A stretch of 64,000 nt of DNA, taken from positions 496,001 to 560,000 of the forward strand of contig CP129469.1 of the NCBI GenBank assembly GCA_030583665.1, in the 5' to 3' direction. Source of the DNA: Candidatus Jettenia sp. AMX2. Its GTDB lineage: Bacteria; Planctomycetota; Brocadiia; Brocadiales; Brocadiaceae. The notes under the pieces are model-generated. The model was not told the origin of the DNA. It worked only from the letters and a program-made list of their open reading frames with translations, and did no database searches. Every line of letters starts with the position of its first letter. Position 1 is the stretch's first letter. A program made the position numbers and the translations under genes. This document shows, one piece after another, positions 1 through 64,000 of the stretch.

Positions 1-36
1 AATTTTACAAAATGGAGGTTTTTCACGGATTCAGTG

Positions 37-495
37 ATGATTCATGCAATTGACCATATCAATTTAGTGGTTTCTGATCTGGAGCGGTCAGTCCGTTTTT
101 ATACGGAATTGCTCGGATTTAAAGAGATTCGAAGGGCGCATCTTGAAGGGGAATGGATTGAATCCATCGTAGGTCTTAAGGATATTCATGCAGATGTCGT
201 CTACGTGGTTACACCGGGCGGTGAACCCCGGCTGGAATTGCTCTGCTACAAAACGCCCAAAGGCAATGCAGTTCCGGTAAATTCCTTTGCGAATACTATC
301 GGATTACGGCATATTGCCCTGCGGGTGAAGGATATCCATGCCACGGTAAACCGGTTAAAAAAAGCAGGAGTACCTTTCATCAGTGGCCCTGTTCCTGTTC
401 CGCCAAGCACAATAACACACGATGCAGGGCACAAAATACTCTGTTATTTTCATGACCCTGACGGGGTATTATTAGAGTTAGCAGAATACCGTTAA
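37..495 (+). CDS. VOC-family metalloenzyme (glyoxalase/epimerase-like)
   Basis: A 152-residue protein with two beta-alpha-beta-beta-beta modules, the normal size for a single-chain vicinal oxygen chelate enzyme. The usual four metal ligands appear to be present: His in 'DHINL' near the N-terminus, Glu in 'RLELL', His in 'LRHIAL' and Glu in 'LLELAEY' at the C-terminus. Such proteins are lactoylglutathione lyases, methylmalonyl-CoA epimerases or dioxygenases; the substrate cannot be read from the sequence. A GTG (34) and an ATG (37) are both possible starts. A GGAGG lies at 14-18, rather far upstream. It stands alone, with a palindromic repeat downstream. Confidence 0.8.
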   Translation: MIHAIDHINLVVSDLERSVRFYTELLGFKEIRRAHLEGEWIESIVGLKDIHADVVYVVTPGGEPRLELLCYKTPKGNAVPVNSFANTIGLRHIALRVKDIHATVNRLKKAGVPFISGPVPVPPSTITHDAGHKILCYFHDPDGVLLELAEYR

Positions 496-584
496 CTTTG
501 CTATCCTGTGTGCCATGTCTCACAAAGAGGTTATGTCTTCGGTTTGTGAGTAGATCTACAAAACATTAGGAATTTTTAAAGGCG

Positions 585-664
585 TTATTGCGAGGAACGA
601 AGTAACGAAGCAATCTCATGCTGGTGAGGGAGGGATTGCTTCGGAAAAGACCCTCGCAATGACC
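585..664. repeat. REP-like palindrome, family 1
   Basis: Two arms of an imperfect palindrome: 'TTGCGAGGAACGAAG' leading into 'GAAGCAATCT', then 'GGGATTGCTTCGG' and 'CCTCGCAATGACC'. The same arms recur at 5075-5154, 17402-17568, 24104-24164 and 25441-25512, with half copies at 13807-13838 and 38760-38792, always between genes. It lies in the 331-base gap 496-826, in which I see no gene. Confidence 0.75.
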
Positions 665-826
665 AGACAGGGAGTCACAGGGAGATGTTCGGTCTCATCC
701 CTGGAATACGGTAATTTCTCTTGATCGTTTGGTTGTTGCACTCAAAGAACTTGTTATCATTCCTGCTCTTGCTGTTCAAAATTACTATTTTTGCTAAAAG
801 TGTTAAAATAATTTTGCGAAGATATT

Positions 827-1531
827 ATGACAGTCTTTAAATCATTATTTGGAGTAGAACCATCGGAGATTCAGAAGACGTGTGTCATTGTCCCTTTTCT
901 TTCTCAAGGTCTTTTGAATCAACTGGGCATTGAATCACTGAAAAAAGGGAAACTTTATTCAACAGCAAATACTGATACGTTTACTTTTATAAAAGCCGGT
1001 ATCGGCACATTACTTGCCGGCGATGCGACCTTATACCTTGAACAGACAAACTGTCAGGAGATCATCTTTCTCGGTGCCTGTGGTCTTGTACAGGAAACAG
1101 ATGCTTTAACTACCGGCAGCCTTGTTTGCCCGGAGGAATGTTTATCTTTCGAAAGTTTTACGGATGTTCTTTTGAGGCAAACGGATAAAATAACCGTCCA
1201 TTACCCCGATCCGGATTTGCTTCAGTCTTTTTTGAGCAGCAACCCGGATATCATAATCCACCGGGTTAAAGGAATGAGTATGGGGTCATTAAAGTGCGAA
1301 GAATTTTACAAAGGATATTTTATTGAAAAAGGCATTGAGGTAATCGATATGGAATGTTCCGCCTTTTTCAGTGCTGCACATTACATCCAAAAAAGGGCAA
1401 TAGCCATTTTGTATGTGACGGATATCATTGGTAAAAAACATTTTTTTGAGCCGTTAGAACCACAAGACAAATTACCCATTAACAATGCAATTCAAGATGC
1501 CTGCAAAGTAATACGCTCATTTTGTAAATAG
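827..1531 (+). CDS. Nucleoside phosphorylase/hydrolase superfamily protein
   Basis: A 234-residue protein with the phosphorylase-superfamily (PNP_UDP_1) pattern. There is a Gly-rich 'GIGTLLAGDA' segment near residue 60, a 'FLGACGLV' strand near residue 85 resembling the family's 'xGtcG' phosphate/base site, and 'IDMECSAFFSAA' near residue 175, corresponding to the ribose-binding 'MExxA' motif. Members cleave purine nucleosides, methylthioadenosine/SAH or futalosine. An aminofutalosine synthase gene (mqnE) lies 30 kb away, so futalosine hydrolase was considered, but nothing in the sequence specifically supports it. The 3' end overlaps the convergent next gene by 40 bases. Confidence 0.65.
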   Translation: MTVFKSLFGVEPSEIQKTCVIVPFLSQGLLNQLGIESLKKGKLYSTANTDTFTFIKAGIGTLLAGDATLYLEQTNCQEIIFLGACGLVQETDALTTGSLVCPEECLSFESFTDVLLRQTDKITVHYPDPDLLQSFLSSNPDIIIHRVKGMSMGSLKCEEFYKGYFIEKGIEVIDMECSAFFSAAHYIQKRAIAILYVTDIIGKKHFFEPLEPQDKLPINNAIQDACKVIRSFCK

Positions 1532-2397
1532 CGAGTTATTGATTCTTCAAAATAATTCTCAAAAATATTCAACATCTCTTTTTGATTCATACTTTTATGT
1601 TTATCTGTCAACTGAGAACACACTTGCCTCTTACTATTTTTCAAAGCAGTTCTATTATCATAAATCAACCGTGCTACACCCTGGATTTCCAGGTATAATG
1701 CGAGCTGATCCCTGCCCGGGCTTTTTATAGAACAACGGTCGTCCCATCCCAACCAGTCCCATCTGCATACCAGATTTAATTTCTTTCTAATAAATTTATT
1801 CACTATTGCCTGAAACCATATGCGATGATATTTTCCGTCAAAAACTATATATGCTGGTTCACCCCAGTGGCCTTCACATGACGACCATGTTGATATCCCA
1901 ATGGAAGAAATAGCTTTCACAAGACGGGCTATAAAAGGTTCTAAATCATATACGCGTATTCTGGGAAGACGCTCACATTCCCTAAATTGATTGAACTTGC
2001 CGTACCAATCACGTTCCCAATTCAATCGAAAAAGATCGACAGGGATTTCTTGCGTAAATATTTCAGCTAAATATTGATCGTTATTTATATCAAACAACTG
2101 CGTATTAATAAAATTAAAGTATACATGGCAGTTCTGGACAATACTTTCATTATCTTGTTTATCAATAGCATCCTGATGTGGTTTATGATATATCTTTTTA
2201 TAGTTGACGTGTTGCAGTATTTCCAGGAATTCACCATCCTCTCTATGGGAATCATTACTTAACCGTACTTTTCCGGAACTTTTGTCCAGTTCTAATAAAA
2301 ATCCCCTGGCTGAAAAGATCTCATAAAAACGTTCAAGATGCTCGTTCTTATCACCTACTATTCTCTTAATAAATTCTTCTATAATGGATGTCTTCAT
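1492..2397 (-). CDS. Hypothetical protein with SCEGH motif
   Basis: A 301-residue soluble protein of no family I can name. There is no signal peptide or membrane segment. The middle (about residues 165-200) contains 'STWSSCEGHWGEPAY', a Cys-Glu-Gly-His motif seen in assorted poorly described phage and accessory proteins, followed by a Trp-rich stretch near residue 215. The coding strand is AT-rich. It is convergent with, and overlaps by 40 bases, the nucleoside-phosphorylase-like gene. Its position in a region of mobile remnants suggests accessory DNA. Function unknown. Confidence 0.6.
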   Translation of the reverse strand: MKTSIIEEFIKRIVGDKNEHLERFYEIFSARGFLLELDKSSGKVRLSNDSHREDGEFLEILQHVNYKKIYHKPHQDAIDKQDNESIVQNCHVYFNFINTQLFDINNDQYLAEIFTQEIPVDLFRLNWERDWYGKFNQFRECERLPRIRVYDLEPFIARLVKAISSIGISTWSSCEGHWGEPAYIVFDGKYHRIWFQAIVNKFIRKKLNLVCRWDWLGWDDRCSIKSPGRDQLALYLEIQGVARLIYDNRTALKNSKRQVCSQLTDKHKSMNQKEMLNIFENYFEESITRYLQNERITLQAS

Positions 2398-2577
2398 TAT
2401 AAGATTTAATCGTTATTTTGTTATTGCCATGCTGAGCAAAGTGAATCATCTCAGTCATAAAAATAATACCTATTGTTGCATATTATTTCAATATCTAACA
2501 GAAATAAAGATTTAAAAACAGGGTTATAGCATTCATCAAATGAAACCGGACAGAATATGATAAAAATTGAATCAAGT

Positions 2578-2599
2578 AGGGCAGGCACTGCCTGCCAAA
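2578..2599. repeat. REP-like palindrome, family 2
   Basis: Perfect palindromic core 'GGCAGGCACTGCCTGCC', usually preceded by 'GTAG'. The same core, or a one-base variant, recurs at 13855-13873, 20932-20951, 20981-21000, 27467-27487, 27602-27623 and 38861-38880. It is intergenic, between the 301-residue gene and the BrxL-like fragment. Confidence 0.75.
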
Positions 2600-2631
2600 A
2601 ACAAAATGCAACGTATTCATTTTTGCAATAA

Positions 2632-2856
2632 TTAATCCAACAAAGCCTTTAGCAGGCAATCCTTTGAATCGGTATAATACTGAATATTAATTTTTGTGAT
2701 CATGTCGTCTGACAAGTCATTCAGTTGCTTGCGGGCGTTTAAGGGGATGAGCAAGGTTGTGGCGACTTTTTCTATCGCCAATTCTGCCAGGTTAACAGCA
2801 TTATAAATGTTATCAACCGAACCGCTCAGATTCAGTTGCCCAATGATAACTAAACT
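2632..2856 (-). pseudogene. C-terminal fragment of Lon-like protease (BrxL-type)
   Basis: About 75 codons remain on the minus strand, ending at a TAA at 2632-2634. The translation includes 'IIGQLNLSGSV', 'NLAELAIEKVATTLLIPLNA' and the terminal 'YYTDSKDCLLKALLD'. This matches the end of Lon-type S16 proteolytic domains, where 'FYSDPxDAVxKAL' is usual. BrxL of BREX phage-defence systems has this kind of C-terminal domain, and that is the best guess. The N-terminal part is missing: the frame stops exactly where the inverted repeat of a broken insertion sequence starts. No other BREX gene is seen in the window. Confidence 0.6.
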
Positions 2857-3508
2857 GTGTTGGTTCAGCGTAAATTGGACAAACCCAAAACAAAAATAAG
2901 GACAAATTTGCCTTTGGCAAAAATTGAGTTTTTTTAGGCATGGGGGAAGCTCTGGATATCCAGTGATAATTTTTCATTGTAGGTGGAGGAGCCATAGGCT
3001 CCTCCAGACGGATATCCGTCACTACCCGATCGGCTATCCCTGGCAGGTTGCTTGTCTGCGTGCGGACGCGCACAGGCAGGCTCTCCAGCAGAGCCTGCTT
3101 CCGTTTCGCCGACTGGTAGTATTCCATCTTGTTCTGCCTTTGTCAATCCAAAAGAATCTTTGCTCATTCGCCTGATTCTTCTTTTCTCACGCGCCTCGTG
3201 CAACTTTCTATCACGTTCAGAAAAAATGACCTGTTCACGGCCTTCCAGTTTATCTTTTGGTGCAATATACCCCAAGGCATTATAAAGTCGTTTGTTATTG
3301 TAATAATCCACAAAACTTTCCACGATTCTTCTTGCGTCATCCACACTAAGGGGTGTCTTAGGACGAATACCTTCACTTTCTCCTGACTTGAATAACTCTT
3401 TCGTTTTTTTTCATATACATTTCCTCCTCTTTTTTCAATCTTTGTTATACTAACATTATATGCTATCTTTTTTGAGGAAATGGCCAATTCCGTCTGAAGC
3501 AAAACAAT
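2850..3508 (-). mobile_element. Internally deleted insertion sequence (IS3-like)
   Basis: Left and right ends are imperfect inverted repeats: 2850-2888 read forward and 3468-3508 read in reverse share TTCAG, AATTGG, CA and AAAA blocks in register. On the minus strand the element starts with a good ribosome site and the first residues of a typical orfA ('RKSYSSQEKVK'). It jumps near 3370 directly to the end of an integrase-type orfB, 'FVDYYNNKRLYNALGY'. Almost all of orfA and the DDE core are gone, so it cannot move on its own. It truncates the BrxL-like gene. Confidence 0.7.
2934..3344 (-). pseudogene. Transposase orfB C-terminal remnant
   Basis: The reading frame holds 'VESFVDYYNNKRLYNALGY', the conserved tail of rve-type IS3 transposases (integrase core C-terminus, 'xYNxxRxHxxLGY'). 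A basic 'REKRRIRRMSK' segment follows, then about 75 residues of low-complexity tail. The three catalytic acidic residues are missing, so it is inactive. The 5' part is fused out of frame to the first codons of orfA by the internal deletion. Confidence 0.65.
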
Positions 3509-3671
3509 ACAACCAACTAACCCGACTTTCGCAATTCGCACCTAAAAAAGGTTATTTTTGGACAAATATTACCCTGAAACCCTTGATTTTACAGGGGTCA
3601 ATTTTCAAAATGGCTTGTAGTGCCGACCTACCTATTGACGTCATTGCGGAAAACTGAGAAAAAGGGGAGCA

Positions 3672-3782
3672 GGAGGGTCACATCTTAAATATTAAATATT
3701 CAGTTTTAATCTTTTTTGCCTCTATTTTTATAAAACTCAGGTAGTGCCCAATTAATGCTTAATTTTTAAGATGTGACCCTCC
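3672..3782. repeat. MITE-like element, 111 bp
   Basis: An 18-base perfect terminal inverted repeat, 'GGAGGGTCACATCTTAAA' at 3672-3689 and its complement at 3765-3782, encloses 75 AT-rich bases with no coding potential. It lies in the 490-base gap between the deleted insertion sequence and the lipoprotein genes. No transposase with matching ends is in the window. Confidence 0.65.
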
Positions 3783-4005
3783 CTCTCTCCTCTCTCCCTA
3801 GAAAATTTGGTTAAAAGCTCATTTGACCCAGTCTGTCTGGGAACATAATTGACTTGAAACTCGGTTTCAAGTATACAAACGGGGTTGTACAAAAAGTTCT
3901 TTTGATAGTCATATCAAAATGGTGGTTAAATGTACTTTTATCACTCTGTATCGTATATCAACATATATTTACCCTGTTGGTGTAAAACTACCTGAGTAGT
4001 TACAC

Positions 4006-4046
4006 TTTTTTGAAGAAATGTCCAATTCCTTCTTAATCAGAACAAT
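4006..4046. repeat. Solo IS-end repeat
   Basis: Starts 'TTTTTTGAAGAAATGTCCAA' and continues to 'ATCAGAACAAT'. It matches the right inverted repeat of the deleted IS at 3468-3508. Further copies are at 6274-6311 (reverse), 13200-13236 (reverse) and 23872-23912. It sits just past the stop of the 174-residue lipoprotein gene. The core 'GGAAATGTCCAATTCC' of the fuller copies is itself imperfectly palindromic. Confidence 0.65.
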
Positions 4047-4055
4047 GCTACTAAG

Positions 4056-4580
4056 TTAAATTTTTTCCTTTTCAATGAATAAAGCCTTGTCTATTTTGGA
4101 AAAAACATTTTGGTAGATCTTGGCATCATAAACAGGTTGAGACCAGATATTACCACCTGTATTAGACAATGCCTTTTCTACAATGTTAATCCGAATCCGA
4201 ATGCCTTTCCCGAATTTTTCTATGGTTGTTGACGATTCATATCTTTTGGTTGTCTGGTACGTTCCCATCCCGGAGCCATACCAGAATTCAACAGTTCTTT
4301 TGGTTGATTTGTCTACTTCGTATGATTCCATAACGGCTGTTACGAGGCCTAGTTCAGGGCTTGCTGTTGTTATGATAAAGCCCTCATCCTGAAAGGCTGC
4401 TATTACTGCCTTCGTCGCAGCATTCAGGTCATTGTGTTCATATTCCCGTGTCTGTATTTGCCTGAGTTGTAGTTGTGTTAATTCAGGAATGGGAGGCGGT
4501 TTTGGGGTTGCCGCACAGCCAGTTGTGATGATTACTATCAATGATAAGAATAAATGTTTTCTCATGTTTTTCTTTCTCAT
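4056..4580 (-). CDS. Lipoprotein of unknown function
   Basis: A 174-residue protein beginning with a lipoprotein signal peptide: a basic N-terminus, a hydrophobic 'LFLSLIVIITTG' stretch and the lipobox ending at Cys22, followed by a Pro-rich linker. The mature part (from about residue 45) has an alpha/beta pattern with 'GFIITTASPELGLVTA', typical of small envelope lipoproteins that detect or buffer outer-membrane stress, but I cannot assign a family. Its first base is the last base of the upstream SmpA/BamE-like lipoprotein gene, so the two are one transcription unit. Confidence 0.65.
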   Translation of the reverse strand: MRKKNMRKHLFLSLIVIITTGCAATPKPPPIPELTQLQLRQIQTREYEHNDLNAATKAVIAAFQDEGFIITTASPELGLVTAVMESYEVDKSTKRTVEFWYGSGMGTYQTTKRYESSTTIEKFGKGIRIRINIVEKALSNTGGNIWSQPVYDAKIYQNVFSKIDKALFIEKEKI

Positions 4581-4978
4581 TAAAATTTACTAGCATGATA
4601 GGAAAAGGATTCGACATTTGCATTTTCATCAAATTTAATGATTACTGTGAGGGTTTTTTGTGTTGTGCTGATAGTGCCAGAGGAACCAAAGGCACCGACA
4701 AGAATTAATGTTCCATATGTGCTGCTTTCAGAACGTGATGCCTCGGAGGCTATTTTGTCATATACCCAAGTTTCTCTTCCCGTGCTATCCCTTGTTACGA
4801 TATTGGGTGACCCTAAAACGGCAGCAACATTAGCCTGGGACATACCCGTTTTAATTTCTTTCTGCACAACGCCCACCGTCAATTCCCTTTCTTTTGTGGA
4901 AGAGAGTTTTTGGTGGTGATCAACATTTGTACAGCCGGTGATTAATACAAGGAATAAAAAAATATATTTTATTAGCAT
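4580..4978 (-). CDS. SmpA/OmlA (BamE)-like lipoprotein
   Basis: A 132-residue protein with a short lipoprotein signal (lipobox 'LITGC', Cys16). A SmpA/OmlA-type fold follows: 'VVQKEIKTGMSQANVAAVLG' and 'TRDSTGRETWVYD' are the two hallmark segments ('I..GMtk.eV...lG.P....' and the Trp-Tyr strand). BamE itself is a small accessory of the outer-membrane beta-barrel assembly machine; paralogues with this fold are widespread and not all act there. It is the first gene of a two-gene unit with the 174-residue lipoprotein. Confidence 0.65.
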   Translation of the reverse strand: MLIKYIFLFLVLITGCTNVDHHQKLSSTKERELTVGVVQKEIKTGMSQANVAAVLGSPNIVTRDSTGRETWVYDKIASEASRSESSTYGTLILVGAFGSSGTISTTQKTLTVIIKFDENANVESFSYHASKF

Positions 4979-5074
4979 GCCCCTCTCCCCTTTTCATAAA
5001 TTACATTTTTAGATGTATCAATTCGTACAAACGAACTAGTGTATCGTTCTACAAATATGTTTACATATGTTATT

Positions 5075-5154
5075 GTCATTGCGAGCGACAGCGAAGCAAT
5101 CTTAAGGCTTTATAGAACAAGAGTTTGCTTCGTCGTTCCACTCCTCGCAATGAC
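5075..5154. repeat. REP-like palindrome, family 1
   Basis: 'GTCATTGCGAGCGACAGCG' plus 'AAGCAATCT' form one arm, and 'TTTGCTTCGTCG' plus 'CTCCTCGCAATGAC' the other. It is a full copy, located upstream of the lipoprotein pair in the 623-base gap 4979-5601. Confidence 0.7.
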
Positions 5155-5267
5155 ATTCGTTTTTGTATAGGTTTTTATGAAACGCTGTACTAGTGATACG
5201 CAACATTATTTAATAGACTAACATATAATTGAGGTGTAATATTTCCTAAAATAAAGGAGATATTATA

Positions 5268-5366
5268 GCCAAACCGTTACCGGATATTTCCCTTTCAGAC
5301 GAAGAAAGGGAAGAACCGCATAATATTATTCGCAAAGCGGTGCTAGATGCCATAATGAAACAATAA
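5268..5366 (+). pseudogene. Small ORF with damaged start codon
   Basis: A 32-codon frame ending in TAA, 'AKPLPDISLSDEEREEPHN' at its beginning, hydrophilic and helical. An 'AAGGAGA' ribosome-site-like sequence at 5254-5260 stands the right distance from an ATA where an ATG would be expected, suggesting a lost start codon. No family recognised; it may be only the N-terminal fragment of a former gene. The rest of the gap (5367-5601) holds nothing I can identify. Confidence 0.25.
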
Positions 5367-5601
5367 TATGTGTCATGCCTATTGTGTCAAACCATAAAAA
5401 CATTAACAAATTTTGGTCCCGCCAGAGTACATAAATAATACTACCAAGAATAATGCTCGCCGTTCCCATTATTATATTTTTTATTTTGTTTTCATCTTCT
5501 TATTATTGAAACTAATGTTATACTAACCGGTGCCATCCCTTGTTTATACGGCTTTATCGGCCCGAAAGTTATCTGGCATTCTGTTGGATCATTGATTAAA
5601 T

Positions 5602-5912
5602 TCAGCTCAGAAGTTGCTTCTTCTTCCGATTGAATTCTTCATCTGTAAGAACACCTTTATCTCTTAGCTCTACAAGCTTATTCAATTCTTCAGCAACGCT
5701 GCTTGCCTAGTTATTAATAACACTTGTTTTGTACTTGTAAAAGACCAGACGAGGGCAATAACCCAACCCAAGAAGGTCCAACCAAGGAAGATGTTGAGCA
5801 CAAATATTGCAGCTTTGGATGGATGTTCTCGGTTGCAAGCAACAATGGTTGGGATGAAGTAAATTGCGAGTAAAATACTTATTGCCGCAAATATTACTCC
5901 GGGGTTTTCCAT
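5602..5912 (-). pseudogene. Superinfection-immunity membrane protein + SHOCT, frameshifted
   Basis: The first 76 codons (5912 down to 5682) encode two transmembrane helices. They contain 'YFIPTIVACNREHP' and 'IFLGWTFLGWVIALVW', the signature of the Imm_superinfect family (T4 Imm-like superinfection-immunity proteins). That frame stops at 5682. In another frame, from about 5700 to the TGA at 5602-5604, the strand encodes 'AEELNKLVELRDKGVLTDEE', a SHOCT oligomerisation domain, which normally forms the C-terminus of such proteins. One indel near 5695-5710 would restore a single gene of about 103 residues. It is either inactivated or a sequencing error. Confidence 0.65.
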
Positions 5913-6273
5913 TTTTCCTTTTTAGTAAATTTCAAAATGATGATTATACAGTTTGTATATAAAGACATAAGCAGACCGGGGTATAAATTATTGTCGTGCT
6001 AACGTCCTTTGATCAGCAGTTGCTGTATCGTGGTTCCAATATTCTGAAGGCTCTTTAATTGTTATCCATGTTGTAAGCCTGTTGGACACTCATTTCTCTT
6101 CTTTGAAAAGAGTTGAAATTAGGAGATAGTGGAAAGTTATCTTTTTATAAAACTGCGTAATAGTCTAACAATAGTGAAGAAAATTACAAGCTTTTTCCCA
6201 GCAAAATTAAATGATCAGGGGGCCTTGCTTTCATAATACGAAAATTTAAATTTATGACACGTAAAATTATCCC

Positions 6274-6311
6274 TTTGTTCTGCTTCAGAAGGAATCGGAT
6301 ATTTCCATCTG
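6274..6311. repeat. Solo IS-end repeat (reverse orientation)
   Basis: 'TTGTTCTGCTTCAGAAGGAA' followed by 'TCGGATATTTCCATC' is the reverse-complement form of the IS-end repeat at 3468-3508. It lies in the 454-base gap 5913-6366, in which no gene is apparent. Confidence 0.5.
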
Positions 6312-6366
6312 ATGAGCGACAATTAAAATTACCCAAGGGATCTTTCATAATTAACTCTGGCATGTT

Positions 6367-6756
6367 TCAAAGCAGCTTATCCAGCGGTGCCCAGCCAGTC
6401 GGATGGGGAAATTGGTTCTTGTTGAAACCTTCCGCAGCAGGTGGACGTCCTTTGCGCGCAATAAAATCAGTCTGATAGGTATTCAGTAAAAATAGAGCAT
6501 CATTTTTGTGGAGTACCCAAACATTTCCCTCATCAACTACATAGATCACAACTATATTTACCACCTCGACTTGTCTTTTTTTCAACCATATGCCATTCCT
6601 CGACTTTAATCCCTTCACCTCTACCCGAATTTCTCGTCCGGGCTTGCATGCCAGCAGATCGCCATATTTGTAATTGCGGGGACGGCGTACTACTTTATAG
6701 CCACGAGATTTGATTTGTTCCTCTACCCTGAAAAGTGCTATTTCCTCTGCATCCAT
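6367..6756 (-). CDS. PD-(D/E)XK nuclease-like protein
   Basis: A 129-residue protein. An acidic helix ('EIALFRVEEQIKSRGYKVV') is followed by 'YKYGDLLA' and 'IRVEVKGL' at about residues 30-50. This spacing, Asp then Glu-x-Lys on adjacent strands, matches the PD-(D/E)XK restriction-endonuclease fold as in DUF3883-type domains. It probably binds or cuts DNA, but the substrate is unknown. It is the last gene of the sigma-54-driven operon, 61 bases after the 220-residue gene. The association with methylase-like, zinc-ribbon and signalling genes suggests a role as an effector. Confidence 0.55.
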   Translation of the reverse strand: MDAEEIALFRVEEQIKSRGYKVVRRPRNYKYGDLLACKPGREIRVEVKGLKSRNGIWLKKRQVEVVNIVVIYVVDEGNVWVLHKNDALFLLNTYQTDFIARKGRPPAAEGFNKNQFPHPTGWAPLDKLL

Positions 6757-6817
6757 AAGATGCTCCTTTCTAAAATTTCAACTATCTGTTTTTATGAATT
6801 TTATGTTTTCTATGATT

Positions 6818-7480
6818 CTATAGATGACCATAAGCCCACAACACCTTGTCGATTTTTCGTGGAGTCCAAAAGGATGTCCGAAACCATTCATTGTTCTCCG
6901 CAGCCTTTCTCCTCATGATATTAATAAGCATAGTGCCATTTTTGTGGCTAATATTAAAGGATTTACCATGAGGTTTCTTGCTTCCATTAATTCTTTTAGC
7001 TAATTCCTGTAATTGTAGCAGTTCAGATAATCCATTGACATTTGCCAATGCCAATATTAGAAATTCATCAACCGTGCCAAAATGTTCTGGATACATAAGC
7101 GCCAGAAGACCAGAAGCGCCTGCAATACCAAGCCCCTTAATGGATTTTGCAAGCTCAAGCCCTTTCCTGATATCGTTCTTATCAAAAGAAAGCAAGCGTT
7201 CCTTGATTTGATATAAATCAGTTAAACTATTTTTCTTCAAACTATTCCGGGTCGTTGCAAGCCGATTCGGCGCTGTGTATTTCCATGGGAAGTATTTATC
7301 GTATAGGAAAAAGTACCATTCTTTCGGAGTAAAATTGCAAATCATAGAGAGATCCAATGGGTCGAGTTCTGCATCGAGCCTGGCAACCGTACTGCTCTTG
7401 ATGTACTTATGATACTTATCTAAAGCATAATGCCATTCTGATTCTGATCTGCTGCGCCATAAAGAATTGGTGCTGTTCAT
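6818..7480 (-). CDS. Uncharacterised protein, helix-hairpin-helix-like core
   Basis: A 220-residue, mainly helical, basic protein with no signal peptide or membrane helix. The segment near residues 110-145, 'IKGLGIAGASGLLALMYPEH' followed by 'FGTVDEF', resembles the HhH-GPD pattern of DNA glycosylases (hairpin 'GlGxxxA' then an acidic Asp). The C-terminal 'FWTPRKIDKVLWAYG' is also like HhH enzymes that end a DNA-repair domain. It lies in the operon 78 bases after the zinc-ribbon gene. DNA binding is a reasonable inference; catalysis is not shown. Confidence 0.5.
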   Translation of the reverse strand: MNSTNSLWRSRSESEWHYALDKYHKYIKSSTVARLDAELDPLDLSMICNFTPKEWYFFLYDKYFPWKYTAPNRLATTRNSLKKNSLTDLYQIKERLLSFDKNDIRKGLELAKSIKGLGIAGASGLLALMYPEHFGTVDEFLILALANVNGLSELLQLQELAKRINGSKKPHGKSFNISHKNGTMLINIMRRKAAENNEWFRTSFWTPRKIDKVLWAYGHL

Positions 7481-7558
7481 GAACTATTCTCCTCAAATAG
7501 TACCTGTATTGACAAAGCATTAAGAGATTTTCCAGAAAAAGGTATATCATTTTTATTT

Positions 7559-7831
7559 TCAGGCCGATACAGAATTTTCTTTAATAAGATAATATTCACC
7601 GATACCTATGTACCGCATGAGTTCCCACAACTTTGGAATTATTTCACGAGTGGTCATGTCATCCCACTTGTCCTCTTCCTTTGACATTGATACACATTCG
7701 AGGAAAAGTTCGCCTATCATAGACATACATTGTTCACAAACCCTTATACCTGCTATTGGTTTTGATAAGATGTATGCCTCGTTATTACACCAATAACATT
7801 TGCCGTAATAATTGAATTTAGAAAAATCCAA
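7559..7831 (-). CDS. Small zinc-ribbon protein
   Basis: A 90-residue protein whose N-terminus carries 'CYWCNNEA' and 'VCEQCM', two CxxC pairs about 18 residues apart, typical of a structural zinc ribbon. The rest is an acidic helical tail with 'WDDMTTREIIPKLWELM'. It starts 2 bases downstream of the response-regulator stop codon, so it is translated from the same message. The function is unknown; it could be an adaptor for the neighbouring regulator or nuclease. Confidence 0.6.
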   Translation of the reverse strand: MDFSKFNYYGKCYWCNNEAYILSKPIAGIRVCEQCMSMIGELFLECVSMSKEEDKWDDMTTREIIPKLWELMRYIGIGEYYLIKENSVSA

Positions 7832-7833
7832 AG

Positions 7834-8706
7834 TTATCCTCCTCTCGTTTTTTTAAACCACAAAAGCAAATCAAGTAATGCGTAAGTTACAGCCTGCACG
7901 GTATATTTTGTTGGTGGATAATCGGGGTTTTCATAAGGAGTATGCGCTCCATTGTCACTTGTAACTTTATAAATGACTCCTGCAAATCTATCTATGATTG
8001 AATTTCTTTTTACATGTCCTTTATCAGTTAGATGCTTGTAAATTTTGGTAACATCTATTCCGTTTTCAATATATTCATTTGGAACTAACTCATAACTCTC
8101 TTTATTTAATGCAATATATATTTTTTCTTGTAAGCGACGTAGACAACTTAAATTATTTTTTATTATTGTAAAATCAGTACTGTTCATATTTTTTAAACAA
8201 TTTACAAGTTCTTCCTCTGCTTCGTTACCAATATAATCTTCGATTATCTCAAACGCATCTGAATATCTATCTAATATTTTTCCTCTTTCTGATTCTCGTG
8301 CTTTATTTATAAGGAATGAGAACATAGCTTCTTCGTCTTGTCCCTTTGAGTAAACTGCCCATGTGCCCTCATATAGTTTTTTCAGGTTTTTATACTCATC
8401 AGGCTCTCCGGTCAGAACAACAATTGGAATGTTTGGCAATTTTTTTCCAAAATATTTTAGCGCAGCAGTAATAAAGCTCTTATCTGGTACTTTTTGTTCT
8501 TTATTTTTCATACATATAACATCCAGTATGATTCCACAAATTGAGCGCCCTTCTTTGCTTTCAAGGAACATTTTTGCTTCTTCTAAATTAGAAACATGTT
8601 TCAGTATTATGCGACGTTTCTGGGCATCTCTGTTCAACTCTTCAACGTAATCTTTATCGTCATCTACTATCAATAAACGTAAAGGTCTGGTTTTATTTTT
8701 ACTCAT
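7834..8706 (-). CDS. Response regulator with C-terminal helical output domain
   Basis: A 290-residue protein. Residues 7-130 are a receiver domain with all key positions: the acidic triplet in 'IVDDDKDY', the phospho-acceptor Asp near residue 62 in 'GIILDVIC', Thr in 'VVLTGEP' and Lys in 'VYSKGQD'. There is no DNA-binding domain. The C-terminal half is helical and ends with 'GAHTPYENPDYPPTKYTVQA' then 'LLDLLLWF'. This resembles the C-terminal (Abi_C/HEPN-like) domain of abortive-infection proteins, a guess based on pattern only. Its ATG overlaps the stop of the kinase fusion gene (ATGA), so it is the natural phosphorylation partner. Confidence 0.75.
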   Translation of the reverse strand: MSKNKTRPLRLLIVDDDKDYVEELNRDAQKRRIILKHVSNLEEAKMFLESKEGRSICGIILDVICMKNKEQKVPDKSFITAALKYFGKKLPNIPIVVLTGEPDEYKNLKKLYEGTWAVYSKGQDEEAMFSFLINKARESERGKILDRYSDAFEIIEDYIGNEAEEELVNCLKNMNSTDFTIIKNNLSCLRRLQEKIYIALNKESYELVPNEYIENGIDVTKIYKHLTDKGHVKRNSIIDRFAGVIYKVTSDNGAHTPYENPDYPPTKYTVQAVTYALLDLLLWFKKTRGG

Positions 8707-11323
8707 TTTATAACCTTTCTAGGAAGTGTTATTCTAAAGTGAACAGAATTTTTATCTCGAATTATTTGAAAAGAACCATTATGTGCTTCAATTACTTTGC
8801 CAACCCATGCCCCTCCCAGTCCTTCACCATGGCTATCTTTACTTTTTATACCAAAAGACAAAAATTCCTTTTCATTTATATTCTCTGGAAATAAAATTCC
8901 ATTATTTTGTAATCAATGGTTATGTTTTCATCATTTCCGTCAATATCAAATTCCAACCTCGCATCACTAAAAGATTCATTAAAGGCATGGTATTCTGCAT
9001 TTATGATAATATTATTAATGGCTTCAACGAAATGCTCTTTATGAAGTTGAATATGCCCATCTACCATGCGGTTCACTTTTTTTACAATAAGTTTATAAGG
9101 TTTATTAGTATAAAGAGGTTTAATATCATTTATAAAAAGTTCATATACATCGATATCTTGAAAATCGTCTTTTCTTATTTCACGTGTTATAAGATCTCTT
9201 GCACTCTTAAGAATATTACCCACTTGGTTTAAGTTCTTGATTGATATATTTAATGCTTCGCCTACGGTTTCTTTTGTGCCGTCTAAGCGGGTTGATAAGA
9301 TTTCATCGATTAGTTGTCTTTCTTCCAAGAATTTAATTACGTCATTAATTGGGGATTTTGCGTTATAAATTTTAGGGTTTATATTATGAGCGAGATGACG
9401 AATAATACTAAATTCTGCTTCTTGTTTCTTATCAACAAGTTTCAAACGTTCCTTTAAGGTTTCTAATCTTGCATTTTCTGCTTCGAATAGTGTTGATTTG
9501 TATTGGTTTATAAAAATGCGCTGATCTTCTAAAGATTTAAAAATTGGAATAATAATTGTTTTTAGATCTGATAAAGTAATACGGGGGAATGACCACCTTG
9601 TATTCTTATGTCTTGCCGCGTGTTGTTTTCTAACTATTGGACTATAAAGTTGATAAAATAAGTATTCAAGATCAATGTTTTCTTTTGGAACAATTACCAC
9701 AATGTTTCTGCTTACTAATATCTCTGGATATTTTATATCGTCTTCAATGGACTCTTTCTTATATGGTAAATTTGGATCAAATATAGTTTGTCTCAAAGTA
9801 TCACCCAAAAGGGAGACAAGAATACATTTTTGTCGAATAATTTCGCCTTCAGATGCTGGTTTTCCAAAAGTAACATTATTGAAGTTAACGTAAGGATACA
9901 TTAAATTTGTTGAAAGATCTAATGTTGAGATAAAAGGCAATCCTTGTTTATCTTTTTCAGGACGTTTTTTTGTTTTCCCGCATTCGATTTTATACATATC
10001 TTTAAGCGGAATACCTGTTTCATCCTTTCTTAGTTTTTTTATTTCACTTGGGGTGGTGCCAACATAACAATTTGGAGATAAATTAAAATTATTTTGCTGT
10101 ATTTCTTCGTAAGTAACAATTTCTTCATCTTTAGTCCTTGTTTCAAAATTATTATAAGCAGTTACTATTCTCTCAATTTCTTCATGAGATATAGAAACCA
10201 ATCCATCTCTTATAAAAGGGGAGACTTTTGTATATATAACCTTATGTTTTCTGTCAATTGATTTATTTTTATTTATTATGAGAAGATTTAGATTGGTGTT
10301 CAAAGAAGGATAAAGTTCTAATGGCAATTGAATTACGGATTCAATGTAGTCATTTTTGAAATTAAGTTCCTTTAAAAATTTATCTGTCCTCATATTGGAA
10401 AGTTGATTTTGAGGAAGTAATATACCCATCCGACCATTATCAATTAGTCTAGAATTATAAATGTTCTTAAACTTAATTATTTTGTAAATATAGTCATCGG
10501 AATTCATATAATAATCATCAAATAGATATCTTAAAACTAAAACATCAGCTTTGTTTTCATTAAAAAAACTTCCTTTTGCGGCTGAATTGAAAAGAACGCC
10601 AGCCATAGCAAGTCTTAACTTTGCCAGTCCCAATATCTCCTTATCTTCCTCATAAATGTCTATATTATTTGATAAATTGTATTGCTCGAATTTGTTAGGC
10701 CACCCATGATTTTCATATATGTGAGTTATGGCAGCAATAAGGATATCACCGAAACCACAATGAGGATTGTATAGCTTTTCGGAAATTTGCGGATTTAATA
10801 GTTTTACTATCAATTTGCATAATGAATTTGGTATATATGATGTTTTACTTCTAATTATTCCTGTACTTTCTGCATGTTGCTCAAAAAATGCAGAAACAAT
10901 TTCCACAAATTCTTTGAGAGAAAAATTATTGAGAGACAAATCTAAAGAATCGAATGTGTTTAATAATTCCTTTTGTGTTAATGGCGAAATATTTTGCTGA
11001 TATCTTTGTATATCAAGCGCATCAGCAATATCTCCCAACCCTTTATTAGCAGATGAAATCTCTCTGAAATTTTTATCAATTAGTTTAAACAATTGCTCAG
11101 ATGAGAAATCCAGGCAAGACCATCTGTAGCTTTCAGGAATCGTAATTATTGATTTGTCAGATGCTCCATTTTGCTCAAGAATATCATTAAAACGTTTATA
11201 TGCTATGAGAACAAAAACAATTTTAAATGAATCAAAGTGACTTAAGGTACTCGATGAGTTGTGGAGTATTTCTATGGCTTCTGAGATTTTATTGTTAAAT
11301 ACCTGTGTTTTATTATTTTTCAC
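8703..11323 (-). CDS. HsdM/HsdS-like protein fused to histidine kinase (frameshift near end)
   Basis: Read as one gene of about 873 residues. Residues 1-420 follow the type I methylase subunit (HsdM): a helical N-terminus, then 'NPHCGFGDILIAA' at about 185 where HsdM has the AdoMet-binding 'DPACGTGGFL'. The catalytic NPPF/Y motif is absent; 'VLRYLFDD' stands in its region. Residues 440-620 look like a type I specificity (HsdS) target-recognition domain, followed by a coiled coil. Residues 635-873 are a histidine kinase: H-box 'IIRHLAHNINP', N-box 'EAINNIIINAEYHAF', then NNG and 'HGEGLGGAW' (G2 box). The original frame stops at 8876. Adding one A to the A4 run at 8905-8908 restores the last 65 residues, ending in ATGA with the next gene. 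Confidence 0.75.
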
Positions 11324-11379
11324 CTTATCTTAATCTAAAAATTTTTACATTAACGTTATAAATCATTATTATTACTTAT

Positions 11380-11395
11380 AGCAAGGACAATGCCA
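11380..11395 (-). promoter_or_regulatory. Sigma-54 (-24/-12) promoter
   Basis: On the minus strand the sequence reads 'TGGCATTGTCCTTGCT', with GG and GC 10 bases apart, against the consensus TGGCACG-N4-TTGCW: a near-perfect RpoN site. Transcription would begin near 11369, about 46 bases ahead of the kinase fusion start at 11323. The gene immediately upstream is a sigma-54 activator, which strengthens the call. Confidence 0.85.
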
Positions 11396-11471
11396 AAATA
11401 TTCTAGTTTGTCTATCTTCTTTGATTACAAGAAGTTACAAATATTACACCAAAAATATATATCTGTGAAGT

Positions 11472-11506
11472 TTCAACTTAAGTTTAATTTTATTCAACTC
11501 AGGTTT
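11472..11506. promoter_or_regulatory. Tandem upstream activator sites
   Basis: Two copies of 'TTCAACTYARGTTT' (11472-11485 and 11493-11506), each an imperfect palindrome around AACTYARGTT, begin exactly 21 bases apart, or two helical turns. They lie about 80-110 bases upstream of the -24 element, where enhancer-binding proteins normally bind. They sit just after the stop codon of the CARF activator gene, its likely ligand. Confidence 0.65.
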
Positions 11507-11509
11507 AAA

Positions 11510-12994
11510 TTATGGATTGCGGAGAAACTTGTGTACTGCCTGAGGTGTTATTCCCAAGAGTTTTGCGGCTTTGCTTTGATTCCCTTCTGCTAATTCCAAT
11601 GCTCTCAATATCATTTGTTTTCGAACACTCGATAAAAAATCCTCTAAGGAGAAATCTGATGATGGTTCTGGCAACGTTGCTAAAGGATCAGACTTTATTA
11701 ATGGTTCTGAAATCAACAAATCATCTGCTTCCAGCACATCACGTCTTGCCAATCTTGCTGACCGCTCAATTACATTCTCAAGATCTCGTACATTACCGGG
11801 CCAGGAATGTTCTTGCAATCTTATCAATGCGCCTGGTGACAATCTTCTCGGTCTTTTAAGTGCGGTATTAATTCGGTCAAGTACATAAAGGGCAATTTTA
11901 GGAATATCACTTTTTCTTTCCCTCAAGGAAGGTAAACGAATTTCTCCAATATTTAAACGGTAATAAAGGTCCTCTCGAAAATGCCCTTTTTTTATTGCCT
12001 TTATAAGATCTTTGTTTGTGGCGGCAATAATGCGAACATTTACTTTATGTGATTTTTTAGCTCCAACAGGTTCTACGATCCCATCTTGTAAAACACGGAG
12101 CAACTTAGCTTGCATTGATAAAGGGAGTTCCCCTAACTCGTCAAGAAATAAGGTCCCACCATCAGCCTGATCAAATTTGCCAAACTGATCATTTATTGCA
12201 CCGGTAAAAGTGCCTTTTTTATGACCGAACAAGATGCTTTCAACAAGATTTTCCGGAATAGCAGCACAGTTTATTGGTATGAACAGATCTGATGGTCTGC
12301 CACTAAGAAGGTGTACAAATTTTGCAAACATCTCTTTACCGGTACCCGTTTCTCCAAGAATAAGTATGGGTATGTTTGATTGTGCCAGTGCGGTAGCCGT
12401 TTCTATAGACTTATAAATGCTTGGATGATCTCCGACTATCCCCAATTTTTTAATTACCGCAGAAACATCCAAAGAAGCATCGTCAGTTTTAACATTGTAA
12501 ATATTAGCTCTCACAATGGGGAAGTCAGGCAGAGTTAAGTCTATTTCTGAAACTATCGGGTGTTCTTTACTAACAAATTTAGGAGGACGTACATGTAAAA
12601 TACGGGCAGGAATTTCTCCGCTTGCCACAAGCAAAACCCAACAGGCGTGCATTTGGGGCGTTCCCGAAGCTGTAGCTACAAAATAATGTGCGTCCTGGAA
12701 TTTATCAAAAATCGTCCTGGTATGGTGGCGCAAACCTTTCAGAATCGCAATATAGTTGGTTGGGTCATTGAGTAATAATTGTCGATTTTCTATACCCACA
12801 TTGGGATATAATTTTTTTATAAATCCCTCTGTAGCCAAAGTGTTTTTTTCTGTATTTGGTGTGGTAAAAAGAATAACGTGGTTAAAGGTTTTTGCATTTA
12901 AAAGGGAAAGGATTGGACCAGGTTGCTCTTCTTCGCCAATGAGCCCTTTTGCATAAGGGTCATGGAAACCGGTAAATGTAAGTAGTATATTCAT
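11510..12994 (-). CDS. RtcR-like CARF-AAA+ sigma-54 activator
   Basis: A 494-residue enhancer-binding protein. Residues 1-150 form a CARF-like ligand domain similar to that of RtcR ('YFVATASGTPQMHACWVLL', then 'PARILHVRPP'; RtcR has 'HITTGTHVAQICWFLL'). Residues 190-420 are the sigma-54 AAA+ ATPase: Walker A 'GETGTGKE' near 213, the sigma-54 contact loop as GTFTGA (usually GAFTGA) near 261, and Walker B 'LFLDELGE' near 283. Residues 465-494 are a Fis-type helix-turn-helix. RtcR controls the rtcBA RNA-repair genes after binding an RNA-derived ligand. Here no rtcBA follows; instead an RpoN promoter and the kinase-fusion operon lie downstream in the same direction. Confidence 0.85.
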   Translation of the reverse strand: MNILLTFTGFHDPYAKGLIGEEEQPGPILSLLNAKTFNHVILFTTPNTEKNTLATEGFIKKLYPNVGIENRQLLLNDPTNYIAILKGLRHHTRTIFDKFQDAHYFVATASGTPQMHACWVLLVASGEIPARILHVRPPKFVSKEHPIVSEIDLTLPDFPIVRANIYNVKTDDASLDVSAVIKKLGIVGDHPSIYKSIETATALAQSNIPILILGETGTGKEMFAKFVHLLSGRPSDLFIPINCAAIPENLVESILFGHKKGTFTGAINDQFGKFDQADGGTLFLDELGELPLSMQAKLLRVLQDGIVEPVGAKKSHKVNVRIIAATNKDLIKAIKKGHFREDLYYRLNIGEIRLPSLRERKSDIPKIALYVLDRINTALKRPRRLSPGALIRLQEHSWPGNVRDLENVIERSARLARRDVLEADDLLISEPLIKSDPLATLPEPSSDFSLEDFLSSVRKQMILRALELAEGNQSKAAKLLGITPQAVHKFLRNP

Positions 12995-13199
12995 TCTTCA
13001 ACCTTTTAAAAAGGCAGAAAGAACCTGTAAAAGGATAACATATAACCCTCTAAATCAGAATAACCCAAACAAACGCAACAGAAAAATTATCTTACAAAAT
13101 TAGTAGAATTTCAAGAATTTAACATCAAAGGTTAAAGATAGAACGAGAAGAAGAAGGCAAGCAAGTATTAGGACAAAAAAGGGATGTGTACTTTATAAT

Positions 13200-13236
13200 A
13201 TTGTTTTGCTTCAGACGAAATCAGACATTTTCAGAT
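13200..13236. repeat. Solo IS-end repeat (reverse orientation)
   Basis: 'TTGTTTTGCTTCAGACGAAA' followed by 'TCAGACATTTTCAG' matches the reverse complement of the right IS end at 3468-3508. It sits directly beside the RAYT remnant, in the region upstream of the CARF activator. Confidence 0.55.
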
Positions 13237-13250
13237 CAGGCTAAAAACTG

Positions 13251-13419
13251 TCAGCGCCAATAAGTCTCCCTGTCATTCGTAACATCGGAACATTTCAAAT
13301 CCTTCTTTCGATAGATATTATAATCTTCGTCACAGAAGAATATTTGCAAAAGCTGATTTCCTCGCTGAGTAATACGATGTTGCACTTTCGGTACATCTTG
13401 TACGTGCGATTCTTGACAT
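13251..13419 (-). pseudogene. RAYT (REP-associated Y1 transposase) N-terminal remnant
   Basis: The minus strand starts ATG with 'MSRIART'. After a one-frame shift it continues 'VPKVQHRITQRGNQLLQIFF' and 'CDEDYNIYRKKDL', then meets a stop at 13251. This is the standard N-terminus of IS200-like REP-associated tyrosine transposases ('PGVPHHVTQRGNxxQxxFF'), including the HxH metal site region, here partly degraded to QHR. Only about 55 codons remain of a usual 220-300, and the catalytic Tyr is lost. RAYTs mobilise REP palindromes, which are common in this window. Confidence 0.7.
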
Positions 13420-13498
13420 TATGAAAGACCTTGATAATAAGCTTAGTGTATTATAATATACTAAAGTTACAAATTACATTGCACAAAGGAACGAATTC

Positions 13499-13762
13499 AT
13501 GAAATCAAAGAAAGCTGGAAAAGGCACTTCTCACGTTGAGGTAACCAATATATCCAATCACGGAATATGGTTGTATGTCAAAGGTACTGAGTATTTTTTA
13601 CCATTCGAAAGTTTTCCGTGGTTTAAGGAGGCAAAAATAGGTGAAATACTGGAAGTAGAGCTTTTCCATGATAATCACCTGAGATGGGAAAAACTGGATA
13701 TAGATCTTGAAATAGGATCATTGATAGATACTGACAAATATCCTCTCGTATATCAAAACTAA
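13499..13762 (+). CDS. DUF2442 domain protein
   Basis: An 87-residue protein containing 'HGIWLYVKGTEYFLPFESFP' and 'WEKLDIDLEIGSL', the two blocks of DUF2442. Such proteins are often encoded beside a DUF4160 partner and may form a toxin-antitoxin-like pair, but no partner gene is seen here. A ribosome site 'AAAGGAAC' precedes the ATG. Upstream, 13443-13462 is an AT-rich near-palindrome (TAGTGTATTATAATATACTA) that could include the -10 region or an operator. Confidence 0.75.
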   Translation: MKSKKAGKGTSHVEVTNISNHGIWLYVKGTEYFLPFESFPWFKEAKIGEILEVELFHDNHLRWEKLDIDLEIGSLIDTDKYPLVYQN

Positions 13763-13806
13763 TTACCTTAATCCTTCGATAAGAGGCCATGTTCCAGATA
13801 GTATTA

Positions 13807-13838
13807 AGATTGCTTCGCACTTCGCTCCTCGCAATGAC
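13807..13838. repeat. Half copy of REP family 1
   Basis: 'AGATTGCTTCGCACTTCG' plus 'CTCCTCGCAATGAC' is one arm of the family-1 palindrome, followed at 13855 by a family-2 palindrome. This gap (13763-14097) holds no gene. Confidence 0.6.
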
Positions 13839-13905
13839 GTCATTCCGCCTTATAAGGGCAGGCACTACCTGCTAATTAACGTTTCGTTTATATAAGGTAA
13901 AATCA

Positions 13906-13980
13906 TGATGTCAACCGGGGACGGTTGACCTACCATGCACGCATTTTTTGGTAGGACAACCGTCCCGGTTGTCATAATGG
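13906..13980. repeat. Long palindromic repeat, family 4
   Basis: 'GTCAACCGGGGACGGTTGAC' and its complement-like arm 'GGACAACCGTCCCGGTTGTC' flank a short loop containing 'CCTACCA...TGGTAGG'. A decayed relative with the same flank ('CATTATGACAAC') lies at 20793-20893. No reading frame. Confidence 0.6.
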
Positions 13981-14097
13981 TAATTCCTTACATGTAGGGA
14001 AAACCTTTAGGTTTGCTTTCCTTAAAGCCTTGCCCTACAGGGATAAACACACCTGTACAAAGAGACGTATGCACCGCCTGCCAAAAATGACTATTCC

Positions 14098-16104
14098 TTA
14101 TGACCATTTGGAGGGCTGGGATGGTACATGGAAATCAAGAGCAGGTTCCCCTGAAACTGCTGATTCTGCCTTTCCTGTTTCATTTCCGGCGATTTCAGGG
14201 TGTATTTTCTCCTGGGTATTAAATTGCATCTCAAATAATTTTTTATAGAGTCCGTCGTTTGCAATAAGCTCATGGTGTATTCCCATTTCGACAATCCTTC
14301 CTTTATCAAGGACTACGATCAAATCCGCATGCAATACGGTTGATAACCGGTGTGCAATGACAAAGGTCGTGCGGTCTTTTATCAGGCGATAAATGGCGTG
14401 CTGGATGAGTTGTTCCGTTTCGGAATCCACAGATGATGTGGCTTCATCCAGGATAAGTATCCGTGGATTAGCAAGAATAGCGCAGGCAATAGCAATACGT
14501 TGTTTTTGACCCCCGGAGAGTTTTACACCGCGTTCACCGATTACCGAATCATATCCCTTAGGCAATTCCATAATAAAGTCGTGTGCATTGGCAGCACGGG
14601 CTGCTTCCTCAATCTCCTTGTCTGTCGCATGCGACCGGGCATAGGCGATGTTTGCCTTTACGGTATCATTAAAGAGAAACGGCTCCTGGAGTACCATGGC
14701 CGTCTGTTTACGCAGTGAGTTGAGTTTAACGTTCCTGATATTATAGCCATCGATAAAGATGTTGCCCCTGGCAGGATCGTAAAACCGTGGTATCAGTTTT
14801 GTGAGTGTCGTTTTACCGCTACCGCTGGGGCCTACAAGTGCAATCATTTGGCCTGGGAGTGCCTGTATGTTTATATCTGTCAGGACTTCTTTTTCCTTGT
14901 TATACGAGAAGTGAATGTGCCTGAATTCTACGATTCCCCGTACGGGTGGCAACTCTATAGCGTTGTGACCTTCCTTTAGACTTGATGGGGTGTCTAAAAT
15001 TTCAAAGACCCGTTCAGTGGATGCGATAGCACGTTGTACCTGATTGTAGAAACGTGTCAGGCCTGTTATGGGGCCATACATCATCTGGAGGTATGGGAAA
15101 AAGATAACAAACGTACCGGCAGAAAGCTGCCCTTGTAGCACCTTATATCCGCCGTAACAGATAACGACCACGGCGCCGGCTTCCGTCATCAGATCAACTG
15201 CAGGTCTTAAGGCTGAAACAAGTTTTAATATCCGGACATAGAGGGCGTAGTTTTCGTAATTCTTTTTCTGAAAACGTTCTGTCTCCTCGGCCTCTTTTGC
15301 AAATCCTGCTATGAGGCGAATACCCGATAGATTGTCCTGAATCAAGGCATTCAGCTCTCCTGTCTTATCCCTTAAAGAACGGAAGACCTTTCTTATCCTT
15401 TTCCCGAAGTTATAGGTACATAAGGAAATAAAGGGACAAACCAGCAAGGCAATGGAGGTAAGGGTCCAGTCAAGTTTCATACAGAAATAAAGGATCCATC
15501 CGAATTTGAACATGTCAGTAATAAAGGTAATAACAGGTCCCACAATTGCCTGTTCAAGCGAGTTGACATCGTTCATAAGACGGCTCATGATCTCGCCGGT
15601 CTTATTATTCTCAAAATAGGCAAGAGGAAGTTTTTGGATATGGTTATAAAGCTGATTTCGCAAATCGTAAATAAGCCTTTGTCCCAGTTCAGAAGTAAGA
15701 AAACCGTGGATGAGCGTAATAGCCCCGTGAAAGATGTGCAAAACAATGAAACTTATCCCAAGAAAGACAAGGGTTATTATGGTGGGATGGTGGTTTTCGA
15801 ACCAATGGGTATGAATAGAACGGGCAGTGGTAACCATTGGCTTTGAGAGGGGAATGGTATTCTTTTGCTCATCAAAATATGCTTTATTAGGGGATATTTC
15901 CTGCGGGATATCATTCTGCCTGTTTTTTGCAAAATTATCGGCTATCCTGATCTCATCAACGGCAATGCCCAGTAACTGTGTTGGCAATACGGCAATGCAT
16001 GCGCTTACTGCAGAGAGGGTTAGGATAAGAGCAGATTTACGCCAGTAGGGTTTCAGGTAGCCGAGAAGCCTCAGGTAGGTATTTTTTGCCTTTCCCTTAT
16101 TCAT
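14098..16104 (-). CDS. MsbA-type ABC exporter (permease-ATPase)
   Basis: A 668-residue half transporter in the inner membrane. Residues 20-390 hold six membrane spans of the ABC exporter type, with a long periplasmic insert after the first helix (about 55-105). Residues 400-640 are the ATPase: Walker A 'GPSGSGKTT' near 426, signature 'LSGGQ' near 530, Walker B 'ILILDEATSSVD', and H-loop 'FVIAHRLST'. The C-terminus has a 35-residue Pro/Ser-rich extension. It probably dimerises to export lipid, lipid-linked glycan or drug; the substrate cannot be read. Its start overlaps the upstream MacB-like permease by 8 bases, so the two are co-transcribed. Confidence 0.85.
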   Translation of the reverse strand: MNKGKAKNTYLRLLGYLKPYWRKSALILTLSAVSACIAVLPTQLLGIAVDEIRIADNFAKNRQNDIPQEISPNKAYFDEQKNTIPLSKPMVTTARSIHTHWFENHHPTIITLVFLGISFIVLHIFHGAITLIHGFLTSELGQRLIYDLRNQLYNHIQKLPLAYFENNKTGEIMSRLMNDVNSLEQAIVGPVITFITDMFKFGWILYFCMKLDWTLTSIALLVCPFISLCTYNFGKRIRKVFRSLRDKTGELNALIQDNLSGIRLIAGFAKEAEETERFQKKNYENYALYVRILKLVSALRPAVDLMTEAGAVVVICYGGYKVLQGQLSAGTFVIFFPYLQMMYGPITGLTRFYNQVQRAIASTERVFEILDTPSSLKEGHNAIELPPVRGIVEFRHIHFSYNKEKEVLTDINIQALPGQMIALVGPSGSGKTTLTKLIPRFYDPARGNIFIDGYNIRNVKLNSLRKQTAMVLQEPFLFNDTVKANIAYARSHATDKEIEEAARAANAHDFIMELPKGYDSVIGERGVKLSGGQKQRIAIACAILANPRILILDEATSSVDSETEQLIQHAIYRLIKDRTTFVIAHRLSTVLHADLIVVLDKGRIVEMGIHHELIANDGLYKKLFEMQFNTQEKIHPEIAGNETGKAESAVSGEPALDFHVPSQPSKWS

Positions 16105-17305
16105 ACCGGAGCGCTTCTATTGGATTAAGACGTGATGCCTTTTGTGCAGGATAATACCCGAAAAAGATACCAACTATGCTTGAGAAAAGAAAGGCAATAG
16201 CAATAGGTAGCGGCGATAACAACGAAGGCCATCCTCCAAAATAAGAGACCATGTGCGATAAGATAATGCCAAAAAAAACACCAACAATTCCACCAATGGA
16301 ACTGAGAACAAAGGCCTCAATTAAAAACTGCAGCAGGATATCCTTTTCCTTTGCACCAACTGCCATTCTGATGCCAATCTCACGTGTCCTTTCTGTGGTA
16401 GAGACCAGCATGATATTCATAATGCCAATGCCTCCTACAATAAGCGAAACCGATGCAATACTTCCCAGGAGTATGGTCATTGTGCGGCTTGTTTCCAGGA
16501 TTGTTGTTGCAAATTCAACCTGGCTGACGATATTGAAGTCGTTACGTTCATTCGGCCTTATACGGTGACGCTGCCTTAATAAGGAGGTAATCTGTTCAAT
16601 AGCCTCAAACCGTGCTTCTGCAGTAACTGTGGAGGCAAATATCATATCAACATGCGTTATTCCCATAATCCTTCTCTGAACGGTTGTGTAAGGCAATAAT
16701 ACCGTATCATCCTGATCACGCCCTGTGGCAGATTCTCCTTTTACACTTAATACCCCAATTACCCTGAAGGGGATATTGTTTATCCGGATCATTTTATCAA
16801 CAGGATCCAGGGTTCCGAAAAGATTATATGCAACTGTCTGTCCCAGTACGCAAACCTTTGCTATTGCATTTACATCCTGCTGGGTGAAGAACCGTCCGCT
16901 TATAGTAGGCCAGTTTCTGATAATCTGATAGTCTTGGCCCACTCCTAAAAGGGAAGTTGTCCAGTTCATATTCCCATAAACAACCTGCGTAAATGCCCTG
17001 ACACCCGGAGAGACATGGTTTACTTCGCTGCATTCCTGTGCTATGGCAGCAGCGTCATCTGCTGCTAAAGAGGTACCGCCTTCAGCGCCTCTGGCGGCCG
17101 TATGCAGGGTGCTTACAGGAAAAATGAGGAGCACGTTTGTTCCCAGGCTTTCAAGCTGTCTTTCAACCTGAACCTTTGCGCCCTGACCAATGCTCACCAT
17201 GGCAATTACTGCTCCGACACCGATAACAATGCCGAGCATGGTTAGCGAGGAACGCAGCTTGTTTCTCATAATTGCGCGTATGGCTATTTTAAAAAGTATT
17301 GACAT
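16097..17305 (-). CDS. MacB-type ABC transporter permease
   Basis: A 402-residue inner-membrane permease lacking its own ATPase domain. The N-terminal helix begins 'LRSSLTMLGIVIGVGAVIAM', the standard MacB/LolE-type start. A large periplasmic domain (residues about 45-270) follows, then three helices in a FtsX-like C-terminus including 'TERTREIGIRMAVGAKEKDI'. It would act with the separate ATPase gene at 18457-19179 and the adaptor gene at 19267-20469 to form a tripartite pump. A 194-residue gene in the opposite direction separates it from them. Confidence 0.85.
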   Translation of the reverse strand: MSILFKIAIRAIMRNKLRSSLTMLGIVIGVGAVIAMVSIGQGAKVQVERQLESLGTNVLLIFPVSTLHTAARGAEGGTSLAADDAAAIAQECSEVNHVSPGVRAFTQVVYGNMNWTTSLLGVGQDYQIIRNWPTISGRFFTQQDVNAIAKVCVLGQTVAYNLFGTLDPVDKMIRINNIPFRVIGVLSVKGESATGRDQDDTVLLPYTTVQRRIMGITHVDMIFASTVTAEARFEAIEQITSLLRQRHRIRPNERNDFNIVSQVEFATTILETSRTMTILLGSIASVSLIVGGIGIMNIMLVSTTERTREIGIRMAVGAKEKDILLQFLIEAFVLSSIGGIVGVFFGIILSHMVSYFGGWPSLLSPLPIAIAFLFSSIVGIFFGYYPAQKASRLNPIEALRYE

Positions 17306-17401
17306 ATATATCTGATTTTATCAGCAATTTCGAGCCGTTCAAGGAAATTTGACCGGGAAAGGTAATTTACAATTTTTTAACCGTAGTAATTACGAAAAAA
17401 A

Positions 17402-17568
17402 TGTCACTGCGAGGAACGAATCAACGAAGTAATCTTTGTCTTTGAGATTACTTCGTGGTTCTGCACTTCATTACGAACCCCTCCCAATGACAAGCACACG
17501 GTCATTGCGAGCGTAAGCGAAGCAGTCTCTGTCTTTGGGATTGCTTCGGAAAAGACCCTCGCAATAAC
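17402..17568. repeat. Two REP family 1 palindromes in tandem
   Basis: One copy (17402-17490, decayed second arm) is followed by a better copy at 17501-17568 ('GTCATTGCGAGCG' to 'CCTCGCAATAACC'). They fill most of the 486-base divergent gap 17306-17791. No gene is seen in the gap, but it must contain promoters for both flanking genes. Confidence 0.65.
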
Positions 17569-17791
17569 CGGTGGGTAGTCTTTATCAGTTGAGAATATGT
17601 TCGGTTTGATACTTTGAAGACTATAGAATGAACGGCAGGGTTGCATCAGGCTTTTCCCAAGAGTCGTCCTGGTTTTAAGGCACATGAAAATATCCTTGAT
17701 TTTGGTCTTAAAGTACGATATACGTACAAATAAGAGCAAAAGTTCAAATGGATGCATAATAATATTGTATTAATTCTCAGGAGGGTCATTT

Positions 17792-18376
17792 ATGAGACAC
17801 ATAATATGCGGTATGATCACACTTGGTTCACTGTTGCTGGGAATGCCGACACTATCAAATGCATTCAATGTTGCCTTAACCCCCGATCAGGTACAGGAAG
17901 CCAATGAATATGGCAGAAAATACAAAGGGATGGAAATTTTTACTAGTGATGTTGTAAAATCAGCCTCTTTTGGTGGATATCCTAAAAAACCAGGCGGGCT
18001 TGTTGTGAGCAAGTATATTAGTATTGCGCTTACCTCTGCGATGAAGGCCATGAATGATAAAGTCCTTACTGATGAAGAGATAAAGGAGATACTGGAATCA
18101 ACAACCTTTAAGGTTTTTGTGAAGACGGCTAAAGAGATTAAAGAGTCCGAAGATATCTCGGTAATGCTAATCCAGGGAACAGATACAATATTTCCTCAAA
18201 AAACCGAACCATATCTGACGGATCAAGGTAAAAAGCGGGGAGTAAAAGGTTTTTTCCCATACGATAAAATAGACCCCAATGCAGTTACAACAATTGTCGT
18301 AAAGATAAGGAGTGTTCCCATGCATCCGGCAGAATATCAAAAAGAATATCAGATCAACTTTTCTGATGTCAAATGA
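17792..18376 (+). CDS. Exported hypothetical protein
   Basis: A 194-residue protein with a clear Sec signal peptide (residues 1-24, cleavage after 'LSNA'). The mature protein is soluble, with Lys-rich helical and beta segments and no Cys. No family is recognised. The ribosome site 'AGGAGGG' lies a few bases ahead of the ATG. It is transcribed against the flanking export genes: divergent from the permease and convergent with the ATPase. It looks like an insertion into a MacAB-type locus; a periplasmic accessory to the pump is possible but unproven. Confidence 0.6.
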   Translation: MRHIICGMITLGSLLLGMPTLSNAFNVALTPDQVQEANEYGRKYKGMEIFTSDVVKSASFGGYPKKPGGLVVSKYISIALTSAMKAMNDKVLTDEEIKEILESTTFKVFVKTAKEIKESEDISVMLIQGTDTIFPQKTEPYLTDQGKKRGVKGFFPYDKIDPNAVTTIVVKIRSVPMHPAEYQKEYQINFSDVK

Positions 18377-18456
18377 CGGACGAAAGGAATTACCATCATT
18401 CAGGTGGTGGGGCCGGTATATACATCAGGCTAATGTTAAGTTAGAAGAAGTAATTA

Positions 18457-19179
18457 TTAAGATATTTCAGTTGAAGTCGTGAAAGAATAGGGTTCTGCCA
18501 GCATATCACTTAATACCTCACCGTCTTTGAGAACAATCGTCCTGCGGGCAAATCCTGCAATATCGTTTTCGTGAGTAACCAGGACAATCGTGATGCCAAG
18601 CTCATGGTTGAGGTTCTGCAGAATGTTCATAACTTCCTTACTGGTAACGCTGTCAAGATTTCCCGTTGGTTCGTCGGCAAGAAGGAGGGCAGGGTTATTG
18701 ATAATAGCACGGGCAATGGCAACCCTTTGCTGCTGTCCGCCCGATAACTGATTAGGATAATGATCCCGGAGTTTTTCAATACCTAATGCCTTCATTATCT
18801 GATCAATCCTGCTTGTATCTTCTTTCGATAAGGTTTTATTGTAAATGATAGGTAATTCTATATTTTCCCGCGCTGTGGTCCGGTTTAAAAGATTAAAGCT
18901 CTGAAACACGAACCCCAGTTTTTTATTACGGATTTCGGCCAATTTATTTTTTGTTAGCCGGGAGACGTCAATTCCTTCTAAATAATATTTCCCGCTGGTA
19001 GGCAAGTCCAGACACCCCAGTATGTTCATTAAGGTTGATTTCCCGGAACCAGAGGCGCCCATGACAGCAACAAACTCTCCCTTTTTCATGGTCAGGGAAA
19101 TCCCTTTCAAGGCAGAGATCTTCACCTCTCCCATTTCATAGACTTTATGAATATTGTCCAGCAATACGATTTCTTGCAT
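18457..19179 (-). CDS. MacB/LolD-type ABC transporter ATPase
   Basis: A 240-residue ATPase. Walker A 'GASGSGKST' is near residue 41, signature 'LSGGQQQR' near 145, Walker B '[12 protein letters not shown]' near 165 and the switch His in 'VLVTHEND'. The '[19 protein letters not shown]' context and the GNLD ending are typical of the MacB/LolD/FtsE subgroup that pairs with FtsX-like permeases such as the one at 16097. It follows the adaptor gene by 87 bases in the same direction. The pump probably exports lipoprotein, peptide or drug. Confidence 0.85.
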
Positions 19180-19266
19180 ACTATAGTGTCAAATAGTGAA
19201 AACTGAACTGAATACAATGAAGGCTAAGTCTTTGGTTTTTGATATAGTATGTAACATACAAAAACA

Positions 19267-20469
19267 TTAGAAACGTCCCCTGCGCCACGGCACCCCCTGT
19301 GTACCTCCAGGCGGTGCCGGCATTGCAGTAATTTCAGCAATAACAACTTTTTGGCCTTCTTTTAAATTCCCTTCAAGCACCTCGGTGAAATTGCTATTAC
19401 TGACACCCGTCCTTACAGGTACTTCTTCCAGTTTTCCATGTTCAAGTATCCAGACACTTGAACCCGCTTTTCTGGCATATTCTCTGCCAATGACGAGCCG
19501 TTCCGTTCTTTCTTTTTTCAGTACCTCTGAAGGAGTATACCGGAGGGCGGCGCTTGGAATTTTTAGAACATTTTCTGCCCTGGCTACACGAATGGAGGCC
19601 GTTGCCGTCATGCCGGGCATAAGTTTCAGCGAAGAATTGTCAACACTGATTATTGTATCATAGGTTACGACATTCTGAAAGACGACAGGGGCCATCCGGA
19701 TTTCAACAACCTTGCCTTCAAAGACATCATCCGGAAATGAATCAACGGTAAACTTTGCGTCCTGCCCAATCCTGACCATGCCAATGTCAGCCTCATCGAC
19801 ATTGGCAACAACCTGCATATGGACAAGATCCTCAGCAATCGTGAATAGTGTTGGGGTTTGAAAGCTTGATACCACTGTTTGCCCAACATCCACATCACGG
19901 GAAAGTATTATGCCGTCTAAGGGGGAAACAATTACGGTATGTTTTAGATTTGTTTTTGCAATTTCAAGTGATGCTTCAGCTTGCTGTACTTGTGATTCAG
20001 CCAGTTTTACGTCAGCCATACCGGTTTCATATGCCGTCAGCGCACTATCAAGATCATTGACTGATATTATTTTATTTGCATAGAGTTCCTTTGAACGGAT
20101 ATAATTTCTCTCATTATTCCTGTGGTTTGCTTTTGCCTTCTCAAGGTTGGCTATTGCAGTAGCGAGAGCAGCCTCTGCCCGCTTAACCTCATGCTCAAAC
20201 GGAACAGGGTCTATTTGCGCAACGACAAGACCCTTCCTGACCACTGAATTAAAATCGACATAAAGCTGAGAAATGAGTCCCGAGACCTGACTTCCGATTA
20301 TTACCGTTCTCACAGGATTTACGGTACCGGTTGCCATAACATATTTGTCAATGGTACTCCGTTTGATTTTTTCCGTCCGGTACTGAACACTATCTTTGCT
20401 ACTTAAGAAATAAAAATATGTAAGTGCCGCAGCGAGACATACAATACCGATAAAAATATACTTTCTCAT
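19267..20469 (-). CDS. MacA-like periplasmic adaptor (HlyD family)
   Basis: A 400-residue adaptor. The ATG at 20469 is chosen because it begins a single N-terminal anchor ('RKYIFIGIVCLAAALTYFYF'), although the frame is open upstream to 20646. The lipoyl half-motif 'GSQVSGLISQLYVDFNSVV' is near residue 60, and its partner 'VSPLDGIILSRDVDVGQTV' near 195. A long coiled-coil hairpin lies between them (about 85-180), and beta-barrel and membrane-proximal domains follow. Adaptors of this type join a MacB-type transporter to an outer-membrane channel; no TolC gene is in the window. Confidence 0.85.
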   Translation of the reverse strand: MRKYIFIGIVCLAAALTYFYFLSSKDSVQYRTEKIKRSTIDKYVMATGTVNPVRTVIIGSQVSGLISQLYVDFNSVVRKGLVVAQIDPVPFEHEVKRAEAALATAIANLEKAKANHRNNERNYIRSKELYANKIISVNDLDSALTAYETGMADVKLAESQVQQAEASLEIAKTNLKHTVIVSPLDGIILSRDVDVGQTVVSSFQTPTLFTIAEDLVHMQVVANVDEADIGMVRIGQDAKFTVDSFPDDVFEGKVVEIRMAPVVFQNVVTYDTIISVDNSSLKLMPGMTATASIRVARAENVLKIPSAALRYTPSEVLKKERTERLVIGREYARKAGSSVWILEHGKLEEVPVRTGVSNSNFTEVLEGNLKEGQKVVIAEITAMPAPPGGTQGVPWRRGRF

Positions 20470-20792
20470 TAATGATTCTGTACTTGAAATGAGTGTTAAA
20501 GAAACTTCCTTCGTTTCATAACTTTGCTTAAATGACCTTTTTATGAAAGCCCAAAAACAATAAAAAAGAGTTTCATCAAAATAATAATTATAATAAAATA
20601 ATAATAATTGTGCAGCATGATAATTAAATTGTAGAGAAATTTTCAATCGGTTGGTTAGTTACAAAGGTGGGCAAGATATGTCCCCCGAGGGTTAGGACGA
20701 AGGGGGCATAAATAGCATAGAAATTTTTATTTTATTCCTGTCCTACGAAAATAGGGATAGGGGGTTTTGGGTAACGCGGATAAGGAATTGCC

Positions 20793-20893
20793 ATTATGAC
20801 AACGGGAGACGGTTGTTATACCGGAAAATGTGGGTTCTTCTCCCGAAATTAGGTGGCAAAATGTGTTTGTGGTAGGTCAACCATCCCCGGAGT
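20793..20893. repeat. Decayed palindrome, family 4
   Basis: 'CATTATGACAACGGGAGAC' opens an arm that ends near 'GGTAGGTCAACCATCCCC', related to the repeat at 13906-13980. The surrounding gap 20647-21169 also has family-2 palindromes at 20932-20951 and 20981-21000, and a family-3 palindrome at 21009-21032. No gene is present. Confidence 0.5.
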
Positions 20894-20980
20894 ACATGTG
20901 TTTTTACCTTTCATCACCATAACATATAAGGGTGGGCACTGCCCATCAAAACAAATACCGTAAATGATAAAACATTAATT

Positions 20981-21032
20981 GACAGGCAGTGCCTGCCCTA
21001 CATGGTGGTAGAGACGCATTGCATGCGTTTCT
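20981..21032. repeat. Adjacent family 2 and family 3 palindromes
   Basis: 'GGCAGTGCCTGCCCTACAT' (family 2) is directly followed by 'GTAGAGACGCATTGCATGCG' and 'TTTCTC' (family 3). The pairing of different families side by side also occurs at 13807-13873. Confidence 0.6.
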
Positions 21033-21169
21033 CTGTTTGGCCGGGGATCACATTTGTTTTTACTCAGTGCAAACTCAGCGATGAAGCAGTCTCAATACTA
21101 TCCGGAACTGGGCATTTCCCGGAAGTATTAAAGTTTATTTTGCTACGGAACGAATCGATATTTCACCGT

Positions 21170-21766
21170 CTACCATCCGACAGTGCTTCTTTTCGTCTGT
21201 TTCGCTATTTGTTTTTCTTCCTCCCACACTGCCAGACCTTCATGGTTTGTTAATGATAGTTGAAAAATATATGCAACCTGACGTAAATCATTCCGGCGAT
21301 CACGTTGTTCAATAATTTTACCCGAAAGTGTATAGTCGGGAAGACGCTGAGGTTCCTTTTGGCCAGTATAAGACTCCCTCCTCTGCTGTTGAATTTCCAG
21401 AGCCAGGGGGTCCTCCGCAATACCTCCTATACCGATTGTTGTGGTCGTCAGTACTTTTCCACTCTGATTGAGGGCAACACGGATCTTCTTTATCAGCATA
21501 TCGGTGTCTATCTGTTGGGTTGTATTATTGGTAATCCTGCTTATAGCAAGAACTGATGGCTGCTGTGGTGCTTTGTCTAATACTTCAGAAACAAGAAGAG
21601 ACCTGACCATATCTTCCGCAGCATAAGAAAAGTCCTGGATATTTATATCTGAAGTAACCAAGGTGCGGGGGCCGGCAGGGTCTACGTATTGTGTTTTTGT
21701 GGCACATCCGCCAGCAGGCAATAGTATGAGCAGGAATAAAAGATAAAAGCCTGAAATATTTTTCAT
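21170..21766 (-). CDS. lpoB: LpoB-like lipoprotein (penicillin-binding-protein activator)
   Basis: About 198 residues from the ATG at 21766. This start is chosen because it begins the lipoprotein signal 'KNISGFYLLFLLILLPAGGC'; an upstream in-frame ATG would add a hydrophilic leader overlapping the previous gene. The mature domain has the LpoB/DUF-type pattern: 'SVLAISRITNNTTQQIDTDM' then 'LSGKIIEQRD'. In Gammaproteobacteria LpoB reaches from the outer membrane to activate PBP1b during peptidoglycan synthesis. It follows the ycfL-like and COG3014 genes, the same arrangement known elsewhere. Confidence 0.75.
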   Translation of the reverse strand: MKNISGFYLLFLLILLPAGGCATKTQYVDPAGPRTLVTSDINIQDFSYAAEDMVRSLLVSEVLDKAPQQPSVLAISRITNNTTQQIDTDMLIKKIRVALNQSGKVLTTTTIGIGGIAEDPLALEIQQQRRESYTGQKEPQRLPDYTLSGKIIEQRDRRNDLRQVAYIFQLSLTNHEGLAVWEEEKQIAKQTKRSTVGW

Positions 21767-21794
21767 AATTGATTTCTCATCCTTTCTCTTGTTT

Positions 21795-22226
21795 TTATCT
21801 AACATTTTCAATAAATTTTATCCGAAAGTCTTTTGCCGCAGTAGTCGGAGCGACAGCCGTAATTGTTAAAATCTCACGCCCCTCTATTTGCCTTGGTATC
21901 CATATCGAAGCAGGCGTATTAATCAGCATACCGTTCAGATCATACCATTCATAAACATAACTGAAATTCTGGAGAGAATCTGTCATATTAAGAACCTCAA
22001 TCTGTACCCGCAGGAATCCTCCACCTGTTGTACTTTCATTCAGTCCTATGATGTTAACCTTTCTGTTGAGGGTTGCGTCGGTGATAATGCGTTTATCGGC
22101 AATCATCTGACGTGATCCCACCGGTGTTTCCCTCTCCACGATATTAACGGTCGTGCATGAAGGGAATAAGAATGCGCCTGCCAGCAGACAGATTTGTACT
22201 GCTGATTGTGTAATTTTTCTTTTCAC
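21795..22226 (-). CDS. ycfL: YcfL-like lipoprotein
   Basis: A 143-residue lipoprotein (hydrophobic signal, lipobox at 'FLFPSC', Cys24). It has a DUF1425-type beta-sandwich: 'LRVQIEVLNMTDSLQNFSYV' and 'YEWYDLNGM' are the diagnostic strands. YcfL is encoded immediately upstream of lpoB in E. coli. Here the gene start overlaps the stop of the COG3014 gene by 4 bases and lpoB follows within 30 bases, so the three form an operon, presumably of cell-envelope function. Confidence 0.75.
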   Translation of the reverse strand: MKRKITQSAVQICLLAGAFLFPSCTTVNIVERETPVGSRQMIADKRIITDATLNRKVNIIGLNESTTGGGFLRVQIEVLNMTDSLQNFSYVYEWYDLNGMLINTPASIWIPRQIEGREILTITAVAPTTAAKDFRIKFIENVR

Positions 22227-23770
22227 GGTAAAAGTTCTCCTGATTTTTGAATTTGTTGTTTGTTTCCGGAATGCCCTGAATAAGAAGCAGTTGCGGGCAT
22301 TGAGACTTCAGGGGGCACAACGTCCTTTGTGTTGTCCTTTAATAATACGAATTGTTGTACTACGAATGGACTACTCCGGCTTACCGATTTAACCCAGACT
22401 ACATTCACGATTCCTTTTTGCAGGGTGAGCTGCATTCCTTGCCCGGAATCCGGGGTTGTCAGTTCTATCTTTCGTTCTGGTGGCGTAAGGAAACGGCAGA
22501 ATTGGAATTCCTTTGGCAGGGTAGTCCATGTCCTCATATCTGCCTGATTCATAACTACCTGATACATTGTTCCTGCAACAAATGCAGCCAGCCCTGCAAC
22601 GTTGTTATCTGTTCCTCGTGTAATTCCTTTGCTTGCACCATATGTTGTGCCAGCTTTTATTGCTGATGCAATAAGTGTTTTTGTAATAACGAGAGGCAAT
22701 GTGTTATCAAATTCACGGGCTACAACAGCGTCCATGCTCGAAAGTAATACCGTCGATTCGTTCGTTCCTTTATAAGAGACGGTAAGACCTGACAGATAGT
22801 TGCTCTGATACTTAAGCTTAGGAAATGCTGCGCCTGCGTAAGGTAAGCCAGGTGTTATAAAAAAGAGCGGAAGGTCTATACGTATCTGTTCTCGCCCGGG
22901 TGCTAAACCTGTTTCAAAAATCACATATGTTGCTGGAGGGATTCGCTGACCACTGATGACCTCTTGTAATATTTCCAGGTCCTGCTGAATATATGTATTA
23001 TTTCCTGTCATGCCAAGCACACGTTCAAACGACTTACGTGCCCGTTCCAGATCTGAACTGCCGGTGGCCTGTGCCATAAAAAAAAGGGCATCCAGGTAAA
23101 CAGTTAGTGGATTTACGTAATCTGCATAAGCTTTGAATTCTTTGAGATCTGCATAGTTACTTTCAAGCTGGTTTTTGAATCTTGGATCATTACTGACCCT
23201 TTGTAAGTCAATGGACAGGTTTTGTTTCTTTCCTTCCTCCATTGCCCTTTCTATGCGTGCCCTGTTGATATAAACAGCATCTTTCTGGCGTTCGTATGCA
23301 CGGTTTAATTCAACCCGTGCGGTTTCATAGTCTTCCAGCTTCAGATAGTTTAACGCCTTGTACGTATTCATCATTATCTTATCATATGCAAAACCTTCAT
23401 AGGGTAATGCTGCAAGATTGGTTACAGAAGCCAGCATTTCCTGGCCTATTTTAATCTTGGCCTTTTGTTCAAAGTCATTAATCAACACTTCTGCCATATC
23501 AAAGGCCTGATTACTTTCTTCCAGTTGTCCTGCCGCCCGTAATACGGCGCCCTGTTCCAGCCTCCAGATTACTGCGTCTTTTGTATTCTTGCGTTTTTCA
23601 GCCTCGGCAGAGATTTCCTTGGCAACAGACTGAAAATTTCCCGAATGCCAATTCCTTCGTATATTCTTGGTTTGTACAGAATAACTTGCACATCCTGAGC
23701 TAAACCATCCGGTCAGGCATGCAAAAAAAACTGCACCGAACAGGTCTTTACCTTTTCCATTTCTTTTCAA
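22223..23770 (-). CDS. COG3014-family lipoprotein
   Basis: A 515-residue protein with an N-terminal lipoprotein signal ('WFSSGC', Cys27). TPR-like helical repeats follow through about residue 290: 'GQLEESNQAFDMAEVLI', 'LNYLKLEDYETARVELNRAY' and 'LERARKSFERVLG'. A beta-rich C-terminal half ends with a strongly amphipathic stretch. This pattern matches the uncharacterised COG3014 family, found upstream of the ycfL/lpoB pair in several Gram-negative lineages. Its biochemical role is unknown; an outer-membrane scaffold for the LpoB unit is an inference. Confidence 0.7.
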   Translation of the reverse strand: MKRNGKGKDLFGAVFFACLTGWFSSGCASYSVQTKNIRRNWHSGNFQSVAKEISAEAEKRKNTKDAVIWRLEQGAVLRAAGQLEESNQAFDMAEVLINDFEQKAKIKIGQEMLASVTNLAALPYEGFAYDKIMMNTYKALNYLKLEDYETARVELNRAYERQKDAVYINRARIERAMEEGKKQNLSIDLQRVSNDPRFKNQLESNYADLKEFKAYADYVNPLTVYLDALFFMAQATGSSDLERARKSFERVLGMTGNNTYIQQDLEILQEVISGQRIPPATYVIFETGLAPGREQIRIDLPLFFITPGLPYAGAAFPKLKYQSNYLSGLTVSYKGTNESTVLLSSMDAVVAREFDNTLPLVITKTLIASAIKAGTTYGASKGITRGTDNNVAGLAAFVAGTMYQVVMNQADMRTWTTLPKEFQFCRFLTPPERKIELTTPDSGQGMQLTLQKGIVNVVWVKSVSRSSPFVVQQFVLLKDNTKDVVPPEVSMPATASYSGHSGNKQQIQKSGELLP

Positions 23771-23871
23771 TATTTACTGCTCCCCGTTTACTTTTTTCAT
23801 AACTCATCATAAATGTATGGTAAAGGGGTTTTTCCCAAAATCAATTATCTGGGCCTTTCTTAAAAATTACG

Positions 23872-23912
23872 TTTTTTGAGGAAATGTCCAATTCCGTCCG
23901 AATCAGAACGAT
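23872..23912. repeat. Solo IS-end repeat
   Basis: 'TTTTTTGAGGAAATGTCCAA' followed by 'TTCCGTCCGAATCAGAAC' is the cleanest solo copy of the IS end, placed 100 bases upstream of the COG3014 gene. A worn family-1 repeat lies at 24104-24164 in the same 606-base gap (23771-24376). Nothing else is recognised there. Confidence 0.6.
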
Positions 23913-24103
23913 TGGTAAAGAATATTGCTTGTATTATAACAAAACAAATGTTTTATATAAAAGACTTTATCAGTAAGAGAAGAAGCGGGTTGGGTATTTA
24001 CGGGGTTGTCCGAGAATGAGAAATTGTAAAAATTCAGTAAAATATCTACAGAGAAAAATGTTATTGCAAGGATCACGTTCGTTTTTACACAGTGCAAACT
24101 CCA

Positions 24104-24164
24104 CGACGGAGCAATCTTTTGTTACCGAAAGGCGTAAGATTGCTTCGCTATCGCTCGTAATGAC
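24104..24164. repeat. REP family 1, decayed
   Basis: 'GACGGAGCAATCTTTTG' and 'AAGATTGCTTCGCTATCGC' plus 'TCGTAATGACG' are the two arms. It is next to a stretch, 24089-24100, repeated at 21059-21071 ('GTTTTTACNCAGTGCAAACT' in both). Confidence 0.5.
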
Positions 24165-24376
24165 GATAAGATGGTAAAGCCTTAGTAGTTTCATCGCGGT
24201 ATTATTCAGTTTGATATTGATATATTATACCCTGTTCAGGTAACGCGCAATTGCTTAAAACAATATGTATTATGGTCAATATTGCTGTTTTCACCTGGAC
24301 TACCTTAGTGAAGTTATCAACGGCATATATTCAGAGTGCACTGTCTGCGGGGAAGTATCCGATCCGGGTATTATTG

Positions 24377-25138
24377 TTACAGCTCAACCACCATCCCATC
24401 AAAGGCAAATTCGATACCTGCCGGGAGTTTCCGGCTGGCCTCTTCATGCTCTATATCGTGACACATGTGGGTAAAATATGCCTTTCGCGGTTTTAGCTGT
24501 TCTACGGTGCATAGCGCCTGTTCAATATTGAAGTGTTTTGCATGAGGGATATAGCGGAGCGCTCCTAATACCAATACCTCTAACCCTTTTAACTTTTCCA
24601 GTGAATTGGCAGGAATCTCGCTGGCATCGGTGATGTAGGCAAATGTGTCAAGCCGGTAGCCGGTCACCTGGCCGTTCCCGTGGATAGCTTCAACTGGTAC
24701 GATGGAAAGGTCCCCTATGTTAAAATTACCATTAATGGTGTTCAGGGAAAACCTGGGTTTAAAGCCGCCTTTATCCGGTTTTCCATTAAAAACATAGGCA
24801 AACGCATTCCGTATGATGTCAAGGGTATCCGAAGTGCCGTAAACAGGCATATTCATTCGCTGAACTATATTGAATCGCCTGATATCATCCAGACCAAAGA
24901 TATGATCTGCATGCGGATGGGTAATAAGAACTGCGTCGAGCCTGGTGATATTATTTTTAATACACTGGAGCCTTAGTTCAGGCGGGGCATCAATGAGGAT
25001 ATTATAGCCATTGCTGCTCACAAGCACCGAGGTGCGCATCCGCTTGTTTTTAGGGTTATCAGAGGTACAAACCTTGCAATTGCAGGCAATCATAGGAATG
25101 CCGTGAGAGGTGCCTGTTCCCAAAAATGTTACTTTCAT
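24377..25138 (-). CDS. PhnP-like metallo-beta-lactamase-fold hydrolase
   Basis: A 253-residue cytoplasmic hydrolase. After 'FLGTGTSHGIP' it has a Cys pair ('ACNCKVCTSD') that binds a structural zinc, as in PhnP. Then comes the metal site 'THPHADHIFGLDD' near residue 75, with further His ligands at 'AIHGNGQ' and 'YFTHMCHDIEHE'. PhnP cleaves ribose 1,2-cyclic phosphate in phosphonate breakdown; relatives act on other cyclic phosphodiesters, so the substrate is open. The gene stands alone. Confidence 0.8.
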   Translation of the reverse strand: MKVTFLGTGTSHGIPMIACNCKVCTSDNPKNKRMRTSVLVSSNGYNILIDAPPELRLQCIKNNITRLDAVLITHPHADHIFGLDDIRRFNIVQRMNMPVYGTSDTLDIIRNAFAYVFNGKPDKGGFKPRFSLNTINGNFNIGDLSIVPVEAIHGNGQVTGYRLDTFAYITDASEIPANSLEKLKGLEVLVLGALRYIPHAKHFNIEQALCTVEQLKPRKAYFTHMCHDIEHEEASRKLPAGIEFAFDGMVVEL

Positions 25139-25440
25139 TTAATACTTAACCGGTTTTTCAGATTGGTTGCTGATCAATAAAACATGAATCTTGAGAAATG
25201 TCTTTTTTCCTGTCGTATATGCGGAAGAATATGGTATTATTATAAAGATACATTTACATCCGTTTCAAGGATTCTTTGTAATAGTTCACCGCTAAGATGC
25301 GAAGATCGCAAAGGAAGGCTTAAGGTTAATGGTTTTGACTTTTGGCTTTTAATCACAGGCCCCTGACATCTGTTTTGGAATTTTATAGTACTCAAAGCAT
25401 TAAACCGAACATATTCTCAACTGATAAAGACTACCCATCG

Positions 25441-25512
25441 GTCATTGCGAGGGTCTTTTCCGAAGCAATCCCAAAGGCAGGGATTGCTTCGTCGCTTCAC
25501 TCCTCGCAATAA
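25441..25512. repeat. REP-like palindrome, family 1
   Basis: 'GTCATTGCGAGGGTCTTTTC' plus 'CGAAGCAATCCC' form one arm and 'GGGATTGCTTCGTCGC' plus 'CTCCTCGCAATAAC' the other. In the same 532-base gap (25139-25670) are inverted copies of a third kind of repeat, 'GTTCACCGC(A/T)AAG', at about 25274-25300 and 25590-25621; a related copy is at 40388-40410. Confidence 0.65.
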
Positions 25513-25670
25513 CATTATTCTGTTCGGTTTCATCTGGTAGATACTATAACCTCTCAAACAGGCTGAATTGTTACTGTCAAACTTCAAACACTTTGCGTAT
25601 TTTGTGCCTTTGCGGTGAACTTTTATGATTTTTTTAACCTAAAAGAAATACAATAATCCGGAGAAATCAG

Positions 25671-25940
25671 ATGGATCAAAAGGACGTGAAGGCTTATACA
25701 CCGTACCAAAAAAAGGTGATTAAGAATTTTTATGAGCATAAGGACCTCCGCCTTATCCAGAAACTGGGGGAATTGATTTCAAATTTATATCTCGAATCCA
25801 GCGAGAAGAAGAAAGAGTCAGGATGGAAGAATATCAGGAAAATGCTTCTTGATTTAAAGGTAAATCCGAATGAGGTTGAATATTTAACCAAAGACAGGAA
25901 TCTTACGATAATCTCAAAAAAATTAGCGGAGATGTTTTGA
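25671..25940 (+). CDS. Small conserved-looking hypothetical protein
   Basis: An 89-residue, Lys/Glu-rich, all-helical protein. It begins 'MDQKDVKAYTPYQKKVIKNF' and has no Cys, signal peptide or membrane segment. No family recognised. A ribosome site (GGAG) lies about 10 bases ahead of the ATG. It ends 7 bases before the SUMF1-type gene and is probably translated with it. Confidence 0.55.
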   Translation: MDQKDVKAYTPYQKKVIKNFYEHKDLRLIQKLGELISNLYLESSEKKKESGWKNIRKMLLDLKVNPNEVEYLTKDRNLTIISKKLAEMF

Positions 25941-25947
25941 TTTTGGT

Positions 25948-26844
25948 ATGATCCGGATACACGAAGAAAAACAAGGTACTCCTGAAGATATGATACTTAT
26001 CCCTGAAGGTCTGTTTCTCATGGGAAGTACGAAAGAAGACATCGAAAAACTGGCGGAGCTTGACCGTACAATCGAAATTGAAAGGCTGCAGAACGAATTC
26101 CCGCAGAGAGAGGTGTATCTGAGCGCTTATTTCATTGATAAATACCCCGTCACCAACGCACAATATAGAAAATTTATCGAATCAGACGGCTATACACAAA
26201 AGGCATTGTGGTCAGAGGCAGGGTGGCAGTATATTTCAGAAAATCCATTGAACAATAACGATCTGAACACTATTTTACAAGGTGAGCAGGATAGTCCTGT
26301 CGTGAATGTTTCATGGTATGAGGCTGAGGCATTTGCAAAATGGGCGGGAAAAAGGCTTCCCACTGAGGCAGAATGGGAAAAGGCCGCACGGGGAACCGAC
26401 GGCAGGATATATCCATGGGGAAATGCTTTTGATAAGGCAAGGCTAAATTGTGCTGAACTGAAGATTGAAAAGCCAACTCCCGTTACCAGGTTTCCGCAGG
26501 GTCAAAGTGTTTACGGATGTTTTGACATGGCAGGAAACGTGTGGGAGTGGGTAGCTGATTGGTATGACAGCCACTATTATCAATATGCTCCGGATAAGGA
26601 TCCTCAAGGGCCGGCTCTGGCTGAGGAAAACCCATACTTTGGAAAACCGGAAAATGTCGGCGTTTCTGTTTATGAATTAAAACCTTCTGCGACAAGTAAT
26701 ACCCTGAGCGCCTGCAAGGTATTGCGGGGAGGCTCGTGGAACGGATCCGGAGTAATCCACATACGCTGTGCAAACAGGGATTATGATGAACCTGTTTATA
26801 AAAACGATACTATCGGTTTCCGCTGTGCCAGATCCTTGCACTGA
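25948..26844 (+). CDS. SUMF1/FGE-sulfatase-family protein
   Basis: A 298-residue protein of the formylglycine-generating-enzyme (PF03781) family. Hallmarks include 'MILIPEGLFLMGST' (about residues 16-30), 'ISAYFIDKYPVTNAQYRKF'-like 'AYFIDKYPVTNAQY', 'SWYEAEAFAKWAGKRLPTEA', 'EWEKAARG', 'GNVWEWVADWYD' and the closing 'VLRGGSWNGSG...FRCARS'. Members oxidise Cys in sulfatases or build ergothioneine/PvdO-type products, and many simply bind ligands. No sulfatase gene is near, so the substrate is unknown. No signal peptide. Confidence 0.8.
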   Translation: MIRIHEEKQGTPEDMILIPEGLFLMGSTKEDIEKLAELDRTIEIERLQNEFPQREVYLSAYFIDKYPVTNAQYRKFIESDGYTQKALWSEAGWQYISENPLNNNDLNTILQGEQDSPVVNVSWYEAEAFAKWAGKRLPTEAEWEKAARGTDGRIYPWGNAFDKARLNCAELKIEKPTPVTRFPQGQSVYGCFDMAGNVWEWVADWYDSHYYQYAPDKDPQGPALAEENPYFGKPENVGVSVYELKPSATSNTLSACKVLRGGSWNGSGVIHIRCANRDYDEPVYKNDTIGFRCARSLH

Positions 26845-26848
26845 GAAA

Positions 26849-27388
26849 CTATATTACTTCAGCATGGAAGATGTGTTTCATCTGCTGTAAGGCAAACTGA
26901 TGTTCTCTTTGGGTAAGAGCAGCAACGCAGTCAGCGGGTACGGTAATCTTATAGCCCCTCATATATGCCTCTGCTGCGCTATATAAAATACAAATATTAG
27001 TTACAACGCCCGTGAGGATAACATGGTTTCTGCCCAGATTTTTTAATAATTTATCAAGTGAAGTTTTATAAAAACAGCTATAGCTGGTTTTTTCTATGAT
27101 ATGATCGTTCTTTTGAGGTTCGAGTTGTTTAATAACCTTTGCACCCTCCGTTCCTTTTACCGCATGTCTTGGCCATAATTGAAATTCCCGGTCATTCTCC
27201 TTATGTGTATCACAACAATAAATGATTGGGATCTTTTTCCTTCGTGCCACTTTTATCTCTTTCCTGAGAGCATCAATTATAGCCCTTGCCTTTGGCACTT
27301 CGAGAGAGGCTTTTTCGTTGACAAAATCATTTAACATATCGGCAATGATAAGTGCTGATGCATCTTTGGATGTATTTGTTTTTCCCAT
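26849..27388 (-). CDS. Isochorismatase-family cysteine hydrolase
   Basis: About 179 residues from the ATG at 27388, chosen because 'GAGGAGAAAAAT' stands directly ahead of it; the frame is open further upstream to 27478. Catalytic triad positions of the family are visible: Asp in 'ALIIADMLNDF', Lys in 'DHIIEKTSYSCF' and Cys in 'GVVTNICILYSAAEA' with its cis-peptide Val-Val-Thr. Relatives hydrolyse nicotinamide, isochorismate or N-carbamoyl compounds. It is convergent with the SUMF1-type gene, 4 bases apart. Confidence 0.8.
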   Translation of the reverse strand: MGKTNTSKDASALIIADMLNDFVNEKASLEVPKARAIIDALRKEIKVARRKKIPIIYCCDTHKENDREFQLWPRHAVKGTEGAKVIKQLEPQKNDHIIEKTSYSCFYKTSLDKLLKNLGRNHVILTGVVTNICILYSAAEAYMRGYKITVPADCVAALTQREHQFALQQMKHIFHAEVI

Positions 27389-27466
27389 ATTTTTCTCCTC
27401 TGTCAATAGTAAACCCGTTTGGATCACAAGGTTTGGGAACAAGCCGGTAATCAGCCCCTTGTATTG

Positions 27467-27623
27467 TAGGGCAGGCACTGCCTGCCAGATAAAAATTACC
27501 AGCAGGAGGTAAAGGAATCATATAACTTTATTGCCATTCATTTGATGTCAAATTCGTTTCGTTTATTCCACATCCGCATACATTTGCCATTGTGATTTCA
27601 TGGCAGGGCACTGCCTGCCCTAC
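27467..27623. repeat. Two REP family 2 palindromes
   Basis: 'GTAGGGCAGGCACTGCCTGC' (27467-27487) and 'GGCAGGGCACTGCCTGCC' (27602-27623) lie between the cysteine hydrolase and the beta-lactamase-fold gene in the 270-base gap. No gene is seen there. Confidence 0.65.
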
Positions 27624-27658
27624 ATGGCTACAAATCATACTCAATGTTGCTGTGCGTG

Positions 27659-28426
27659 TTAAATAATAAATTTTGCAAAGTCTTCTGCAAAGATAATTTC
27701 TCCTTGATAAGTATTTCTCAGTTCCTTTAATAAGTCTTTATTCTCCTTTACGGCCCTGTCGCACGATGGATAAAAGTGTGTAAGTATTAATCTGTCGCAT
27801 TGGGCTTCGTGTGCGATCTTAGCGCAAAACAGGGGTGTAAGATGTCCTTCAATCTTGCTGTCATCCGGAAAAGAGCATTCAAGGATAAGGGTATTGGCTT
27901 TTTTGGCCAGGCGAAGGATACCGTCGCAATAGTCCGTATCTCCGGAATATACCAGTACCCTGTTATCGGCGGACTCTATCCGGAAGCCAATACTGTTTTC
28001 TGCGTGCAGTAATGGTTCGGCAATAATTTTCCAGGTATCATATACAAGTACCCCTTTATCAATTTCCCTCATATGTAAGTCAAAATGTTTTGGTTTTACG
28101 TTTTCCTCATATAGGGTTAATAAACCTTCATAAAAGGCCTTTAAACCCGGAGGGCCGGTTATGAAGAGAGGCCGCGTTCTCTGCGGTTCATTGTATCTCA
28201 TGGTAAAAAGGATAGAAGCAAGGTCCAGTGAGTGATCCAGGTGAAAATGGGTATAATAGATATGGTCTATATCCAGGTAGGTAATATCTGCAAAAAGTAA
28301 TTGGCGCAGGGAACCGGGACCGGTATCGAAAACAAGGTTTGCACCTTGCATCTTCAGAAGAACACAGGGATATGCCCTTGTCTTAGAAGGCATTCCTGAG
28401 CCAGAGCCAATAATCGTTAGTTCCAT
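27659..28426 (-). CDS. RNase Z-like metallo-beta-lactamase-fold hydrolase
   Basis: A 255-residue MBL-fold protein. The zinc site is 'YYTHFHLDHSLDLAS' near residue 60, preceded by 'LVFDTGPGSLRQLL' and followed by the usual Asp ('YSGDTDYCDG') and final His ('LILTHFYPSCD'). The tRNA-processing exosite arm of true RNase Z is absent, so it is better called a ribonuclease Z-like hydrolase of unknown substrate. It overlaps the upstream phosphodiesterase gene by 10 bases and is the last gene of the mqnE operon. Confidence 0.8.
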   Translation of the reverse strand: MELTIIGSGSGMPSKTRAYPCVLLKMQGANLVFDTGPGSLRQLLFADITYLDIDHIYYTHFHLDHSLDLASILFTMRYNEPQRTRPLFITGPPGLKAFYEGLLTLYEENVKPKHFDLHMREIDKGVLVYDTWKIIAEPLLHAENSIGFRIESADNRVLVYSGDTDYCDGILRLAKKANTLILECSFPDDSKIEGHLTPLFCAKIAHEAQCDRLILTHFYPSCDRAVKENKDLLKELRNTYQGEIIFAEDFAKFII

Positions 28427-29757
28427 ATTACAAAATTGCTGCCATCCATTTCGTGAGGTACCGGGATATCCAGTGATGCTAATAGTGTTGCTGTGACGTC
28501 AATAATTTCCAAAGGCTGCTTGCAGATATTTTTGTTATTAATATAGACAAAGGCATCATCATAGGTATGCATACCGCGAAAAATACCTTTATCAAAGAGT
28601 GTCTTATGGTAAACCGCCCCCTTCAGATCATAACCGTGTCTGGGTTCAATAACGATATCCGGTGCCCTGTCCAGGTATTTTCCATGATAGATCTCCTCCC
28701 TTTTGTAGGCCTTGTCAATAACCGGTATACCTGTAATGGGGTCTTTGATTTCCATAAGTTTCGAGATAAGTACGGTTCTCAATTGTTCGTAATCGTTGCC
28801 AGGCGTTATGCTTCCGTTGGGTTCCCTACCTTTCAGGTTAATATAGATTCTTCCCGGGTCCATACAATAAGCCTTTGTCTCTCTTCCGAGATTATGTATG
28901 GATTTTGGGGGGATTGTTTCAAAATATAAATAGCCTTCTTCCTGTAGCCAGTGATTAATATACACCTCCTGTTCTAATGTACAAAATCCGTGATCGGACA
29001 GGATGATAAGTGTAGTATCAACATCAATGGTCTCCATAACCTTACCGAGAAAAGTATCTATTGCCTTGTAATAATCCAGGAATAAAGGGTTGCATTCTTC
29101 ATTATTTTCTCCAAAAGATTTCCAGAAAAAATGGTGCAGTCTGTCTGTTTCGGTAAGTACGCCAATAAAAAGACTATAATCCTCGTTCTTCATAAAATGA
29201 AGAATTGCATGCGTTCTCTTCTCCACTGTCAGGAATAAATCCTCAAGTAGCCGGTTCCCGGATTCATGAATAAGTTGTGTATCGACATCGATTTTATAGC
29301 CCATATCTTTTAACGTGGGAACAAGGGAAGCCGGAAACGTTGCGCGGGTAAGGTCTGTTGCTACAAATCCGGCAACAAGAATGCCATGCATTTCCGGGGC
29401 TGGATAGGTTGATGGTAGATTGATTACGACAGACCGTTTATTGTATTCACGGAGGATATCCCAGACGGGCCTGCTCTTTATGTGGGTAAAATTTGGATAG
29501 TATATATCATACGTATTGGGGATTCTGTCAGCAAAGCCGAAGATGCCGTGCTTTGCCGGATTTACCCCTGTCATAAAGGATGTCCATGCCACGCAGGATA
29601 CAGCGGGATGCGTGGATTTCATCTTCTGTAATGAGCCGAAGGATAGCAACCTGGACATATTTGGGCATATACCCTGTTTTATCAATGCAGAGATAAGACT
29701 ATAGGGAGTACCATCCAGTCCTATTACAACGGTCTTTTTTCTCAGGCGATCGCTCAT
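28417..29757 (-). CDS. Alkaline phosphatase/phosphodiesterase-superfamily protein
   Basis: A 446-residue protein of the type I phosphodiesterase/nucleotide pyrophosphatase family. The N-terminal metal site 'VVIGLDGTPYSLISALI' is followed by 'AWTSFMTGVNPAKHGIFGF', in which the nucleophilic Ser/Thr and metal His are expected, and the later 'LIILSDHGF' (Asp-His ligands). There is no signal peptide, so it is cytoplasmic. Its ATG follows directly after the stop codon of the flavin oxidoreductase gene (taaATG). The substrate is unknown; such enzymes are sometimes coded beside membrane-lipid or glycan genes. Confidence 0.8.
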   Translation of the reverse strand: MSDRLRKKTVVIGLDGTPYSLISALIKQGICPNMSRLLSFGSLQKMKSTHPAVSCVAWTSFMTGVNPAKHGIFGFADRIPNTYDIYYPNFTHIKSRPVWDILREYNKRSVVINLPSTYPAPEMHGILVAGFVATDLTRATFPASLVPTLKDMGYKIDVDTQLIHESGNRLLEDLFLTVEKRTHAILHFMKNEDYSLFIGVLTETDRLHHFFWKSFGENNEECNPLFLDYYKAIDTFLGKVMETIDVDTTLIILSDHGFCTLEQEVYINHWLQEEGYLYFETIPPKSIHNLGRETKAYCMDPGRIYINLKGREPNGSITPGNDYEQLRTVLISKLMEIKDPITGIPVIDKAYKREEIYHGKYLDRAPDIVIEPRHGYDLKGAVYHKTLFDKGIFRGMHTYDDAFVYINNKNICKQPLEIIDVTATLLASLDIPVPHEMDGSNFVIWN

Positions 29758-31683
29758 TTATATCTTCATTCCGATCTCTGTTCCTTCTGCAACAGCCTCA
29801 AGCGCAGTGCGTCCTTCTACGGCATCACCAATCGTATAAACCTCCGGGACTGCATCCTGAATAGATGCTGCAAGCGTACTGTTAGGCTGGTGAAGGGTGG
29901 GGATAACAATAGTATCAAAACCTTCAAGTTTTTGATCTGCCTCCCGTCTGCGGCTAATGACTACATAGTTATGTCCTACCTCTGTTACTTTCGTGTTGAG
30001 ATATATTTGGGCGCCCGTTTTTTTTATACGTTCAGAAACATGATAGCGGGCATGCGCTACAAGCTCCAGTCCGAGAACGCGCCTCATTTCAATGAGGGTA
30101 ATTTTTTTACCCTGTGATGCAAGAAAATCTGCAAGTTCGCATCCCTCTGGCCCACCACCAACAATTGCAATAGTATCTCCCATCGAACGGGCAGCGGTAA
30201 AGGCTTTTTTAACATTAAGTACGCCGTTGCTTTCTGCACCCTTGATTTCCATGGGTATATGCCGTGCGCCATGGGCAAGCACAACTGCATCAGCTCCAAA
30301 CTGTTTAATGGATGCCTCCGTGGCTTCTTTATTGAGTTGTATTAAAGCGCTTGTCTTCCTGACCTGATTTATTAAATAGTTAAGAAACTTCTCCATAGGT
30401 TCTTTCCCGGGTGCCATGGATGCATAGCGGAAACTTCCTCCGGGTTCCGGTTCTTTTTCCCATAGGGTAACCGCATGTCCGCGTACAGACAAGAGATGAG
30501 CAGCGGCTAATCCCGCCGGTCCCCCGCCGACAATCAGTATCTTCTTTTGCCGTGCCGGTTTTTGTAGCGAAGAGGTTCCTTCCCGTCCGATATATGGATT
30601 AACAGTACAAACAAGTTTTCTGTCAGAAATACTTTCAATACACCGGTTGCAGCTCAGACAGGTCCTGATATCATCAGTCTTGCCTTCTTTTATCTTATTG
30701 GGGAAGTGCGGGTCTGCAATGAGTGTACGGCCAAATGCAATAAGGTCGGCTTTATTCTCACGGAGAATGTTTTCAGCCATGGCAGGGTCTACAATCCTGC
30801 CTACAGCTAATACAGGTACTTTGACGACAGATTTGATACCCTCTGCCAGATGAATAAAACAGCCTTCTTCCAGATAATAACAGGGTATGTTATAGAATGC
30901 AGAGGCATAGTTGCATGCAGAGACATGAATAGCGCTGGCACCTGCCTTTTCCAGTATTATGGCGATCTCCTTGCTCTCTTCCAATTTGAGCCCTGTATTT
31001 GTATATTCATCTGCGCTGATACGGCAGATTACCGGATAGTCTTCCGGCACGCACTTTCTGATGTTTTCAACAATCTCTCTTGCAAAGCGGGAACGCCGGA
31101 TTGTATCACCTCCGTAATCATCGGTTCTAATGTTAGATTCAGGAGAAAGGAACTGGTTAACCAGGTAGCCGTGCGCCATATGGATTTCTATTCCGTCAAA
31201 TCCGGCTTTTACAGCACGATCAGCGCCCTCGGTAAATTTATTGACAGTGGCTCTGATCTGGTCAGCGGTTAATTCCTTCGGCATATGTTTTGTCAAAGGA
31301 CTTGGAACAGGGGAGGGGGCTACCGGTTCCAGACCGGTAAAAAAAGGCAGCGCTTCCTTCCCTGCATGACTCAACTGCAGGACAACCTTTCCGCCTGCTG
31401 CATGTATGGAATCTGTTAGCTTTTTTAACCCTGGAATGAATTTGTCGTCATAAATACACAGCATGCCGTCGTTAACCCTGCCAGCAGGTTCCACAGCAGT
31501 ATTTTCCACGGTAATATAACCAACCCCGCCTGATGCACGTTCTCTGTAGTAGGCAATAATTTCTTCAGTAACAAAGCCCTCTTTGTCACAGAGATGGGTC
31601 TCCATGGGCGACATTACCATACGGTTCTTTATACTGAGAGAATCTATTTGAAACGGGCTAAAGAGCCTCGGGAATCTAGTCAT
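29758..31683 (-). CDS. 2,4-dienoyl-CoA reductase-like flavin/Fe-S oxidoreductase
   Basis: A 641-residue multidomain enzyme. Residues 1-370 are an Old Yellow Enzyme TIM barrel with 'PMETHLCDKEGFVTEE' and 'SPESNIRTDDYGGDTIRRSR'. 'CLSCNRCIE' plus a later Cys ('CTVN') near residue 335 binds a 4Fe-4S cluster. Residues 385-641 are FAD/NAD(P)-binding Rossmann domains ('ILIVGGGPAGLAAAHLL'). This is the layout of FadH and BaiCD enoate reductases. It overlaps mqnE by 8 bases (ATGACTAG), suggesting a link to quinone or fatty-acid metabolism; its substrate is not shown. Confidence 0.85.
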   Translation of the reverse strand: MTRFPRLFSPFQIDSLSIKNRMVMSPMETHLCDKEGFVTEEIIAYYRERASGGVGYITVENTAVEPAGRVNDGMLCIYDDKFIPGLKKLTDSIHAAGGKVVLQLSHAGKEALPFFTGLEPVAPSPVPSPLTKHMPKELTADQIRATVNKFTEGADRAVKAGFDGIEIHMAHGYLVNQFLSPESNIRTDDYGGDTIRRSRFAREIVENIRKCVPEDYPVICRISADEYTNTGLKLEESKEIAIILEKAGASAIHVSACNYASAFYNIPCYYLEEGCFIHLAEGIKSVVKVPVLAVGRIVDPAMAENILRENKADLIAFGRTLIADPHFPNKIKEGKTDDIRTCLSCNRCIESISDRKLVCTVNPYIGREGTSSLQKPARQKKILIVGGGPAGLAAAHLLSVRGHAVTLWEKEPEPGGSFRYASMAPGKEPMEKFLNYLINQVRKTSALIQLNKEATEASIKQFGADAVVLAHGARHIPMEIKGAESNGVLNVKKAFTAARSMGDTIAIVGGGPEGCELADFLASQGKKITLIEMRRVLGLELVAHARYHVSERIKKTGAQIYLNTKVTEVGHNYVVISRRREADQKLEGFDTIVIPTLHQPNSTLAASIQDAVPEVYTIGDAVEGRTALEAVAEGTEIGMKI

Positions 31684-32815
31684 TGATTGTAAAAACCTCC
31701 TTTTGAAGTAAACGATTTCGCTGTTTCTGTTTTACCGGATTATAGAATGTGTCCCGTTCAACCGGGTCACGTCCTGTTTCTTTAATTAATCTGACAATTT
31801 CATCAACAGACAATGCCTCAGGCGTTTCAGCCCCGGCAGCGTGGGTAATTTTCTCTTCCTGTATCGTTCCGTCAAGGTCATCTACCCCAAAACCAAGGGA
31901 GACTTGGGATAGTTTTATTCCGAGCATGATCCAGTATGCCTTGATATGGCCGAAATTATCAAGCATGAGCCGGCTGATGGATATAGTCTTCAGGTCGAGC
32001 ATGGCAGTGGTGCCTGACCGGTTTGACAGGTCGGTGTTTTTTGGATGAAATGCAAGGGGAATAAAAGCCATAAAGCCACCTGTTTCGTCCTGAAGCTCCC
32101 TTAATTTCATAAGATGATTTACCCTGTCTTCCGGGGACTCAACATGGCCGTAGAGCATGGTTGCATTGCTTCGTAATCCTTGTTTATGGGCTTCACGCAT
32201 TACCTGCAGCCAGCCTTCCCCGCTCAGCTTTTCCGGGCACAATTGTTCGCGGACTCTTGGTGAAAATATTTCGGCTCCGCCCCCGGGCAGGGAACTGAGT
32301 CCGGCCTCTTTCAGTATTTTCAATGTTTGGCTTACGGGGAGGTTCGCCTTTCGGGATAAGTGATCTATCTCTACTGCGGTAAATGCCTTGATATGTATAC
32401 CGGGACAGTTTTCGTGAATCTCATGGATTATATTGATATAAAAATCGAGCGGAAGGTCAGGATGCAATCCGCCTACAATATGCAATTCGGTTGTACCTCC
32501 CTCCACAGCCGTTGCTGCCTTTTCCAGGATTTCCTCCCTTCCCAGAACATACGAACCCGCATCTTCTTTATCCCTGCTGAATGCGCAAAACCTGCAACGG
32601 CTCTCGCAAATATTAGAATAGTTAATGTGGCGGTTGATAACATAATATGCCCTGTTGCCGTTCTTTCGTTCGCGTACGATGTTCGCTATATGGCCAAGAT
32701 GGAGGACGTCGTTTGATTGAAAAAGACGTACCCCGTCTTCAAAACTCAGCCGTTCACCCTGTTCTGCCTTTTTGAGGATATCGTATATCGATGACTGTTT
32801 AAATAATATTTCCAT
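31676..32815 (-). CDS. mqnE: Aminofutalosine synthase MqnE
   Basis: A 379-residue radical SAM enzyme of the futalosine route to menaquinone. It joins 3-(1-carboxyvinyloxy)benzoate to the adenosyl group of S-adenosylmethionine. The radical SAM cluster motif is 'CESRCRFCAFSRD' near residue 70. The family marks 'LPGGGAEIFSPRVREQLCP' near 180 and 'FGVDDLDGTIQEEKI' near 325 distinguish MqnE/MqnC from other radical SAM proteins. The length fits. MqnA, B, C and D are not in the window. First gene of a four-gene operon. Confidence 0.9.
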   Translation of the reverse strand: MEILFKQSSIYDILKKAEQGERLSFEDGVRLFQSNDVLHLGHIANIVRERKNGNRAYYVINRHINYSNICESRCRFCAFSRDKEDAGSYVLGREEILEKAATAVEGGTTELHIVGGLHPDLPLDFYINIIHEIHENCPGIHIKAFTAVEIDHLSRKANLPVSQTLKILKEAGLSSLPGGGAEIFSPRVREQLCPEKLSGEGWLQVMREAHKQGLRSNATMLYGHVESPEDRVNHLMKLRELQDETGGFMAFIPLAFHPKNTDLSNRSGTTAMLDLKTISISRLMLDNFGHIKAYWIMLGIKLSQVSLGFGVDDLDGTIQEEKITHAAGAETPEALSVDEIVRLIKETGRDPVERDTFYNPVKQKQRNRLLQKEVFTIND

Positions 32816-32837
32816 ATTTAATGTTAAAGAATTTCAA

Positions 32838-32946
32838 ACCAAGTGTTCCTCCCCCTTGATGGGGGAGGTTATGTGGGGGTGAAGGAAAAGTGACCTGTCG
32901 TATGTTCCATCACCCTCCCCCAACCCCTCCCATCAAGGGAGGGGCA
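32838..32946. repeat. Long inverted repeat, family 5
   Basis: 'CCTCCCCCTTGATGGGGGAGG' is one compact hairpin (32842-32864), and 'CTCCCCCAACCCCTCCC' with 'ATCAAGGGAGGGG' forms a complementary later arm (32922-32946). It lies upstream of mqnE. A similar pyrimidine-rich hairpin, 'CCCCCTTAATAAAGGGGGAGGGGG', is at 33079-33102, and a family-3 arm at 33046-33070. The gap 32816-33213 has no gene. Confidence 0.6.
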
Positions 32947-33127
32947 TGTTCAGTTGCCGAAGGTTTCATTTAAATGCTTAGGAATTTCAAATTGTGTTAC
33001 ACCATGTCAGACAACCTCCTAAATCCCACTTTGTTAAGGTAAGTACAGACGCGCCATAGTGCGTTTCTACGAATTCCCCCTTAATAAAGGGGGAGGGGGT
33101 TGTTTTTAACCGGTATGTGCTATGTAA

Positions 33128-33160
33128 TGAAAAAGCCGCTGCCAAAAGCAGCCTCATTTA
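33128..33160 (-). terminator. Possible terminator of mazG
   Basis: On the minus strand, 'GGCTGCTTTTGGCAGC' forms a short hairpin followed by 'GGCTTTTTC', 55 bases after the mazG stop codon. The stem is only five or six pairs. Confidence 0.4.
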
Positions 33161-33213
33161 ACAACAATTGAAAGTATCAGAATTTGAAAACAAAATCAAG
33201 GAATATGTCCCGT

Positions 33214-34032
33214 CTAAAGATTCTTCGTAACAGCCTTATCATGAATCTTTATTTTATTCCAGGCTGCGTCCATTTCTTCCAGGGTACACTTCTCAATATC
33301 TTTTCCGGCAGCAGCGAGCTCCGCTTCAACCCTCTTAAAACGTTCTACAAATTTATAGATTGTTTTGTGAAGAACGTTTTCCGTATCGAGTTTCAGGAAA
33401 CGGGAGAGATTTACGATAGAAAACAGGAGGTCTCCAACCTCTTCCTCAATATTTTCGGGTTTATTGTCACGAATTGCCTCCTTGACCTCCGCCAGTTCTT
33501 CATCGACCTTGGCAATTACATCAGTAATGGTTGTCCAGTCAAACCCTATCCTGGCAACCTTTTTCTGTACTTTCTGTGCTTTTTGGAGGGCTGGAAGATA
33601 TTTTGGCAGGCCGTCGACAATAGATTTTCTTTCTTCATACCCCTTTTCTTTCTTTTTAATTTCCTCCCATTGAAGGAGTACCTCTTCCGGGGTTGAGGCG
33701 GCAGCATCACCAAACACATGAGGATGCCTGCGCGTCATTTTATCAAGGCAAAGCGCCATCAGGTCTCGTATATCAAATGCGCCTTTTTCCTTCGCAATCT
33801 GGCAGTGGAAGATGATGTGGAAGAAAAGGTCTGCCAGTTCTTCTTTCAGTTGGGAAGGGTCTCCCGAATCTATCGCATCTATTACTTCGTAGGCTTCTTC
33901 TATCAAATGTGGTTTTAAGGATGTATGGCTCTGTTCTTTGTCCCAGGGGCAGCCATCCTTGCCGCGCAGTTTTTCCATCAAATCAATCAAGCCCTGCAGC
34001 AGTAAAATGGATTTATCTTCAGTTGTATTCAT
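33214..34032 (-). CDS. mazG: Nucleoside triphosphate pyrophosphohydrolase MazG
   Basis: A 272-residue full-length MazG with two tandem domains. The N-terminal copy holds 'LRGKDGCPWDKEQSHTSLKP' and 'LIEEAYEVIDAID' (metal site ExxE12-28ExxD type). The C-terminal one has 'IEEEVGDLLFSIVNLSRFL', giving the second ExxD pair. MazG cleaves NTPs to NMP and pyrophosphate, cleaning damaged or excess nucleotides and helping to limit stringent response signals. A palindromic repeat and a weak terminator follow. Confidence 0.9.
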   Translation of the reverse strand: MNTTEDKSILLLQGLIDLMEKLRGKDGCPWDKEQSHTSLKPHLIEEAYEVIDAIDSGDPSQLKEELADLFFHIIFHCQIAKEKGAFDIRDLMALCLDKMTRRHPHVFGDAAASTPEEVLLQWEEIKKKEKGYEERKSIVDGLPKYLPALQKAQKVQKKVARIGFDWTTITDVIAKVDEELAEVKEAIRDNKPENIEEEVGDLLFSIVNLSRFLKLDTENVLHKTIYKFVERFKRVEAELAAAGKDIEKCTLEEMDAAWNKIKIHDKAVTKNL

Positions 34033-34219
34033 TAGATTCTATACCTATAAGAAATTTTAATAATGATTGAGTTTTCTAAAGCTATATCGTATTTTGGGAT
34101 TCTAGCAATTATTTTTATTGAAGTCAAATATGCAAATGGTAATATATACATATTTTAAGCCTGTTTTTCTGATAAGGTTATAAAGGCTATCTTTTGAACA
34201 TTTTGTAAGGAAAAATCGT

Positions 34220-35215
34220 ATGGGATTCCCCGCACAACGTTTGCGTAGATTACGAAAAAATGAAAACATGAGAAGGTTGGTAAGAGAGGCACATGTATCA
34301 GTGGATGACCTTATTCTGCCCCTTTTTGTCCGTCCCGGCAAAGGTATAAAACAGCCGATTCCCTCTATGCCCGGAAATTACCAGATGTCTGTTGATAAAC
34401 TGGTTGAGGAGGTAAAGGTTGTAGAAGGAATGGGCATTCCCGGTATTATCCTTTTTGGTATTCCGGAAAAAAAGGACGAAATGGGTTCTGATGCCTATGC
34501 CGATGAAGGCATTATTCAACAGGCAATTGTTGCCATTAAAAAGGAGGTAAAAAATATCCTTGTAATAACGGATGTTTGCATGTGTGAATATACGGATCAT
34601 GGGCACTGCGGGTTTGTAAGGAGGGATGAAAAGACCGGTTGTTTTGAAGTGGATAATGATATGACTCTGGAACTCTTGGTGAAGGAGTCGGTTTCCCACG
34701 CAAAGGCAGGTGCTGATATTATAGCGCCGAGTGATATGATGGATGGCCGTGTAGGTGCAATCCGTCAGGGTCTTGACGAGAATGGTTTTGAGCACATTCC
34801 CATCATGGCGTATTCCGCAAAATACGCCTCTGGTTTTTACGGCCCGTTCAGGGAGGCTGCTGAGTCGACCCCGGGTTTTGGTGACCGTTCATCATACCAG
34901 ATGGACCCTCATAATACCCTGGAAGCATTACGCGAGGTGTCGCTCGATATTGAGGAAGGCGCTGATATGGTGATGGTAAAGCCTGCATTAGCTTATCTCG
35001 ATATAATCAGGATGATAAAGGATAATTTCGGCTATCCGGTTGCAGCTTACAATGTAAGCGGAGAATTTTCAGTTGTGAAAGCCGCCGCAGAGAAAGGATG
35101 GATCGATGAGAAGCGTGTAGCCCTGGAGATTTTAACCGGAATCAAACGCGCCGGCGCTGATATGATTCTTACCTATTGGGCAAAAGATGCGGTGCAATGG
35201 TTGAAGGATAAGTGA
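34220..35215 (+). CDS. hemB: Delta-aminolevulinic acid dehydratase (porphobilinogen synthase)
   Basis: A 331-residue enzyme that condenses two 5-aminolevulinates to porphobilinogen, feeding heme, siroheme and corrinoid (B12) synthesis. The zinc site shows three Cys: '[14 protein letters not shown]' near residue 120. The two Schiff-base Lys are in '[17 protein letters not shown]' (near 200) and '[14 protein letters not shown]' (near 255). The length is normal. The ribosome site AAGGA precedes the ATG at 34220. The need for corrinoid here is evident from the corrinoid proteins 13 kb downstream. Confidence 0.95.
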
Positions 35216-35468
35216 TTGTAGAATGTACCACAAAAATTTGGATAGTAGAACTAAGATAATGTTTTATTTTTATCATAATATTGTCTAAACAGAGGGGGGT
35301 ATATTTTTACTAAACGTATCCTATGAAAAGAGATTCTTTACTGTCGCTCAGAATGGCAAATTCCATTCTGTTATTCTGGGTGGAATGAAGGGTCTCATCT
35401 GAATTGGCATTATTGTGTAAATACTCGTGATAATACGTTAAAAATAAAAACTGCTGAAAACTACTAAA

Positions 35469-38400
35469 ATGCTTATCATCCATTCACACTGGATTATTGA
35501 AAAAGAGACCGGCTCCGGTCACATTGCTTTGTGGGCAGAGCAGGGTGAATCTTTCCGGAATACAAAAGAGAAGAGAAAGAAAAGAAATACAGAGAGAGGT
35601 TTAATACCTGCTTCTGCACGTCGTAGCGGACAAAAAGAAAAGATACCAATGCATCCGTTTTGTCCGGATGAATCAGGTTTATCGCAGATTATTTCAGAGT
35701 TTCTGAATTTTCCCCAAAACCACGAGAAGGGGCTTCTTGTTCTTTCGCTTCCCTCTGCTGAGGGAATGCCACTTCCATCCTCTGGCATCCTGAATATTAC
35801 CACACCTGACATTACAAAAGTAGCTTTACAGAAATGGGAGATACCCTGTCTTCTTTTATCACCTTTAACCGCGATAGAATTTTTTATTGAGATTGGTGAA
35901 CATACCACACTTGCCTCCGGTATTATCCTCGGAGAGGATGTGATATTCTGGCAGAAGGTATTCCGGTATGCGGTTACCCTTGTGATCAGACAACAGCTCA
36001 TTCCGTCTGTTGAACGCAGGGGCGGTGAGTATGTGTCTGTGTGGGAACCGAACCTTACTTCAAAAAATATTCAGGATTTAACACGCCTTTGCAAAGCAAT
36101 GCCTCCTGTGCTGAGGAGTGTTGTTTATCAGGATAATTCATTGAATTCAGGCGAGATTGTCAGTTCCTTTGTGAAAAACACGGTAGATAATCTGGCACGG
36201 ATATCTATACAGAAAAGTGCTTATATTGATGAGCAAGCCACCGGGTTTGAGAGTGTACATGATGCGTGGATAGCATCATTGAAATCCGGTTCACCGAAGA
36301 TGTTATTCGGGGATTCAGGAAAGAAGCGGAAGGGCAGAAAGAAGACGAAGAAGTCCGGAAACGACTTAACGGAGATTTCTGATAACAGTGCTTTGGAGAC
36401 ATTTTTAAAACAAATATCAGAGTGGAAACGTCCGCTACATATAGCATCGGGGGGAACTTTCAGAACCTGTTTCCGACTGGAAGAGCCAAATGGGGAAGGT
36501 ATGGAGAACGGAAACTGGCATTTGCAGTACCTTCTTCAGGCATTGGATGATCCAAGCCTTATCGTGCCTGCCGGACAAGTATGGCAGGAGAAGGGGAAAA
36601 TTGCTACCTTTTTAAACCGCAAGTTTGACAATCCGCAGGAACGGCTGCTTTCGTCCCTCGGCCGGGCTACAAGTATCTTTCCACAGATAGGGGAAAGTCT
36701 TAAGACACCGGTACCGGGCGGTGTATATCTGGATGCTTCAGAGGCATACCGTTTCCTTACAGAGTCATCGTGGGTCTTTGAGCAGAGTGGCTTTGGGATT
36801 ATCGTGCCGGCGTGGTGGAGTAGAAAAGGGACGGGGCAAAGATTCCACATGCGGGCAAGGATAAAGCCTCCGAAGCTGAAAGGCAGCGCTGGTTTGGGTC
36901 TCACTGACCTTATTCGTTTTAACTGGGAAGTCGCAATTGGCGATGAAAAATTATCGCTTCAGGAGCTTCAGCATCTCGCCAGACTCAAATCGCCCCTGGT
37001 TAAGATCAGGGGACAATGGGTTGAATTAAATGCCGAAGAACTCCGGGCAGCAGCAAGTCTTTTACAACAAAAGAAAGATAACAAAGCGCCGTTGTCGGAA
37101 ATTATCAGGATGTCATTTGGTTATACAGAAAAGGTAAAGGGGGTCAGGTTTGAAGGGGTTGAGGCAGAGGGATATGTGTCGGATGTTTTGGATAAACTTT
37201 CAGGGCAACGGCAGGTAGAGGTTTTAAATGCACCGGAGGGTTTTTCCGGTGCGCTTCGTCCCTATCAGCAAAGGGGATACTCCTGGCTGAATTTTCTGAA
37301 GGGTTTAGGGCTGGGGGCCTGCCTTGCGGACGATATGGGGCTTGGGAAAACGGTGCAAACCCTGGCATTATTTTTGAAAGATAAGCAGGAGGGCCAGAAA
37401 ATGCCTGTGTTGCTTATCTGTCCAACCTCTGTTGTTGGAAACTGGCAGCGTGAGGCAACAAGGTTTGCCCCCGGCTTACGGGTGATGGTTCATCATGGTA
37501 TAGAACGCGCCAAAGGGGAAAAATTTAAAAAACAGATAAAAGGGTATGATCTTATCATATCGAGCTATGCACTGACGCACCGCGACGCAGAATTTTTAGC
37601 CCGGATCCCGTGGGCGGGGGTCGTACTCGACGAGGCGCAGAACGTTAAAAACCCGGAAACAAAACAGTCAAAGGCTGTGCGCTCGTTGAAAGCAGGATAC
37701 CGGCTTGCCCTTACCGGAACACCGGTTGAGAATAATGTCGGAGATTTCTGGTCTCTTATGGAGTTCCTTAACCCCGGCTTTCTTGGAAGCCAGGCAAGCT
37801 TCAGGCGGGAGTTTTTCCTGCCTATACAGTTTTCAAAAGACAAGGAGGCTGTTTCACGTCTCAGGCGCCTTACGGGGCCTTTTGTTTTAAGGCGTGTAAA
37901 GACGGACAAATCCATCATCCACGATCTGCCTGAAAAAATGGAGATGAAGGCATTCGTTAATCTGACGAAAGAACAGGCATCCCTCTATCAGGCAATTGTA
38001 GACAATGTAGGGAAAGAGCTCGATGCAGCGTCTGGTATGGAAAGAAAGGGATTGATTCTTGCAACGCTGATAAGACTGAAACAGGTATGTAATCATCCTG
38101 CACACTTTCTTGGGGATAATTCTGCCATTCATGGCCGTTCCGGCAAACTTAACCGGCTTAGGGAGATGCTGGAAGAGGTGCTTTCCGAAGGTGAAAAGAC
38201 GCTTATTTTTACACAGTTCACCGGGATGGGCGAGATTATAAAAAAATATCTTCAGGAAATTTTTGCAGTTGAGATTCCTTTCCTGCACGGTGGTGTGGTA
38301 AAGAAAAAAAGGGATTTGATGGTAGAGCAGTTTCAGAATGGGAATGACAGGATTCCCATATTTCTTCTTTCCCTGAAGGCGGGAGGGACGGGTCTTAACC

Positions 38401-38681
38401 TGACTGCGGCCAATCATGTGTTCCACTTTGACCGGTGGTGGAATCCATCTGTTGAGAACCAGGCAACGGACAGGGCGTTTCGTATTGGCCAGAAAAAGAA
38501 CGTACAGGTCCATAAATTTATCTGTCAGGGAACATTTGAAGAAAAGATCGATGAAATAATTGAAAGAAAGAAGGAACTGGCAGAAGGTATCGTAGGGGCG
38601 GGAGAAAACTGGATAACAGAATTAAGCACTGATCAGCTAAGAGAATTATTTGCATTAAGGGAAGATGCGGTTGCTTATTAA
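35469..38681 (+). CDS. SNF2-family DEAD/DEAH-like helicase
   Basis: A 1070-residue Swi2/Snf2 ATPase. The N-terminal 550 residues include the SNF2-associated bacterial domain (DUF3670-type, 'LIRFNWEVAIGDEKLSLQEL'). The motor starts near 590: motif I 'DDMGLGKTVQTLAL', motif II 'VVLDEAQNVKNP', motif III 'ALTGTPVENNVGDFW', then motifs V and VI, 'GGTGLNLTAANHVFHFDRWW' and 'QATDRAFRIGQ'. Such bacterial SNF2 proteins translocate on DNA and remove proteins. The next gene is its usual SWIM-domain companion. Confidence 0.9.
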   Translation: MLIIHSHWIIEKETGSGHIALWAEQGESFRNTKEKRKKRNTERGLIPASARRSGQKEKIPMHPFCPDESGLSQIISEFLNFPQNHEKGLLVLSLPSAEGMPLPSSGILNITTPDITKVALQKWEIPCLLLSPLTAIEFFIEIGEHTTLASGIILGEDVIFWQKVFRYAVTLVIRQQLIPSVERRGGEYVSVWEPNLTSKNIQDLTRLCKAMPPVLRSVVYQDNSLNSGEIVSSFVKNTVDNLARISIQKSAYIDEQATGFESVHDAWIASLKSGSPKMLFGDSGKKRKGRKKTKKSGNDLTEISDNSALETFLKQISEWKRPLHIASGGTFRTCFRLEEPNGEGMENGNWHLQYLLQALDDPSLIVPAGQVWQEKGKIATFLNRKFDNPQERLLSSLGRATSIFPQIGESLKTPVPGGVYLDASEAYRFLTESSWVFEQSGFGIIVPAWWSRKGTGQRFHMRARIKPPKLKGSAGLGLTDLIRFNWEVAIGDEKLSLQELQHLARLKSPLVKIRGQWVELNAEELRAAASLLQQKKDNKAPLSEIIRMSFGYTEKVKGVRFEGVEAEGYVSDVLDKLSGQRQVEVLNAPEGFSGALRPYQQRGYSWLNFLKGLGLGACLADDMGLGKTVQTLALFLKDKQEGQKMPVLLICPTSVVGNWQREATRFAPGLRVMVHHGIERAKGEKFKKQIKGYDLIISSYALTHRDAEFLARIPWAGVVLDEAQNVKNPETKQSKAVRSLKAGYRLALTGTPVENNVGDFWSLMEFLNPGFLGSQASFRREFFLPIQFSKDKEAVSRLRRLTGPFVLRRVKTDKSIIHDLPEKMEMKAFVNLTKEQASLYQAIVDNVGKELDAASGMERKGLILATLIRLKQVCNHPAHFLGDNSAIHGRSGKLNRLREMLEEVLSEGEKTLIFTQFTGMGEIIKKYLQEIFAVEIPFLHGGVVKKKRDLMVEQFQNGNDRIPIFLLSLKAGGTGLNLTAANHVFHFDRWWNPSVENQATDRAFRIGQKKNVQVHKFICQGTFEEKIDEIIERKKELAEGIVGAGENWITELSTDQLRELFALREDAVAY

Positions 38682-38756
38682 AATTACTATAATAGCCTCA
38701 ATCCAGCGCCAGGGGAAGAGATTGCCTTGTTTGTCGCCTGTAATACTATTTCTCAA

Positions 38757-38880
38757 CGGTTATTGCGAGGAGCGAAGCGACGAAGCAATCTTAATATTAC
38801 AATGGTGGTCTTGTTTCAGAATGGCAATAAAACCTTGCTTCACACAGCAATTTACCTGTAGGGTGGGCACTGCCTACCAA
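38757..38880. repeat. REP family 1 half copy and family 2 palindrome
   Basis: 'TTATTGCGAGGAGCGAAGCG' (38760-38779) is one arm of family 1. 'GTAGGGTGGGCACTGCCTAC' at 38858-38877 is a variant family-2 palindrome. A further repeat, 'CATTCTGAGCGAAGCGAAG', is at 38996-39014. These fill the 368-base gap 38682-39049. Confidence 0.55.
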
Positions 38881-39049
38881 AAAAACTAACAAGAAATTTC
38901 AAACTATCAGGAGCTGAGATGCTTCACTCTGCGTTCAGCATGATAATAAGGTTATTTCCTTTGACTTTGCTCATGACAAGCCTTCGCTTTCGATCATTCT
39001 GAGCGAAGCGAAGAACTTTTTTAATGTTAATGTATAGAGGGTTCTCTTC

Positions 39050-39988
39050 ATGTTTTATTATGGTTACCGGTATACACCAAGCAGGCCAAAAGCAGTTAAG
39101 GGTGGAATAAAGGCACAGTCTAAAAGCTTTGGAAAATCATGGTGGGCAAAGCGGTGGATTGCCGTCCTGGAGTCGTTTCATATTGGCGCCCGTCTTGGGA
39201 GGGGCCGTTCTTATGCAAGAAGTGGCCAGGTAATAGACATTTCTATCGAAAGTGGATTCATTAAGGCAAGGGTGCAGGGTTCCAGGTCAACCCCTTATAA
39301 GGTTTCCATTCTGTTAAAACCACTGAGCGATAAGGAATGGAACGAAGTTACCAAGGTTATGGCAGACAAGGCAATCTACGCTGCAAAACTCCTTGCAGGT
39401 GAAATGCCACAGGATATCGAAGAGGTATTTAAAACGGCTCGGGTGTCACTTTTTCCCGAAAGACTTCATGATATGAAAACCGATTGTAGTTGTCCCGATT
39501 ATTCAAATCCATGCAAACACATTGCGGCAGTTTACTATATTATCGGAGAGGAGTTTGATCGCGATCCGTTTTTGATATTTCGCCTGAGAGGTATGCAACG
39601 GGAGAAGTTAATGGATTCTATAAGGCGGTGCCGGGGCAGCGTCAGCACAGAAGACGCCGGATTGGAAGAGGATGATTATCATCCGTTAATAATAGAGGTT
39701 GAAGAGACACCACTTAGTGGAGACCTTAAAACGTTCTGGCAGGCAAGTGATGTTCCTTCTGACATGTTAGAGGATGTATCGGAACCGCCAGGCACGGCGG
39801 CTATTCTCAAAAGCATGGGTACTCCCCCCTTGTGGAGAGGACAGGAAAACTTCGTGGTTGCCATGACTACTCTTTATCCATGTTTTACAAAAACAGGTTT
39901 GCAGGTTATTCTGGGGGAACAGCAGGATGTTGCGGGAAAAGAGAAAGGTTTAAAAAACCAGAAAAGCTCCGTTAGGAGCGGCATATAA
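39050..39988 (+). CDS. SWIM zinc-finger protein
   Basis: A 312-residue protein. The N-terminus, 'FGKSWWAKRWIAVLESF', is the usual beginning of bacterial SWIM proteins. A SWIM zinc finger CxCx(n)CxH stands near residue 145 ('CSCPDYSNPCKHIAAVYYII'). SWIM domains bind DNA or protein. The gene is regularly found next to SNF2 helicases, as here (368 bases downstream in the same direction). The C-terminal 90 residues lack any known domain. Confidence 0.85.
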   Translation: MFYYGYRYTPSRPKAVKGGIKAQSKSFGKSWWAKRWIAVLESFHIGARLGRGRSYARSGQVIDISIESGFIKARVQGSRSTPYKVSILLKPLSDKEWNEVTKVMADKAIYAAKLLAGEMPQDIEEVFKTARVSLFPERLHDMKTDCSCPDYSNPCKHIAAVYYIIGEEFDRDPFLIFRLRGMQREKLMDSIRRCRGSVSTEDAGLEEDDYHPLIIEVEETPLSGDLKTFWQASDVPSDMLEDVSEPPGTAAILKSMGTPPLWRGQENFVVAMTTLYPCFTKTGLQVILGEQQDVAGKEKGLKNQKSSVRSGI

Positions 39989-40011
39989 GGTATGTAAAAT
40001 ATATCGCTTCT

Positions 40012-40039
40012 GTAGAGACGCAATGCATTGCGTCTCTAC
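40012..40039. repeat. REP-like palindrome, family 3
   Basis: 'GTAGAGACGCAATGCATTGC' plus 'GTCTCTAC' is a perfect palindrome. The same core is at 40990-41017 and relatives are at 21009-21032 and 33046-33070. Other short repeats in this 546-base gap (39989-40534) are 'CCCCTTCGGGGTTAGAAA' and 'CATCCCTTCGGGATTAGAAA', near 40300 and 40347. No gene was found. Confidence 0.7.
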
Positions 40040-40534
40040 CTTTGCTATTGATATTTCACCCCTACGGGGTTGCTTTTTAAAAAACTAAAGTATTACCGAA
40101 GATTGAATTTTTGAAATTATTTGAAATTTGGTGTTTGGAATTATGTAAAACAGGTATCTTTTAATACTTAATATTTGTATCCGTACTACAATCCATCAAC
40201 TTCTTGTTTTTTATGCTTGTTTTTCAAAATGCATAACCATAAGGCATTGATTAAATAAGGCTTAAGTAAAGTTTGGAGCATTGAGTTTTCCTATGTCACC
40301 CCTTCGGGGTTAGAAATCTTTTGTATGACTTTTACTATAATCATGACATCCCTTCGGGATTAGAAAGCAAAAAATAAATCGTAATAGTTCACCGCAAAGG
40401 CGCAAAGAATGCATTTGAAATTGTTTCGTATTTCGAATTTGGTTGCGGCCAAAGGCCGCGCTGTGTTCATCCATGGTTTAATGTATGTATAAATCTTGCA
40501 ATCATAAAAGATCACTTTGGAGGTATGAAAGTTC

Positions 40535-40993
40535 ATGAAAGAGAAAAGGAAACCTGACAGGTCGGATTTGGATGCAATCAGGAACCAAATACTAGACTTT
40601 GCATGTGTTAAGCACGATTTTAAGCTGGAGTCAGAGGATTTTCCCTTTGATGGAAACTGGAACGGGGTGTTTCTGATAACGTTCAGGGATAATCCTGAGG
40701 AGGATAAGTTATATTGTGAAGCGCCGCTCGGTGAGCATTTTATCAGATTCGGCCTGGATCTGGAGGTAGGCGAACAGACGTGGCAGCGGGAGCGTGATAA
40801 TATTATTCGAAAGGCCTCTGGGTATGATGTGGCGGTTTACCCGTTTCTCAAAGAAGAAGAAGGTAAAAGGCACTGCCGGTTGTCTGCAAGGGCATGGATT
40901 CACAATTTCGGGCAGCGCATCTTTGGTCTGAACCTCTCAAATCTTATGGATTGCAAAAAAGCCATTCTTTTGATGCTTTCAGAAGAAATGTAG
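40535..40993 (+). CDS. Hypothetical protein
   Basis: A 152-residue, soluble, mixed alpha/beta protein with no recognised family. It carries the segments 'FDGNWNGVFLITFRDNP' (residues about 38-55) and 'RLSARAWIHNFGQRIFGLNL' (about 112-131). The start has a good ribosome site (GGAGG about 10 bases upstream). A family-3 palindrome follows directly at the stop codon, and the CO dehydrogenase cluster begins 280 bases later in the same direction. Whether the gene belongs to that cluster cannot be told. Confidence 0.55.
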   Translation: MKEKRKPDRSDLDAIRNQILDFACVKHDFKLESEDFPFDGNWNGVFLITFRDNPEEDKLYCEAPLGEHFIRFGLDLEVGEQTWQRERDNIIRKASGYDVAVYPFLKEEEGKRHCRLSARAWIHNFGQRIFGLNLSNLMDCKKAILLMLSEEM

Positions 40994-41017
40994 AGACGCA
41001 AAATTTTGCGTCTCTAC
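40990..41017. repeat. Palindrome family 3 overlapping a stop codon
   Basis: 'GTAGAGACGCAAAATTTTGC' plus 'GTCTCTAC' is perfectly symmetrical, and its first bases form the stop codon of the preceding gene. It may also work as a transcription terminator, although it is not followed by a T-run. Confidence 0.65.
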
Positions 41018-41208
41018 TACATAAAAAGAAATATTATTTTCTTGGATATTTCTTGGATATTTTGTTACACTTTAAATTTATTAGCAAATAGTAATGATTA
41101 CATAAAAAACAAGTAGTAACCAGATTATTTCCACATATTCCCTTCATATAAAGAAAAGGGAAGCAAAACATTTTGTTTTCGTGGGTATTCAGTTAATCCA
41201 AAATAATT

Positions 41209-41255
41209 CAAATCCCCTTTTTTCCTGAATAAACATGGAGATAGGGGATTTTTTT
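41209..41255 (+). terminator. Hairpin with T-run just ahead of cooC
   Basis: 'AAATCCCCT' (41210-41218) and 'AGGGGATTT' (41243-41251) are exact complements separated by 24 bases and followed by a T-run. It ends only 22 bases before the cooC start, so it is either the terminator of the upstream unit or an attenuator controlling the acetyl-CoA synthase cluster. Confidence 0.55.
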
Positions 41256-41277
41256 ACAGAAGGTATCGTGAAAAATT

Positions 41278-42054
41278 ATGAAGATAGCAGTTTCGGGTAA
41301 GGGTGGAGTCGGAAAGACTACTTTTGTTGCTACGCTGGCAAAGATTTTTTCAGAATGCGGGAAGAAGGTTATAGCAATTGATGCGGACCCCGTATCGAAT
41401 CTGGCAACAACCTTTGGAATCAGGAATATTTCAGAGATAACACCGATCAGTCAGATGAAAGATTTAATAAAGGAACGCACGGGTGCTGCACCCGGGGAAT
41501 ACGGGAAATTTTTTACCTTAAATCCTAAAGTTTCTGATCTTCCAGAGAAGTATTCGCTGGAGCAGGATGGCATAAAACTTATGGTGCTTGGGGCCATAAA
41601 GCAAGGGGGAGGAGGGTGTGCCTGTCCGGAAAGCGCCTTCCTGCGGACACTGCTCAGCCATCTGATCTTACAAAGAGACGAGGTGGTGATTGTTGATATG
41701 GAGGCTGGCGTAGAGCATCTTGGCCGTGCGACGGTAAAGGCAGTAAATGCCATGATTGTTATTGTGGAACCGGGTTCAAAGAGTATACAAACAGCCTTTC
41801 AGGTAAAAAGGCTGGCAGACGATATAGGTCTTAAATCAATTTATGCAGTGGGTAATAAGGTAGCATCTGATGAACAAAGGGCAGTAATAGAAAAAGGATT
41901 ACAGGGAATACCTTTGCTTGGGTTTATTTCATATAACAACGAGGTGCTTAATGCAGACATTGAAGGGTGCGCTGCTTTTGCAGGGAACAAGCAATTATTG
42001 GCGGAAGTCAGCCAAATAAAAGACCGGTTGGAGGAGTATATAAAAAACAAGTAA
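41278..42054 (+). CDS. cooC: CooC-type nickel-insertion ATPase
   Basis: A 258-residue MinD/ParA-like P-loop ATPase. The deviant Walker A is 'GKGGVGKTTF' (residues 7-16), with 'IAIDADPVSNLATTFG' and 'VIVDMEAGVEHLGRATV' following. A CxC metal-binding pair ('GGGGCACPESAFLR') near residue 118 is the mark of CooC, which delivers nickel to CO dehydrogenase in an ATP-dependent manner. It is the first gene of the cluster, 150 bases ahead of cooS. A second paralogue is at 50586-51377. Confidence 0.9.
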   Translation: MKIAVSGKGGVGKTTFVATLAKIFSECGKKVIAIDADPVSNLATTFGIRNISEITPISQMKDLIKERTGAAPGEYGKFFTLNPKVSDLPEKYSLEQDGIKLMVLGAIKQGGGGCACPESAFLRTLLSHLILQRDEVVIVDMEAGVEHLGRATVKAVNAMIVIVEPGSKSIQTAFQVKRLADDIGLKSIYAVGNKVASDEQRAVIEKGLQGIPLLGFISYNNEVLNADIEGCAAFAGNKQLLAEVSQIKDRLEEYIKNK

Positions 42055-42117
42055 GGTTTGTATTTTTCTTGATTTCATGTCGTAGTAATAATTATAATTT
42101 AAAATTCAACATACCCT

Positions 42118-42174
42118 GAGGCATGATTGTTTTATTACATGCCTCGTTGCTTAGTCAGTCCTGCAGGCCTGACT
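42118..42174 (+). promoter_or_regulatory. Two short hairpins in cooS leader
   Basis: 'GAGGCATG' (42118-42125) pairs exactly with 'CATGCCTC' (42138-42145). A second inverted repeat, 'CAGTCCTGCAGGCCTGACTG', lies at about 42156-42175. A strong AGGAGG follows at 42194-42199, then the cooS ATG. The hairpins may stabilise or regulate the message; no known riboswitch is recognised. Confidence 0.4.
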
Positions 42175-42206
42175 GGCATTCGGAAATATAGTAAGGAGGA
42201 TGTAGT

Positions 42207-44174
42207 ATGGAAGAAAAACAAAAAGCAATAGACGAAGTAATGCTTGATCGCATGAAAGAGCTTAAAGTAGAAACCATGTACGATAGATATGAGGCACAGC
42301 TTCCGCAATGTGGATACGGCAGTCTTGCGCTGTGTTGCCGTCATTGTAACTATGGGCCTTGTAATATTGACCCTTTTGGAAAAGGGCCGAAAAAGGGGGT
42401 TTGTGGTGCAGATGCAAATACCTTTGCTGCGAGACATTTTCTGCGTATGAGTGGTGCAGGGACTGCCTGTCATTCGGACCATGGGCGTGCGGTAGCTCAT
42501 CTCCTGGTTTCAACAGCAAGAGGGGAAGCCCCTGGCTACCGGATTAAAGATGTTGATAAACTCATGATGGTTGCCGAATGTTTTGGGGTAAAGACGAAGG
42601 ACCGCAAGATTAATGAGATTGCCGAGGAGGTTGGCGAAATGGCACTTATGGAGTTCGGGAAACCGTATGGAACGTTGCTGTTCCTTAAAAGGGCACCGGA
42701 GGCACGCCAGAAGGTATGGGAAAAAGCAGGCATTGCATCCAGGGCGATAGATCGTGAGGTTTGTGAAAGCCTTCACAGAACTGGAATCGGTGGTGACCAG
42801 GATTACCGGAATCTCACGAAGCAGGCTATGCGTGTAGCACTGGCAGACGGCTGGGGTGGCAGTATGATAGCCACAGAACTGCAGGATATCCTCTTTGGTA
42901 CGCCGAAGCCGGTTCAGGGAAGGTCAAGTATGGGTGTTCTCAAAAAAGACTACGTAAATATCATTGTTCACGGGCATGAACCGCAACTGGCTGAGGCGGT
43001 TGTTATGGCTACAAGCGATCCCGATGTTGAGAAGGCGGCAAACGCCGCAGGGGCAGAGGGTGTTGTGGTTGCAGGTCTCTGTTGTACGGCAAATGAGCTC
43101 CTTGTCAGACACGGAATTCCTATGGCCGGCCACATGACTATGCAGGAGGCCGCAATTTCTACCGGTGCGGTTGAATTGATGGTTGTAGATATTCAGTGTG
43201 TGATGCAGGCAATCGTAGAGACATCGAAGCATTTCCATACAAAGATTGTCACAACCTTGTCAAAGGCTAAAATCGCCGGCGCCGAGCATGTGGAATTTAC
43301 CGATGAGCATGGGCTTGAAGCAGCAAAGAAGATTGTCAAGATGGCTATTGAGAATTATAAGAATCGTGATAAGAACAAAGTATTTATACCTTCCGGCGCT
43401 GAACCAGAGCTTATTGCCGGCTTCAGTCACGAGACGATTAAATATATGTTGGGCGGCAGATTCCGTGCGAGTTACCGGCCCCTCAATGATAATATTATCA
43501 ACGGAAGGATTCGCGGGGTTGTGGGAATCGCAGGTTGTACAAGTCCTCGCATGAAACCTGGGGCACTATCGTATGTTAATCTTGCAAAAGAACTTATAGC
43601 CAATGATTTCCTGGTGGTTACAACAGGTTGTGCCGCCGGGCAGTGTGCCGACGGTGGTTTAATGTTACCGGAACTAAAAGATGCCTGTGGTCCTGGCCTG
43701 AAAGAAGTTTGTGAGGCTGTGGGTATGCCACCTGTTTTACACTCCGGTGCTTGTGTGGATAACAGCCGTATCCTCATTGCATGTTCAGAAATGGTGAAAG
43801 AAGGCGGCCTGGGAAATGACATCAGCGATTTACCGGTTGCCGGGGCCAGTCTGGAATGGATGAGCGAGAAAGCAATTGCTATTGGTCAATATTTGGTGGC
43901 ATCAGGTATTTATACGGTATTTGGTATGAACACGCCGGTTGCAGGTGCGCCTGATTTACAAAGGTTGTTAACAAAAGAAATGGAAGAGCTGGTAGGCGCC
44001 AGATGGGACTTTGAGAAAGACGTAACCAAGATAGGCAGGATGATGATGGATCACATTGAGAAGAAGAGAGATGCGCTTGGCATAAATGTTAGAAAGGAAA
44101 GAAAATTGTACGATATGGCTGAAAGAAGGGCGCTGGAAAGAGAATGTAAACCGGTTCCAACGGGTCATCATTAA
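42207..44174 (+). CDS. cooS: Carbon monoxide dehydrogenase catalytic subunit
   Basis: A 655-residue monofunctional-type Ni-CO dehydrogenase (AcsA/CooS). The N-terminal 'CCRHCNYGPCN' near residue 45, with the following 'GVCGADANTFAAR', binds clusters B and D. The C-cluster ligands are in 'GLCCTANELLVRHGIPMAGH' (near 295), 'GCTSPRMKP' (near 450), 'TTGCAAGQCADGG' (near 475) and 'HSGACVDNSRI' (near 515). It reduces CO2 to CO for acetyl-CoA synthesis, or the reverse, and is paired with AcsB. AGGAGG gives a strong start. Confidence 0.95.
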   Translation: MEEKQKAIDEVMLDRMKELKVETMYDRYEAQLPQCGYGSLALCCRHCNYGPCNIDPFGKGPKKGVCGADANTFAARHFLRMSGAGTACHSDHGRAVAHLLVSTARGEAPGYRIKDVDKLMMVAECFGVKTKDRKINEIAEEVGEMALMEFGKPYGTLLFLKRAPEARQKVWEKAGIASRAIDREVCESLHRTGIGGDQDYRNLTKQAMRVALADGWGGSMIATELQDILFGTPKPVQGRSSMGVLKKDYVNIIVHGHEPQLAEAVVMATSDPDVEKAANAAGAEGVVVAGLCCTANELLVRHGIPMAGHMTMQEAAISTGAVELMVVDIQCVMQAIVETSKHFHTKIVTTLSKAKIAGAEHVEFTDEHGLEAAKKIVKMAIENYKNRDKNKVFIPSGAEPELIAGFSHETIKYMLGGRFRASYRPLNDNIINGRIRGVVGIAGCTSPRMKPGALSYVNLAKELIANDFLVVTTGCAAGQCADGGLMLPELKDACGPGLKEVCEAVGMPPVLHSGACVDNSRILIACSEMVKEGGLGNDISDLPVAGASLEWMSEKAIAIGQYLVASGIYTVFGMNTPVAGAPDLQRLLTKEMEELVGARWDFEKDVTKIGRMMMDHIEKKRDALGINVRKERKLYDMAERRALERECKPVPTGHH

Positions 44175-44197
44175 AAAGTGAAAAGGGGTAATTTTTT

Positions 44198-46381
44198 ATG
44201 TCAAAAATCATCTGTTCCGCCGCTATACGCGGCGCGTATCAAGTTGTAGATAAGGCGGATAAGAAACTCGCTGAGGCAATTGCCCAGAAAGGGCGTGATT
44301 GCAAGGTTGAGTTTCCCAATACGGCGTATTATTTGCCCATCATTTATTCTATGACAGGCATTCCTGTAAAAACGCTGGAAGATTGTGAAAACATTATTGG
44401 CCTGGCAAGGAGCATGCTGCCTCCGCTACCTGCAGAAAATCACTGGGTACCCTATTTGGGACACACCCTGGATGCAGGGATGGCAACGCTGTTTGCAGAA
44501 GAGGTATATGAAGCCTGTAAATATTTAATAGGACCCCATCCTGTAGACGGAATATGGCTGGGAGCTGCTGATGATATTATTATGCGTGAACGCGGTATCG
44601 AATTCGTTGATGGTACAGCCCCCGGTTTTGCTGCTATTGTAGGATGTGCCCCGGATGCGGATACAGCAGTTAAAATCGCCAGGGAACTCCAGCAGAAAAA
44701 TCTCTATGTATTTATGCAATCCGATAACCTCGGTGTGTCCTTTGCGGAACAATTAGCGGAAAAAGATGTACAAATGGGATGGGATACCAGGCTTGTTCCA
44801 TTTGGAAAGGAAACCTCTGCTGCTGTGTATGCTTTAGGCTTTGCAAACAGGGCTGCACTCTCGTTTGGCAACGTGAAGCCGGGTGATTACAAGAAAAACC
44901 TTCTCTATAATAAGAATCGTATCTTCGCCTTTGTTCTTGCAATAGGTACAGCGGTTACTGATGAACAATATGCGAATGCGGCAGGTGCAATCAATTACGG
45001 CTTTCCTACGATTTCGAATATTGACATTCCTGAAATATTACCGACAGGTGTCTGTACGTATGAACATGTCGTATCAAGGGTACCGGTTGATAAGATCGTT
45101 GACAAATGTATTGAGGTCAGAGGATTAAAGATATCCGTACACAAGATTGATATTCCGGTAGCTTACGGCCCTGCTTTTGAGGGTGAGCGTATCAGAAAAG
45201 AAGAGATGCAAATTGAAATAGGCGGCCCCGGAACGCCGGCATTTGAATATGTATGTACCAAAGAGATTGACGAAGTAGAAGATGGTAAGATTCGGGTCGT
45301 CGGTCCTGACCTTGATGAAATTCCACAGGGACCTGGTGTTTCTGTTGGTATTATGGTTGAGGTGTACGGCAGGAAAATGCAGCCTGAGTTTGAGCCTATT
45401 TTTGAGCGTCAAATGCACCGGTTCCTGGGAGAGGCCCAGGGATTATTCCACATGGGTCAGAGAGACACCATACGCCACCGAATCAGTAAGGAAGCGTTTA
45501 AAGCCGGTTTCAGGCTCAAGCACATTGGCACCATCATTCATGCCAAGTTTCATGGCGAGTTTGGTGCTATCCTTGATAAAGTTCAGGTTACGTTGTATAC
45601 AAAGAAGGAAGATGTAGAAAAACTGTTGGACGATGTACGGGCTGCATATGCGGAGCGTGATGCGAGGCTGAAGGGTATGACTGATGAGTCCGTAAATGTG
45701 TTTTACAGTTGTACCTTATGTCAGAGTTTCGCTCCTACCCATATCTGTATTGTGACGCCGGAGCGTTCAGGGCTTTGTGGCTCTGTAAGCTGGTTAGACG
45801 GAAAAGCAGGTTATGAAATTAATCCAACAGGGCCGAACCAGCCAATTGAAAGAGGAAAAATAGTCAATGAAGGTCTGGGGCAATGGGAGGGAACTAATTC
45901 ATTTATTTATAATGGTTCTAACCGGTCACTTGAGAAGGTGAGTTTGTATAGTATTATGACAGACCCCATGACAAGCTGTGGGTGTTTTGAATGTATTTCT
46001 GCGATGTTACCCATGACAAACGGGATTATGGTGGTAGACAGGGATTTTACCGAGATGACTCCCTGTGGTATGAAATTTTCTACGTTAGCTGGTACGGTCG
46101 GTGGAGGTTTACAAACTCCCGGTTTTATGGGACACAGCAAGTTTTATCTGAGCAGCAAAAAATTCATATCGGCCGATGGTGGCCTTGCCCGTGTTGTATG
46201 GATGCCAAAGGCACTTAAGGAAGAGTTGCAAGAGATGCTTGCTCAGACAGCAGAAAGCCTGGGCCTCGAGGATTTTCTCAATAAAATAGCTGACGAGACC
46301 ATTGCTCAGACAGAAGAAGAAGTTCTGGCATATATGCAAAAAGTTAATCATCCTGCGCTGGTTCTGGCGCCAATGTTATAA
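44198..46381 (+). CDS. acsB: Acetyl-CoA synthase (CODH/ACS beta subunit)
   Basis: A 727-residue full-length bacterial-type ACS, including the N-terminal domain that contacts CO dehydrogenase (absent in archaea). The A-cluster ligands are visible: 'CTLCQSFAPTHIC' near residue 506, a fourth Cys in 'ERSGLCGS', and 'MTSCGCFECISAML' near 594 with the Cys-Gly-Cys pair holding the distal nickel. It joins the methyl group from the corrinoid protein with CO from CooS and CoA to make acetyl-CoA. It starts 23 bases after cooS and is co-transcribed. Confidence 0.95.
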   Translation: MSKIICSAAIRGAYQVVDKADKKLAEAIAQKGRDCKVEFPNTAYYLPIIYSMTGIPVKTLEDCENIIGLARSMLPPLPAENHWVPYLGHTLDAGMATLFAEEVYEACKYLIGPHPVDGIWLGAADDIIMRERGIEFVDGTAPGFAAIVGCAPDADTAVKIARELQQKNLYVFMQSDNLGVSFAEQLAEKDVQMGWDTRLVPFGKETSAAVYALGFANRAALSFGNVKPGDYKKNLLYNKNRIFAFVLAIGTAVTDEQYANAAGAINYGFPTISNIDIPEILPTGVCTYEHVVSRVPVDKIVDKCIEVRGLKISVHKIDIPVAYGPAFEGERIRKEEMQIEIGGPGTPAFEYVCTKEIDEVEDGKIRVVGPDLDEIPQGPGVSVGIMVEVYGRKMQPEFEPIFERQMHRFLGEAQGLFHMGQRDTIRHRISKEAFKAGFRLKHIGTIIHAKFHGEFGAILDKVQVTLYTKKEDVEKLLDDVRAAYAERDARLKGMTDESVNVFYSCTLCQSFAPTHICIVTPERSGLCGSVSWLDGKAGYEINPTGPNQPIERGKIVNEGLGQWEGTNSFIYNGSNRSLEKVSLYSIMTDPMTSCGCFECISAMLPMTNGIMVVDRDFTEMTPCGMKFSTLAGTVGGGLQTPGFMGHSKFYLSSKKFISADGGLARVVWMPKALKEELQEMLAQTAESLGLEDFLNKIADETIAQTEEEVLAYMQKVNHPALVLAPML

Positions 46382-46445
46382 GAACATTGTTCGATAATAT
46401 CAAGATTTACAATAAATTTACGGTTTTAACTATGGAGCTTTGTTC

Positions 46446-47057
46446 ATGATTTTTCCAATAACATCCGTAAGTAGTAAGGACGAGGAGAGCGAAGAGAAGG
46501 AAAAGCAGCGTGGTGGCGATATTGCTTCAAAGCTGTTGAAAACCCGTACCATCATCGTTACGGATGAAGTAAATAAGAAGATGGCGCAGCAGATTATTAC
46601 ACAGCTTTTACTTCTTGAAGCCGAAAACAATGACGAGATCAAGGTGTTTATTAATTCCCCCGGAGGTGATGCCGATGCCGGTTTTGCGATTTTCGATATG
46701 ATGCGTTTTGTTAAGCCGGAAATAAAGGCTATTTGTACAGGGGTTGTAGCAAGTGCTGCCGTGATAATTCTTCTGGGGGCAAGAAAGGAAAACAGGTTTA
46801 GCCTGCCAAATGCACGTATTCTGATCCATCAGCCCTCGACGGGCATTCATGGAACTGCTGCGGATATTCAGATTGAAGCGAATGAAATCCTTAAATGTCG
46901 TGAAAAGATTAACCGGTTGATTGCTGCTGAAACCGGACAAACTTTTGAAAGGGTGGAGACAGATACCAAGAGAAATTTTTGGATGTCAGCCGAAGAGGCT
47001 CTTAAATACGGTCTGATTAGTAAAGTTATTCAAACAGGTGATGATTTGAAATCGTAA
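46446..47057 (+). CDS. ClpP-like protease with altered triad
   Basis: A 203-residue ClpP-family serine protease. ATG 46446 is preferred over TTG 46440 because GGAG is 9 bases ahead of it. The fold marks are 'FINSPGGDADAGFAIFDMM', the Ser in 'GVVASAAVIILLGA' (residue 103) and the His in 'ILIHQPSTGI' (residue 128). The spacing to the third triad position is exactly that of E. coli ClpP (Ser97, His122, Asp171), but the residue there is Asn177 ('TKRNFWMSAEEA'). Some ClpP paralogues with Asn are known to need a partner ClpP. It sits between acsB and acsC, so it may service this complex. Confidence 0.85.
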   Translation: MIFPITSVSSKDEESEEKEKQRGGDIASKLLKTRTIIVTDEVNKKMAQQIITQLLLLEAENNDEIKVFINSPGGDADAGFAIFDMMRFVKPEIKAICTGVVASAAVIILLGARKENRFSLPNARILIHQPSTGIHGTAADIQIEANEILKCREKINRLIAAETGQTFERVETDTKRNFWMSAEEALKYGLISKVIQTGDDLKS

Positions 47058-47103
47058 TTGTATGCTTAACATCAGATATCAGCCGGGAAAAATTTTATAG
47101 TTG

Positions 47104-47155
47104 AAAACCACCCTTTATCCTTTTTTACTGAGAAGTATAAACGGGTGGTTTTTTT
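47104..47155 (+). terminator. Rho-independent terminator after clpP-like gene
   Basis: 'AAAACCACCC' (47104-47113) pairs with 'GGGTGGTTTT' (47143-47152), followed by a T-run. It implies that acsC and the following genes have their own promoter in 47156-47266, or that transcription reads through partly. Confidence 0.75.
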
Positions 47156-47266
47156 CATTTATTTCTGTAGTATAGGGAAAATGATTAACAGGACCACAGA
47201 GAAAGGATAAAAGGTAATTGAGGTGAGGTTCTGGCAATATCTATTTATGCGAAAGGATAGTAAGGA

Positions 47267-48607
47267 ATGGCATTAACTGGATTAGATATTTATAAACTAC
47301 TTCCCAAAACGAATTGTAAGAAATGTGGAAGACCTACATGCCTGGCATTTGCTATGCAATTGGCACAAAAAAAAGCAAGCTTGTCAGACTGTCCGGATGT
47401 AAGTGAAGAAGCGAAGAATGTGCTTGGAGCTGCTTCTGCTCCCCCAATCAAACTCGTAACTATTGGTACTGGTGATAAGAAAGTGGAGATTGGAGAGGAG
47501 AATGTATTATTCAGACATGAAGAAAAATTTTATCATCCGACCGGTGTGGCTGTTACCATTCACGATGATTTGGATGATACCGTTTTTCAGGACAGGCTGA
47601 AAAAGATTAACAGCTTGAAAATTACCCGTGTTGGTACTGAAAACGATATTGATTTAGTGGCAGTAATCAACAAGAGTGCCGGTACAGAGAAGTTTACACA
47701 AGCAGCAAAAGTGGTTAGTGGCAATTCTCATTTGAATATTATTTTAAGCAGTGCCTCAGTTGAAAATATGAAAGCAGCTTTGGAAACGTGTGCCGGGAAA
47801 AGGCCTTTAATACACGGTGCAAATTCTGAAAACTGTGAGGCTATGGCGGCATTGGCAAAGGAAAAAAACTGTCCTATGACAGTTACCGCCACAACGCTTG
47901 AAGAACTTGCCGATTTAACCGAGCGGGTAAAAAAAGCTGGTGTCGAAGAGATTGTCCTGGATGTAAGTGGCAACAATCCCAAGGAAGTGCTTCACAAACT
48001 AACAAAAGTAAGAAGGTCAGCATTAAAGAAGAATTTTCGCGCCCTTGGGTTCCCCATAATTACTTTTATTGCAGAAGATGACCCATTCATGGAAATTGCC
48101 CTTGCAAGCACCTATCTGGTTAAATATGCAGGTATTGTTGTGGTTAATAGTTGTGAGACGTGGTCAATTATGCCGCTGCTTACCGTCAGGGCGAATATAT
48201 TTACTGACCCGCAAAAACCCATTCAGGTGGAGCCAAAACTGTATGCGGTGGGAGATGTCAAAGAAGATTCTCCTGTCTTGTTTACAACGAACTTTTCGCT
48301 TACCTATTATACTGTTGAAGGTGAAGTTGAAGGAAGCCGTATCCCTGCATACATCTTATCGGTAGATACCGGCGGAACTTCTGTGTTGACGGCTTATTCC
48401 GGTGATAAACTGAATGATAAGGTTGTAGCCAAGGCAATGGAGCATGCACAAGTTGAGACAAAAGTAAAACACAGAAAACTGATTATTCCCGGACTTGTGG
48501 CAGTTATGTCAGGAAAGTTGCAGGAGACCCTTGGCTGGGAGATTCTTGTAGGACCGCGCGAAGCGTCGGGAATCCCGTCCTATTTGAAAACAGTATGGAG
48601 ACCTTAA
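47267..48607 (+). CDS. acsC: Corrinoid/iron-sulfur protein large subunit
   Basis: A 446-residue CFeSP large (gamma) subunit. The N-terminal 4Fe-4S site is 'NCKKCGRPTCLAFAMQL' with the fourth Cys in 'LSDCPD' (residues about 16-46). The middle TIM-barrel domain has 'HGANSENCEAMAALAKEKNC'. The C-terminal domain (from about residue 310) carries the cobamide site ('VDTGGTSVLTAYSGD'). With AcsD it holds the methyl-cobamide that passes the methyl group from AcsE to AcsB. It has its own leader after a terminator. Confidence 0.95.
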   Translation: MALTGLDIYKLLPKTNCKKCGRPTCLAFAMQLAQKKASLSDCPDVSEEAKNVLGAASAPPIKLVTIGTGDKKVEIGEENVLFRHEEKFYHPTGVAVTIHDDLDDTVFQDRLKKINSLKITRVGTENDIDLVAVINKSAGTEKFTQAAKVVSGNSHLNIILSSASVENMKAALETCAGKRPLIHGANSENCEAMAALAKEKNCPMTVTATTLEELADLTERVKKAGVEEIVLDVSGNNPKEVLHKLTKVRRSALKKNFRALGFPIITFIAEDDPFMEIALASTYLVKYAGIVVVNSCETWSIMPLLTVRANIFTDPQKPIQVEPKLYAVGDVKEDSPVLFTTNFSLTYYTVEGEVEGSRIPAYILSVDTGGTSVLTAYSGDKLNDKVVAKAMEHAQVETKVKHRKLIIPGLVAVMSGKLQETLGWEILVGPREASGIPSYLKTVWRP

Positions 48608-48613
48608 AGACTA

Positions 48614-50542
48614 GTGGAAAACTCACATTATAAGGTAAATTTTTTCCCGGATGAAGTTACAGTCGAGATTGAGAAAGGCATGACCATTCTTGATGCTGCT
48701 TACAAAGGGGACCTTTTTATCAATGCTTTATGCGGAGGTGATGGTACGTGCGGCAAATGCAAGGTGATCCTTAAAAGCGGGATCACTGAGAGTATGCCTA
48801 CTACGCATATTTCCCGGTCAGAGACAGAAGAAGGATATGTACTGGCTTGTGGAACAAAGGTAATGGGTGACCTGGAGGTATTTATACCTGAAGAGTCCAG
48901 GCTTGATAAGGGGCAGGTTTTAGTAAGTGAATATCCGCAGTTTTCCGGTTCCCTTGCAGCAGTTAGCCAGGGAGTAGAGCAATTTCCGAAGAATCCGTTA
49001 ACAAGGAAGATATATCTGGAATTATCTCCTCCCTGTATGGATGATAGTATGGCAGATTATGAGAGAGTTTGCCAGGATATTATGGTGAAAACCGGCATTC
49101 CCCTGGAGAAGTTGACAACAAATTTTGCGGTACTGAAACATTTGCCTGTAATTCTGAGAAATAGCAGGTGGAAGGTGACTGCGACCCTCGGATACAGGGG
49201 GTCATCTTATGAGATACTTGAAGTACAGGCGGGTGATGTAAGTGCAAATAACTACGGAGTTGCTGTAGATGTCGGTACAACCACCGTGGTAGCGCATCTG
49301 CTTAATCTCTCTCATCCGGAAACCCTTGATAGTGAAGCTACCTACAATTCACAGATTAAATACGGAGATGATTATATCCAGCGAATAATATATGCTGAGC
49401 AAAATGATGCAATGGAAATCTTACAGGAATCCCTTGCGGAAGATATTAATCATTTAATCTCCACACTGGTAAAAAGAAATAAGATAAGTATCCATGACAT
49501 CTGTGCCGTTGTTTGTGCCGGGAATACCGTAATGACCCACTTTCTTGTTGGTTTGGATCCTACCAATATCAGAAAGGAACCGTATCTTCCTGCTGCAGGT
49601 TTTATACCGCCTTTTTGTGCCCATGAGGCAGGCATAAAGATCAACAATCATGGTTTGCTTTATACATTGCCAGGTGTCGGGGCATATGTGGGGGGAGACA
49701 TTACTTCCGGTGTTTTGGCAATTGGCCTGGATAATGCCGAAGTACTATCGCTCCTTATTGATATAGGTACGAATGGCGAGATTGTGCTGGGGAATAAAGA
49801 CTGGATGGTATGTTGCTCTGCATCTGCCGGACCTTCCTTTGAGGGCAGCGGTATCTCCTGTGGAATGCGTGCAGCGAAAGGTGCGATAGAACAGATACAT
49901 ATTAAAAAGAATTTTGATGTTGATTATAAGTCTATTGGTGATGCCCCTCCTTCTGGAATATGCGGTTCTGGATTGCTGGACTGCCTGGCAAATCTTCTGA
50001 GAAGCGGTGTTATTGACAGAACAGGAAATTTTCAGAAAGGAATAGATACCGAGCGATTAAGAAAGACAGATGACGGATATGAATTTATCCTGGTTGATAA
50101 GAGCGAAACTGCGGCAAAAAAAAGAGATATTGTTATTACTCAGGCAGATATTCAGAATCTTATACGTTCCAAGGCGGCGATATATTCAGCGATTGCAACA
50201 TTAATTGAATCAATGAGTATGGATATAAATGATATTGAACAACTCTATTTAGCAGGAGGTTTTGGTAACTACCTGGATATACGAAGTGCTATTACCATCG
50301 GAATGCTGCCGGATATTATGGAATCAAAGGTCCGGTTTGTTGGAAATACTTCCGTAATTGGAGCAAAATTATCATTATTTTCCAATGACGCTTATGAGGT
50401 GGCAAAAACAATTGCATCAAGGATGACCTATTTTGATCTTATGAATAATAACAGATATATGGAAGAGTACATATCCGCAAATTTTTTACCCCATACGGAT
50501 ATTGAAAAATTCCCATCGGTAGCAGAGGAATTGAAAATATAA
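48614..50542 (+). CDS. acsV: Corrinoid activation/regeneration protein (RACo type)
   Basis: A 642-residue protein. The N-terminal [2Fe-2S] ferredoxin domain shows 'ALCGGDGTCGKCKV' and a later 'VLACGTKV' (residues about 38-80). A linker follows, then a C-terminal ASKHA-type ATP-binding domain from about 210 ('VDVGTTTVVAHLLNL', 'LLIDIGTNGEIVL', 'LYLAGGFGNYLDI'). The family reactivates the cobalt of the CFeSP by ATP-driven reduction when it falls to Co(II). It starts at GTG 48614, 6 bases after acsC. Confidence 0.9.
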   Translation: MENSHYKVNFFPDEVTVEIEKGMTILDAAYKGDLFINALCGGDGTCGKCKVILKSGITESMPTTHISRSETEEGYVLACGTKVMGDLEVFIPEESRLDKGQVLVSEYPQFSGSLAAVSQGVEQFPKNPLTRKIYLELSPPCMDDSMADYERVCQDIMVKTGIPLEKLTTNFAVLKHLPVILRNSRWKVTATLGYRGSSYEILEVQAGDVSANNYGVAVDVGTTTVVAHLLNLSHPETLDSEATYNSQIKYGDDYIQRIIYAEQNDAMEILQESLAEDINHLISTLVKRNKISIHDICAVVCAGNTVMTHFLVGLDPTNIRKEPYLPAAGFIPPFCAHEAGIKINNHGLLYTLPGVGAYVGGDITSGVLAIGLDNAEVLSLLIDIGTNGEIVLGNKDWMVCCSASAGPSFEGSGISCGMRAAKGAIEQIHIKKNFDVDYKSIGDAPPSGICGSGLLDCLANLLRSGVIDRTGNFQKGIDTERLRKTDDGYEFILVDKSETAAKKRDIVITQADIQNLIRSKAAIYSAIATLIESMSMDINDIEQLYLAGGFGNYLDIRSAITIGMLPDIMESKVRFVGNTSVIGAKLSLFSNDAYEVAKTIASRMTYFDLMNNNRYMEEYISANFLPHTDIEKFPSVAEELKI

Positions 50543-50585
50543 TGTTATGAATACCCGTGGCGAATTGTTATGAAGGAATATTTCT

Positions 50586-51377
50586 ATGGCATTTAACATT
50601 GCAGTGGCCGGTAAGGGCGGTACGGGGAAATCAACCCTTTCGGCCCTCATAATCCGATATATTACAGAAGAACTTGGTAAGCCGGTGTCTGCTGTTGATG
50701 CGGATCCCAATGCTTCTTTAGGCACACTCCTCGGATTACAGATAAAAAATACCGTTGCTGATATCCGTGAAGATATTGTAGAGAAGAAGGTTGATTTTTC
50801 AGGGATGTCGAAAGACAGGTATATTGAATATGCGATCGAAGAATCTATCATTGAAACAACTAAGTTTGACCTCTTAACTATGGGCAGGCCTGAAGGTCCT
50901 AAGTGTTACTGTTATGTAAATAACCTCCTGCGTAAATATTTGGATAAGGTTGGGACAACGTACCCATTTATCGTAACAGATAACGAAGCAGGCATGGAAC
51001 ATCTCTCACGAAGGACAACCAATAACGTAGATCTTTTGATAATTGTAAGTGAACCTACAATTGTAGGCGCATTAACGATGGAAAGGATTCTTAAATTAGC
51101 TGAATCGCTTCCGGTTACAATAAGGCAGAAGGCATGTGTACTAAACAGGGTCCCGGTGAATGGTATTCATGAGAATCTTCAGCAGAAATTGTATAGTATA
51201 GGGATAGAGGTGTCTGCGATCTTTCCGTTTAATACCGAGATATATGATACTGCTGCATGCGGAGCTTCTGTATTTGAAATCTCCCGGGAGAATGAGGTAT
51301 ATGGAAAGCTTGGTAAATTCTTACAAAAATATCTGCCGGCAGGCATGTTTGACAGAAATACAATCAGTAACAGATGA
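50586..51377 (+). CDS. cooC: Second CooC-type ATPase
   Basis: A 263-residue P-loop ATPase with deviant Walker A 'GKGGTGKSTLS' (residues 8-18), 'VSAVDADPNASLGTLLG' and the metal-binding CxC 'PKCYCYVNNLLR' near residue 114. It has the same architecture as the first CooC, but the sequence is well diverged, so this is not a recent duplication. It lies between acsV and acsD. It may serve the nickel of AcsB (the AcsF role), while the first CooC serves CooS; this division is an inference. Confidence 0.85.
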   Translation: MAFNIAVAGKGGTGKSTLSALIIRYITEELGKPVSAVDADPNASLGTLLGLQIKNTVADIREDIVEKKVDFSGMSKDRYIEYAIEESIIETTKFDLLTMGRPEGPKCYCYVNNLLRKYLDKVGTTYPFIVTDNEAGMEHLSRRTTNNVDLLIIVSEPTIVGALTMERILKLAESLPVTIRQKACVLNRVPVNGIHENLQQKLYSIGIEVSAIFPFNTEIYDTAACGASVFEISRENEVYGKLGKFLQKYLPAGMFDRNTISNR

Positions 51378-51525
51378 TAAAACAAAAAACATTGTCACTC
51401 AGGTTTAATACGGAAGGTCTGGCTGTTTACGGCAGGCGATCAACAACCGTAAAATGATAACCTGTAATATTACAAATTTTTTTGATCAGGATGTTGTTAA
51501 TTATCGACCGGTAAGTAGGAGACAA

Positions 51526-52488
51526 ATGATGGAAATACCAAATGTTGCGGATAAGTGGACAGGTGGTGTCTTCGAGGTGACCATTGGTGCCACAAAGGAT
51601 AAAGGAGGCAGTCGGCAAAAAACAATTACTATTGGCGGCTCAAAATGTGTTCCTTTCATTGATTTTGAAGGAAATCCGGGTCATAGACCGGTAATTGCCA
51701 TGGATGTTTATGATACTGCCCCTGATGACTGGAACGAGACGTTAGCCGGCCCTTTTGCTGATGTGATTAATGATCCGGCACTTTGGGCAAAAAAATGCGT
51801 TGAACAGTACGGAGCAGATTTGATTTGCCTTAAACTGGACGGTATCCACCCTGACAAGGGTAACAGAAGTGCGGAAGATGCAGTGAAAACGGTAAAGTCT
51901 GTACTTGCAACGGTAGGCGTTCCATTGATTATCTGGGGATGTGAACACGATGAAAAGGATAACGAGGTAATGCCTAAAGTAAGCCAGGCTGCCAAAGGAG
52001 AGAACTGTCTGATGGGTATTGTATCTCAGGATAATTATAAGGTGCTTACAGCCACATGTCTTGCAGATGGGCATGGGATTATTACGATGGCTCCTGTAGA
52101 TATTAATATTGGGAAACAGGTGAATATCCTTGTATCTGAAATGGATTTTCCGCTCAACAGGATAGTTATGTTCCAATCAACCGGTGCATTAGGGTATGGT
52201 CTGGAATATTCCTACTCCATTCAGGAACGTGAGCGGCTGGCGGCTCTCATGGGTGACAGGATGATGTCTATGCCGGTAATCTGTGATGTCGGACATGAAG
52301 CATGGAGATCGAAAGAGGCAAAATCAGACGATAACGATGCGCCACAATGGGGTCACAGAGATCAAAGAGGGCCGTTATGGGAAACTATTACTGCCGCTAG
52401 TCTTCTGCAATCGGGCGTTGACATTATCCGTATGAACCATCCCCGGGCAGTTGCGACCGTAAAAGATTGTATTAACCGTTTATATTAG
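51526..52488 (+). CDS. acsD: Corrinoid/iron-sulfur protein small subunit
   Basis: About 320 residues from the ATG at 51526. This start is chosen because TAGGAGAC stands 5-8 bases ahead and because known AcsD proteins begin at this point ('EIPNVADKWTGGVFEVTIGA'); the frame is open upstream to 51454. A TIM-barrel body follows, with 'YGADLICLKLDGIHPDKGN' and 'QSTGALGYGLEYSYSIQERE'. It has no Fe-S cluster and forms the heterodimer with AcsC that binds the cobamide. It follows cooC2 and precedes acsE by 41 bases. Confidence 0.9.
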   Translation: MMEIPNVADKWTGGVFEVTIGATKDKGGSRQKTITIGGSKCVPFIDFEGNPGHRPVIAMDVYDTAPDDWNETLAGPFADVINDPALWAKKCVEQYGADLICLKLDGIHPDKGNRSAEDAVKTVKSVLATVGVPLIIWGCEHDEKDNEVMPKVSQAAKGENCLMGIVSQDNYKVLTATCLADGHGIITMAPVDINIGKQVNILVSEMDFPLNRIVMFQSTGALGYGLEYSYSIQERERLAALMGDRMMSMPVICDVGHEAWRSKEAKSDDNDAPQWGHRDQRGPLWETITAASLLQSGVDIIRMNHPRAVATVKDCINRLY

Positions 52489-52529
52489 AGTTTGTTACAC
52501 ATTACTAAGGAGAAAGGATAAAACATACA

Positions 52530-53315
52530 ATGATTTCCATAGCTGAGCGCATCAACGGTATGTTTAAAGACGTACGTGAGGCGATAAAGAATAAAGACCC
52601 GAAGGCTGTGAAGGAACTTGCCATTAAGCAAACTGAAGCCGGCGCAAGTTTCCTGGATGTGAATGTTGGCACTGCGGCTGCTGATCCGGCAGAAGCAATG
52701 AAGTGGCTTATTGAAGTTATCCAGGATACGGTAAAGACTCCCATTGCGATTGATAGTCAAAAGTATGATGTAGTGAAGGCTGGTTTATCAGTGATTAAAA
52801 ACGAGGTGCTTATCAATTCATCAAAAGGTGACCCTGAAGAGCTGGACCGGTATCTGTCTCTTGCAAAAGATTATAATGCATCATTGATATGCCTTACTAT
52901 GGACAAGTGTGGTATTCCTCAGGATGTTGAGCGGCGTATGGAGATTGCTATGAAGATAGTGGAAAAGGCAATGGAACACGATTTTGAACTTTCAAAGATT
53001 TATATCGATCCTGTGCTTTTCCCCATTAACGTTGATCAAAAGCAGCCGGCGCTTATGTTTGATATCTTTAATCAGATCAGGATGATCTCTGACCCTCCTC
53101 CACACAGGAACGTAGGGCTGAGCAACTTTTCCCAGGGAACAAAGGAAAAGAGACTTTTGGCCAGAACGTTTCTGACTATGGGCATTTCCTATGGGCTGGA
53201 TGCTGCGGTGATGGATGTCCTTGATAAGGATCTCATGGATGCGGCTCTTACTGCGGAAATTATTATGAACCAGCATGTTTATAGTGACTCTTACCTTACC
53301 GCGTGCAGAAAATAA
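52530..53315 (+). CDS. acsE: Methyltetrahydrofolate:corrinoid/iron-sulfur protein methyltransferase
   Basis: A 261-residue pterin-binding TIM barrel. It has 'IAERINGMFKDVREAI' at the N-terminus, 'GASFLDVNVGTAAADP' near residue 38, the pterin site Asp/Asn in 'PIAIDSQKYDVVKAG' near 72, and 'VGLSNFSQGT', whose Asn matches the residue that helps protonate the N5 of the folate in MeTr. It moves the methyl group of methyl-tetrahydrofolate to the Co(I) corrinoid of AcsCD. Last gene of the cluster; a hairpin follows. Confidence 0.95.
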   Translation: MISIAERINGMFKDVREAIKNKDPKAVKELAIKQTEAGASFLDVNVGTAAADPAEAMKWLIEVIQDTVKTPIAIDSQKYDVVKAGLSVIKNEVLINSSKGDPEELDRYLSLAKDYNASLICLTMDKCGIPQDVERRMEIAMKIVEKAMEHDFELSKIYIDPVLFPINVDQKQPALMFDIFNQIRMISDPPPHRNVGLSNFSQGTKEKRLLARTFLTMGISYGLDAAVMDVLDKDLMDAALTAEIIMNQHVYSDSYLTACRK

Positions 53316-53346
53316 AAGGCACATTTCAAAATTGTACCTTTTTCTT
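53314..53346 (+). terminator. Terminator-like hairpin after acsE
   Basis: 'AAAAGGCAC' and 'GTACCTTTTT' form a stem with one mismatch around an 11-base loop, with a T-run at 53339-53343. It stands directly after the acsE stop and right before the ATG of the thioesterase gene, which therefore lacks a usual ribosome site. Confidence 0.5.
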
Positions 53347-53348
53347 TT

Positions 53349-53747
53349 ATGAAAATACATGAGATCAAAACACGTGTTCGTTACCAGGAAACAGATCAGA
53401 TGGGGATCGTTTATTATGCCAACTTCTTTGTTTATTTTGAAATGGGCAGGACAGAGTTGCTGAGAAATGTAGGAATGCCATATTCCGAACTGGAGAAAGA
53501 ACACTTCTATTTTCCCGTTGCTGAAGCTCATTGCCGGTTCCGGTCGCCCGCCCATTATGATGATGTTCTTGTTATCCGGACATGGATTTCTGAGTTAAGA
53601 CATGCTACGATCAAATTTGACTATAAAGTTGTCCGCGAGAGTGATAACAAGCTTATTGCAGAAGGTTTCACAAAATTAGCCTGTCTCAATATCAACCGCA
53701 GACCTTCTCCGATACCAGAAAAGCTAAGAAATGCAATTGTTGAATAA
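53349..53747 (+). CDS. YbgC-type acyl-CoA thioesterase
   Basis: A 132-residue hotdog-fold protein. It has the 4HBT pattern 'YQETDQMGIVYYANFFVYFE' (residues 13-32), whose Asp16 is the family's active-site acid, and the later 'AHYDDVLVIRTWISELRHAT'. It probably hydrolyses short or aromatic acyl-CoA in the cytoplasm. It follows the acetyl-CoA synthase cluster by 33 bases, behind a terminator-like hairpin, so joint transcription is uncertain. Confidence 0.85.
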   Translation: MKIHEIKTRVRYQETDQMGIVYYANFFVYFEMGRTELLRNVGMPYSELEKEHFYFPVAEAHCRFRSPAHYDDVLVIRTWISELRHATIKFDYKVVRESDNKLIAEGFTKLACLNINRRPSPIPEKLRNAIVE

Positions 53748-53914
53748 AACATAGATTCTCCGGTAGCTTCGCTCCACGGAATGAAAGGCATAGTCTTTCT
53801 GAGTAAAGAATCTAATTTACCTGTTGAGTTACAGGGGCGAACTCTTTAAAATTAATAACCTGCCTCATCCATTCAGATTTTTTTGGATATAAGGTGTTTT
53901 CTAACAAAACATAA

Positions 53915-55393
53915 ATGAATATACTATTACTATATCCTGAGTTTCCCGACACATTCTGGAGCTTTAAACACGCACTGAAGTTCATACGTAAAAAGGCTTC
54001 CTTTCCGCCATTGGGACTACTGACAGTTGCAGCAATGCTGCCTCCTGAATGGTCAAAACGTTTGGTTGATGTTAATGTAACGCGGCTCACGAATGAAGAT
54101 CTGGAATGGGCAGATTATGCGTTCATCAGCAGTATGGTAATACAAAGGAAGTCAGCCCAGCATATTATCAGACGTTGTAAGGATGCCGGAGTTCGTGTGG
54201 TTGCGGGAGGACCATTATTTACGAGTGAGCAAGAGCAGTTTGTGGATGTCGACCATTTTGTACTAAACGAAGCAGAGCTCACCTTGACCGCCTTTTTGGA
54301 AGATGTGAAAAATAATTGCGCACGACGAGTATATACCACCTCTCATTTTGCGGATATCCGGAAAACACCAACGCCTCTATGGGCGCTGGCAGACCTGAGA
54401 CAATATGCCTCGATGAGCATACAATATACCCGTGGCTGTCCCTATCATTGTGAGTTCTGCAATGTAACATCACTATTTGGACGGCGTACACGTAATAAAA
54501 CTTCAGAGCAGATTATTGCCGAACTGAATAGTTTCTATAATCTGGGATGGCGGGGACCTGTATTCTTCGTAGATGATAATTTTATAGGAAACAAGAAGAG
54601 CCTAAAGGAGGATCTGCTACCTGCTTTGATCAAATGGCAGCAGGAACATGTACCGATACCATTTAATACGGAAGTCTCTATTAATCTGGCGGATGATGAA
54701 TACCTGATGCAAATGATGTATGAAGCAGGCTTTGATACGGTTTTTGTTGGAATTGAAACACCGGACACAGACAGCCTTGCGGAATGTAACAAAAAACAGA
54801 ACAAAAACCGCAACCTGATCGAAGACGTACGGCGTATTCAGCGGGCCGGTTTACAGGTACAGGCAGGTTTTATTGTTGGATTTGATAGTGATACACCATC
54901 TATCTTTCAGCGGCAAATTGATTTTATACAGAAAAGCGGGATTGTATCTGCGATGATTGGCCTGCTTCAGGCCCCGGCAGGGACAAAACTATACGAACGG
55001 TTAAAAAAGGAGGGACGTTTGCTGGGACAAATGTCGGGAGATAACGTTGATGGTACAACAAACATTGTCCCTATTATGGATATGGATACATTTAGGGAGG
55101 GTTATAAAAGTATTTTGAAGTATATTTATTCTCCCGAAAACTATTACCAACGCATAAAAACCTTCTTTCGGGAATACAGAGTACCAAAGATTAAAACAAG
55201 GTTTGAGTTCAATCATATAGTAGCGTTATTCCGTGTTATCTGCCATATTGGTATTTTTGGTAATGAGCGTGCTCAGTTTTGGAAACTCTTGCTATGGACC
55301 TGTTTTCATCGCCGGGAATTATTGCCATTGTCCATTACGCTTGCAGTTTACGGCTACCATTTCCGTAAGGTTAGTGAATTACACATCCTGTAA
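53915..55393 (+). CDS. B12-binding radical SAM protein (DUF4070)
   Basis: A 492-residue class B radical SAM enzyme. Residues 1-130 form the cobalamin-binding Rossmann domain ('LRVVAGGPLFTSEQE'-like 'GVRVVAGGPLF'). The cluster motif 'TRGCPYHCEFCNV' stands near residue 175, and the core barrel extends to about 390 ('FVGIETPDTDSLAECNKKQN'). The C-terminal 100 residues match DUF4070. Relatives methylate or rearrange carbon skeletons, for example in hopanoid or ladderane-type lipids. The target of this one is unknown. Confidence 0.85.
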   Translation: MNILLLYPEFPDTFWSFKHALKFIRKKASFPPLGLLTVAAMLPPEWSKRLVDVNVTRLTNEDLEWADYAFISSMVIQRKSAQHIIRRCKDAGVRVVAGGPLFTSEQEQFVDVDHFVLNEAELTLTAFLEDVKNNCARRVYTTSHFADIRKTPTPLWALADLRQYASMSIQYTRGCPYHCEFCNVTSLFGRRTRNKTSEQIIAELNSFYNLGWRGPVFFVDDNFIGNKKSLKEDLLPALIKWQQEHVPIPFNTEVSINLADDEYLMQMMYEAGFDTVFVGIETPDTDSLAECNKKQNKNRNLIEDVRRIQRAGLQVQAGFIVGFDSDTPSIFQRQIDFIQKSGIVSAMIGLLQAPAGTKLYERLKKEGRLLGQMSGDNVDGTTNIVPIMDMDTFREGYKSILKYIYSPENYYQRIKTFFREYRVPKIKTRFEFNHIVALFRVICHIGIFGNERAQFWKLLLWTCFHRRELLPLSITLAVYGYHFRKVSELHIL

Positions 55394-55526
55394 ACCCAAC
55401 AAATAAAGTATTATAGAAAATATATTATTATTTTGGTTTGTATTAACAAAGAATATATGGTATCATTTTGCTTAATAGTTGGTATTAAGCTGCATTACAA
55501 ATTCGTATTATGTATCAATGTAATAG

Positions 55527-55564
55527 AAAGGCTACAATAGTTGCAACTATTGTAGCCTTTTTTA
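55527..55564 (+). terminator. Perfect hairpin with T-run upstream of cold-shock gene
   Basis: 'AAAGGCTACAATAGTT' and 'AACTATTGTAGCCTTT' are exact complements with practically no loop, followed by T6. It lies 130 bases after the radical SAM gene and 40 bases ahead of the csp start. It may end the former or act in the leader of the latter. Confidence 0.7.
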
Positions 55565-55603
55565 TTTAATGTAAATTTTTTAAAGTTTAAGGGGGTGATT
55601 GAA

Positions 55604-55804
55604 ATGGCAAGTGGAACAGTAAAATGGTTTAATGACAAGAAAGGTTTTGGGTTTATTACTCAGGATAACGGAACGGATGTATTTGTACACCAGACCGAGA
55701 TTCAGAGCAATGGATTTAGAACGCTGGCTGAAGGTGATAAGGTTAACTTTGAAGTCATTAAAGACAACAAAGGTTACAAAGCAGCCAAGGTTGTTAAAAT
55801 ATAA
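55604..55804 (+). CDS. csp: Cold-shock protein (CspA family)
   Basis: A 66-residue single-domain cold-shock protein. RNP1 'KGFGFIT' and RNP2 'DVFVHQTEI' are both present. The normal start is the ATG at 55604, since the family begins '[19 protein letters not shown]' and AAGGGGG precedes it; an in-frame GTG at 55595 is unlikely. It binds single-stranded RNA/DNA and works as an RNA chaperone. The hairpin immediately upstream may be in its 5' leader. A terminator follows at 55916. Confidence 0.95.
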
Positions 55805-55915
55805 ATATAGGTAAAAGCGTACTCTTATTTTCAGGTAGAACCAGCTATTCAGTTATAGTATAGACAAGAATACAGAGTAACCGGCCCAATATTACATATA
55901 ATAATAACACGATAA

Positions 55916-55955
55916 AGAATCCCAATATTTGTAAAAGGATATTGGGATTTTTTAT
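55916..55955 (+). terminator. Terminator downstream of csp
   Basis: 'AATCCCAATAT' and 'ATATTGGGATT' pair with a 12-base loop and are followed by T6. The rest of the gap to 56263 shows nothing recognisable. Confidence 0.75.
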
Positions 55956-56263
55956 TTGTTTTTTAGAGCTATAAAATTGAGAAACGAGCAATCCACCTTT
56001 ACCCCTGCCAGCGAAAAATAGATGTTGCTCCTGTGCTATCAAACCACAACAAGAGCTATCATTAACCTGGCTTCTAAAGAATGAATTGTTATAATGCTGT
56101 TGACAGATTAAATACAGGTATTATGATGTGCATTATGATATGTATTAAATAGCTTTTTGCCCTTAAGTAAAAATAGAAATTTTCTTGAAATGATACCCAA
56201 CGGGGCAAATCTACGAAGATTTTGATTTAATAGCCAGATAAATAAAAGAGTTGTTAGAAACAT

Positions 56264-56494
56264 ATGAGTAAACTATCTAACGACATCCATCCCGAAGCTG
56301 AACGAATTCATATCGAACTGATACGCAAGGCATCCGTTAACCAGCGGTTGCAAATGGTCACTTCTTTGGTAAAAACTATGCGTCTCCTATCCTGGCAGGG
56401 AATCTGCGAACGCTATCCGAATGAGACATGGAGAGACGCGTGGAACACTTTCTTTTTCAATGGACATAGGGAGATAGTATGCTTTCTGCGATAA
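56264..56494 (+). CDS. Hypothetical protein, probably truncated
   Basis: 76 residues. The first 50, including 'DIHPEAERIHIELIRKASVN' and 'LSWQGI', resemble the N-terminus of small conserved proteins I have seen near mobile elements. From about residue 58 the sequence becomes atypical. A different frame stays open past the stop for a further 55 codons ('YAFCDKDIGNLTSKKGWPNE'), suggesting a frameshift near 56450. An IS4-type element begins about 300 bases downstream. Confidence 0.4.
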   Translation: MSKLSNDIHPEAERIHIELIRKASVNQRLQMVTSLVKTMRLLSWQGICERYPNETWRDAWNTFFFNGHREIVCFLR

Positions 56495-56760
56495 AGATAT
56501 TGGTAACCTTACCTCCAAAAAAGGCTGGCCAAATGAAAGACCTATAGAAGGAAAGGCCTTATTGGTTATTATTGATACGGTTAATTCATCATTTTCCGGT
56601 ATAGATCTTGAAGTTTTTAATACGAAAAAGATATACCTGTAACTTTTTAGCCACGGTTCTTCAAAAGGCAATGTGCCTTCTCCCTTTGCCTCTCTCACAG
56701 AACCGGAAAAAAACATATAAAAAATTGAAAAAAAGATGAAATATTGTCAGCATTGTCCGG

Positions 56761-57618
56761 TTAAGTATTTGCGTAGTCATAATTTTTTGTATGTTCTTTG
56801 AAATTGTGTTGAGAAAAGTTTCCAAAATCAAGATTTCGAGCCTCATTGTTAATCTTTATTCTCAGTTCCCTGGCTCGTTTAATAGAAACTTTCTCTTTGA
56901 AATTATTATGACAGTAGATCGCTAACAATAAATAGGTTATTAACCCTGCAAGTATTTGTACCATGAGACCATATTGCGATCTTGCTATAAGGTGATAGAC
57001 TTTAAGATGGCGTTTCCACCATCCAAAGAATATCTCGATATCCCAACGAAGCTTATAAATATACGTAACCTCTTCAGCGGTGATGTCGTATCGATCTGTA
57101 GCGACCCAATATTCTTTACCATCAACACGGTATCCGATAAGTCGAACCGGTTTTTTTGTTTGATTTACATGAGGTGTTCCAAGGAGAACAGTAGCATCAT
57201 AGAAGACAATAGAATCAGGGTTTACAGGATTAGTCTCTATAACCGTTTTATGGGTTTTTCTTTTAATGCGGCATACAAAGTGTTTTTCTTCCGTTTGCCA
57301 TAAGTCAAAATCCTTATGGCATTGATAATAACGATCCATAACACCTGTCTGACTGGCAGAGAGAAAGGGACGTTCATCACCTTTACCGTCTGTTAGAAAT
57401 ATTTTTGTGGGGATAGAATGGTTAATATCAAAGCCAAGGTGTGCCTTTGCTTTTTTTGAACCATCTCTATAGTCTGCCCAATGCATGGAAAGGACGGCAT
57501 CTATTAATGATCCGTCAATAGAAACGATATCTCCAAGTGTTTCATGTTGCTTTGGTAATATTTGAGCAGCATCAGCCTGAAGCCTATAATGGACTGGGTT
57601 TTTCGGACCAGTAATCAA
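56761..57618 (-). pseudogene. IS4-family transposase, N-terminally truncated
   Basis: 285 codons of a DDE transposase. The first acidic residue is in 'DIVSIDGSLID' near residue 33, the second in 'VFYDATVLLGT', and the YREK-type region is 'YIYKLRWDIEIFFGWWKRHL' near 195. About 90 N-terminal codons are missing; the frame ends at a TTG beside the 5' end of the next insertion sequence. It is probably inactive. Confidence 0.75.
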
Positions 57619-57669
57619 GAGTCATTTTTGGTAAAATAAATGACGAAAGGAGGTCCGAAAGAAATAAGG

Positions 57670-58008
57670 ATGAGAAAGAGTTTTAATTCAGCGTTTATGG
57701 CAAAAGTTGCCCTGGAGGCAATAAAAGGTGAAAAGACGATAGCAGAGTTGTCGTCAGAATATGAAGTTCACAGGACACAGATAACAAATTGGCGGAAACG
57801 AGCATTAGAAGGACTGGTGGAGATATTTCAGGGGAAGGGGGTGAAATTACGAGAAGAGAAGGAGAAGATGATAGATGAGCTTTACCGGCAGATAGGCCAG
57901 TTGAAGGTGGAGAACGAATGGCTTAAAAAAAATCTGCACAGTTTGAGCGTTGATGAGAAGAGGCGGTTAATAGAAGGAGATCATAAGGGATTAAGCATAC
58001 GAAAGTAG
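57670..58008 (+). CDS. IS3-family transposase orfA
   Basis: 112 residues from the ATG at 57670, chosen because AAGGAGG and a second purine run precede it; an upstream ATG (57640) lies before them. It has an HTH 'YEVHRTQITNWRKRALEGL' and a leucine-zipper-like coiled coil ('LYRQIGQLKVENEWLKKNL'). The frame ends with 'GLSIRK' and then TAG, followed without a frame change by orfB. Confidence 0.8.
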   Translation: MRKSFNSAFMAKVALEAIKGEKTIAELSSEYEVHRTQITNWRKRALEGLVEIFQGKGVKLREEKEKMIDELYRQIGQLKVENEWLKKNLHSLSVDEKRRLIEGDHKGLSIRK

Positions 58009-58692
58009 TGTGAACTTTTAGGTCTGCATAGATCGAACATATATTATGAGCCAGTAGGGGTATCAGATGAGACAATAGAGGTCATGCACCGAATAGATGG
58101 AATGTTTACTGAATGTCCATTCTATGGGAGTCGCAGGATAAGAGAGGCATTGAGACGGGAGGGCATTTGTATAAGTAGGGAAAGAGTGCAATCCCTCATG
58201 AGACAGATGGGATTGCGAGCGATATATCCGAGAGGGAATTTCAGTAAGAAACATCCCGATCACAAAATATATCCCTACTTACTGAGTGATGTGAAGATCC
58301 AGTATCCCAATCAGGTATGGGCGAGCGATATTACATACATTCGGCTGAGGCAAGGGTTTTTATACCTTGCAGCGATAATCGATTGGTTTAGCCGTTATGT
58401 GTTATCATGGCGTTTGAGTAATAGTTTGGACGTTTATTTTTGTAGAGAGGCATTGGAGGATGCCTTGGGGAAAGGATGTCCAGAGATATTTAACAGTGAT
58501 CAGGGTTCCCAGTTTACCAGTAAAGATTTTACCGGGATTCTCTTGGATAAAGGGATAGCGATCAGTATGGATGGTCGGGGCAGAGTATTTGATAATATTT
58601 TTACGGAAAGGCTTTGGAGGAGTGTGAAATATGAGGAGGTATATATAAAAGATTATCAGGTATGCAAAGCGGAATGTGTCAATGAAAATTAG
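58009..58692 (+). pseudogene. IS3-family transposase orfB, interrupted
   Basis: In frame with orfA after the TAG at 58006-58008; the family normally has Gln (CAG) there ('RRQCELLGL'), so the stop looks like an amber mutation. The text reads 'CELLGLHRSNIYYEP', then the DDE core: Asp in 'VWASDITYIRL', Asp in 'NSDQGSQFTS' and Glu in 'NIFTERLWRSVKYEEVY'. The last 40 residues are missing, replaced at 58675 by the next insertion sequence. Inactive. Confidence 0.75.
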
Positions 58693-58717
58693 ACATTTTT
58701 TTAAAGAATTTAGACTC

Positions 58718-59713
58718 TCACGATAGTGTATTTTCCCGTTTTGGTTGATTAATCCATGCAGCCTGTGGTAAACGTGGAGGTTCAGGTACTTTTCCCTTGA
58801 ACCGTTCCGGATGTTTTTCAAAAGCGGTCTTTAACACACGGCTTCGTTCTTTCACAATATGATCTGTACGTCCATAATGAACAGATTCGGGAGTAAAGAG
58901 TCCGATGCCTGAATGATAGTGTTCCGTATTGTACCAGAGAAAGAAATTCTTACAGAATATTCTGGAAGATTCAATAGAGGTAAAAAATCCAGGGAATTCA
59001 GGATGATACTTAAGGGTTTTAAACTGTGATTCAGAATAGGGATTATCATTACTGACGTAAGGCCTGGAGTGGCTTTTTGTAATCCCCAGGTCAGAGAGCA
59101 GAAAGGCAACTGGTTTAGAAGTCATACTTGATCCCCGGTCAGCATGAATAATCAGTTGTCCAGGTTGAATACCCTGTTTGTTGGCAGTCTCACGTATCAA
59201 CCTTTCAGCCAGAGCCGCTTGTTCCCTGTGTGCAACCATCCAGCCGACCACATAGCGACTGAAGATGTCAAGGATCACATAGAGATAAAAATAACTCCAT
59301 TTTGTTGGCCCTTTCAGTTTTGTGATATCCCAGGACCATACCTGATTGGGAGCAGTTGCCAGGAGTTCAGGTTTCTGATATACGGGGTGACGTAACAGGT
59401 TTCTTCGTTCCCTTACCTCGTGGTGTTTTTCCAGGAGACGATACAGAGTTCTTACAGAACACAGATAGACCCCTTCATCCAGGAGGGTTGTATATACTTG
59501 CCGGGGAGACTTATCACAAAAACGCTCAGAGTGTAAGGTATCAAGTATGATGTGTTCCTCCGTGGGAGACAATGCCAGAGGTGGTTTTACCGTGATACGC
59601 CTTTGCTGAATATTTTTCTGGTAGTAGTAATAACTTGCCCGTGGGATGCCCAACGTTTCACAGGCATTTTTCATACGAATCTCTTTGGCAAGTGATTCAA
59701 CGGCAAGCATCAT
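58718..59713 (-). CDS. IS3-family transposase orfB
   Basis: 331 residues. The N-terminal HTH_21-like helix ('LGIPRASYYYYQKNI') is followed by the integrase core. The DDE triad is visible: Asp in 'VWSWDITKLKG' near residue 132, Asp in 'LIIHADRGSSMTS' near 190, and Glu in 'NDNPYSESQFKTLKY' near 228. The length is normal, and the start overlaps the orfA stop as ATGA, so translation is coupled. Confidence 0.85.
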   Translation of the reverse strand: MMLAVESLAKEIRMKNACETLGIPRASYYYYQKNIQQRRITVKPPLALSPTEEHIILDTLHSERFCDKSPRQVYTTLLDEGVYLCSVRTLYRLLEKHHEVRERRNLLRHPVYQKPELLATAPNQVWSWDITKLKGPTKWSYFYLYVILDIFSRYVVGWMVAHREQAALAERLIRETANKQGIQPGQLIIHADRGSSMTSKPVAFLLSDLGITKSHSRPYVSNDNPYSESQFKTLKYHPEFPGFFTSIESSRIFCKNFFLWYNTEHYHSGIGLFTPESVHYGRTDHIVKERSRVLKTAFEKHPERFKGKVPEPPRLPQAAWINQPKRENTLS

Positions 59714-60198
59714 CTGTTTTCTCCTATCAGAGTGGAATGGATATTCAACATTTCTGAGATTTTTTTTTGAATCTCGATAATGGTTTCAGCCTGTTTGAGC
59801 CTTTGCTGAAGAGAATTAATTTCGCATTCAAGTTCTTTGATACGTCGTGCTGCCGGATCAGATTTTTTCTCCTTTGGTCCGCGTCGTTTTGGAGAAAGCG
59901 CCTCCAGGGTGCCACGTTCCAGTTGACGGCGCCAGGTAGTGAGATTAGACGAATAAAGACCTTCCCTTCTCAAGAGTGCTCCAATCTGCCCGAGATTTGT
60001 GCAGGCATCGGCCTCCCGAAGGATGCGAATCTTATACTGTGCAGTAAACTTACGTCTTGCTGCTTTTTCTGACACCTCTGGGTCGGGGACACAATTGCCA
60101 GCAGGAGCGTTGGTGGAACCTCCGTTCGCCCTACGGGCTCTCTCCGGTTCCACCAACGCTTGTAAAGTATTTTCTTTGCTTTTCTCATTATTTTTCAT
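59710..60198 (-). CDS. IS3-family transposase orfA
   Basis: 162 residues, longer than usual because of an N-terminal 45-residue Ala/Glu/Pro-rich leader. Then comes the HTH 'QYKIRILREADACTNLGQIG' and 'LTTWRRQLERGTLEAL', followed by a coiled coil ('LECEINSLQQRLKQAETII') for dimerisation. It binds the inverted repeats and acts with orfB. Confidence 0.8.
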   Translation of the reverse strand: MKNNEKSKENTLQALVEPERARRANGGSTNAPAGNCVPDPEVSEKAARRKFTAQYKIRILREADACTNLGQIGALLRREGLYSSNLTTWRRQLERGTLEALSPKRRGPKEKKSDPAARRIKELECEINSLQQRLKQAETIIEIQKKISEMLNIHSTLIGENR

Positions 60199-60337
60199 AG
60201 TTGTTTTCCTCCTCGCCCTACACTAAACTATTACAAGGAAAATGTCCAACTATTATAGACACAGAGGGGGATTCCATAAAAACAAGGATTGAAACTGTGT
60301 CGCCGGAGCGTGAATCACCGATACCTGAGCGTTTGAT

Positions 60338-63300
60338 TCACAATTCCATATTTTGAATAATTACTTTGTTATTACCGTTCTTTTTTTCTGGTTTTTCCAT
60401 CTTGATAAAAAACATCAAAATTGCAGGTATCAAAAAAACGGTAAAAATTGTTGATAAGGCAAGTCCTCCCAGGACAACACTTCCAAGTCCTCTGTATAAT
60501 TCTGACCCTGGACCCGGAGCAATAACAAGGGGAAGCATACCAAAGACGCTGGTAGATGCGCTCATATAAATAGGCCTTAGCCGTGTCCTGGTTGATTCAA
60601 GTACGGCTTCCCGATAGTCCATGTCATGGTACCGGATATTATTTAACGCCTGATGGACAATGAGGATTGCATTGTTTACAACAATCCCGATCAATATCAC
60701 AAAACCAAGCATGGTAAGGACGTCAAAGGGTTGTGACGTAATGAAGATGTTCACCAACTGTAAACCAATAAACCCTCCTGCGGCTGCAAGTGGGACAGTA
60801 AACAGGATGATGAATGGATAGATAAAATTGCCAAATAATGAAGACATGAGTAAATAGGTAATAATAATTGCGAGGATAAAATTCCATTGGAGCAATTGTT
60901 TCGTTTCTGTCAGTTTATCTGCTGCACCGGCTATTGCAACAACAACATCTGACAGTATCCCTTGTTTGTATAAAGATTGAAGAATTTTACCTTCAACAAT
61001 TTCCATTGCCTCCTGCAGCGGCAGGGTATCGGGGGGGGTGACCTGAAGGGACACGGTCCGGTTTCTTTCAAGATGTCTTATTGACGAGATGCCCGTTGTT
61101 CTTTCAAGCCCTGCGAGAGAATATATGGGGACGATTCTTTTCTCCGGTACTACGAGAAGGGAATTGTATAACACTTCAGGAGATGAGATATTCTCTGTAG
61201 ATGCCTTTACTATGAGATCGATCTTTTTGTGTCCTTCCTGTTTGAAATCTCCTATTTTTCTACCATCCATGAAGATATCGAGCGCTATACCAAAATCCGT
61301 TGCATTCATCCCGACTGCCATCAGACGGTCTCTGTCCGGGATTATCTTGATTTCCGGGTAGAGGATTTCAAGGGATGGTACAGGACGTATCTGGGCGCCG
61401 GGAATCTCTTTTGCCAGTGATCCAAAAAGAGTAAAAGCTGTTCCTATTGCATGGTTTAAGTCATGGCTACTAATATCAACATCAATAGTCCTTCCCTTGC
61501 CAAGCTGTGTCTCAAATATTTGCGCCTGCATACTGATACCGTGCATGCCGGGAATACTGTTGATTATCTCCCTGAATAACGGTACCAGTTCTCCCGCACG
61601 TTCTTCATGGATACTTCTTGCGCCAAAGAACATTCGTGTTTCCGTACCAATGTAAAACATATCCTGTATGCCTGGGAATCCATTATGGTCTTTCCTCATA
61701 AAAGGTTCTGCCATGTTGTAAATATGTTCTCCTATTTCTCTTCTTTCCTGGTAGGAGAGTCCCGGGGGGGGGATAAGTACTGATATAACAAGGTTTCTGT
61801 TCCCCTGGGGAAGGTATTCCATTTTGGGTAATAAAATAACGGTGGATAGAATGGAAAATGCCGTAAGCAGAAGTATTGTAATGAGCCGTGTTCTCCAGTC
61901 TTTTATTACAATCCTAACCATTTTCATCAAGCTATTCGTAAATACATTGCCTGCTTCTATAAAGATGTTTTTACGGGATGGTGTGTTTTTTCCGGAGAGG
62001 CTGAACAGTTGTTTTGAGAACATGGGGATAACGAAGACAGAAACAAAGAGGCTCAGGGCTACAGCAAAAGTAACCGCTATGGCAATATCTCTGAATAACT
62101 GCCCTGCTTCTTCCTGAATAAATACGATCGGCAGGAAAACCGCAATAGTCGTGAGGGTTGATGCCAGTATTGCCCCCCAGACTTCTTTTGTACCCTGATA
62201 GGCAGACTCAAAAGCTGATTTTTCCATTTTCCTGTGGCGATCGATATTTTCCAAAACCACGATAGCATTATCCACGAGCATTCCAACAGCAAAGGAAATG
62301 CCTGCAAGGCTGATAACATTGAGATTTCTTCCCAGACCACTCATGAAAATAAAGGTACCCAGGATACTTATCGGGATAGATGTTGTAATAATGATTGTTG
62401 ATGAAACACTCCTCAGGAAAACCAGAAGAACAATAACAGCAAGGATTCCACCAATAAAAATATTGTTTCTTACGAGCCTGATTGCTCCCTTTATATAAGG
62501 TCTCTGATCATAAACCCACTCGAGCTGAAGTTGTTGTTCTTTAAGTATTCCCGAGTTTAACCATGCAAATACCTCTTCAACCCTGTCAGTAAAATCCAGG
62601 ATATTTGTTCCAGGCTCAGGCACGACCCCTAATGCTATCCCATCCCTTCCGTTACGCATCATTACATCTGCAGGCTTCTCATATCCAAAATTTACCTTGG
62701 CAATATCAGAAAGCAGGATGCGTTTCTGACCTGTTGATTTGATTACAACATTCTCAATATCTTCAACGGAATTAAATTCTCCTATGCTCCTTATCCGGTA
62801 ATCCCTTCTTCCAACCCCGACATTTCCAGCAGAAATGTTTATATTCTCCTGCTGGAGGGTGTCTATAAATTCTTTTATGGTAATACCATAGGCTGCCAGC
62901 CTTTCCGGGCTGATAATTATATGCATCTCTTTTTCCCTGCCGCCGCGAACGAAAAGATCTGCCACCCCTTCTACCCTCTCCAGGTATTGGAGTACATCAT
63001 TTTCAAGATATGTCCTGTAAACATCAACCGGGTTGGGATTTTCACCGGTAGTATTCAGTATCATCCAGATAACAGGAGAGGCATTAGCACCGGTGGCATT
63101 GATGATTGGTCTGTCAACATTTTCGGGATATGATGGAACTTCGTTCAGTTTGTTTGAAACCCGCAAGAGGGCATCGTCTATTCTTGTACCAATTGCGAAT
63201 TTCAGGTTAATTCTTCCGGAACCATTGAAGGACTCACTCTCCATTTCGACGAGTCCCTTTGTTCCTTTTAATACCTTTTCCTGTTCCTCTATGATCTCGC

Positions 63301-63481
63301 GTTCTACTTCGTGCGGTGTTGCACCTTTCCAGGTCGTTGTTACGGTAATCTCAGGCTCTATAACCGTCGGGGTCAGTTGATAGGGCATGTTTTTCAGTCC
63401 GATTATCCCAAAAAGGACCACAAAAATAACCCCCACGATAACCGTAACGGGTTTTTTAATAGCGAAGCTGACGATGTCCAA
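60338..63481 (-). CDS. RND efflux pump permease (AcrB/MdtB family)
   Basis: 1047 residues, the normal AcrB-family size. It shows the twofold repeat: TM1 'VTVIVGVIFVVLFGIIGL', 'FAVGMLVDNAIVVLENIDRH' (TM4 with the proton-relay Asp), a periplasmic loop, TM7 near 535, and 'GIVVNNAILIVHQALN' in the second half. It exports small molecules from the inner membrane/periplasm using proton flow. It precedes no channel gene here; the adaptor gene is directly upstream, 21 bases away. Confidence 0.9.
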   Translation of the reverse strand: MDIVSFAIKKPVTVIVGVIFVVLFGIIGLKNMPYQLTPTVIEPEITVTTTWKGATPHEVEREIIEEQEKVLKGTKGLVEMESESFNGSGRINLKFAIGTRIDDALLRVSNKLNEVPSYPENVDRPIINATGANASPVIWMILNTTGENPNPVDVYRTYLENDVLQYLERVEGVADLFVRGGREKEMHIIISPERLAAYGITIKEFIDTLQQENINISAGNVGVGRRDYRIRSIGEFNSVEDIENVVIKSTGQKRILLSDIAKVNFGYEKPADVMMRNGRDGIALGVVPEPGTNILDFTDRVEEVFAWLNSGILKEQQLQLEWVYDQRPYIKGAIRLVRNNIFIGGILAVIVLLVFLRSVSSTIIITTSIPISILGTFIFMSGLGRNLNVISLAGISFAVGMLVDNAIVVLENIDRHRKMEKSAFESAYQGTKEVWGAILASTLTTIAVFLPIVFIQEEAGQLFRDIAIAVTFAVALSLFVSVFVIPMFSKQLFSLSGKNTPSRKNIFIEAGNVFTNSLMKMVRIVIKDWRTRLITILLLTAFSILSTVILLPKMEYLPQGNRNLVISVLIPPPGLSYQERREIGEHIYNMAEPFMRKDHNGFPGIQDMFYIGTETRMFFGARSIHEERAGELVPLFREIINSIPGMHGISMQAQIFETQLGKGRTIDVDISSHDLNHAIGTAFTLFGSLAKEIPGAQIRPVPSLEILYPEIKIIPDRDRLMAVGMNATDFGIALDIFMDGRKIGDFKQEGHKKIDLIVKASTENISSPEVLYNSLLVVPEKRIVPIYSLAGLERTTGISSIRHLERNRTVSLQVTPPDTLPLQEAMEIVEGKILQSLYKQGILSDVVVAIAGAADKLTETKQLLQWNFILAIIITYLLMSSLFGNFIYPFIILFTVPLAAAGGFIGLQLVNIFITSQPFDVLTMLGFVILIGIVVNNAILIVHQALNNIRYHDMDYREAVLESTRTRLRPIYMSASTSVFGMLPLVIAPGPGSELYRGLGSVVLGGLALSTIFTVFLIPAILMFFIKMEKPEKKNGNNKVIIQNMEL

Positions 63482-63502
63482 AAATATATTTCCTTATTAA
63501 AT

Positions 63503-64000
63503 TTACAGTGTTCTCTTATCAGGCTGAATCTTTACCACGTTTATGATGTTCACCATTTGATGATTCTGAAGCCGTTCGTTTCCCTTAATGACGACTTTCA
63601 TTCCTTCTTCCAGCTCAGGCGATTCGATACCAGCCATTATTCCGTGATATCCTGTTACTTTTACCGGTATCATCCTGGCAAATGAATCGACAACTGCAAA
63701 TACAACGGTGTTTCCTAACACAGGAATAAGAGCATCCCTTTTTACCAGAAGGGTCTTTCTCTCTTCTCCTCTCGGTAAGCTTACCCTTGCTTCTGCTCCT
63801 GCAATAAGTGAGTGGGAGTTGTTGATACGAATCTTTACGGGAAAGGTTCTTGTTGCAATATCACCGTGGGGTACTACGGTAAAGATTTTTCCGTGAATCT
63901 CCCTCCCGCGCGTTCTTACCGGTATCTCCATTCCCGGTGTAAGTAAAATGCATACCTCTTCTGGTACGTTTACAATAACGTCTACAATATCATCCCGTGC
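63503..64000 (-). CDS. RND efflux adaptor (partial, runs off the right edge)
   Basis: The last 166 codons of a membrane-fusion protein; the frame is open to the window end. It contains the beta-barrel and membrane-proximal domain text 'VPHGDIATRTFPVKIRINNS', 'GAEARVSLPRGE', and the closing 'GMKVVIKGNERLQNHQMVNI'. It joins the RND permease to an outer-membrane channel. It has the same direction as the permease gene and must be transcribed first. Confidence 0.85.
   Translation of the reverse strand, partial: ARDDIVDVIVNVPEEVCILLTPGMEIPVRTRGREIHGKIFTVVPHGDIATRTFPVKIRINNSHSLIAGAEARVSLPRGEERKTLLVKRDALIPVLGNTVVFAVVDSFARMIPVKVTGYHGIMAGIESPELEEGMKVVIKGNERLQNHQMVNIINVVKIQPDKRTL

What the first reader, a model, noticed from the sequence alone, without database searches (positions are those of the whole stretch)
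8703..11323. A type I methylase-like and specificity-like protein fused to a histidine kinase
One chain carries an HsdM-like body, an HsdS-like recognition domain, a coiled coil and a kinase with H-, N- and G-boxes. The AdoMet motif is degenerate (NPHCGFGD rather than DPACGTGG) and the NPPF catalytic motif is not found. So the protein probably recognises, rather than methylates, a DNA sequence and reports it through phosphorylation to the response regulator that overlaps it. A DNA-sequence or DNA-modification sensor of this kind would be novel to my knowledge.
Basis: partly seen in the sequence, partly recalled or inferred. Interest (0 to 1): 0.82.

Follow-up and report, generated by a model that had tools for sequence, protein, structure and literature searches.

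The report
Methylase-fused histidine kinase with response regulator
The window carries a divergent, apparently frameshifted copy of a protein family in which a restriction-system DNA-recognition machine is fused to a signalling kinase and paired with a response regulator, suggesting that some bacteria use a retired DNA methylase as the antenna of a signalling system, often beside restriction genes.

Summary
The fusion is real, but on the minus strand. The open frame is 815 aa (8876-11323), not 873: a one-base frameshift near 8905 puts the kinase G-boxes in another frame, which ends overlapping the response regulator. The model gives an HsdM body, one HsdS-like domain, a coiled coil running into the kinase DHp, and part of a HATPase. 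It is not unique: I found 19 further near-full-length relatives, all in Bacteroidota, each with the regulator downstream wherever the contig continues, usually between a WYL regulator and a type I restriction operon. Kinase boxes are conserved in 20/20 fusions and the receiver phospho-site in 19/19; both methyltransferase motifs are canonical in only 1 of 21, against 10 of 10 neighbouring true HsdM. Kinase and regulator trees agree. In the window a CARF/RtcR-like activator and a conserved sigma-54-like promoter lie upstream. Best reading: a two-component system whose sensor is a methylase-specificity module, probably reading DNA sequence or modification (or anti-restriction DNA mimics) to control restriction. 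Ligand and output are inferred. The window copy is probably recently broken, or the break is a sequencing error; its only close relative is truncated.

The parts
8876..11323 (-). HsdM-HsdS-histidine kinase fusion ('MS-kinase'), open frame of 815 aa, GTG start, ends early at a frameshift
10034..11323 (-). HsdM-like body (residues 1-430)
   Evidence: N6_Mtase E=2.4e-23; VIA-align Z=30.5, rmsd 4.1, 402 residues to PacII M1, 7vru_A
10745..10768 (-). degenerate AdoMet motif I, NPHCGFGD (residues 186-193)
   Evidence: alignment with fusions and true HsdM; DPFCGFGD in G106
10520..10534 (-). lost catalytic motif IV: LRYLF in place of [AS]NPPF (about residues 264-268)
   Evidence: KPPF in G106
9524..10024 (-). 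HsdS-like target-recognition domain, one copy (residues 434-600)
9185..9532 (-). coiled coil continuous with DHp helices; conserved His646 (codon 9386-9388)
   Evidence: AF2 helices 598-668 and 687-713; His conserved in 20/20 fusions
8907..9160 (-). first part of HATPase with N-box (INNIIINAEYHAF)
8905..8908 (-). A-run at which the reading frame shifts by one base
8703..8909 (-). out-of-frame end of the kinase with G1 (NNG) and G2 (GEGLGG) boxes; stop overlaps the regulator start (ATGA)
7834..8706 (-). cognate response regulator: REC (D15, D16, D62, T99, K121) plus helical C-terminal domain of unknown fold, 290 aa
   Evidence: AF2 model, VIA Z=15.9 to ArcA REC; D16, D62, T/S99, K121 in 19/19
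7559..7831 (-). 90-aa protein with CxxC...CxxC (possible zinc ribbon), TTG start, next in the run
   Evidence: ClpX-like, E=0.07, weak
6818..7480 (-). 220-aa protein of unknown family, same strand
6367..6756 (-). 129-aa possible PD-(D/E)xK nuclease-like protein
   Evidence: weak Hjc E=0.015 and NOV_C E=0.02, both below cut-off
11380..11396 (-). sigma-54 -24/-12 promoter-like site TTGGCATTGTCCTTGCT, 56 bases before the GTG start
   Evidence: 11 of 13 positions; 3 of 3000 shuffles reach this; conserved in G106
11472..11508 (-). two direct repeats TTAAACYTRAGTTGAA (11493-11508, 11472-11487), 21 bp apart: candidate activator sites
   Evidence: present in window and G106
11510..12994 (-). CARF-AAA-HTH sigma-54 activator, RtcR-like, upstream regulator
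   Evidence: PADLOC RtcR_PspF2 E=5.8e-135; Pfam RtcR E=3e-9

Best explanation
The gene pair is a two-component signalling system whose sensor is a converted type I methyltransferase-specificity (M-S) module. Shown by sequence or model: one chain holds an HsdM fold, one HsdS-like recognition domain, a helix that runs straight into a kinase DHp, and a GHKL ATPase (in the window split by a frameshift); the next gene is a co-inherited response regulator with a complete phospho-acceptor site; relatives sit mostly inside type I restriction operons. Inferred: dimers of the fusion clamp DNA like an M2S complex (or bind anti-restriction DNA mimics of the Ocr/ArdA kind) and read a target sequence or its methylation state; the clamp state is passed along the S-type coiled coil to the DHp; the kinase phosphorylates Asp62 of the regulator; the regulator then adjusts the linked restriction or nuclease genes. 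In the window, production of the pair is probably switched on by the upstream CARF/RtcR-like activator at a sigma-54 promoter. The window copy itself is probably recently disabled by a frameshift in the ATPase, unless that base is a sequencing error.
For: M-S fold: VIA Z=30.5 to PacII M1 (402 aa, rmsd 4.1) and a Foldseek match spanning M and S of the V. vulnificus MTase bound to Ocr, E=1.8e-18. Kinase: HATPase_c in relatives, E down to 7.5e-8, and in the read-through window tail, E=3.7e-7; H, N, G1 and G2 boxes in 20/20 fusions. Regulator: REC fold, phospho-site residues in 19/19, trees of kinase and regulator congruent (Mantel r=0.69, 0/5000 permutations), window in one clade with L042, L043 and L048 in both (support 0.999 and 0.990). 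Methylation given up: both motifs canonical in 1 of 21 fusions against 10 of 10 neighbouring HsdM; motif IV region 30% identical to G106 against about 85% over residues 1-180. Restriction link: WYL - fusion - regulator - hsdM/S/R order, McrB next in L064. Sigma-54 site and repeats.
Against: No member has been tested in the laboratory, so the ligand is unknown. L068 5346-8000 keeps both methyltransferase motifs, and several members keep NPPF, so some may still methylate. The kinase G1 box has N in place of the usual D in all members, though the solved kinases ThkA and VanS align there with NSG and NTG. The regulator's C-terminal domain matches nothing known in the window. The window copy is frameshifted and the only close relative (G106) is cut at about residue 577.
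Confidence: 0.6

Rival explanations
1. The M-S part does not read modification but is a decoy or guard: it mimics the true M-S complex and binds phage anti-restriction proteins (Ocr, ArdA), so the kinase fires when a phage tries to disarm restriction.
For: The best whole M-S match is an MTase bound to Ocr; the fusions sit inside type I operons; catalysis is dispensable for such a role.
Against: A fold match to an Ocr-bound structure reflects which structures were solved. The recognition domain is retained, which a guard may not need. No test of binding was possible.
Confidence: 0.2
2. The protein is a still-active (or cofactor-sensing) methyltransferase whose kinase part reports AdoMet level or methylation turnover instead of DNA sequence.
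For: Relatives L042 and L043 keep canonical motif I (DPVAGSGG, DPVAGTGG); L068 5346-8000 keeps both motifs.
Against: Most members have a changed motif I, and in L041 and L044 Pfam finds only the second half of the methylase domain. Motif IV is changed in the window, G106, L042, L043, L048 and others.
Confidence: 0.12
3. In the window it is just a decaying pseudogene with no present function.
For: Frameshift in the ATPase; G106 copy truncated; rare in the phylum.
Against: The same architecture is conserved across Bacteroidota. dN/dS of 0.32 against G106 and 93% identity of the promoter region, above the 78% of the coding part, argue for past function in this genus. The 68 codons behind the frameshift keep all boxes without a stop. 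This rival may hold for the window copy alone, not for the family.
Confidence: 0.3

Closest known systems
Type I restriction-modification methyltransferase (HsdM + HsdS)
   Same: HsdM N-terminal helical domain and N6_Mtase fold, HsdS-type recognition domain and coiled coil
   Different: M and S in one chain with a single recognition domain, motif I/IV mostly lost, C-terminal histidine kinase, dedicated response regulator
Classical two-component systems (HisKA/HATPase kinase + REC regulator)
   Same: H, N, G1 and G2 boxes, REC with Asp62, overlapping genes
   Different: Cytosolic M-S module as the sensor; Asn instead of Asp in G1; regulator without a known DNA-binding output in the window
McrBC loci with methyltransferases and two-component genes (NxD GTPase branch noted in the CoCoNuT paper, PMC11090510)
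   Same: Restriction genes beside methyltransferase and two-component genes; RtcR/CARF-led superoperons; L064 shows the fusion next to McrB
   Different: That paper only mentions the association and defers it; no M-S-kinase fusion is described in the section read, and the L064 GTPase has a canonical NTAD motif
MADS (methylation-associated defence system)
   Same: mad2 methyltransferase and mad5 specificity models score with relatives; weak MADS2 score for the window protein
   Different: The score is far below the curated cut-off (30 bits against 720) and reflects shared HsdM/HsdS ancestry; no histidine kinase is named in these hits
Detocs (defence two-component system; recalled from memory, a lead only)
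   Same: Kinase plus receiver proteins in a defence setting
   Different: No M-S sensor known to me; the window regulator shows no phosphorylase effector domain

Membership tests
Type I restriction-modification methyltransferase | HsdM fold | tested here: met
   Pfam N6_Mtase E=2.4e-23; Z=30.5 to PacII M1
Type I restriction-modification methyltransferase | intact AdoMet motif I and catalytic NPP[FYW] | tested here: not met
   NPHCGFGD and LRYLF in the window
Type I restriction-modification methyltransferase | separate HsdS with two recognition domains and HsdR in the operon | tested here: not met
   one recognition domain inside the fusion; no hsdR among the adjacent genes of the window
Two-component system | histidine kinase with H, N, G boxes in one chain | tested here: inconclusive
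   all boxes present but split by a frameshift in the window; in one frame in the complete relatives
Two-component system | cognate receiver with acidic pocket, phospho-Asp, T/S and K | tested here: met
   D15, D16, D62, T99, K121; REC fold Z=15.9
Two-component system | autophosphorylation and phosphotransfer | not testable with these tools
   biochemistry needed
MS-kinase/REC family defined here | HsdM-HsdS-kinase fusion with the regulator gene next to it, co-inherited | tested here: met
   window groups with L042, L043, L048 in both trees
MS-kinase/REC family defined here | type I restriction operon directly downstream (usual, not universal) | tested here: not met
   true of about 11 Bacteroidota loci, not of the window nor of L042 and L048
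MADS | curated MADS2 score | tested here: not met
   30 bits against cut-off 720

The most novel reading that the evidence does not exclude
A widespread but undescribed class of two-component systems in which a catalytically retired type I methyltransferase-specificity complex reads the sequence or methylation state of DNA and signals by phosphorelay to control restriction: an epigenetic sensor kinase.
Probability: 0.4. Interest if true: 0.9.

Novelty: new variant of a known kind. Interest (0 to 1): 0.75.

Why it matters
No histidine kinase that senses a DNA sequence or its methylation directly is known to me. If the inferred function holds, restriction systems would have a built-in gauge of self-methylation or of phage attack wired to a phosphorelay. 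That would bear on an open question: how new type I systems control restriction before the genome is methylated, and how they notice phage inhibitors. The module is compact, occurs in culturable Bacteroidota and is directly testable in vitro.

Tried and rejected
A close-relative scan of genome contigs with the window protein found nothing; viral contigs gave no relative; phage records gave none. Plasmid searches with the N-terminal half only returned ordinary HsdM. The 220-aa protein was compared with a similar-looking protein near L048 and the link was not supported (E=0.023 for a single comparison). A claim that no member keeps both methyltransferase motifs was dropped when L068 5346-8000 turned up. 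A HEPN-like reading of the regulator's C-terminal domain was considered from the pattern R-x3-E...SH, but no tool supported it. Programmed -1 frameshifting was considered for the break and judged unlikely: I see no canonical slippery heptamer. No matching description was found in ten literature searches; most subscription journals and all bioRxiv-only preprints are outside that library.

Full report
Observation. The gene lies on the minus strand. The frame from GTG at 11323 runs 815 codons to TAA at 8876-8878. The range in the finding goes on to 8703 and crosses several stops in that frame. In another frame, 8706-8909 reads NNGILFPEN...GEGLGGAWVGKVIEAHNG...PRKVIK, the missing G1 and G2 boxes of a GHKL ATPase, and ends in a stop that overlaps the ATG of the regulator by four bases. 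The break sits in an A-run at 8905-8908 and looks like the loss of one base. It may be real or a sequencing error: the assembly is 99.99% complete by the tool's own estimate, so frame errors are not rampant, but reads were not available. The 68 codons behind the break contain no stop and keep all boxes, so the break is recent or not real.

Anatomy. Pfam gives N6_Mtase at 161-425 (E=2.4e-23); PADLOC gives type I methyltransferase and specificity models. The AlphaFold2 model (mean pLDDT 67, 12 sequences, so moderate confidence) shows an HsdM body, a recognition domain, a helix from 598 to 668 that passes from the S-type coiled coil into the kinase DHp, a second DHp helix 687-713 and the first part of a HATPase. 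VIA-align places residues 3-427 on PacII M1 (Z=30.5, rmsd 4.1, 402 residues); Foldseek spans M and S on the Vibrio vulnificus MTase bound to Ocr (E=1.8e-18; VIA Z=29.5 but rmsd 24, so only the domain order is comparable). With the tail read through as X, HATPase_c scores E=3.7e-7 and the solved kinases ThkA, KdpD and VanS match weakly. The regulator (290 aa) is a REC domain (Z=15.9 to ArcA) with a helical C-terminal part of unknown fold.

A family. The kinase tail pulled out a Myroides odoratimimus plasmid protein annotated only as 'N-6 DNA methylase'. It has N6_Mtase (E=1e-29), a weak Methylase_S and HATPase_c (E=9.7e-7), and it is followed by a 388-aa receiver protein that aligns with the window regulator over about 300 residues. 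A signature of its motif I (YNPFAG[LIM]AS[FY]) found 11 loci in a collection of 84,980 species, all in Bacteroidota and all of them this family (three are cut by the locus end before the kinase). A profile of nine fusions run over 296 Bacteroidota genomes found 12 genomes with full-length fusions. In 392 Planctomycetota genomes only the window's genome and its one genus relative (G106) have it. In all I hold 20 near-full-length fusions, counting the window read through its frameshift, plus partial ones.

Neighbourhood. In Bacteroidota the usual order is WYL-HTH regulator, fusion, receiver protein, hsdM, hsdS, hsdR. WYL was confirmed by Pfam in L012 and L067 and elsewhere rests on near-identical N-termini. 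An hsdM-type gene directly follows the receiver protein in about 11 loci. In L064 the regulator carries a Schlafen AlbA_2 domain (E=6.4e-15) and the next gene is McrB-like. L065 has a NACHT/STAND protein and a type I system next to the fusion. L070 has a divergent CARF-AAA-HTH activator, PADLOC RtcR_PspF2 E=4.3e-134, the same class as the activator upstream of the window fusion (E=5.8e-135). So the controlling gene alternates between WYL and CARF/RtcR types.

What is conserved. In one alignment of 21 fusions and 10 neighbouring HsdM proteins, the kinase His, the N-box NA, the G1 N-x-G and the G2 G-x-G are present in 20/20 fusions that reach that far. REC residues D16, D62, T/S99 and K121 are present in 19/19 regulators. 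Taking D-P-x-x-G as canonical motif I and NPP[FYW] as canonical motif IV, both are present in one fusion of 21, L068 5346-8000 (DPTCGNG, NPPF), and in all 10 HsdM proteins. The other fusions have NPFAGLAS with NPPF, TPPF or SPPI, or DPVAGSGG with DLPI, or neither. (Three HsdM proteins read DPSLGTAG or DPSVGTAG, so the exact glycine pattern of motif I is not decisive.) Selection thus keeps the kinase and lets the methylation site go. Kinase and regulator trees agree (r=0.69, 0 of 5000 permutations) and put the window with L042, L043 and L048 in both.

The window lineage. Against G106 the fusion has dN/dS of 0.19/0.60, the RtcR-like neighbour 0.05/0.41. Residues 1-180 are about 85% identical, residues 241-360 only 45%, and the motif IV stretch 30% (KPPF in G106, RYLF here). 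G106's copy ends at residue 579 and the DNA beyond does not match, so both copies of the genus are damaged at the kinase end. Between the CARF activator and the fusion lies TTGGCATTGTCCTTGCT (11380-11396), 11 of 13 positions of the sigma-54 consensus at the right spacing, reached by 3 of 3000 shuffles; two direct repeats 21 bp apart lie upstream; the whole 186 bp are 93% identical to G106 against 78% for the coding part. That supports activation of the fusion by the CARF protein, by analogy with RtcR; its ligand is unknown.

Mechanism. Shown: architecture, pairing, conservation pattern, restriction context. Inferred from the type I enzymes: DNA clamping by the M-S part and reading of target or methylation; signal through the coiled coil; phosphotransfer to Asp62; regulation of restriction genes or direct action of the receiver protein. 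A guard role against DNA-mimic inhibitors is the main alternative for the input.

Known or new. The CoCoNuT paper notes, without detail, McrBC branches with methyltransferases and two-component genes (PMC11090510) and RtcR-led superoperons with restriction genes. I found no description of an M-S-kinase fusion in the papers searched. I therefore call it a new variant of two-component systems with a new kind of sensor.

Noticed in passing
L003/L071 (G106:C7) 1-1862: The same-genus copy of the fusion ends at residue 579 and the following DNA is unrelated to the window; the S-end, kinase and regulator were not found in that genome.
   Followed up: partly
L064 2438-3382: A receiver domain fused to a Schlafen AlbA_2 domain (E=6.4e-15), followed by an McrB-like GTPase, next to a methylase-kinase fusion.
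   Followed up: partly
L068 5346-8000: A methylase-kinase fusion with both methyltransferase motifs intact (DPTCGNG, NPPF), possibly an active methylase with a kinase; the same genome (G396) holds a second, degenerate fusion.
   Followed up: partly
L070 15789-17237: CARF-AAA-HTH (RtcR-like) activator divergent from a methylase-kinase operon in Bacteroidota, in place of the WYL regulator seen in other loci.
   Followed up: partly
window 827-1531: Stand-alone phosphorylase-superfamily protein (PNP_UDP_1, E=4.9e-12), about 5 kb from the module, no receiver domain.
   Followed up: no
window 2813-3541: Overlapping small frames that look like a broken transposase gene.
   Followed up: no
window 6367-7831: Three small genes directly behind the regulator (possible zinc ribbon, unknown 220-aa protein, weak nuclease-like 129-aa protein): candidate effectors, not identified.
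   Followed up: partly

What the first reader, a model, noticed from the sequence alone, without database searches (positions are those of the whole stretch)
46446..47057. ClpP paralogue with Asp-to-Asn in the triad inside the acetyl-CoA synthase cluster
Ser103 and His128 are kept and the spacing to residue 177 equals that of E. coli ClpP, but residue 177 is Asn instead of Asp. A protease-like gene between acsB and acsC is not a standard part of Wood-Ljungdahl clusters. It could be a specialised chaperone or regulated protease for the oxygen-sensitive complex, perhaps active only with another ClpP.
Basis: partly seen in the sequence, partly recalled or inferred. Interest (0 to 1): 0.7.

Follow-up and report, generated by a model that had tools for sequence, protein, structure and literature searches.

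The report
Altered protease subunit in anammox carbon-fixation operon
Anammox bacteria keep a protease subunit with a changed active site inside the gene cluster for their carbon-fixing enzyme; it is probably a partner subunit that works only together with the cell's ordinary ClpP protease, which is suggestive but untested.

Summary
The window comes from an anammox bacterium (Brocadiales). The gene at 46446-47057 encodes a ClpP with Ser103 and His128 kept and Asn at the triad Asp position. It is not a local mutation or a chance insertion. In Brocadiales it follows acsB directly in 52 of 54 genomes that have it (one of the other two is a split contig and the other shows the acsB tail). Asn177 is present in 47 of 47 readable acs-linked loci. 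Twenty non-Brocadiales planctomycete acs stretches show no ClpP. The closest solved protein is Listeria ClpP1, which also has Asn and is described as active only in a complex with ClpP2 (PMC5361862, passages). In two other planctomycete genomes an Asn-ClpP sits in tandem with a canonical Asp-ClpP and clpX. Best reading: a partner subunit for a mixed ClpP, co-produced with acetyl-CoA synthase and probably serving its turnover. New here: the fixed coupling to a CO2-fixation operon, plus a basic residue (47 of 47) at the ring-contact position where canonical ClpP is acidic. Heteromer formation, activity and substrate are untested.

The parts
46446..47057 (+). clpP-acs: Asn-triad ClpP paralogue, 203 aa
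46752..46754 (+). codon of Ser103 (nucleophile position)
   Evidence: aligned to E. coli Ser97; Ser in 48 of 48 acs-linked loci; codon read
46827..46829 (+). codon of His128 (triad His)
   Evidence: His in 48 of 48 acs-linked loci; codon read
46968..46970 (+). codon of Lys175, at the position of the acidic ring-ring contact residue (S. aureus Asp170, E. coli Glu169)
   Evidence: Lys 38 or Arg 9 in 47 of 47 readable acs-linked loci; role of Asp170 from PMC6110781
46974..46976 (+). codon of Asn177 (triad Asp position)
   Evidence: Asn in 47 of 47 readable acs-linked loci; codons AAT 36, AAC 11
44198..46381 (+). acsB, acetyl-CoA synthase
   Evidence: Pfam CdhC, ACS_CODH_B_C
47267..48607 (+). acsC, corrinoid iron-sulfur protein large subunit
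   Evidence: Pfam CdhD and FeS
42207..44174 (+). acsA, CO dehydrogenase
   Evidence: Pfam Prismane/CODH
41278..42054 (+). CooC-like ATPase 1
   Evidence: Pfam CbiA; name by position and recall
48614..50542 (+). AcsV-like corrinoid activator
   Evidence: Pfam RACo domains; NCBIfam AcsV 661.6 bits, below its cut-off of 800
50586..51377 (+). CooC-like ATPase 2
   Evidence: Pfam CbiA; name by position and recall
51454..52488 (+). acsD, corrinoid iron-sulfur protein small subunit
   Evidence: Pfam CdhD
52530..53315 (+). acsE, methyltransferase
   Evidence: Pfam Pterin_bind

Best explanation
The gene encodes an Asn-triad ClpP subunit that works like Listeria ClpP1. On its own it would tend to form inactive rings: it has Asn in place of the triad Asp, a basic residue where the acidic ring-contact residue belongs, and no N-terminal chaperone-binding motif. 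Stacked on a ring of the cell's canonical ClpP (G000:C1:1433126) it would be switched into an active shape, and ClpX or ClpC would dock on the canonical side. Because the gene is locked into the acs operon, the mixed protease would be made in proportion to acetyl-CoA synthase/CODH and would alter the rate or selectivity with which those Ni-Fe-S and corrinoid proteins, or damaged copies of them, are degraded. Shown: gene, residues, conservation, synteny, fold family, presence of canonical ClpP and ClpX. Inferred: co-transcription, mixed rings, activation, substrate.
For: acsB-clpP adjacency on one strand in 52 of 54 Brocadiales genomes holding the gene; of 59 genomes 53 have both genes, 5 neither, 1 clpP alone. 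Asn177 and Arg176 in 47 of 47, Ser103 and His128 in 48 of 48, although Asn and Asp codons are one base apart (AAT 36, AAC 11). dN/dS 0.03-0.15 in 11 computable of 12 pairs. Best solved relative by sequence is Listeria ClpP1 4jcq; by fold, the Listeria ClpP1/2 heterocomplex 4ryf. Published passages: LmClpP1 has Asn172 for Asp, lacks the N-terminal chaperone motif, is inactive alone and active with ClpP2. Asn-ClpP directly upstream of a canonical Asp-ClpP and clpX in both genomes of one planctomycete order. Own genome has canonical clpP and clpX. Lys or Arg at 175 in 47 of 47, against Asp in 20 of 20 canonical Brocadiales ClpPs read.
Against: No direct evidence of a heteromer, of activity or of substrate. 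The tree puts the Asn of the Brocadiales clade and of the Listeria clade on separate branches (2 changes), so the Listeria analogy may be convergence; a single origin is not rejected either (p-AU 0.42). Asn relatives in L082, L119 and L120 have no acs genes nearby (for L119 and L120; for L082), so the Asn feature does not need acs. Lys175 facing a canonical ring's Arg would also be unfavourable, so the charge argument favours mixed rings only partly. In some Brocadiales the acsB-clpP gap is long (up to 815 bases).
Confidence: 0.5

Rival explanations
1. No functional link to acetyl-CoA synthase: a general ClpP1-like partner of canonical ClpP landed in the acs operon in an ancestor and stayed by descent.
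For: Asn relatives without acs nearby exist in the same class and phylum (L119, L120; L082). Other acs gene orders in Brocadiales are also stable.
Against: The gene stays in one place (52 of 54) between lineages whose acsB differs by up to 29%. Of 59 genomes none has acsB without it, and the five that lack it also lack acsB, though most of those assemblies are incomplete.
Confidence: 0.25
2. A working homo-oligomeric ClpP: Asn is tolerated (water or a neighbouring residue replaces Asp) and the protein is an ordinary protease of its own.
For: Ser, His and the SPGG motif are invariant in 48 of 48; high-confidence ClpP fold (pLDDT 86.1).
Against: Listeria ClpP1 with the same change is reported as an inactive heptamer, with Asn to Asp raising activity. 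The acidic ring-contact residue is replaced by Lys or Arg in 47 of 47. The canonical N-terminal motif is missing.
Confidence: 0.12
3. A non-proteolytic scaffold, chaperone or assembly factor for ACS/CODH with a ClpP fold.
For: Triad Asp lost; operon position among maturation genes (CooC-like ATPases, AcsV-like gene).
Against: Catalytic Ser, His and the oxyanion-side SPGG are all invariant, which a pure scaffold would not need.
Confidence: 0.13

Closest known systems
Listeria monocytogenes ClpP1 (PDB 4jcq, 4jcr, 4ryf)
   Same: Asn at the triad Asp, Ser and His kept, N-terminal chaperone motif missing, about 50% identity; best hit by sequence and by fold
   Different: Listeria ClpP1 keeps Asp before the Arg (DTDRN); the window protein has Lys (DTKRN). 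The window gene is inside an acs operon. Separate branch in the tree, single origin not excluded
Azospirillum plasmid-borne ClpP (L156, L157)
   Same: Asn at the triad position; groups with Listeria ClpP1
   Different: Neighbours in L157 are unrelated genes; no acs genes
Planctomycete tandem clpP(Asn)-clpP(Asp)-clpX (L121, L180)
   Same: Asn-ClpP paired with a canonical partner
   Different: Partner and unfoldase are adjacent there; in the window's genome they are elsewhere
Pseudomonas aeruginosa ClpP1/ClpP2 heterocomplex with ClpX (PDB 9ndj)
   Same: Two-paralogue ClpP; among the best sequence and fold hits
   Different: Only titles and alignment scores seen here; triad of that ClpP2 not compared

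Membership tests
ClpP family (PF00574) | Match above Pfam's curated cut-off over the whole domain | tested here: met
   234.9 bits, residues 20-197
Canonical active ClpP | Ser-His-Asp triad | tested here: not met
   Ser103, His128, Asn177
Canonical active ClpP | Curated match to TIGR00493 (clpP equivalog) | tested here: not met
   208.7 bits, cut-off 308.6. Weak test: the genome's own canonical ClpP, given as its 178-residue core, also scores below it (283.2)
Canonical active ClpP | Acidic and Arg residues of the ring-ring contact (S. aureus Asp170, Arg171) | tested here: not met
   Lys175 and Arg176; the acid is lost, the Arg kept (role from PMC6110781)
Listeria ClpP1-type Asn-triad ClpP | Asn in place of triad Asp with Ser and His kept | tested here: met
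Listeria ClpP1-type Asn-triad ClpP | Missing N-terminal chaperone-binding motif | tested here: met
   Sequence comparison only: the window protein lacks the LVPMVIEQTSRGER-like stretch that canonical ClpPs have
Listeria ClpP1-type Asn-triad ClpP | One clade with Listeria ClpP1 to the exclusion of Asp-ClpPs | tested here: inconclusive
   Two separate Asn clades in the best tree; holding them together is not rejected, p-AU 0.42
Listeria ClpP1-type Asn-triad ClpP | Inactive alone, active as mixed tetradecamer with a canonical ClpP | not testable with these tools
   Needs protein biochemistry
NCBIfam PRK12553 (ClpP subfamily) | Score above the curated cut-off of 228 | tested here: met
   256.4 bits; Listeria ClpP1 fragment 277.5
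NCBIfam PRK14512 (ClpP equivalog) | Score above the curated cut-off of 251 | tested here: not met
   238.8 bits; spirochaete L083 scores 314.3, Listeria ClpP1 fragment 219.1
Standard part of acs (Wood-Ljungdahl) clusters | Present in acs clusters outside Brocadiales | tested here: not met
   No ClpP match in 20 of 20 stretches around acsB from non-Brocadiales planctomycetes, 9 of which hold acsB followed directly by acsC; one exception, L081, has acsB-clpP-acsC. Other phyla not tested

The most novel reading that the evidence does not exclude
Anammox bacteria run a mixed ClpP protease dedicated to their CO2-fixing enzyme: an operon-encoded, by itself inactive Asn-triad ring with an altered ring interface stacks on canonical ClpP and targets damaged or apo acetyl-CoA synthase/CODH/corrinoid proteins. 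This would be protein quality control, or on-off control of carbon fixation, built into the pathway's own operon.
Probability: 0.35. Interest if true: 0.75.

Novelty: new variant of a known kind. Interest (0 to 1): 0.57.

Why it matters
Mixed ClpP proteases with a handicapped subunit are known in a few bacteria, but their natural targets are mostly unclear (general knowledge). A copy fixed for the length of an order inside one metabolic operon points to a small set of candidate substrates and makes the question directly testable. It would also be a first handle on how anammox bacteria look after oxygen- and probably nitrite/NO-sensitive Ni-Fe-S enzymes (the nitrite/NO point is general knowledge, not tested here).

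Tried and rejected
Rejected: pseudogene or sequencing error (Asn in 47 of 47 readable loci, dN/dS 0.03-0.15). Rejected: chance insertion in this genome (52 of 54 adjacency). Rejected: the only ClpP of the genome (canonical copy found). Rejected: Asn evolved for the acs role (Asn relatives without acs). Not decided: one or two origins of Asn. The promoter and terminator scan was not informative (30 promoter-like sites against 27.2 expected); it listed no plus-strand terminator-like site between acsB and acsC.

Literature: ten full-text searches in the held library. Searches combining ClpP or Clp protease or protease with anammox or Wood-Ljungdahl/acetyl-CoA synthase terms, and Kuenenia locus tags near acsB, gave no paper that I saw linking a ClpP to the acs cluster; most hits were seen as listings only. 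The library lacks most subscription papers, including the 2013 PNAS paper on LmClpP1, so an unseen report is possible. In some searches the tag of clpP itself was guessed.

Sampling limits: of 47 non-Brocadiales genomes with a P0001 match at E <= 1e-55, 16 were fetched and one more later (G079). Of 23 non-Brocadiales acsB genomes, 20 were fetched; G066, G089 and G369 were left out. In one search only 80 of 264 confirmed loci were kept by the tool. L098 could not be read across the triad, and L085 ends before it. The tree used 68 chosen rows and one search; L180 is not in it. The same genomes recur in the loci, so their counts are not independent.

Full report
What is there. The ORF at 46446-47057 (+) encodes a 203-residue ClpP (Pfam CLP_protease 234.9 bits). 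The ATG is preceded by GGAG. It sits between acsB and acsC in a run of same-strand genes: CooC-like ATPase, acsA, acsB, clpP, acsC, acsV-like gene, a second CooC-like ATPase, acsD, acsE. Ser103, His128 and Asn177 align with E. coli Ser97, His122 and Asp171, and the codons were read directly.

Where it comes from. Named relatives of the protein are anammox planctomycetes: Jettenia, Loosdrechtia, Brocadia, Kuenenia, Scalindua and others.

Not a chance insertion. Around the 30 best copies, acsB lies on one side and acsC on the other in 29; the thirtieth is at a contig start and lacks acsB there. Of 59 genomes searched for both proteins, 53 have both, 5 have neither and 1 has clpP alone; clpP follows acsB on the same strand in 52 of the 54 that have it, with a median gap of 99 bases and a range of 30-815. 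The two exceptions are G011, where the two genes are on different contigs, and G058, where clpP is at a contig start and a tail of acsB is visible (L060). Among the 80 loci kept, 48 hold acs genes.

Not general to acs clusters. In a sample of 392 planctomycete genomes, 57 have acsB; 23 of these lie outside Brocadiales, and 20 were fetched. None of the 20 stretches has a ClpP match; 9 of them show acsB followed directly by acsC, one has acsD between, and 10 have no acsC in the stretch. One non-typical locus, L081, has acsB-clpP-acsC, yet its acsB falls outside the Brocadiales acsB set in a quick tree, so the linkage may be older than the order or may have been transferred. Clusters of other phyla were not examined.

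The Asn is fixed. Asn177 is found in 47 of 47 readable acs-linked loci, and Ser103, His128 and the SPGG motif in 48 of 48; in the 30 best copies Asn is found in 30 of 30. The codon is AAT in 36 and AAC in 11, one base from Asp, yet never reversed. Nei-Gojobori dN/dS is 0.03-0.15 in 11 of 12 pairs; one pair was saturated.

A second change next to it. Position 175 (S. aureus Asp170, E. coli Glu169) is Lys in 38 and Arg in 9 of 47, while Arg176 is kept in 47 of 47. In S. aureus ClpP, Arg171 and Asp170 form a salt bridge across the ring-ring contact (PMC6110781, one passage). Canonical Brocadiales ClpPs keep Asp and Arg there in 20 of 20 read (the window's own and 19 stretches from 18 genomes). 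So the acs-linked protein should be poor at stacking on itself and might do better, though not perfectly, on a canonical ring. This is inference.

Relatives. The 29 readable of 30 spirochaete relatives have Asp, as do L107 and all 13 of the planctomycete paralogues L122-L134. Four non-acs relatives have Asn: L082, L119, L120, L121; Azospirillum L156 and L157 have it too. In a 68-row tree built without column 177, the whole second-ClpP group is separated from canonical ClpP with support 100/100; the Asn rows fall in two clades, Brocadiales and L081 with L082, L119 and L120 (96/86), and Listeria ClpP1 with Azospirillum and L121 (100/99), needing 2 changes. Holding all 37 Asn rows together is not rejected (p-AU 0.42). 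L119, L120 and L082 have no acs genes in their stretches, so the Asn came before, or apart from, the recruitment into the acs operon.

Link to mixed proteases. By sequence the best solved relative is Listeria ClpP1 (4jcq, E 2.2e-59), which reads DTDRN where the window reads DTKRN. A model of the window protein (pLDDT 86.1, pTM 0.80, first 19 residues unreliable) matches best the Listeria ClpP1/2 heterocomplex (Foldseek E 4.4e-24; Z 28.7, rmsd 2.6, 179 aligned); the next rows are tied within 1 Z, so the fold alone does not single it out. Passages of PMC5361862 say that LmClpP1 forms predominantly inactive heptamers, lacks the N-terminal chaperone-binding motif, has Asn for Asp172, is active only when complexed with LmClpP2, and gains activity and tetradecamers on Asn to Asp. 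In both genomes found in the order of G104, an Asn-ClpP lies between tig and a canonical Asp-ClpP followed by clpX (L121; L180). That is independent genomic support for an Asn-ClpP working with a canonical ClpP and ClpX. The window's genome has the canonical clpP next to tig and a clpX-like gene (L117, 56% identity to E. coli ClpX), besides ClpB/ClpC-like and HslU-like genes (names by recall).

Co-expression. No plus-strand terminator-like site was listed between acsB and acsC, but the scan is weak. A published metatranscriptome of a Brocadia-dominated reactor lists one assembled contig of 10,448 nt that carries both acsA and acsB (PMC4913261, Table 1 rows and passages seen). The two genes take about 4.2 kb, so the contig runs well into neighbours and probably over clpP; in the passages I saw the paper does not say so.

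Interpretation. Most likely this is a partner subunit for a mixed ClpP, made with acetyl-CoA synthase and probably acting on it or its companions. The partner-subunit part is better supported than the ACS-specific part. The kind (Asn-triad ClpP) is known from Listeria; the lock-in to a CO2-fixation operon across an order and the basic ring-contact residue are what differ. In the ten searches of the held library I saw no report linking them (searches are the relevant ones), with the gap that most subscription papers are not held.

Noticed in passing
L121:2238-3439 and L180:1408-2675: tig - clpP(Asn) - clpP(Asp) - clpX in two planctomycete genomes (G104, G079): an Asn-triad ClpP placed directly before canonical ClpP and ClpX.
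   Followed up: partly
window 40535-40993: 152-aa gene upstream of the first CooC-like ATPase, without any Pfam or NCBIfam match, 74-82% identical in 5 loci of close relatives (L035, L037-L040).
   Followed up: partly
L156, L157: Azospirillum plasmids carry an Asn-triad ClpP that groups with Listeria ClpP1.
   Followed up: no
G008:C2:220328-222505 and G055:C20:17228-19402: Second acsB copies in two Brocadiales genomes; the second copy in G008 has no clpP match on its contig. Could be an assembly duplicate.
   Followed up: no
L167 (G030:C22): A third ClpP in G030, canonical and next to clpX, 57% identical to the window genome's canonical ClpP; possibly foreign or contaminating DNA.
   Followed up: no
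G012:C1:1655864-1658040: acsB split by stop codons or a frameshift in an otherwise complete genome.
   Followed up: no
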